Below are positions 1 to 20,903 of a DNA stretch of 20,903 bases, one piece after another; the first letter of the stretch is position 1; every line of letters begins with the position of its first letter. This DNA comes from a virus: IMG/VR virus record IMGVR_UViG_3300017598_001077, positions 1-20,903 of that record. One strand, given 5' to 3'. Made by a program: the position numbers and the translations under genes. The notes beneath the pieces were generated by a model. That model made no database searches. It was not told where the DNA came from and worked only from the letters and a program-made list of their open reading frames with translations.

Positions 1-38
1 CAACCCGCGAGCCCGAAAAAATCACCGGTTGTTATTAA
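1..38 (+). pseudogene. Truncated 5' copy of the gpW-like gene
   Basis: Bases 1-27 are identical to bases 747-773, which lie near the start of the intact gpW-like gene. Read in the same frame they give TREPEKIT, then run into the left arm of an inverted repeat and stop at TAA 36-38. The upstream end lies outside the window, so it is unknown whether this copy has its own start codon. It looks like the remnant of an interruption or partial duplication of the gpW-like gene. A chimeric contig end is an alternative. Confidence 0.55.
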
Positions 39-43
39 AAATA
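22..43. repeat. Left arm of 22-bp inverted repeat around DUF3310
   Basis: This arm is the exact reverse complement of 290-311; the core reads caccggttgttattaaaaat. Matching fails at 21/312 and 44/289. Its first six bases (22-27) are also the last six bases of the 1-27/747-773 duplication. The arm supplies the TAA that ends the truncated gpW-like reading frame. Confidence 0.9.
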
Positions 44-58
44 ATCCGGAGGTTATCT

Positions 59-298
59 ATGAGCGACCCGGTCAAGCACCCAAAGCACTACAAGGCTCAC
101 CCGTCCGGCATCGAGTGCATCGAGGTGACCAAGCACATGAATTTTTGCCTGGGCAATGCCGTTAAATACATCTGGCGGGCGGATGAGAAAAACGACGCCC
201 TCGAGGACCTGGAAAAAGCAAAGCAATACCTGGATTTTGAGATTGGTCGCCGGCTGCAGCTTCCAAAAAAGCGGTCTATATACCCAATATATTTTTAA
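59..298 (+). CDS. DUF3310 phage protein
   Basis: A 79-residue protein. The core (about residues 3-62) matches DUF3310, a short family frequent in phage genomes: an N-terminal PVKHPKHYKAHPSGIECIEV stretch, then a NAVKYIWRA helix and DLEKAKQYLDFEI. Its biochemical role is not established; a nucleotide-metabolism link has been suggested for the family. ATG 59 is preferred over an in-frame upstream start at 29 because GGAGG (48-52) sits 6 nt before it and homology begins there. The last residues (IYF) and the stop codon are encoded by the right arm of the inverted repeat, so the C-terminal tail after residue 65 or so is probably not ancestral. Such genes normally sit in early or replication regions, so a place beside head genes is unusual. 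Confidence 0.85.
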   Translation: MSDPVKHPKHYKAHPSGIECIEVTKHMNFCLGNAVKYIWRADEKNDALEDLEKAKQYLDFEIGRRLQLPKKRSIYPIYF

Positions 299-311
299 TA
301 ACAACCGGTGA
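290..311. repeat. Right arm of 22-bp inverted repeat
   Basis: Exact reverse complement of 22-43. It contains the DUF3310 stop codon (TAA 296-298) and the first bases of the ribosome binding site (GGTGAGG, 307-313) of the next gene, so arm-to-arm pairing in the mRNA would partly cover that site. Confidence 0.9.
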
Positions 312-317
312 GGCTGA

Positions 318-527
318 ATGGAAAACGGAAGTAAAACGCTGATAGGGCTGAAGACAATTTTGCAATACATGGATGTTTCAAAACCTTTGTTTTATCAGTT
401 TATCGAGATGGGGTTGCCGGCTCGCATCATTAACCAGCGCTGGTATGCCCATAAGGATAATATCGACAGTTTTTTCCAGCAAATGACTCGACATCGGATT
501 AAGGAAATCGATAAGGATGCGGAATGA
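318..527 (+). CDS. Small helix-turn-helix DNA-binding protein
   Basis: A 69-residue protein with an excisionase/MerR-like winged helix-turn-helix of the HTH_17 kind: a GLKTILQYMDVSKPLFYQFI helix pair, then a GLPARIINQRWYAHKDNIDSFF wing and third helix. That fold is used by phage excisionases, small regulators and the DNA-binding part of Nu1-like small terminase subunits. Its place before head genes makes a small-terminase-like or regulatory role possible, but no large terminase follows, so neither can be chosen. GGTGAGG (307-313) precedes ATG 318 by 4 nt. The stop overlaps a 19-codon ORF at ATGA. Confidence 0.75.
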   Translation: MENGSKTLIGLKTILQYMDVSKPLFYQFIEMGLPARIINQRWYAHKDNIDSFFQQMTRHRIKEIDKDAE

Positions 528-583
528 AATCAACAAAAAAATCAAATAAAGGAAAAGAGCGATCGGAAACTAAAACCATATAA
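524..583 (+). CDS. Possible 19-residue basic peptide
   Basis: An ATG overlaps the stop of the helix-turn-helix gene (ATGA, 524-527) and opens a 19-codon frame rich in Lys and Ser (begins MKSTKKSNKGK) ending at TAA 581-583. The overlap would allow coupled translation. There is no recognisable homology. It may be the remnant start of a longer gene lost when this region rearranged, or simply chance in A-rich DNA. Confidence 0.25.
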   Translation: MKSTKKSNKGKERSETKTI

Positions 584-622
584 ATTTTTACCTCAAAAAT
601 TTATCTGTCAAGGTATTTAACA

Positions 623-666
623 GCACAAACCCGGTATAATCCCGGCACAAACCCGGTATAATCCCG
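623..666. repeat. Two tandem 22-bp units, each with TATAAT
   Basis: The 22-bp unit starting gcacaaacccggtataat is present exactly twice (623-644 and 645-666), lying in the 150-bp untranslated stretch before the gpW-like gene. Each unit holds a perfect TATAAT (635-640 and 657-662), but no good -35 hexamer sits 16-18 bp upstream of either. It could be a pair of promoter or protein-binding sites for the structural operon. A simple slippage duplication is the alternative. Confidence 0.8.
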
Positions 667-667
667 G

Positions 668-733
668 AAAACCCCAAAACCCCATGATATAGTTGTAGCA
701 TAATTTCAATCGACCATATTTAGGGGTTTTTCT
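668..733 (+). promoter_or_regulatory. Leader with AAAACCCC boxes complementary to the ribosome binding site
   Basis: AAAACCCC occurs twice back to back (668-675, 676-683). Its reverse complement GGGGTTTT is at 723-730, exactly where the ribosome binding site AGGGG (722-726) of the gpW-like gene lies. Either box could pair with that site in the mRNA and hide it, with a loop of about 40-47 nt. That this regulates translation is inference. Confidence 0.35.
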
Positions 734-1330
734 ATGTCCGACATTCCAACCCGCGAGCCCGAAAAAATCACCGCCGGCGATTACGTCCAGTGGAAAAAAG
801 AATCATCCGCCTGCATTACCCCGGCCGGCGACGAATGCAAAGCCTCCGCCGGCTGGACCCTGACTTACGCCCTGGTCAAATCCGGCGTCAAAATCACCAT
901 TACCGCCGATGCTTCCGGCGATGACTTCCTGATCACCCTTTCCTTATCCACTACCGCCGCCTATGACCCAGGCCGCTACCAGTGGCAGGCCTATGTCACC
1001 GGCGGATCTTCCGAAAGATACATGATCGATTCGGGAAGCATCGAGATTTTGCCTAATTTCGCCGTGGCCGGTGCGGCCGTGGGATATGACGATCGCAGCC
1101 AGGCACAAAAGATCTACGAGGCGGCCGAGGCCATGATCTTGGGCCGGGCCACCAAGGACGATTCAAACCGTATTGTGCACGGCGAGGTCATCGGCAAGAT
1201 GCCGATCCAGCGCTTACTGGAGTTGCGCGATAAGTACCTGGCGATCTGGAACCAGGAAAAAGCGGCTGAGCGCGTGGCCGACGGTCTGGGCCACGGCAGC
1301 AATATATATGTGAGGTTTAGCGATGTCTAA
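734..1330 (+). CDS. gpW-like head-tail joining protein with extra N-terminal beta domain
   Basis: A 198-residue protein just before the portal gene, the position of gpW in lambda. The C-terminal half (about residues 120-190) has the gpW pattern: a helix (YEAAEAMILGRA), a short charged hairpin region, then a helix starting LLELRDKY. The gpW fold joins head and tail at the portal vertex. Residues 5-110 form a separate beta-rich domain (EPEKITAGDYVQW through RYQWQAYVTGG) that resembles Ig-like head proteins and is absent from the 68-residue lambda gpW. ATG 734 follows AGGGG (722-726) by 7 nt. The 3' end overlaps the portal start by 8 nt. The gpW assignment rests on position and weak pattern similarity. 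Confidence 0.6.
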   Translation: MSDIPTREPEKITAGDYVQWKKESSACITPAGDECKASAGWTLTYALVKSGVKITITADASGDDFLITLSLSTTAAYDPGRYQWQAYVTGGSSERYMIDSGSIEILPNFAVAGAAVGYDDRSQAQKIYEAAEAMILGRATKDDSNRIVHGEVIGKMPIQRLLELRDKYLAIWNQEKAAERVADGLGHGSNIYVRFSDV

Positions 1331-2837
1331 AAAACCCGGCTTTTTTCGCAGGATGTTTTCACGCCGCCGACGGATGGCCCGCAGTTTTGAGGCCGCCAAA
1401 ATGTCCCGGTTGCTGAATGACTGGACCACTTTTTCTCAAAGTCTGGATTTTGATATTAAGGCCGGCTTAACCACTTTGCGCAGCCGCTCGCGCGATTTAT
1501 GCCAGAATAACGATTACGGCCGCAAGTTCATGCACCTGCTGGCCGTCAACGTGGTCGGCGCCGATGGCATCCGCCTGCAGGCCAAAGTTAAAAAATCCGA
1601 TGCGGCCGGCAATGCCGATCTGGATACCGGCGCCAATGCAAAGATCGAAGCCGCCTGGAAAAAGTTTTGCAAAAAACAGAATTGCAGCGTTTCCGGCCGC
1701 CACAGTATGACGGATATCCAGCGCCTGGCCGTTCAGAGCCTGGCCCGTGACGGTGAGTTTATCATTCGCAAGATCAAGGGTTTTGATAATGATTTTGCTT
1801 TTGCCCTGCAGCTCGTCGAGCCTGATTACCTGGATCACAATTTCAACGACGAAGCACGTAAAATAAAAATGGGCGTGGAGCTCAACCGCTGGAAACAGCC
1901 TACCGCATATCATCTTCTTAAAAAACACCCCGGTGATAGTCAATTTGCCAGTGCAGGCCAGAAATACAGCCGCGTGCCGGCAAAAGAGATCATCCACGGC
2001 TTTTTTGCCGAGCGTTGCGAGCAAACCCGCGGCTTCCCCTGGACGGCCACGGCCCTGCGCCGGCTGCATATGCTGGGCCACTACGAGGAAAGCGAGCTGG
2101 TGGCTTCCCGGGTCGGTGCCGGCAAAATGGGTTTTTTCGTCAATCCGGACGGCTCTTCTTACAGCTATGACGATAAAGATGCCGACGGCAATCTGATTAC
2201 CGAAGTGGCGCCCGGCAAATTTGAGCAATTGCCCCAGGGATGGGATTTTAAGTCTTTTGATATCGATCACCCCAACACCGGCTTTGGCGGATTCGTAAAA
2301 GCCATTCTCAAAGGCGCCGCATCCGGGCTGAATGTATCCTATATCAGCCTGGCGAACGATCCCGGCTCGGCCAACTTCTCATCCGCCCGTCAGGGCCTGC
2401 TGGAGGATCGTGATTACTGGAAGATGCTCCAGGGGTTTATGATCGAGCACCTGGTAAGCGATATATTCGCCGAATGGCTGCCCCAGGCGATTGCCACCGG
2501 CGAAATCCGCCTGCCCCTGCGCGATCTGGAGCGCTGGCAGCGTGTGATCTGGCACGGCCGGCGCTGGTCCTGGATCGATCCCCAAAAAGACATGACCGCC
2601 AACGAAAAGGCCGTGGCCCTGGGTATCAATTCCCGCTCTCGCATTGCTTATGAATACGGCAACGACATTGAAGATGTATTCGATGAGCTGGCGGCCGAAA
2701 AAGAAAAAATGAGCAATATGGGCCTGGCCGCCGCCAATAACGATAACGATAATTCCAACAAACAGGAGAATAATCATGCCGGAAAAAACGATCAAGACCG
2801 GAATGCTGCAGCGCGCGTGCACATTCTTACGCGCTGA
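1323..2837 (+). CDS. Phage portal protein, lambda family
   Basis: A 504-residue portal of the lambda gpB family (Phage_portal_2), close to the usual 500-530 residues. Portals form the 12-subunit ring at one capsid vertex through which DNA enters and leaves. Visible signatures are a basic N-terminus (FFRRMFSRRRRMARSFEAA), LRSRSRDLCQNNDYGRKFM near residue 55, the VVGADGIRLQ strand, the NVSYISLANDPGSANFSSAR segment (residue 340 onward) typical of the family, and a C-terminal region rich in Asn and Asp. TGAGG (1311-1315) lies 7 nt before ATG 1323. The 3' end overlaps the protease-capsid gene by 62 nt. Confidence 0.93.
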   Translation: MSKKPGFFRRMFSRRRRMARSFEAAKMSRLLNDWTTFSQSLDFDIKAGLTTLRSRSRDLCQNNDYGRKFMHLLAVNVVGADGIRLQAKVKKSDAAGNADLDTGANAKIEAAWKKFCKKQNCSVSGRHSMTDIQRLAVQSLARDGEFIIRKIKGFDNDFAFALQLVEPDYLDHNFNDEARKIKMGVELNRWKQPTAYHLLKKHPGDSQFASAGQKYSRVPAKEIIHGFFAERCEQTRGFPWTATALRRLHMLGHYEESELVASRVGAGKMGFFVNPDGSSYSYDDKDADGNLITEVAPGKFEQLPQGWDFKSFDIDHPNTGFGGFVKAILKGAASGLNVSYISLANDPGSANFSSARQGLLEDRDYWKMLQGFMIEHLVSDIFAEWLPQAIATGEIRLPLRDLERWQRVIWHGRRWSWIDPQKDMTANEKAVALGINSRSRIAYEYGNDIEDVFDELAAEKEKMSNMGLAAANNDNDNSNKQENNHAGKNDQDRNAAARVHILTR

Positions 2838-4668
2838 TATCGACCAGGACGAACGCACCGTCGAGTTATCTTTTTCCAGTGAAGAGCCTTATGAGCGCTG
2901 GTGGGGTACGGAAATCCTGGACCATAGTAAAAAGTCGGTGCTGCTGAAACGTTTGAATAAAGGCGGCGCCCTGTTGATGGATCATGACACCCGTGACGTT
3001 GTGGGCGTTGTTGAAAATGCCGAAATCGGCACAGACCGCAAGGGTCGGGCGTTGGTGCGCTTCGGGAAAGCGAACCATGCCGAGGAGGTTTTCAAAGACG
3101 TTCAAGACGGTATCCGCCAGAATATTTCCGTCGGTTATCGTATCCACAAAATGAAACAGGAAGATTCCGCACCGGACAACCCCATATTTCGCGCGACGAA
3201 ATGGGAACCGTTGGAAATTTCCATTGTTTCGGTCCCGGCCGATACCAGCGTCGGAGTCGGTAGGTCCCAGGAAGAGCTGGAATTCAAAACCGAAGTAATT
3301 AACTACACAAAGGAGGCTATCATGCCTGAGAAAGTCAAAGAAAACGGAAAAACAGAAACCCGGGGAGTGCCTGCGCCTGTTGTGGTCGATACGTCCGCCA
3401 TCGAGGCCCGTGCGCGTGAAAACGCCACCAGGGCCGAGCAAATCCGCATGCGCGAGTTGCTGGCTTACGGCAAGCAGTTCGATTGCGAAGCCGATGCCAT
3501 GAAGGCCATTAACGATGGTGTCAGTGTCGAGCAATTCCGCACCGAGATCTTGAAAAAAATGGCCGATGTCAAACCGGTGGAAATGACCGGCGGCGAAATC
3601 GGTCTGACGGACCGCGAAGTAAAGCAGTTTTCTTTCATGCGGGCCATCAACGCCATGGCCAATCCCACCGACAGATCGGCCATAGACGCAGCGGCATTCG
3701 AGTTTGAGTGCAGCCGCGCCTTTGCGGATCTTACCAAACGCCAGCCCAAGGGCATTTTCGTGCCGCCCGAAGTGCTGGGCCGTGATTTGACGGTCGGCAC
3801 CGACTCGGCCGGCGGATATACCGTTTCCACCGATCTGCTGGTGGCCAATTTCATCGAGCTGCTTAGAAACCGCATGATGGTGCGCCAGGCAGGCGCCACC
3901 GTGCTGGCCGGCCTGGTGGGTGACGTGGCTATTCCCAAGCAAACCGGCGGCGCTACGGCTTACTGGGTGGCGGAGTCCGGCGCACCGACCGAAGGCGCCC
4001 AGACTTTCGGCCAGCTTGCCCTGGCACCTAAAACCGTGGGCGCTTATACGGATATCAGCCGCAAATTGCTGATCCAAAGCGCCATCGATGTTGAAAACTT
4101 TGTGCGCATCGATCTGGCCACCATTCTGGCCATTGCCATCGATCTGGCGGCGCTGCACGGCACAGGCGCCGACAACCAGCCCACCGGCGTGGCGGCTACC
4201 AGCGGTATCGGCAGCGTGGCCGGCGGCACCAACGGCCTGGCCCCGGCCTGGTCGCATATTGTCGGCCTGGAAACCGAAGTGGCCGTGGACAATGCCGATA
4301 TCGGCGCATTGGGCTACATGACCAATGCCAAGGTGCGCGGCAAGCTCAAAACAGTCGATAAGGGCACCGATACCGGCAATTGGGTATGGGATGCCGGCGC
4401 CAATCCGCTCAACGGCTATCCGGCCCATGTCACCAACCAGGTATCCAGCGCCCTGACCAAAGGCACTTCATCCGGCGTTTGCTCTGCCATTTTCTTCGGC
4501 AACTGGGCCGATCTGATCATCGGTATGTGGGGCGGGGTCGATATTCTGGCCGATCCCTACACCGGCAGCACTACCGGCACCGTGCGTGTAGTTGCACTTT
4601 CCGATGTGGACATCGGTGTGCGGCACGCTGAAAGTTTCGCGGCCATGCTGGACGCCTTAACTGCCTAA
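2776..4668 (+). CDS. Prohead protease-scaffold-major capsid fusion
   Basis: A 630-residue polyprotein. Residues 1-165 are an HK97-type prohead protease (peptidase family U35): GGALLMDHD with probable catalytic His70, IRQNISVGYR with Ser118, and EPLEISIVSVPADTSVGVGR with Glu147. Residues 183-290 are charged and helical (EARARENATRAEQIRMRELL), fitting a scaffolding delta domain. Residues 300-630 carry the HK97 capsid fold (Phage_capsid): GTDSAGGYTVSTDLL, then TAYWVAESGAP and ISRKLLIQSAIDVENFVR. The protease would cut the scaffold off during maturation; fusions of this kind are known in other phages. AGGAG (2764-2768) lies 7 nt before ATG 2776. An in-frame internal start at 3322 with a stronger ribosome binding site could make scaffold-capsid separately (448 residues). 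Confidence 0.93.
   Translation: MPEKTIKTGMLQRACTFLRADIDQDERTVELSFSSEEPYERWWGTEILDHSKKSVLLKRLNKGGALLMDHDTRDVVGVVENAEIGTDRKGRALVRFGKANHAEEVFKDVQDGIRQNISVGYRIHKMKQEDSAPDNPIFRATKWEPLEISIVSVPADTSVGVGRSQEELEFKTEVINYTKEAIMPEKVKENGKTETRGVPAPVVVDTSAIEARARENATRAEQIRMRELLAYGKQFDCEADAMKAINDGVSVEQFRTEILKKMADVKPVEMTGGEIGLTDREVKQFSFMRAINAMANPTDRSAIDAAAFEFECSRAFADLTKRQPKGIFVPPEVLGRDLTVGTDSAGGYTVSTDLLVANFIELLRNRMMVRQAGATVLAGLVGDVAIPKQTGGATAYWVAESGAPTEGAQTFGQLALAPKTVGAYTDISRKLLIQSAIDVENFVRIDLATILAIAIDLAALHGTGADNQPTGVAATSGIGSVAGGTNGLAPAWSHIVGLETEVAVDNADIGALGYMTNAKVRGKLKTVDKGTDTGNWVWDAGANPLNGYPAHVTNQVSSALTKGTSSGVCSAIFFGNWADLIIGMWGGVDILADPYTGSTTGTVRVVALSDVDIGVRHAESFAAMLDALTA
3309..3324 (+). promoter_or_regulatory. 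Internal ribosome binding site and start in the protease-capsid ORF
   Basis: AAAGGAGG (3309-3316) is a near-perfect Shine-Dalgarno sequence 5 nt before ATG 3322, which is in frame (codon 183). It falls exactly at the boundary between protease and scaffold. The sequence after it (MPEKVKENGK) echoes the main N-terminus (MPEKTIKTGM). Initiation here would give capsid without protease, as separate genes do in HK97. Confidence 0.7.
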
Positions 4669-4675
4669 TAAGTTC

Positions 4676-4728
4676 GAATGACGAGTGACGAATGACGAAC
4701 CACGACCGCTCATTCGTCACTCACATTC
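4676..4728. repeat. Purine-rich hairpin repeat (gaatgacga type)
   Basis: Placed 7 nt after the capsid stop. A gaatgacga-period arm (4676-4700) is followed by its complement. The perfect core stem is 4685-4695 (gtgacgaatga) with 4710-4720 and a 14-nt loop, extended by gaatg 4676-4680 pairing with cattc 4724-4728. The same type recurs at 7815-7848 and 10385-10480. There is no T-run after the stem, so an intrinsic terminator is unlikely. Confidence 0.8.
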
Positions 4729-4756
4729 AAAAAATTATAAACAAGGAGTTTTCATC

Positions 4757-5188
4757 ATGGAACGTGATTTTCAAAATAATTTCAAAGTGGACCAGGTTGT
4801 TGATCCGGTCGTCATCACGGCCGATGCCGACGGCGCATCCGTGGACATGCAGGATTATGAGCGCGTCACCTTTCTGGCCCTGGTCGGCGAGTCCGGCGAT
4901 ACGCTTTCCGGTTCGGTTTATGTCGAACTGGAGGTTGAGGATTCCGACGACGATTTGTCTTTTTCCGATGCCGACGACGCGGATCTGCAAACCTATGTGG
5001 CCGGCACCAATGACGGCACATTTGCCAAGATCGATGCCGCCGCCGAAGACGATGCCGTTTATAAAACCACCTACCGGGGCTCTGCGCGATACGCGCGACC
5101 GGTGATTAATGTTACCGGCACGCATACCAACGGCATTCCGATCGGAATTGTGGCCATTCGTTTCGGCAAAAACGAGCTGCCGGTTTAG
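4757..5188 (+). CDS. Probable capsid decoration or head-associated protein
   Basis: A 143-residue acidic protein directly after the capsid gene. It resembles a common phage structural protein of this position: an opening VVITADADGASVDMQDYE, a strand ERVTFLALVGESG, an Asp-rich middle, then YKTTYRGSARYARPVINVTG and IPIGIVAIRFGKNELPV. Position and beta-rich composition suggest a head decoration or stabilising protein, but no known family name can be given. ATG 4757 is chosen because AAGGAG (4743-4748) sits 8 nt before it; in-frame upstream starts would be encoded by the hairpin repeat. Confidence 0.65.
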   Translation: MERDFQNNFKVDQVVDPVVITADADGASVDMQDYERVTFLALVGESGDTLSGSVYVELEVEDSDDDLSFSDADDADLQTYVAGTNDGTFAKIDAAAEDDAVYKTTYRGSARYARPVINVTGTHTNGIPIGIVAIRFGKNELPV

Positions 5189-5288
5189 CTGATCTTGATT
5201 CATCTTAAATGAAGATTTGATCATGTTGAATACAACAAAGGCCGGCAGCCTGATCAGCGGAAAGGTTGCCGGGTCTAAAGGAAAACCA

Positions 5289-5486
5289 ATGAAGACAATC
5301 GAGATTAAACGCCAAACGTTTATACGCGGCGAGCTGGCCGAAGTCGGCGACATTGTTGAGGTCTCCGAAGCCGACGCCGAATTTTTAATTACCATCAGTA
5401 AAGCCGTGGCGGCCAAAAAGAAACCCGTGGCCGTTAAGAAACAAAGCAAGCCGGCAGTAGCGGCCGGTAAAAAAAAGAACCTTTAG
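5289..5486 (+). CDS. Small SH3-like phage protein with lysine-rich tail
   Basis: A 65-residue protein. The first 40 residues (MKTIEIKRQTFIRGELAEVG and EVSEADAEFLI) follow the pattern of small beta-barrel phage proteins found between capsid and connector genes: a strand, G-x2-AEVGD, then EVSEADA. The tail is basic (KKKPVAVKKQSKPAVAAGKK), which may bind DNA or the capsid interior; that is inference. ATG 5289 is preferred over the in-frame ATG 5223 or TTG 5217 because AAAGGA (5277-5282) precedes it and homology-like sequence begins there. Starting at 5223 would add 22 residues without recognisable features. Confidence 0.6.
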   Translation: MKTIEIKRQTFIRGELAEVGDIVEVSEADAEFLITISKAVAAKKKPVAVKKQSKPAVAAGKKKNL

Positions 5487-5502
5487 CCTTTAGTTATTAG
5501 CC

Positions 5503-5973
5503 ATGAATTTATACACCTTTTTCAACACGTTTATCGCGGCGGTCGCGGCAGATTCCACCCTGGATGACTGGGCCAACTCAATGTTCGGTACCGGCATAAA
5601 GGTGCTGGCCGACCTGGTCAGCGACGATCTGCCCGCCGCCGCCGATATGCCCTATATTATATTTCATACGCCCGAGGTCTCAAAACACCAGGAGCGGCGT
5701 GCCAACGAATATGTCATGGGCGTGGATCTGGCGCTCGACAAGGATGCGCTCAAGATCCGGGCCGAAGGCAGTATTACCGAGCCCGCCGGCATCGAGCTTA
5801 TCCTGGATTTTGTCGAAAAGATTATCGATATCATCGCAGCCTCATTACCGGCCAATACCGTTTTCGGTTACCGCCTGGCGGCCGATACCCTGGGAAGTTT
5901 GCCGGAGGTGCACGGTTATATGGATTTGGAGTTTTCGGAGAAGATAACCATCGGTACGGATCCGATGGATTAG
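5503..5973 (+). CDS. Probable tail terminator / tail completion protein
   Basis: A 156-residue protein located just before the tail tube gene, where HK97-like phages encode the tail terminator that caps the tube and joins it to the neck. It has alternating helices and strands: an N-terminal helix (YTFFNTFIAAVAADSTL), PYIIFHTPE and NEYVMGVDLALDKD strands, a long helix (GIELILDFVEKIIDIIAASL) and a final sheet ending VHGYMDLEFSEKITIG. This layout fits the gpU-like terminator fold, but there is no diagnostic motif, so the call rests mostly on position. No clear ribosome binding site precedes ATG 5503; it may depend on coupling to the gene 16 nt upstream. Confidence 0.45.
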   Translation: MNLYTFFNTFIAAVAADSTLDDWANSMFGTGIKVLADLVSDDLPAAADMPYIIFHTPEVSKHQERRANEYVMGVDLALDKDALKIRAEGSITEPAGIELILDFVEKIIDIIAASLPANTVFGYRLAADTLGSLPEVHGYMDLEFSEKITIGTDPMD

Positions 5974-5975
5974 AA

Positions 5976-6052
5976 GATAAGAGGTTAAGAAGTTGAGAAG
6001 ATGAGTAAAGCAGGAACTGCCGAATTTCTTAACTTCTTAACTTCTCAACTTC
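5976..6052. repeat. Purine-rich hairpin repeat (gttaagaa type)
   Basis: Begins within a few bases of the preceding stop. A period-8 purine arm (gaggttaagaagttgagaag, 5981-6000) is answered by a pyrimidine arm made of cttaacttct repeats (about 6028-6052). The perfect core stem is 5989-6000 with 6041-6052, 12 bp, loop 40 nt. It fills most of the gap before the tail tube gene. Confidence 0.8.
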
Positions 6053-6123
6053 ACTGAGTTGAAAGCATTGACCAATAAACACGCTTCCAACTTTTAAATT
6101 AACTAAAATATGGAGCTAAGACA

Positions 6124-7080
6124 ATGACACAACAACGCGGAGCAAATGCCGATATTATGATCGGTTTCGAATCTACCTACGGCACGGCGCCGTCCGCCGG
6201 TTATATCCTGCCGGTCAATTCCTGCGGCGTGGTGGGCACCAAAGCCCGCAACACCCCGGCCACTTTAACCGGCACCCGCAACCCGGTGGAACCGTTTACC
6301 GGCAACCAGGACGCCGCCGGCCCCATTGTTGTGCCGGCCGATTCCATCGGTATGGCCCACTGGCTGGCGGCCATGTTCGGCGATCCGATCAGCACCGGTG
6401 CGGATCCCTTTGTACATGAGTATAAAATTGCTGCCTCTCAACCCTCTTTTACCATCGAAAAGGCGTTCGAGGATCTGGCCACCGATGTTTTTGAACGCAT
6501 CACCGGCTGTAAAATATCGTCATTCGGCATGACCGTCGGCGGTGATGGTGAGCTGGTATGCAACATGGATGTGCTGGGCTCCGAGCAGACCGAGGAAAGC
6601 AGCTCCATGGACGCCACGCCGGATACGATTTCGATTGCCAGGGTCAACAATGCCGAAGCGGCCATCCTGGAAGGCGGCGGATCCCTGGCCAATGCCACCG
6701 AACTTTCACTGAATATCGATTTCGGCCTGGATCCAAATTCTTTTGTGATCGGCGGCGGCGGAGTACGCGGAGATATCCCCGAAGGGATTGTGGCCGTGAC
6801 CGGCAATCTTCAAACCCTGTTTGAAAGTGACACCCTGCTGGCCAAGGCCATCGCCGATACCGAGTCAAGCCTGAAAGTCACCATCACCGGCAGTGCCTCC
6901 AGTATTCTGGAATTTGAGATCCAGGAATTGCTTTACGCCGTCAACGGCATCCCGGTGGAAGGTCCCCAGGGCCTGCTGGTCAACTTGGATTTTGCCGGCT
7001 ACTACGCCAACGGCAGTGAGGCCAGCGCGATTGTGGCGCGGGTGACCAATGGGGTGGCGTCTTACGACTTAATTCCATAG
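6124..7080 (+). CDS. Major tail tube protein
   Basis: A 318-residue protein with the layout of the Phage_tube_2 type of siphovirus tail tube protein. The N-terminus GANADIMIGFESTYGTAPSA and TLTGTRNPVEPFTGNQDAAG are typical of the family. Further on come MAHWLAAMFGDP, the FERITGCKISSFGMTVGGDG strand pair with the EL strand after it, and a C-terminal domain around LEFEIQELLYAVNGIPVEGP. Hexamers stack to form the tail tube around the tape measure. GGAG (6112-6115) lies 8 nt before ATG 6124. Surrounded by tail terminator and chaperone genes, the position is the expected one. Confidence 0.85.
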   Translation: MTQQRGANADIMIGFESTYGTAPSAGYILPVNSCGVVGTKARNTPATLTGTRNPVEPFTGNQDAAGPIVVPADSIGMAHWLAAMFGDPISTGADPFVHEYKIAASQPSFTIEKAFEDLATDVFERITGCKISSFGMTVGGDGELVCNMDVLGSEQTEESSSMDATPDTISIARVNNAEAAILEGGGSLANATELSLNIDFGLDPNSFVIGGGGVRGDIPEGIVAVTGNLQTLFESDTLLAKAIADTESSLKVTITGSASSILEFEIQELLYAVNGIPVEGPQGLLVNLDFAGYYANGSEASAIVARVTNGVASYDLIP

Positions 7081-7101
7081 TGTAATTTGATTTCTGCGGG
7101 T

Positions 7102-7161
7102 TGAATGCGGAAGTCGGAATATGGAAAAAAGTGGGAAGTCGGAATGCGGAATGCGGAAAAA
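7102..7161. repeat. Purine-rich repeat (ggaatgcgg type), copy 1
   Basis: Degenerate units (gaatgcggaagtcggaatatgg, 7103-7124, shown here only by position) are followed at 7131-7161 by a 31-bp segment identical to 17809-17839. It consists of gtgggaagtcggaatgcgg and a repeated gcgg unit. Unlike the other elements there is no complementary pyrimidine arm. It occupies the gap between tail tube and chaperone genes. Confidence 0.85.
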
Positions 7162-7177
7162 AAGAATGTGAGGGAAG

Positions 7178-7441
7178 ATGAGAGAAATCGAGATCAATAA
7201 AAAGTCATTTAACGTTCGTGGGCTGACACGCGGCGAAATTAAAAAGCTGCGCAAGGATGGCATTAATCTTGTGACGTTAACGAGAGAAAACGCAGACGAA
7301 GTCGTCGACAAAGTTTTCGGCCTGGTGTTTGATGCCGAAACCGTGGACGTCATCGACGATATGCCCAACAGCGCGGCCATGGAGCTGTGGCAGGCGGTAC
7401 TCAAGGAGACCTACGGCGCCTGGGATGAGGAAAAAAACTGA
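7178..7441 (+). CDS. Tail assembly chaperone, short form (gpG-like)
   Basis: An 87-residue protein: MREIEINKKSFNVRGLTRGE, then a KLRKDGINLVTL segment and a C-terminal helix ending WQAVLKETYGAWDEEKN. Size, acidic helical character and place between tail tube and tape measure match the gpG role in lambda, which coats the tape measure during tube assembly. AGGGA (7171-7175) lies close before ATG 7178. The frame ends with a slippery A AAA AAC directly before the TGA, so a fraction of ribosomes should continue into the gpGT-like form. Confidence 0.8.
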   Translation: MREIEINKKSFNVRGLTRGEIKKLRKDGINLVTLTRENADEVVDKVFGLVFDAETVDVIDDMPNSAAMELWQAVLKETYGAWDEEKN

Positions 7442-7827
7442 CTGAGGTCTGGGCCTGGCACTCGGACCGCGAAAGAATCAAATATTGCAAACACTGCCGC
7501 AAAGCAAAAAGGCTGGAAAGCAAGGAAGCCCGGAAGCGGGGAAGCGGAAAAGCCGAAAAGCCTTCCAGCCTCACAGCCTCCCAGCCTCCTTGCTTAACTT
7601 GCAGTTACGGCACGGCCCCGGACCTGATGACGCAAAATCAGGAAGCCTGGGAGCTTTGGGGCGAGATCCAGACCCAGTGGCGGGCGGGAGCGTTAGGGAT
7701 CATCGGTCTGGATTACAACGCTGTATATGCCGAGGCTGCCAGGCTCGAGATCGAACTGTCAAGATGTACCATGAACAAAGTCAAAGCGCTGGAACGGTGG
7801 ACTTTAAGAATGATGAATGACGATTGA
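7178..7827 (+). CDS. Tail assembly chaperone, frameshifted long form (gpGT-like, DUF1799 end)
   Basis: A -1 shift at 7432-7438 joins the 87-residue chaperone to a second frame that is open from 7438 to TGA 7825-7827, giving about 216 residues. The added part starts LTEVWAWHSDRERIKYC, carries paired cysteines C104/C107 (CKHC) and C139/C142 (CLTC) suggestive of a zinc site, and ends with a DUF1799-like domain (EAWELWGEIQTQWRAGALGI then GLDYNAVYAEAARLEIE). DUF1799-type proteins commonly follow tail chaperones. In lambda the GT form recruits tail tube subunits to the tape measure. Residues 110-136, between the cysteine pairs, are encoded by a repeat element (7511-7600). The last residues (NDD) and stop lie inside another repeat. 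An independent start at ATG 7627 has no ribosome binding site. Confidence 0.75.
7432..7468 (+). promoter_or_regulatory. Programmed -1 ribosomal frameshift signal
   Basis: The heptamer A AAA AAC (7432-7438) is in the correct zero-frame phase, with the stop codon following at once (7439-7441). After a 7-nt spacer (7439-7445) comes a stem of 8 pairs: GGTCTGGG (7446-7453) with CTCGGACC (7461-7468), two pairs being G-U, and a 7-nt loop CCTGGCA. Heptamer, spacing and stem meet the usual description of bacterial -1 frameshift sites. Confidence 0.8.
7511..7600. repeat. Purine-rich hairpin repeat (ggctggaa type) inside a coding frame
   Basis: The purine arm ggctggaaagcaaggaagcc (7511-7530) continues in ggaagcgg-like units and is answered by a pyrimidine arm with tccagcc, cagcctcccagcc and tccttgc (about 7561-7591). 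The outer pairing is ggctgga with tccagcc, and gcaagga with tccttgc. The element keeps the DUF1799 frame open and falls between the two CxxC pairs of the frameshifted chaperone. Confidence 0.65.
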
Positions 7828-7848
7828 CGAATGTCGAATTAAGGAATG
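7815..7848. repeat. Purine-rich repeat (gaatgacga type), half element
   Basis: gaatgacgattgacgaatg followed by tcgaattaaggaatg: the same period-8 motif as at 4676 and 10385, without a pyrimidine arm. It overlaps the last codons and the stop (7825-7827) of the frameshifted chaperone gene, so it has replaced the original end of that frame. Confidence 0.65.
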
Positions 7849-7868
7849 CTACCGATTTTATTTGTAGC

Positions 7869-7887
7869 GGCGGGGTTTATCCCCGCC
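7869..7887. repeat. GGCGGGG hairpin
   Basis: A perfect 7-bp stem, GGCGGGG (7869-7875) with CCCCGCC (7881-7887), loop TTTAT, followed by only TTT. It lies 17 nt before the next start codon. Without a T-run, and inside the operon, it is more likely a dispersed hairpin element than a terminator. Confidence 0.6.
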
Positions 7888-7903
7888 TTTAACGGGATCA
7901 CAG

Positions 7904-8482
7904 ATGATCAAAGCGCAAGTTAAAGGATTTAAACACCTGCAGCGCAATCTCAAGGCTGAATCAAAGCGCCAGAAAAAGGCCCTAGACACGGCCGTGCGTG
8001 TGGAAGGTTTTCGCTTGAGCAAGCTTTTAAAAAAAGAGATCCGTTCCGGCAGCCCTGGCGGGCGCAAGTTTGCACCGCTTTCCTTTATTGCTCGCAAGAG
8101 AATGCATCGCGGCCGCAACGCCCCTTTGCGGCGCCTGGCCATTGCCCTGCGCTATCATATTTTAAAACGCGATCCGCTCCAGATAGAAGTCGGCTGGGCC
8201 GGACCCAGGGTATCCAAGCGCTGGAAGTTTTTAGCCCAGGCCCTCCAGGAAGGTTTCACCGGCACCATGAGCGAGGCCACCCGCGAATCCCTGGCCGAGA
8301 CCGGCGCTAGGCTGGGCAAGCGATCGAAGAACCGCCGCTATTTTTTCTTAAAAAAGTCAACCCGGCGATTTAAAACCCCGGCGCGGCCGATCATGGAACC
8401 ATTCTGGCGAGCTTATCGCGATGACGCCCGGCGTAATATAACCAGTAATTTCCGCCGCAAGATGCGAGGGGAGCGGATATAG
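7904..8482 (+). CDS. Basic tail completion / minor tail protein (gpZ- or HK97 gp10-like)
   Basis: A 192-residue, strongly basic protein. The pattern FRLSKLLKKEIRSGSPGGRK, then KFAPLSFIARKR, PLRRLAIALRYHI and IEVGWAGP is what is seen in neck and tail-completion proteins (HK97 gp10, P2 gpS, lambda gpZ of the same length): a helix, a Pro-Gly turn, L-R-x-L followed by strands. The C-terminus (FFLKKSTRRFKTPARPIMEP, then FWRAY) is a common ending in that group. These proteins join tube end and head. Its place after the chaperone rather than before the tube is less common, so the exact family is uncertain. Only a weak CGGGA lies upstream of ATG 7904. Confidence 0.5.
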   Translation: MIKAQVKGFKHLQRNLKAESKRQKKALDTAVRVEGFRLSKLLKKEIRSGSPGGRKFAPLSFIARKRMHRGRNAPLRRLAIALRYHILKRDPLQIEVGWAGPRVSKRWKFLAQALQEGFTGTMSEATRESLAETGARLGKRSKNRRYFFLKKSTRRFKTPARPIMEPFWRAYRDDARRNITSNFRRKMRGERI

Positions 8483-8626
8483 AGAAGGTGAAAGGCGCAA
8501 GGCCAAAGGTTAACGGATGATTTTTGATTGAAAAGCGGTAATTTATATGCAGCCTACGCTATTAAAAAAAACAGATCGTTCAACTACGGCGATATTTGGA
8601 AAGCAAAAGGATAAAGGATAAAGGAA
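8483..8626. repeat. Gap with purine-rich repeats (aaggcgcaagg and aaaggata types)
   Basis: Directly after the stop lies agaaggtgaaaggcgcaagg and ccaaaggtta (8483-8514), a period-7 purine tract. Just before the tape measure start is a tandem ggataaaggataaagg (8609-8624), whose last AAGGA serves as ribosome binding site. The middle (8515-8608) is AT-rich with one 24-codon frame from ATG 8547 without a ribosome binding site, which is not called as a gene. Confidence 0.5.
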
Positions 8627-10384
8627 ATGGCAGATCATCGTTTACAAATAATCCTGGCCGCTAAAGACATCACGGGAACGGCCTTCAAGAGATTCCAGGG
8701 CCGCATCGCGGCCATTACGAAATCCGTCTTTTCTTTTAAAGGCGTCCTGGGTGCCCTGGCCGGCGCCGGCGGGTTCGGTTTACTGATCACCAAAAGCCTG
8801 GACGCCGCCGATGCCATCGGCAAGGCCGCCGGTGTAATGGGTATCCATACCGATATTTTACAGGAATACCAGCACGCCGCCGAGCTTTCCGGAGTCGGCA
8901 CCGAGCAGCTCAACAGCTCGTTACAGGCATTTGCCAAACGGCTGGGCGAGGCTCGCAACGGCACCGGCGCCCTGGTGACGTTTTTAAATAAGTTCGATAA
9001 AGAACTTCTTTCTAATTTGCAAAGCGCCAAGGGTACCGCTCCGGCCCTTGATTTGGTTTTTCAGCGTATGGCCAGTCTGGCCGATGCGTCCGATAGGGCC
9101 GCTCTGGCAAGTGCCGCTTTTTCTCGCGCTGGAATTAAAATGGTCAACGTCGTCAAAGACGGCGTGGCAGGCCTGGCTAAGATGAGGCAGGAAGCCCATG
9201 ACATGGGGCTGATCATCAAGGATAGTTTCATTAAGGACGCCGAAAAAGCGAATGATAAATTACACACCTTGAGCAAAGTTATAGAGGCAACTTTTACGAA
9301 GGCCATTGTTGCCAATGCGGATGCGCTTGCCCGTGCCGTGGAAAAAATTACCAATATAACGATTTCATTTGCAAAAGTTTTTGCCGGTCAATCTGAGTTA
9401 GAGCAGGCTCGCCAACGTATTCAGGAAATCCGCCAAAGTATTGAAGAGATTCAGCAAAGCCAGGCACCCGGCAAAAACCGGATGTTAGAATCTCTAAATT
9501 TTGCACTTAAAAGAGCGGAGATCAGAGTTTATTCTTTGGCACAGACCTGGGACGAAAGCACCCGAAATATTGGAAAAGGACTACCAGCCGCCGCCAGATT
9601 CGCGCCGCCCGGCGGCGGATCCCCGCCGCCCGCCGCCCCGGGTTTTTCCGGCATGGATTACGGCCTGGCCATCGGCCGCGGTCTGGAATATGCCGAAGAC
9701 AAAGAGCGCGAACTGACCGAGGCCATCGAGCGCCGCATGGATGCCATGAACGAGGCCTCCCGCCAGGCCGTCGCATCCGGCATGGATTACAGCGAGGCTT
9801 ATACCAAGGCCAATAAAGAAATCGTCGAAACATCAACGGCAGCCGCCGAGGCCGTCGCCGGCGTTTTTGAAAATGCGTCCTATCGCATGTCCGATGCCCT
9901 GGTCGGGTTTGTCGGCGAAGGTAAAATATCATTCAAAGGTTTGGCCGATTCCATAATTGCCGATATGGTCCGTATTCAATCCCAGGCGGCGATCAGCGGT
10001 CTGCTGGAACATCTCCCGAAAATTTTTAGCTTCGGCGACGCCGGTGGACCAGTACCGGCAGGCTCGGGTGGTCGCTCCAAATTCCACCAAGGCGGCGTGG
10101 TCGGCAGCATACCCCGGCTGCATTCCGGTCTGGCGGCCGACGAATACCCGGCCATCCTGCAGCGCGGCGAAACCGTGATACCGCGCGGCAAGTCCGTCGG
10201 CGGCAACGTGCAGGTGATCGTCAACAACCAAAGCGGTCAGCCGTCAAAGGTCACCGAGCGGCGCGGTCCGGACAACACCCGGCAGATATTTGTGATTGTC
10301 GGAAACGACATACGCAATAACGGCCCCATCGCCCAGGCATTCGAGGGTACCTACGGTCTGCGCCGCACCGGCAGGATGGTCTAG
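8627..10384 (+). CDS. Tail tape measure protein
   Basis: A 585-residue protein. The N-terminal part (LQIILAAKDITGTAFKRFQG, then a hydrophobic GVLGALAGAGGFGLLI segment at about 38-55) and the following helices (IGKAAGVMGIHTDILQEYQH, LNSSLQAFAKRLGEAR) are typical of tape measures. Residues 255-310 are coiled coil. A Pro/Gly linker (APPGGGSPPPAAPGF) follows at about 326-340. The C-terminal region (MSDALVGFVGEGKISFKGLA, FHQGGVVG, LQRGETVIPRG) is the lambda gpH-type C-terminal domain. At about 1.5 angstrom per residue the tail would be near 90 nm, short for a siphovirus. AAGGA (8621-8625) precedes ATG 8627. Confidence 0.9.
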   Translation: MADHRLQIILAAKDITGTAFKRFQGRIAAITKSVFSFKGVLGALAGAGGFGLLITKSLDAADAIGKAAGVMGIHTDILQEYQHAAELSGVGTEQLNSSLQAFAKRLGEARNGTGALVTFLNKFDKELLSNLQSAKGTAPALDLVFQRMASLADASDRAALASAAFSRAGIKMVNVVKDGVAGLAKMRQEAHDMGLIIKDSFIKDAEKANDKLHTLSKVIEATFTKAIVANADALARAVEKITNITISFAKVFAGQSELEQARQRIQEIRQSIEEIQQSQAPGKNRMLESLNFALKRAEIRVYSLAQTWDESTRNIGKGLPAAARFAPPGGGSPPPAAPGFSGMDYGLAIGRGLEYAEDKERELTEAIERRMDAMNEASRQAVASGMDYSEAYTKANKEIVETSTAAAEAVAGVFENASYRMSDALVGFVGEGKISFKGLADSIIADMVRIQSQAAISGLLEHLPKIFSFGDAGGPVPAGSGGRSKFHQGGVVGSIPRLHSGLAADEYPAILQRGETVIPRGKSVGGNVQVIVNNQSGQPSKVTERRGPDNTRQIFVIVGNDIRNNGPIAQAFEGTYGLRRTGRMV

Positions 10385-10480
10385 GAATGACGAATGTCGA
10401 ATGACGAACTATGGATTTACTTCGCTCAGTCTTTTTTATAATAGATCCGCCGAAGGCGAACATTCATTCGTCATTCGTCA
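10385..10480. repeat. Purine-rich hairpin repeat (gaatgacga type), full element
   Basis: Starts at the base after the tape measure stop. Arm gaatgacgaatg (10385-10396) pairs perfectly with cattcgtcattc (10465-10476); further gaatgacgaa units flank it. The 68-nt loop holds a TATAAT (10437-10442) with a poor -35 (TTTACT 10416-10421, 15-bp spacer), too weak to call a promoter. The rest of the gap to 10513 is AT-rich, with GGAG at 10503-10506 for the next gene. Confidence 0.8.
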
Positions 10481-10513
10481 ATCTTCAATCTTCAATTATT
10501 ACGGAGTAATCAC

Positions 10514-10861
10514 ATGGCAACCTGGCCCGGCACATTACCCGATAACTTTTTACAGGATAATTTTTCCGAAAAAGTACCGGAAAATGTCATCCGTACCCCG
10601 ATGGATATCGGTCCTCCCAAGATGAGACAGCGTTCAACAGCGGCCTCTCGGCCTATATCCGGTAATGCTTATATGACTACTGCTCAAGTGGCTATCCACG
10701 ATACTTTTTTTGTGACTACATTATCATACGGTAGTTTGCGGTTTGATTGGACTCATCCGCGCACTGGGGCAGCGGTGGAACTTCGTTATGTGAATGTTCC
10801 AATCTACACTCCTGTTGGGGTTGGGTGGAATGTAACTTTAAATTTGGAAATTTTGCCATGA
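10514..10861 (+). CDS. gpM-like minor tail protein
   Basis: A 115-residue protein. The N-terminus (WPGTLPDNFLQDNFSEKVPE, then RTPMDIGPPKMRQRSTAASR) and the C-terminal core (LRFDWTHPRTGAAVELRYV, then GWNVTLNLEILP) match a widespread tail-tip protein that precedes DUF1833 genes and corresponds in position and pattern (FxWxxP-like motif) to lambda gpM. It would sit at the tube end where the tip assembles. GGAG (10503-10506) lies 7 nt before ATG 10514. Codon use changes from GCC-rich to AT-rich inside this gene, at roughly 10,640. Its stop overlaps the next start (ATGA). Confidence 0.7.
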   Translation: MATWPGTLPDNFLQDNFSEKVPENVIRTPMDIGPPKMRQRSTAASRPISGNAYMTTAQVAIHDTFFVTTLSYGSLRFDWTHPRTGAAVELRYVNVPIYTPVGVGWNVTLNLEILP

Positions 10862-11328
10862 GCAGATCTACTACTACAGCACTTAGAAGTGCTGTATTTG
10901 CCGAAGAAACAGCAGAGGTTTTTCTTTTTTTAATAACATTATCTCACACGGATATCACAACACTGTACTTCGTTAATAATTATGAAGATGTTACCAGCAA
11001 TGGTAATGCGCATGTAGCTTTTCCATTTCAGATCACTATGCCGAGCGAAACGGAAGACCAGTTGCCAAGGGTACAATTGAATATTGATAATGTTGATCGG
11101 TCAATTATTGATGAAATTCGCACTCTTACTGGGCCACCTACTTTGACATTATCAGTTGTGTTGGCATCTGATCCAGATACTATTGAAGCAGGTCCTTTTG
11201 AAATGTCACTGCAAAATGTTTCATATAATGCTTTGACTATTACAGGCAATCTGGTTGGTGATGATATTCTCAACGAACCTTATCCCGGGGAGGCTTATAC
11301 CCCGCAGAATTTTCCAGGATTATTTTGA
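10858..11328 (+). CDS. DUF1833 tail-tip protein (gpL-like)
   Basis: A 156-residue protein with the DUF1833 pattern: EVFLFLITLSHTDITTLYFV at the start, then the NNYEDVTSNGNAHVAFPFQI segment, LPRVQLNIDNVDRSIIDEIR, a middle strand region PPTLTLSVVLASDPDTIEAG and the final GDDILNEPYPGEAYTP and FPGLF. DUF1833 proteins occupy the place of lambda gpL, between gpM and the NlpC protein, and belong to the tail tip ring. ATG 10858 overlaps the previous stop (ATGA), which decides the start over an upstream in-frame one at 10747. The gene lies in the AT-rich block. Its stop overlaps the next ATG (TGATG). Confidence 0.8.
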   Translation: MSRSTTTALRSAVFAEETAEVFLFLITLSHTDITTLYFVNNYEDVTSNGNAHVAFPFQITMPSETEDQLPRVQLNIDNVDRSIIDEIRTLTGPPTLTLSVVLASDPDTIEAGPFEMSLQNVSYNALTITGNLVGDDILNEPYPGEAYTPQNFPGLF

Positions 11329-11714
11329 TGCTGCCGCTATGGTTGAGAAAATATATCGGTTTGCCGTTTGATAAATATGATTGTTGGCAACTGATTCGAA
11401 AAATTTACCGTGAGCAGTTGTCAGTGGATCTGCCTGATTTTAAGTTGCAATATCGTAATCCGAAAAATGGCAAGGTTATCGCAAAACTAACTGAATATGA
11501 AGCTGAGCATTCCTGGCGCCCAGCGCTCCAGCCGCAAATATTTGATTGTATTTTGATTCGCATTTTGGGTTTACCTTGGCATATTGGACTTGTGGTAGAT
11601 TCAGAAAGAAATTTAATGTTGCACACCTTATTTGGTTGTGACTCCGTGATTGAACCTTACAACAACAAACTTTGGGAACCTCGTATTTTGGCATTTTACA
11701 GATATGGAAAATAA
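11328..11714 (+). CDS. NlpC/P60-like tail peptidase (gpK-like)
   Basis: A 128-residue cysteine-peptidase-like protein. Cys19 in FDKYDCWQLI and His85 in LPWHIGLVVD take the places of the NlpC/P60 catalytic Cys and His, and His99 (LMLHT) may be the third residue. In lambda-like phages this tail-tip protein, the counterpart of gpK, is thought to cut peptidoglycan during DNA entry or to process the tip. The domain is compact and lacks the extra N-terminal JAB domain that gpK has. ATG 11328 is preferred over TTG 11325 because of the TGATG overlap with the previous stop. Confidence 0.75.
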   Translation: MLPLWLRKYIGLPFDKYDCWQLIRKIYREQLSVDLPDFKLQYRNPKNGKVIAKLTEYEAEHSWRPALQPQIFDCILIRILGLPWHIGLVVDSERNLMLHTLFGCDSVIEPYNNKLWEPRILAFYRYGK

Positions 11715-14700
11715 AATAAAATCAACGATCCCAGTTCGCGCAGCGCCTTATCCATTTCGTGATCAGCAAATTGATTTTACAGTAAAGCCTGGAACAACAA
11801 TAGCTAATATTATCGGCCAGGCCATGCCATCTGGTATATCTGATCTTGTTGATATGCATGTCTTTGTTGATGATGTTTTAATTGCTCGTGAACATTGGAT
11901 GGATTGTTGTCCTTTGGTGGATCAAATAGTAGCTATTAATATTGTTCCTGCTGGTGGAAATGGCGGTAAAACTGCTTTACGTATCGTGGCAAGTATGGTT
12001 GTCATTGTTGCTGCTGCTTATTCTTATGGTGCCACTCTCAAAGCTCTGGGGCCAATTTGGGGGGCAGAAGCTATCGCAGTTGCAGTAAGTGCTGCGGTCG
12101 GGATTGCTGGGCAATTAGCTATCAATGCTTTAATTCCCCCTGCTTTACCCGATCAACCTGAATTGGGGGGCGGTACGGGGACGTCTTATGCTATCACTGG
12201 CACTCGCAATGTAATGACTCCTTATTCTCCTGTGCAGCGTCTTTTCGGTAAGCATAAAATTTATCCTAAATTGGCAGCGAGACCATGGAAGATTGATTCT
12301 GGTATGGGTGATATTTCTCCAATATGGACTAACAAGGATCAGTTTGTTACTATGCTTTTTTGCGTTGGTCTGGGCCAGTATCAACTTAGTGATTATAAAA
12401 TTGGGGATACTGATCTGAGTAGTTATTCTGATTATGAAATTGCAACAGGTTATAAAGATGATATCACCAGCATTCATCCTGATGATGTTAACCAGTCAAT
12501 TTTATCCATTGAAATTCTAAATTCCGGCGGTTGGTATGAGCAGACAACCCCAGCAAATACTGAGGAAATTCACGTCGAGGTTACATTTGTCACCGGCTTG
12601 TTTATTATTGATGATGACGATGGCAGGATTAGAGGGCATGAAGTCGAACTTGAAGCTGAATACAGTATTAAAGATGCTGATAGTTGGACTGCATTTCCTG
12701 AATCAGCTATGACGGTGACAAAAAAAGAACAGCATCGTTTTTCTGTTAGTTTTAAAAAATTTGATTTGACATCAAATGAATATGATGTCCGTGTACGCAG
12801 AAACACTCAGGACTATCCGGTTGGGCCTGGTGGATCAGATGGTTCAGTTTATATTTGTGATACCTATTTGACTGCGGTAAATAGCATAACATATGGATTG
12901 CCTGTTGAGTTGGATGAGTGTACCTTGATTGCTTTGCGTATTAAAGCATCTGGGCAACTTCATGGAGTAATCGACCAATTTAATTGTATTGCTGAATCAT
13001 CTCATGACATCTGGAACGGATCGGCTTGGGTGGATGGTAGTTACACTCGTAATCCAGCTTGGCATTTTGCCGAAGTCTTGCGTTCCACCCGGGGTGATGC
13101 TAACAAACGACCGATTGCTGATGCTAAAATTGATGGAGATAGTATCAAAGCATGGGCTGATTGGATGTCAGGTATTGGTTATGGTTATGACAAAATCGTA
13201 GAAAATAAAACCACAGTATTTAAACAATTACATGAAATTGCTGCTGCTGGAAGAGGATCTTTGACTGTTAAGGATGGTCAATTTTCTGTTATTTATGATG
13301 ATGTCCAGAGCACGCCGCGTCAGCACTTCTCACCCCGCAATTCTTGGGATTATAAAGGCAGCAAGATTTTTAATGAAATGCCTCATGCTATTCGTTGTCG
13401 TTTCATCAATGAAGACAGTAACTATCAGTGGGATGAGATGATCGTGCCCGATGATGGTTATTACCCACCTACAGCTACGGCTACCACTTGGGAAGCTTCC
13501 ACTGCTTATGCAATTAATGTTTATGTTGAGCCGACCACGCCCAATGGATTTTTTTACAAATGTCTGGCTGCCGGTACTTCTGACAGCGGAGAACCTACCT
13601 GGCCCACTACTAAAGAAGGTACGGTGGTTGATAATGATATTACCTGGTATTGTACTGCTGTGGCTACCCGCATCGATGCTATGGAATTCCCTGGCATAGT
13701 AATACCGGACAATATTTTTCGTATGGCACGTTATCATATTGCAGTAGCTCGGTTGCGTCCAGAAACTCACCAGATTAATGTTGATATTGAACATCTGGTC
13801 TGCACGCGGGGTGATCTGGTCAGATTGACCCATGATGTGATTTTAGTTGGTTTGGGTGCCGCTCGTATCAAGGTCATTGCCGGCAGCGATCTGACCATTG
13901 ATGACTCCATGACCATGGAGTCCGGCAAAACCTACGCCGGCCAGATCCGCAAAGCCGACGGCACTATGCTTGAGGTTACCATCACGCTTGATGTTGGTGA
14001 GCAAACGGTGATCACAGTTTCATCTGTAACTGGTGTGGCAGTGGGAGATATAATATTTTTTGGTGAATCTGGTTCTGTATCGATCGATAGTTTGATCACC
14101 CGCATTGATATAGGCCCAGATATGACCGCCCGGCTGACTTTGGTGGATTATGCTGCTGGCGTTTATACAGCTGATAGTGGTACGATTCCTGATTATGATG
14201 CCAATATTACTCAATCACCGGAAATCAACCGCGTTCCTGCCATCCCAAATATTGAATCTGTTACATTGGTTGACGGTACTGAATCAGCCACCAGCAACAA
14301 TCAGGTGGAGGCACTGTTTGCTGTAATTAACTTCTCGTTAGGTCCAACTACTGACATTGAAGCTGCTTATTTTCAAATTCAATATCGTTCTTATGATGAT
14401 AATTCATCAGCCAGATATAGCAACTGGGCTTATGGACCTGACATTGATAAGAATGGTCGCTCTGTGATGATCCCAGTTATTAATGGAGAAGTATATGATT
14501 TTAGAATTCGCTCTGTTTCTGAATTTGGATTGACATCTGATTGGGATACATACAGCGATTATACAGTCACAAGACGGGCCACAGTGGTTCCTAACGATAT
14601 CGTTGGGCTGGCCTTGATTCAAGGAGGCAGCACATGGGCTGGTTTAGATTGTGAAATTGAGTGGACTGCCCCAGTTGATCTCTATCGTGTCAAAAAATTT

Positions 14701-16695
14701 AAAATCAATGTCTATAAAACTTCGCCGTTGACCCTGCTGCGCACGGTCTATATCGATGCCGATCAGATCAATTACTCTTATACATTCGAGCAAAACCGCG
14801 AAGATAATGCCGGCAGCCCCATCGGCGGTATAACTTTCCGGGTCTGGGCCGTCAGCTATATCGACAATCTTTCCGATACCGAGGCCGAGCTGGCCGTCAC
14901 TCATACCGCTCCATCGGCCGTAACCAGCCTGACGGCCGCCGGCATCATGGGCGGTGCCCGCTTCACATGGGATGACAATACCGATGAAGCTTTTACTCAT
15001 TTTCTCTACCGCATTCAGATCGAGGCCGCCGGCTGGACCGGCTGGCTGACCCAGCGTTCCACCGAAGTATGGCGCATCCTGTCATCCAGCGAGCGCGATA
15101 CCCACGGCGTGGACGCCAACATCCAGATCGAAGTTAAGGCCGTGGACGCCTTCGGCACCGAGGGCAGCGCCGGCGCAACTAACCAGGACGCCGGGTCTTT
15201 ACTGATCGAAGAGACCGACATCGATGATTTTGCGATTACTGCCAGTAAAGTATTCAATAAAATTCCGGTGGTGCAGGGCCTGACGTTGACCAACAATTCT
15301 CCATCCGCCGGCTACGTGGCCTGGAATGCGCACACCCTCTATTACAACGGCGTGGAGTACTCCATTGCCGCCGGCAATACCGATTTGTTCTACATTTACT
15401 GGAAAGATCTGGCTGCGGTTTACGCCGGCAGCGACGATCATCCGGCCGATGACCTGGGCACCTGGCAGCCGGGCGAGGATTTTATTATTGCCATTAATGA
15501 TTCCGGCAGCGCCCAGGAAGCCTGGAACGCCATCGCGAATCAGGTCGTGGGGTCATCTTATATTATGGATGCCGCCATCCAGACCGCCCACGTCGATACG
15601 ATCAACGGCAACCGCATCACCACCAATACCCTGACCGCCACACAGATTAACGGTGCCGGTCTGGGCACGCTGACGATTACTTCCGGTAAAATTGCCATTA
15701 ATACAACAGACGCTCTGGAGATTCAAGCATCCGGCAATGTATTGGTAAAGCAGGGCGGGGATATTATCTTGGAAGGTGGCAGCACAGGGAATCCATCGTT
15801 GATTAGACTACTTGATGGGATTGTGCCCGGCGAGTTGCGGTTTGAAGACGATGGAACATCAAGCAGATACTTTTCCATGCATAAAAAAGAAGTAGCTGCC
15901 TCTATTCATTATTTACAATTAGGTCCTTCTGGAAGTTGGTTCAGTGGTATAGATCTTGGACGCACAGATTTATATGGGGATAGTGCTGATTATATGAATC
16001 TTTATACTACTGATGCTATAAGTCTTTATGTTGGAAGCACGAGTATTGCATCTCTTTACTTAACAGCTACAAATTGTAGATTTACCAAATCTCTTGAAAT
16101 TGATCTTGCTTCTGGAGATCCTATAATTATTTTTGATACCAATGGAGCGAATAGATTCACCATAGGGGTTGATGACAGCGACGGCGATGCTTTTAAAATA
16201 CAGAGTGGTGGTAGTTTGGGTAGTGCATTTGACTTCAAGGTGGCGGCGGATGGACATTGCTATACTGGTTCGGATCTTGTTGTGGGAGGTGATAATTTTG
16301 ATCTGGGTTCCAGTGGATACAATATTGCTTCATATGCCGGCGGAAATCTGTACATCAAGAGCGGTGGTTCGATCATCTTTCAGCTGCCAACCGGCACTAC
16401 CAGATTTAACTTCTATTCTGACGGTACTGCCACTGCCGATGTTGCCTGGAACACCTTTTGTCCCGAATATAATATCCGGGAAAATACAAAATCTGTTCTG
16501 GATCATGCTCTTGAGGATGTTAAAAAACCTCATAAACCCTATGACGGAATTGTTGGTACAAAAGAAGAAATAGACATGTATGGCCGGGATGCTCTTAAAA
16601 TAGCGATGGGCAGTGCTTTAGTATTGGAACGCATCGTAAATTATCTGGCAAACAACAATATTAACTTAGATGATTTTATGGAGAATGAATCATGA
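11704..16695 (+). CDS. Tail tip attachment protein (gpI-gpJ fusion) with fibre end
   Basis: A protein of 1,663 residues. Residues 1-85 resemble the ubiquitin-like N-terminus of gpI-type proteins (TVKPGTTIANIIGQAM, MHVFVDDVLIAREHW). Two hydrophobic stretches follow (about 91-110 and 121-147), as in gpI. The gpJ-like hub (about 150-850) includes MTPYSPVQRLFGKHKIYPKL. A 65-residue carbohydrate-binding-like module interrupts it at about 588-653. Residues 855-1162 hold FN3-like repeats, then come a conserved tail-fibre stretch (LTNNSPSAGYVAWNAHTLYY) and a glycine/serine-rich fibre ending in a helical tail (VLERIVNYLANN). This trimeric hub would contact the host receptor. ATG 11704 overlaps the previous gene by 11 nt. 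Composition alternates in blocks, a sign of mosaic recombination. Confidence 0.85.
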   Translation: MENKIKSTIPVRAAPYPFRDQQIDFTVKPGTTIANIIGQAMPSGISDLVDMHVFVDDVLIAREHWMDCCPLVDQIVAINIVPAGGNGGKTALRIVASMVVIVAAAYSYGATLKALGPIWGAEAIAVAVSAAVGIAGQLAINALIPPALPDQPELGGGTGTSYAITGTRNVMTPYSPVQRLFGKHKIYPKLAARPWKIDSGMGDISPIWTNKDQFVTMLFCVGLGQYQLSDYKIGDTDLSSYSDYEIATGYKDDITSIHPDDVNQSILSIEILNSGGWYEQTTPANTEEIHVEVTFVTGLFIIDDDDGRIRGHEVELEAEYSIKDADSWTAFPESAMTVTKKEQHRFSVSFKKFDLTSNEYDVRVRRNTQDYPVGPGGSDGSVYICDTYLTAVNSITYGLPVELDECTLIALRIKASGQLHGVIDQFNCIAESSHDIWNGSAWVDGSYTRNPAWHFAEVLRSTRGDANKRPIADAKIDGDSIKAWADWMSGIGYGYDKIVENKTTVFKQLHEIAAAGRGSLTVKDGQFSVIYDDVQSTPRQHFSPRNSWDYKGSKIFNEMPHAIRCRFINEDSNYQWDEMIVPDDGYYPPTATATTWEASTAYAINVYVEPTTPNGFFYKCLAAGTSDSGEPTWPTTKEGTVVDNDITWYCTAVATRIDAMEFPGIVIPDNIFRMARYHIAVARLRPETHQINVDIEHLVCTRGDLVRLTHDVILVGLGAARIKVIAGSDLTIDDSMTMESGKTYAGQIRKADGTMLEVTITLDVGEQTVITVSSVTGVAVGDIIFFGESGSVSIDSLITRIDIGPDMTARLTLVDYAAGVYTADSGTIPDYDANITQSPEINRVPAIPNIESVTLVDGTESATSNNQVEALFAVINFSLGPTTDIEAAYFQIQYRSYDDNSSARYSNWAYGPDIDKNGRSVMIPVINGEVYDFRIRSVSEFGLTSDWDTYSDYTVTRRATVVPNDIVGLALIQGGSTWAGLDCEIEWTAPVDLYRVKKFKINVYKTSPLTLLRTVYIDADQINYSYTFEQNREDNAGSPIGGITFRVWAVSYIDNLSDTEAELAVTHTAPSAVTSLTAAGIMGGARFTWDDNTDEAFTHFLYRIQIEAAGWTGWLTQRSTEVWRILSSSERDTHGVDANIQIEVKAVDAFGTEGSAGATNQDAGSLLIEETDIDDFAITASKVFNKIPVVQGLTLTNNSPSAGYVAWNAHTLYYNGVEYSIAAGNTDLFYIYWKDLAAVYAGSDDHPADDLGTWQPGEDFIIAINDSGSAQEAWNAIANQVVGSSYIMDAAIQTAHVDTINGNRITTNTLTATQINGAGLGTLTITSGKIAINTTDALEIQASGNVLVKQGGDIILEGGSTGNPSLIRLLDGIVPGELRFEDDGTSSRYFSMHKKEVAASIHYLQLGPSGSWFSGIDLGRTDLYGDSADYMNLYTTDAISLYVGSTSIASLYLTATNCRFTKSLEIDLASGDPIIIFDTNGANRFTIGVDDSDGDAFKIQSGGSLGSAFDFKVAADGHCYTGSDLVVGGDNFDLGSSGYNIASYAGGNLYIKSGGSIIFQLPTGTTRFNFYSDGTATADVAWNTFCPEYNIRENTKSVLDHALEDVKKPHKPYDGIVGTKEEIDMYGRDALKIAMGSALVLERIVNYLANNNINLDDFMENES

Positions 16696-16847
16696 CTGAA
16701 AAAAACCAAAGCAAGGCGGTTTCGGTTGAAAAACTGCTTCAGATCATCGGTCAACTTACCATCGAAAAACAATTAATGATCGAGCAGATCCAGGCCCTGC
16801 AGCAACAATTATCTGCTGTGGAAAGTGATGAAAAATCATGCAAATAA
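16692..16847 (+). CDS. 51-residue coiled-coil protein
   Basis: A short gene between the tail tip and beta-helix genes, coupled at both ends: its ATG overlaps the tip stop (ATGA, 16692-16695) and its end overlaps the next gene by 10 nt. The protein is mostly one amphipathic helix (VEKLLQIIGQLTIEKQLMIE, then QIQALQQQLSAVE) with hydrophobic residues at heptad spacing, so an oligomeric coiled coil is likely. It has no signal or membrane segment. It could be a fibre-assembly helper or a small trimerising part of the tip; this is inference, and no family is recognised. Confidence 0.6.
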   Translation: MTEKNQSKAVSVEKLLQIIGQLTIEKQLMIEQIQALQQQLSAVESDEKSCK

Positions 16848-17800
16848 AAACCATCAATTTCATAATTTCCAGAGTGGCGCCGACGATCCTGTGGGCCGTG
16901 GCGGCCGGACTGGTAGTGTTGTGTATTATCGCCAATGCCGAAACCGTTGTTTTGCCAGGCGAGGACGTCCAGGCGGCGCTGGACGCCGACAATGTCGTCA
17001 TCCTCAAGGCCGGAACACACCTGGGAAACCTGAAATTGACCCGTCCGGGTATGGTGCTCAAGGGCCAGGGCCGCAACAACACCGTGCTGCTCGGCAGCGT
17101 TACGCTGGACAGCGGCGAGCCCTCGGCAACCCTGACGGATTTTGAAATACGCGGGGCGGACATTGCCGTAACGGCAATCGATGAGCCCAGATTTGAGCTG
17201 CGCCACATGAAAATAGTCGCCGCCCGTATTGGCGTGGACATGCGCGGAAACAGCGGCGGCGCATACATTAAAGACCTGCAGATCAGTGCCGCTCAAACCG
17301 GAATATTAATCGTCGGCGCCCTGGACACTGTGCGCCTTGATAAGGTCCATTTTTGGCCTTTTGGCGTTTCCGTGGATTTCGGCTTAGACGCCTGGGCCAT
17401 TCATGTGGCCCGCTGTGACGGCTTAAGCATCCAGGATTCCTTATTCTTTCGTTCAAAAGGCATTGCCATCGTCGGCGCTTCATTTTCCATGATTTCAAAT
17501 ACCGGCTTCGATGATTTTGGCAGGCTGATCGTTGATGACCCGGCCGCCAGGGTGCAAATTTCAAATTCGTACTTTTCAAATAATACAAGCCTCGGCGCAT
17601 CGATAATCGTCCACCAGGGCAGCGTCCAGGCCGGCAATATTCAATTTATGACCCTGGCCGGACCCAGGATTTCCGGCAATGTCCATATTACCAACAGCTA
17701 TGCCGGCAATGACCCCGTTTACAGCGCATCGATGCAGCAAGCCGGCATCGGTAGCGGCGGCGGGTGTTTCATAAACTCGACAAGGAGTAAAAAACCATGA
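16838..17800 (+). CDS. Secreted right-handed beta-helix protein
   Basis: A 320-residue protein. It begins with a clear Sec signal peptide: Lys4 and Arg12, a hydrophobic core (ILWAVAAGLVVLCII) and an ANA cleavage site before Glu35. The rest reads as a pectate-lyase-like beta-helix with repeated short strands and turns (VVILKAGTHLGNLKL, GMVLKGQGRNNTVLLGSVTL, LSIQDSLFFRSKGIAIVG, VQISNSYFSNNTSLGASIIV). Such folds bind or cut polysaccharides. No catalytic residues can be assigned. A signal peptide is unexpected in a virion protein, since phage tails assemble in the cytoplasm. It may be a lysogeny-expressed surface protein or a fibre acquired from a host gene. Its stop overlaps the next start (ATGA). 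Confidence 0.7.
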   Translation: MQIKTINFIISRVAPTILWAVAAGLVVLCIIANAETVVLPGEDVQAALDADNVVILKAGTHLGNLKLTRPGMVLKGQGRNNTVLLGSVTLDSGEPSATLTDFEIRGADIAVTAIDEPRFELRHMKIVAARIGVDMRGNSGGAYIKDLQISAAQTGILIVGALDTVRLDKVHFWPFGVSVDFGLDAWAIHVARCDGLSIQDSLFFRSKGIAIVGASFSMISNTGFDDFGRLIVDDPAARVQISNSYFSNNTSLGASIIVHQGSVQAGNIQFMTLAGPRISGNVHITNSYAGNDPVYSASMQQAGIGSGGGCFINSTRSKKP

Positions 17801-18168
17801 AAAAAGAAGTGGGAAGTCGGAATGCGGAATGCGGAAAAATGAAGTTGCTGCGGTTTTTAACTGCGCTGTTGATTTTATTCTTTGCAGCCACTGCCAATGC
17901 CGCCGATGTCAGCCTGTCGTGGGACGCCTCACCGGGAGCTACAGGATACAGGATTTATCAATCTGTAGATCAAGGGATCATTTGGTCTGAAATTGGCGAC
18001 GTGACAGGAACATCAGCGCTTGCAACAGGGATAGCGGACACGGGTTTAGTTCTTTTTCGTATTTCTGCCTATAATACTCAAGGTGAATCGGTTCGAACGT
18101 GGTCCGGTGCCTGGTATAATGGTGATTGGAGACCTATTGATGATCCGGGTGGGGCAGCGGTCGAGTAG
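17797..18168 (+). CDS. Secreted fibronectin type III domain protein
   Basis: A 123-residue protein. A signal peptide (KLLRFLTALLILFFAATANA, cleavage after Ala35) precedes a single FN3 domain (VSLSWDASPGATGYRIYQSV through GLVLFRISAYNTQGES). AAGGAG (17782-17787) lies 9 nt before ATG 17797, and ATG 17797 overlaps the previous stop, so this start is favoured. Codons 4-14 (EVGSRNAECGK) are then encoded by a dispersed repeat (17809-17839), which lengthens the signal peptide n-region. Starting at the second Met (17839) would give a conventional 22-residue signal. The FN3 fold often mediates sugar or surface contact; the function here is unknown. Confidence 0.65.
   Translation: MKKEVGSRNAECGKMKLLRFLTALLILFFAATANAADVSLSWDASPGATGYRIYQSVDQGIIWSEIGDVTGTSALATGIADTGLVLFRISAYNTQGESVRTWSGAWYNGDWRPIDDPGGAAVE
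17809..17839. repeat. Purine-rich repeat (ggaatgcgg type), copy 2, in frame
   Basis: All 31 bases are identical to 7131-7161, about 10.7 kb upstream. Copy 1 is intergenic. Copy 2 lies within the 5' end of the FN3 gene, in frame, between the ribosome-binding start and the signal peptide core. Confidence 0.9.
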
Positions 18169-18192
18169 GCAATGCAGTTATAGGGATTATGA

Positions 18193-20388
18193 ATGCAACT
18201 AATATTTAAGGTCGGAAATAAATTTGATCCATTAGCTGCTAATTTTACAAAAGGCTGGCGGGATGGCCAATTAATAGATATCCGTCCAGATAGGTTCTTC
18301 ACTGGTCTGCGAGCACGAAAAGGTTTTTGCGTAATAGATACGCAACATGATTTTCAAAAACTTACCGGGATGGCGGATTGGCACAATCCGACCTCGCAAT
18401 ATTTAAGTCTCAAAGAATTTTTTGCTCCTGTGGATTCAACTGGAAAATATTCGTGGGAAACGTTCTATAACGAGGAAGAAGAAAGGATAAGACCGCGTGA
18501 TCATTTCGTTGATTTTAAGCAGCTTCTTGATTGGGGCTGGATAAATAAGACAACATTTGATCTGATTTATAGTAAAGAACAGGACCATCCTATAATTTAT
18601 CTTGACCGAGATTTAGATACATATTTATTTCATGAGGATGTTAAAGAAAGATTACCATCCGATCATAATCTTCAAAGAGCGTCTGTAGCATCAGGAACAT
18701 ATTCAATTGGTTCTGGACTCGATTACGACACTGTTACGTTATTTGAAGCCGATATAGCGGCCACGTTAACTGGAAATCTTACTGGTGAAATAAATGCTGA
18801 GGAAATAAGTGAATCTTCTCTAATAACTTTTAATGTAGATACAGATACTTATGCATTAACATTAACATCAGAGGATGGAGATGAACACTCAGGCGTTTGG
18901 AATACTAACAAAGCCAGGATTAATTTTGTATTTGGAGATGGAATAAAGGGTAACGAGTCAACTGCTGATACACTGAATAATTTTATAATAAGTAAATTGC
19001 AGATTGATGATGAAGGTAATAACTATGGCTTAACTATGCAAAATGGTGGTGATTCAGGACCTTTCGTAATTGATCGTTGTCTTGTTAGAGGAGACAGTAA
19101 TTCATATAGAGGAATTAAGGCGGGTTTTACTGCTGCCAATGCACAGATACGAAATTGTATAGTGTATGGTTTATCTAATTATGAAGGACTGAACGTTGGT
19201 AAGCCGAATTCTGGTGTAGCCCAAACAATATATAATAATACTATAATCAGTTGCTCTGTAGGTATATATCAAGCTAATGGTAATGCTTGGCCGGGAAGTT
19301 TAACATTAAAAAATAATTTATGTTATGGCAACACAACTGACTACTCAGATAATGGAGGCGGATGGGGCACTACCGCCAAGAACGTCAGTAAAGATGCCAC
19401 ATCACCAGATACGAGTTATCGTAATTGGGATCCGGATTCACCAAGCACACCATCGTGTTTTACCGATTATGCTGGTAAGGATTTCACGCTTGACGAAACC
19501 GAAAGCACTCTTGATGACGGCGATGATTTGAGCGGGACGTTTAGTGATGACATTGAGGGACAAACTCGCTCAACTTGGTTTATTGGTGCAAGTGAGTACG
19601 TAGCCGGCGGCACTACGTACACATTAGACGCCGCCGGCGGAGCGTGTATTATTTCCGGCCAGGCAGTCAGCCTGTTAAAAGGCAGCCGGCTTTCCGCCGA
19701 GGCCGGATCATTTGCTTTAACCGGTATGGCCGCCGATCTATTATACGACCGCATCCTATCCGCCGCCGCCGGTACTCTGACCATCACCGGCCAATCCGCC
19801 GGCTTGATACTTGCCCGTATATTGTCCGCCGCCGGCGGCGCATATGTCAAAACAGGGCAGAGCGCAGGCCTGCTGAAAAACAGCCTAATAGACGCTGAAT
19901 CCGGCGTTTATTCCTTAACCGGCCAGGCAGCGGATTTAATTTATGCCCGTATCATGGCGGCGTCGGCCGGCAGTTACACGCTGACAGGCCAGGACGCTAC
20001 ACTGCTTTATTCTCAGGGTGCCGTGATCACAGCCGAGGCCGGCAGCTATGTGATCACGGGCAGCGCTGCGGCGTTGAAATATAATAGGATCATGAGCGCC
20101 GCCGGTGGTGTTTTGACATTGACCGGCCAGGATTGTGCATTGCTCATATCCCATTTATTGGCCGCCGATTCCGGCAATCTGACAATAACGGGAACTGCCG
20201 CTGCATTTTTACTTGATTATCTACTGGCGGCCGCCGATGGGAGCCTGGCCTTAACCGGTCAGGACGTTACGTTGACATACAGCGGCGAATTGATACCGGC
20301 CGGCGCCGTTACAATAACCTTTGCGATCAAAAAGCCGACAATAACCTATACGGCTAAAAAGCCATCAATTACGTTTACCGCAAACTAA
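18193..20388 (+). CDS. Tail fibre protein with beta-helix and ten C-terminal repeats
   Basis: A 731-residue protein in three parts. Residues 1-170 are a non-repetitive domain rich in aromatic and charged residues (GWRDGQLIDIRPDRFFTGLR) that may dock to the tail; its family is not recognised. Residues 175-470 look like a right-handed beta-helix (IRNCIVYGLSNYEGLNVG, TIYNNTIISCSVGIYQANG, LTLKNNLCYGNTTDYS). Residues 474-699 are ten repeats of about 22 residues with the pattern AAxGxYxLTGQxAxLLYxRI. The end (TFAIKKPTITYTAKKPSITF) has two short repeats. AGGGA (18182-18186) precedes ATG 18193. The first two parts are AT-rich in codon use and the repeats GC-rich, suggesting separate origins. Polysaccharide or receptor binding is likely but inferred. 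Confidence 0.75.
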   Translation: MQLIFKVGNKFDPLAANFTKGWRDGQLIDIRPDRFFTGLRARKGFCVIDTQHDFQKLTGMADWHNPTSQYLSLKEFFAPVDSTGKYSWETFYNEEEERIRPRDHFVDFKQLLDWGWINKTTFDLIYSKEQDHPIIYLDRDLDTYLFHEDVKERLPSDHNLQRASVASGTYSIGSGLDYDTVTLFEADIAATLTGNLTGEINAEEISESSLITFNVDTDTYALTLTSEDGDEHSGVWNTNKARINFVFGDGIKGNESTADTLNNFIISKLQIDDEGNNYGLTMQNGGDSGPFVIDRCLVRGDSNSYRGIKAGFTAANAQIRNCIVYGLSNYEGLNVGKPNSGVAQTIYNNTIISCSVGIYQANGNAWPGSLTLKNNLCYGNTTDYSDNGGGWGTTAKNVSKDATSPDTSYRNWDPDSPSTPSCFTDYAGKDFTLDETESTLDDGDDLSGTFSDDIEGQTRSTWFIGASEYVAGGTTYTLDAAGGACIISGQAVSLLKGSRLSAEAGSFALTGMAADLLYDRILSAAAGTLTITGQSAGLILARILSAAGGAYVKTGQSAGLLKNSLIDAESGVYSLTGQAADLIYARIMAASAGSYTLTGQDATLLYSQGAVITAEAGSYVITGSAAALKYNRIMSAAGGVLTLTGQDCALLISHLLAADSGNLTITGTAAAFLLDYLLAAADGSLALTGQDVTLTYSGELIPAGAVTITFAIKKPTITYTAKKPSITFTAN
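19612..20289 (+). repeat. Ten diverged 66-bp coding repeats
   Basis: The DNA encodes ten successive units such as LSAEAGSFALTGMAADLLYD, IDAESGVYSLTGQAADLIYA and MAASAGSYTLTGQDATLLYS. The TG(Q/S/T/M)xAxLL core is the most constant part. Units differ at many positions, so they are old. Copy number is likely to vary among relatives. Confidence 0.85.
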
Positions 20389-20401
20389 GGAGATTTAAAC
20401 C

Positions 20402-20812
20402 ATGGCAGCTTATAACAAATTCCAGGATTTTGTGGAAGCATTGGGGTTAAAAGAACACAACCTCAATGCCGACGATTTAAAGGTTTATTTATCAAATGCC
20501 ACGCCCTCGGCCAGTGGCGACGCCGATAAAGCCGATCTGGCGGAAATCACCAACGAAAACGGCTATACTGCCCCGGTGGACATCCAAAACGCCATGTCCG
20601 AGTCCGGCGGTACGGCCACCCTCACGGCGGTAGATGTGGTTATCACCGCATCCGGTGGAACCGTTGGTCCTTTTCGGTATGCCCCAATTTTTAACGATAC
20701 TCACACCAGCGACGGTCTCATCGGCTGGTGGGATTACGGCAGTTCGATCACGCTACAGGACGGCGAATCAATCACCGTCGATTTTGGGGCCAGCGTTTTC
20801 ACCCTGACATAA
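20402..20812 (+). CDS. Conserved tail-associated phage protein
   Basis: A 136-residue protein of a type often found near tail fibre genes: the start AAYNKFQDFVEALGLKEHNL, the strand DDLKVYLSNATPS, EITNENGYTAP, then VVITASGGTVGPFRYAPIFN and LIGWWDYGSSITLQDGES with VDFG. I recognise the pattern but not a function; it may be a fibre-associated or decoration protein. AAGGAG (20387-20392) lies 9 nt before ATG 20402 and partly overlaps the previous stop. Confidence 0.75.
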   Translation: MAAYNKFQDFVEALGLKEHNLNADDLKVYLSNATPSASGDADKADLAEITNENGYTAPVDIQNAMSESGGTATLTAVDVVITASGGTVGPFRYAPIFNDTHTSDGLIGWWDYGSSITLQDGESITVDFGASVFTLT

Positions 20813-20845
20813 ATTTAATTTTTAAATAAAGGGGAGATTAGGAAA

Positions 20846-20903
20846 ATGAAAGTATTAACCAAAAATGTATATTACCATTACGCCACCGACGGAAAAAAAC
20901 GGC
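20846..20903 (+). CDS. Start of a further gene, cut by the window end
   Basis: ATG 20846 follows GGGGAG (20831-20836) by 9 nt and the frame is open to the window end, giving 19 residues beginning MKVLTKNVYYHYATDGKKR. Too little is visible to name it. It follows the same spacing style as the preceding gene and is probably another tail-region gene. Confidence 0.5.
   Translation, partial: MKVLTKNVYYHYATDGKKR

Follow-up and report, generated by a model that had tools for sequence, protein, structure and literature searches.

Two overlapping frames in a siphovirus tail module

The window, by which we mean the whole 20,903-base stretch of DNA that was analysed, is a virus record with a siphovirus tail module. 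The gene order is tail tube, probable chaperone, DUF1799, tail completion and tape measure, with two frames between tail tube and tape measure. The major tail tube protein gene (6124-7080, +) matched PF18906 Phage_tube_2 at 171.8 bits as well as phrog_290, and the tape measure protein gene (8627-10384, +) matched Tape_meas_lam_C at 51.6 bits as well as phrog_8462. A tail completion-like gene (7904-8482) is situated between DUF1799 and the tape measure gene.

The zero-frame ORF (7178-7441, +) has 87 codons, the upstream sequence GTGAGGGAAG and a probable product of the G-like tail assembly (tape measure) chaperone type. An A AAA AAC heptamer can be read directly from the sequence at 7432-7438 (+). 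This heptamer is in phase for a -1 slip, since the ORF ends GAG GAA AAA AAC TGA, and it is abutted by the zero-frame TGA stop (7439-7441, +). The -1-frame extension (7438-7827, +) is open until 7824, with a stop at 7825-7827, and its translation reads KKLTEVWAWHSDRERIKYC... It would form the C-terminal part of a predicted gpGT-like fusion of 216 aa, for which the junction peptide is EEKKLTEVWAWHSDR. The earliest ATG, GTG or TTG in the -1 frame is ATG 7627, which lies 63 codons in and inside conserved protein, and no clear ribosome binding site was seen before it in the window sequence. The preliminary description had specified the heptamer in this phase, with the TGA directly after it, and had proposed a -1 frame open from 7438 to 7824 that ends in a DUF1799-like domain and lacks a natural start. 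All of its coordinates proved exact.

The last 60 residues of the -1 frame matched DUF1799 (PF08809) at 40.3 bits, against a cut-off of 26, and the extension also matched phrog_680 (1.3e-15). The predicted fold of the -1 domain matched proteins that are named tape measure chaperone in phages W011D, F20 and Solomon, with a probability of 1.00 and E between 1.5e-3 and 2.1e-3. The zero-frame window protein had no Pfam match. Its predicted fold (beta-beta-four helices, pLDDT 88) had a tail assembly chaperone as the best viral match, with a probability of 0.99 but a weak E of 0.04, and one aligned relative matched Phage_TAC_7 at 2.5e-5. Judged from the predicted fold and the Phage_TAC_7 match in that one relative, the zero-frame protein is likely, but not certain, to be a tail assembly chaperone. 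The earlier label "gpG-like" has its basis in gene order, the predicted fold and weak profile matches among relatives; the window protein itself gave no direct family match. Sequence and fold searches of the PDB returned nothing useful for either domain, and PADLOC gave no match.

Conservation of the predicted slip site and of the -1 frame

Relatives of this locus were found in IMG/VR, including L002, whose zero-frame protein is 60% identical, L006, L010, L011 and many more; two scans of genome contigs found no confirmed prophage relative. Some loci came from patterns that contained the heptamer or KKL. Because several searches used patterns touching the heptamer in this way, we based the conservation count on a heptamer-independent search, for which the query was the C-terminal 64 residues (DUF1799 only). 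In 20 of 20 loci from this search, A AAA AAC was present in phase where the DUF1799 frame meets the upstream ORF. When all searches were pooled, the heptamer was always A AAA AAC in 30 distinct sequences. The heptamer alone is not rare: the window contains 12 copies of AAAAAAC, where 5.8 would be expected. The locus has the parts of a canonical -1 signal, namely an X XXY YYZ heptamer, a spacer within 5-9 nt and a downstream structure. As judged from the sequences, it is the combination of these parts and its conservation in relatives, not the parts singly, that exceed chance.

The position of the zero-frame stop is not conserved, falling 0 to 41 codons past the heptamer among relatives. In L002 it lies 13 codons beyond the heptamer, and the -1 frame there reads KKLTDVWEWHTDGKRIEYCKKC, compared to KKLTEVWAWHSDRERIKYCKHC in the window. 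An alignment of 23 zero-frame proteins has no invariant residues except the final K and N, which the heptamer encodes. Conservation of the -1 protein extends across the join as far as the slip site, and substitutions pile up at third positions of the -1 frame (571, versus 382 and 284 at the other two). The phase of the frames, the conservation of heptamer, spacer and stem, and the coding constraint across the join are properties of the sequences themselves. Since every close relative examined has the same signal, it is almost surely real.

These data bear on whether DUF1799 might instead be a separate gene, translated from its own start or by reinitiation after the TGA, with the heptamer being incidental. 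ATG 7627 is in frame and would provide such a start, and many GenBank records, for example those of VarioGold, phiES15 and S-CBS3, list DUF1799 as its own CDS. However, ATG 7627 lacks a ribosome binding site and is not conserved, its position being occupied by R, I and R in L006, L011 and L036, respectively. Its use would also leave untranslated the approximately 60 residues before it, which are conserved apart from an insertion and contain CxxC pairs. In 11 of the 20 loci there is no start codon at all between the slip site and the DUF1799 core, and a simple scan of the remaining loci found no Shine-Dalgarno-like motif before their starts. VarioGold itself carries A AAA AAC in the -1 phase, 36 nt upstream of the GTG annotated as the DUF1799 start. 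The zero-frame stops, at 0 to 41 codons past the heptamer, fit no scheme of reinitiation. None of the 20 homologous loci has the arrangement that the preliminary description had named as evidence against frameshifting, a conserved independent ATG with a ribosome binding site and no heptamer. We consider a separate DUF1799 gene very unlikely. The chance that a sequencing error or a degenerating gene accounts for the split frames is practically negligible: nothing beyond the overlap of the frames speaks for it, and the same -1 relation and heptamer recur in tens of contigs as well as in GenBank isolates.

A stem-loop downstream of the heptamer

A putative stimulatory RNA hairpin (7446-7468, +) follows the heptamer after a 7-nt spacer (7439-7445, +), and is supported by its fold, conserved pairing, recoding score and a folding minimum over 46 loci. 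Its 5' arm (7446-7453) is GGTCTGGG / GGUCUGGG and its 3' arm (7461-7468) is CTCGGACC / CUCGGACC. Folding returned the structure previously proposed, with the 7-nt spacer, an 8-bp stem and a loop of 7 nt. Two of the pairs are G-U, and the local fold is about -12 to -13 kcal/mol. The window stem was not stronger than dinucleotide shuffles (z -0.05). As such shuffles are uninformative for the stem alone, we adopted synonymous recoding and positional profiles. By this measure, the stem score of the window exceeded that of synonymous recodings, with p 0.017 at this locus. When the -1 peptide was kept and its codons were exchanged for synonymous ones, the real sequence folded better than its recodings in 26 of 29 loci, with a mean z of -1.5. 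The stem score reached p<0.05 in 15 of the 29, and the folding profile of 46 loci showed a single sharp minimum, with a mean z of -1.6 and a standard error of 0.2, at +4 to +7 nt past the heptamer, although these combined statistics overstate independence because the loci share ancestry. The distant relatives L045, L050, L029 and L031 lacked a simple stem in the comparison of stem scores over 29 loci.

The pairing itself is maintained among relatives. Over the 8-bp stem, 90% of cells were paired in the 14 loci of equal spacing (13 distinct), compared to at most 45% in a slid control with the 3' arm moved by 1-3 columns. The outermost pair in the 13 distinct sequences is G-C in 3, C-G in 3 and open in 7. 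In L037, L040, L042 and L052 the 3' arm is relocated, with CCCGGACC six bases downstream and a loop of 13, whilst alternative arms are found in L020 and L022 (CGCTGGGAGT/ACTCCCGGCG) and in L027 (CGTCGCCCG/CGGGCGACG); the stem in all of these loci still starts 7-8 nt past the heptamer. In the more distant L075, L080, HK578 and LL5, a stem is found at almost this position, but its sequence is unrelated. Overall, the best stem begins 7 or 8 nt past the heptamer in 22 of the 29 loci. From these comparisons, the stem is preserved by a G-C/C-G swap, by relocation of the 3' arm or by unrelated sequences. A comparison of homologues had been suggested at the outset as a check, and its outcome is that heptamer, 7-8 nt spacing and stem pairing are kept, with compensating changes.

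In most relatives GAGGA directly adjoins the heptamer, and we considered it as a Shine-Dalgarno-like upstream stimulator. It codes for the conserved EE, however, and its distance from the heptamer is too short for it to act as in dnaX, so we do not claim this role for it.

The hairpin also bears on a different origin of the fusion, from mRNA fused by transcriptional slippage on the A run. The window has a run of 7 A, which could in principle join these frames in that way. However, the runs are only 6-7 A in length, where known transcriptional slippage sites are usually longer, and the C after the run is invariant. Furthermore, the relatives RC1 and AUS531phi use G GGA AAC, and a hairpin kept at constant spacing would be expected of a ribosomal signal, not of slippage of this kind. 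Transcriptional slippage is thus an extremely unlikely source of the fusion.

Known frameshifts, proposed mechanism and the CxxC linker

The locus resembles lambda G/T in its place between the tail tube and tape measure genes, in its small ORF for a probable chaperone, in a heptameric -1 slip near the end of that ORF, and in a -1 domain that would be made only as part of a fusion. Lambda's heptamer differs from A AAA AAC. Unlike lambda, the window has a recurrent hairpin 7-8 nt downstream, and its -1 domain is DUF1799 with CxxC pairs. Closer counterparts are found in Klebsiella phage Solomon and Escherichia phage LL5 (both Drexlerviridae) and in Serratia phage Smarc2, which have a DUF1799-like -1 domain with a matching predicted fold and have in common with the window phage A AAA AAC, the -1 phase and a stem afterwards. 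The window stem differs from theirs in sequence, and no CxxC pairs were seen in their extensions. The window phage is uncultured and distant from all three, with less than 45% identity in DUF1799. As the GenBank records of Solomon, LL5 and Smarc2 already annotate the homologous frameshift product, the window signal is a new example of a known phage frameshift and not a new system. The g-t frameshift of the haloarchaeal virus HCTV-2 also uses A AAA AAC, but in different hosts (PMC5009743).

The DUF1799 frame is -1 to the upstream ORF in 14 of 14 GenBank phages inspected. Eight have A AAA AAC as the slip site, one A AAA AAG and two G GGA AAC, while the remaining three lack a full heptamer and show a CAAAAG stretch. 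DUF1799 is annotated as stand-alone, despite a -1 heptamer, in VarioGold (L091), phiES15 (L088), S-CBS3 (L084), RC1 (L085) and HK578 (L083), and the VarioGold publication gives it as its own gene (PMC9658991).

Taken together, the sequence evidence makes a programmed -1 ribosomal frameshift like that of lambda gpG/gpGT very probable here, in the gene of a likely tail assembly (tape measure) chaperone. From it we infer slippage, how often it happens and what each of the proteins does, as follows. Most ribosomes translating 7178-7441 would end at the TGA and release the 87-aa chaperone. A minority would stall on meeting the hairpin (7446-7468) while A AAA AAC occupies the decoding sites. The Lys and Asn tRNAs would then move back by one base and pair with AAA AAA, and reading on in the -1 frame as far as 7824 would yield a small amount of the 216-aa fusion ending in DUF1799. 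In lambda, the programmed -1 frameshift (Xu, Hendrix and Duda 2004, as cited in PMC5009743) yields gpG and gpGT in a ratio of about 30:1. There, gpG binds to the tape measure protein and the T part to that of the tail tube (PMC5009743). By analogy, the tape measure protein of the window phage may be coated by the short form, and tail tube subunits may be recruited by the less abundant fusion. The slip rate would then set the ratio of the two forms. One point against the frameshift is that in E. coli, which may not be the host of the window phage, ribosomes slip far less easily on A AAA AAC than on A AAA AAG (PMC5009743). The weak site may suit a low fusion ratio, or the tRNAs of the host may slip more readily.

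We lean towards a broader reading, in which DUF1799 would be, throughout its range, a chaperone extension made only by frameshifting, with a dominant A AAA AAC and a hairpin at fixed distance whose sequence and 3' arm have been repeatedly replaced; the weak site may be tuned for a low fusion ratio. DUF1799, often annotated as stand-alone or as "tape measure", is in the -1 phase from the upstream ORF in all loci examined. Public phage records matching DUF1799 at E 0.05 number 752; should the broader reading be true, several hundred public phage records would often contain a mis-drawn gene. The locus provides a well-supported case of programmed frameshifting in uncultured phages, obtained from one raw sequence. 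With a stem that is kept while its sequence changes, the collected loci are suited to study of the spacing and stability needs of a bacterial -1 signal, and they bear on why A AAA AAC is favoured though weak in E. coli.

The extension of this phage group contains conserved CxxC...CxxC pairs (window 7486-7602, -1 frame), which suggests a putative zinc-binding site; these pairs were not seen in the GenBank DUF1799 phages inspected. In the window, a palindromic repeat with inverted repeats (7510-7595, +), roughly 78 nt and in frame, adds ~26 codons to the CxxC linker of the -1-frame product. The 26 residues are missing from L002, and the repeat is absent in relatives. A scan with the 26-nt palindrome core matched only a near-identical contig. 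The linker seems to tolerate insertions, since L016 and L017 carry other extra residues there. Two families of short repeats, GAAGTCGGAATGCGGAA and GAATGACGAATGACGAAC, occur at gene ends and in intergenic gaps (window 7103-7165 and 17803-17843; 4676, 7815 and 10385). Window positions 1-27 are an exact copy of 747-773, a duplication that is possibly an assembly artefact at the contig start, and 623-666 contains the short tandem repeat GCACAAACCCGGTATAATCCCG in two exact copies 22 nt apart.
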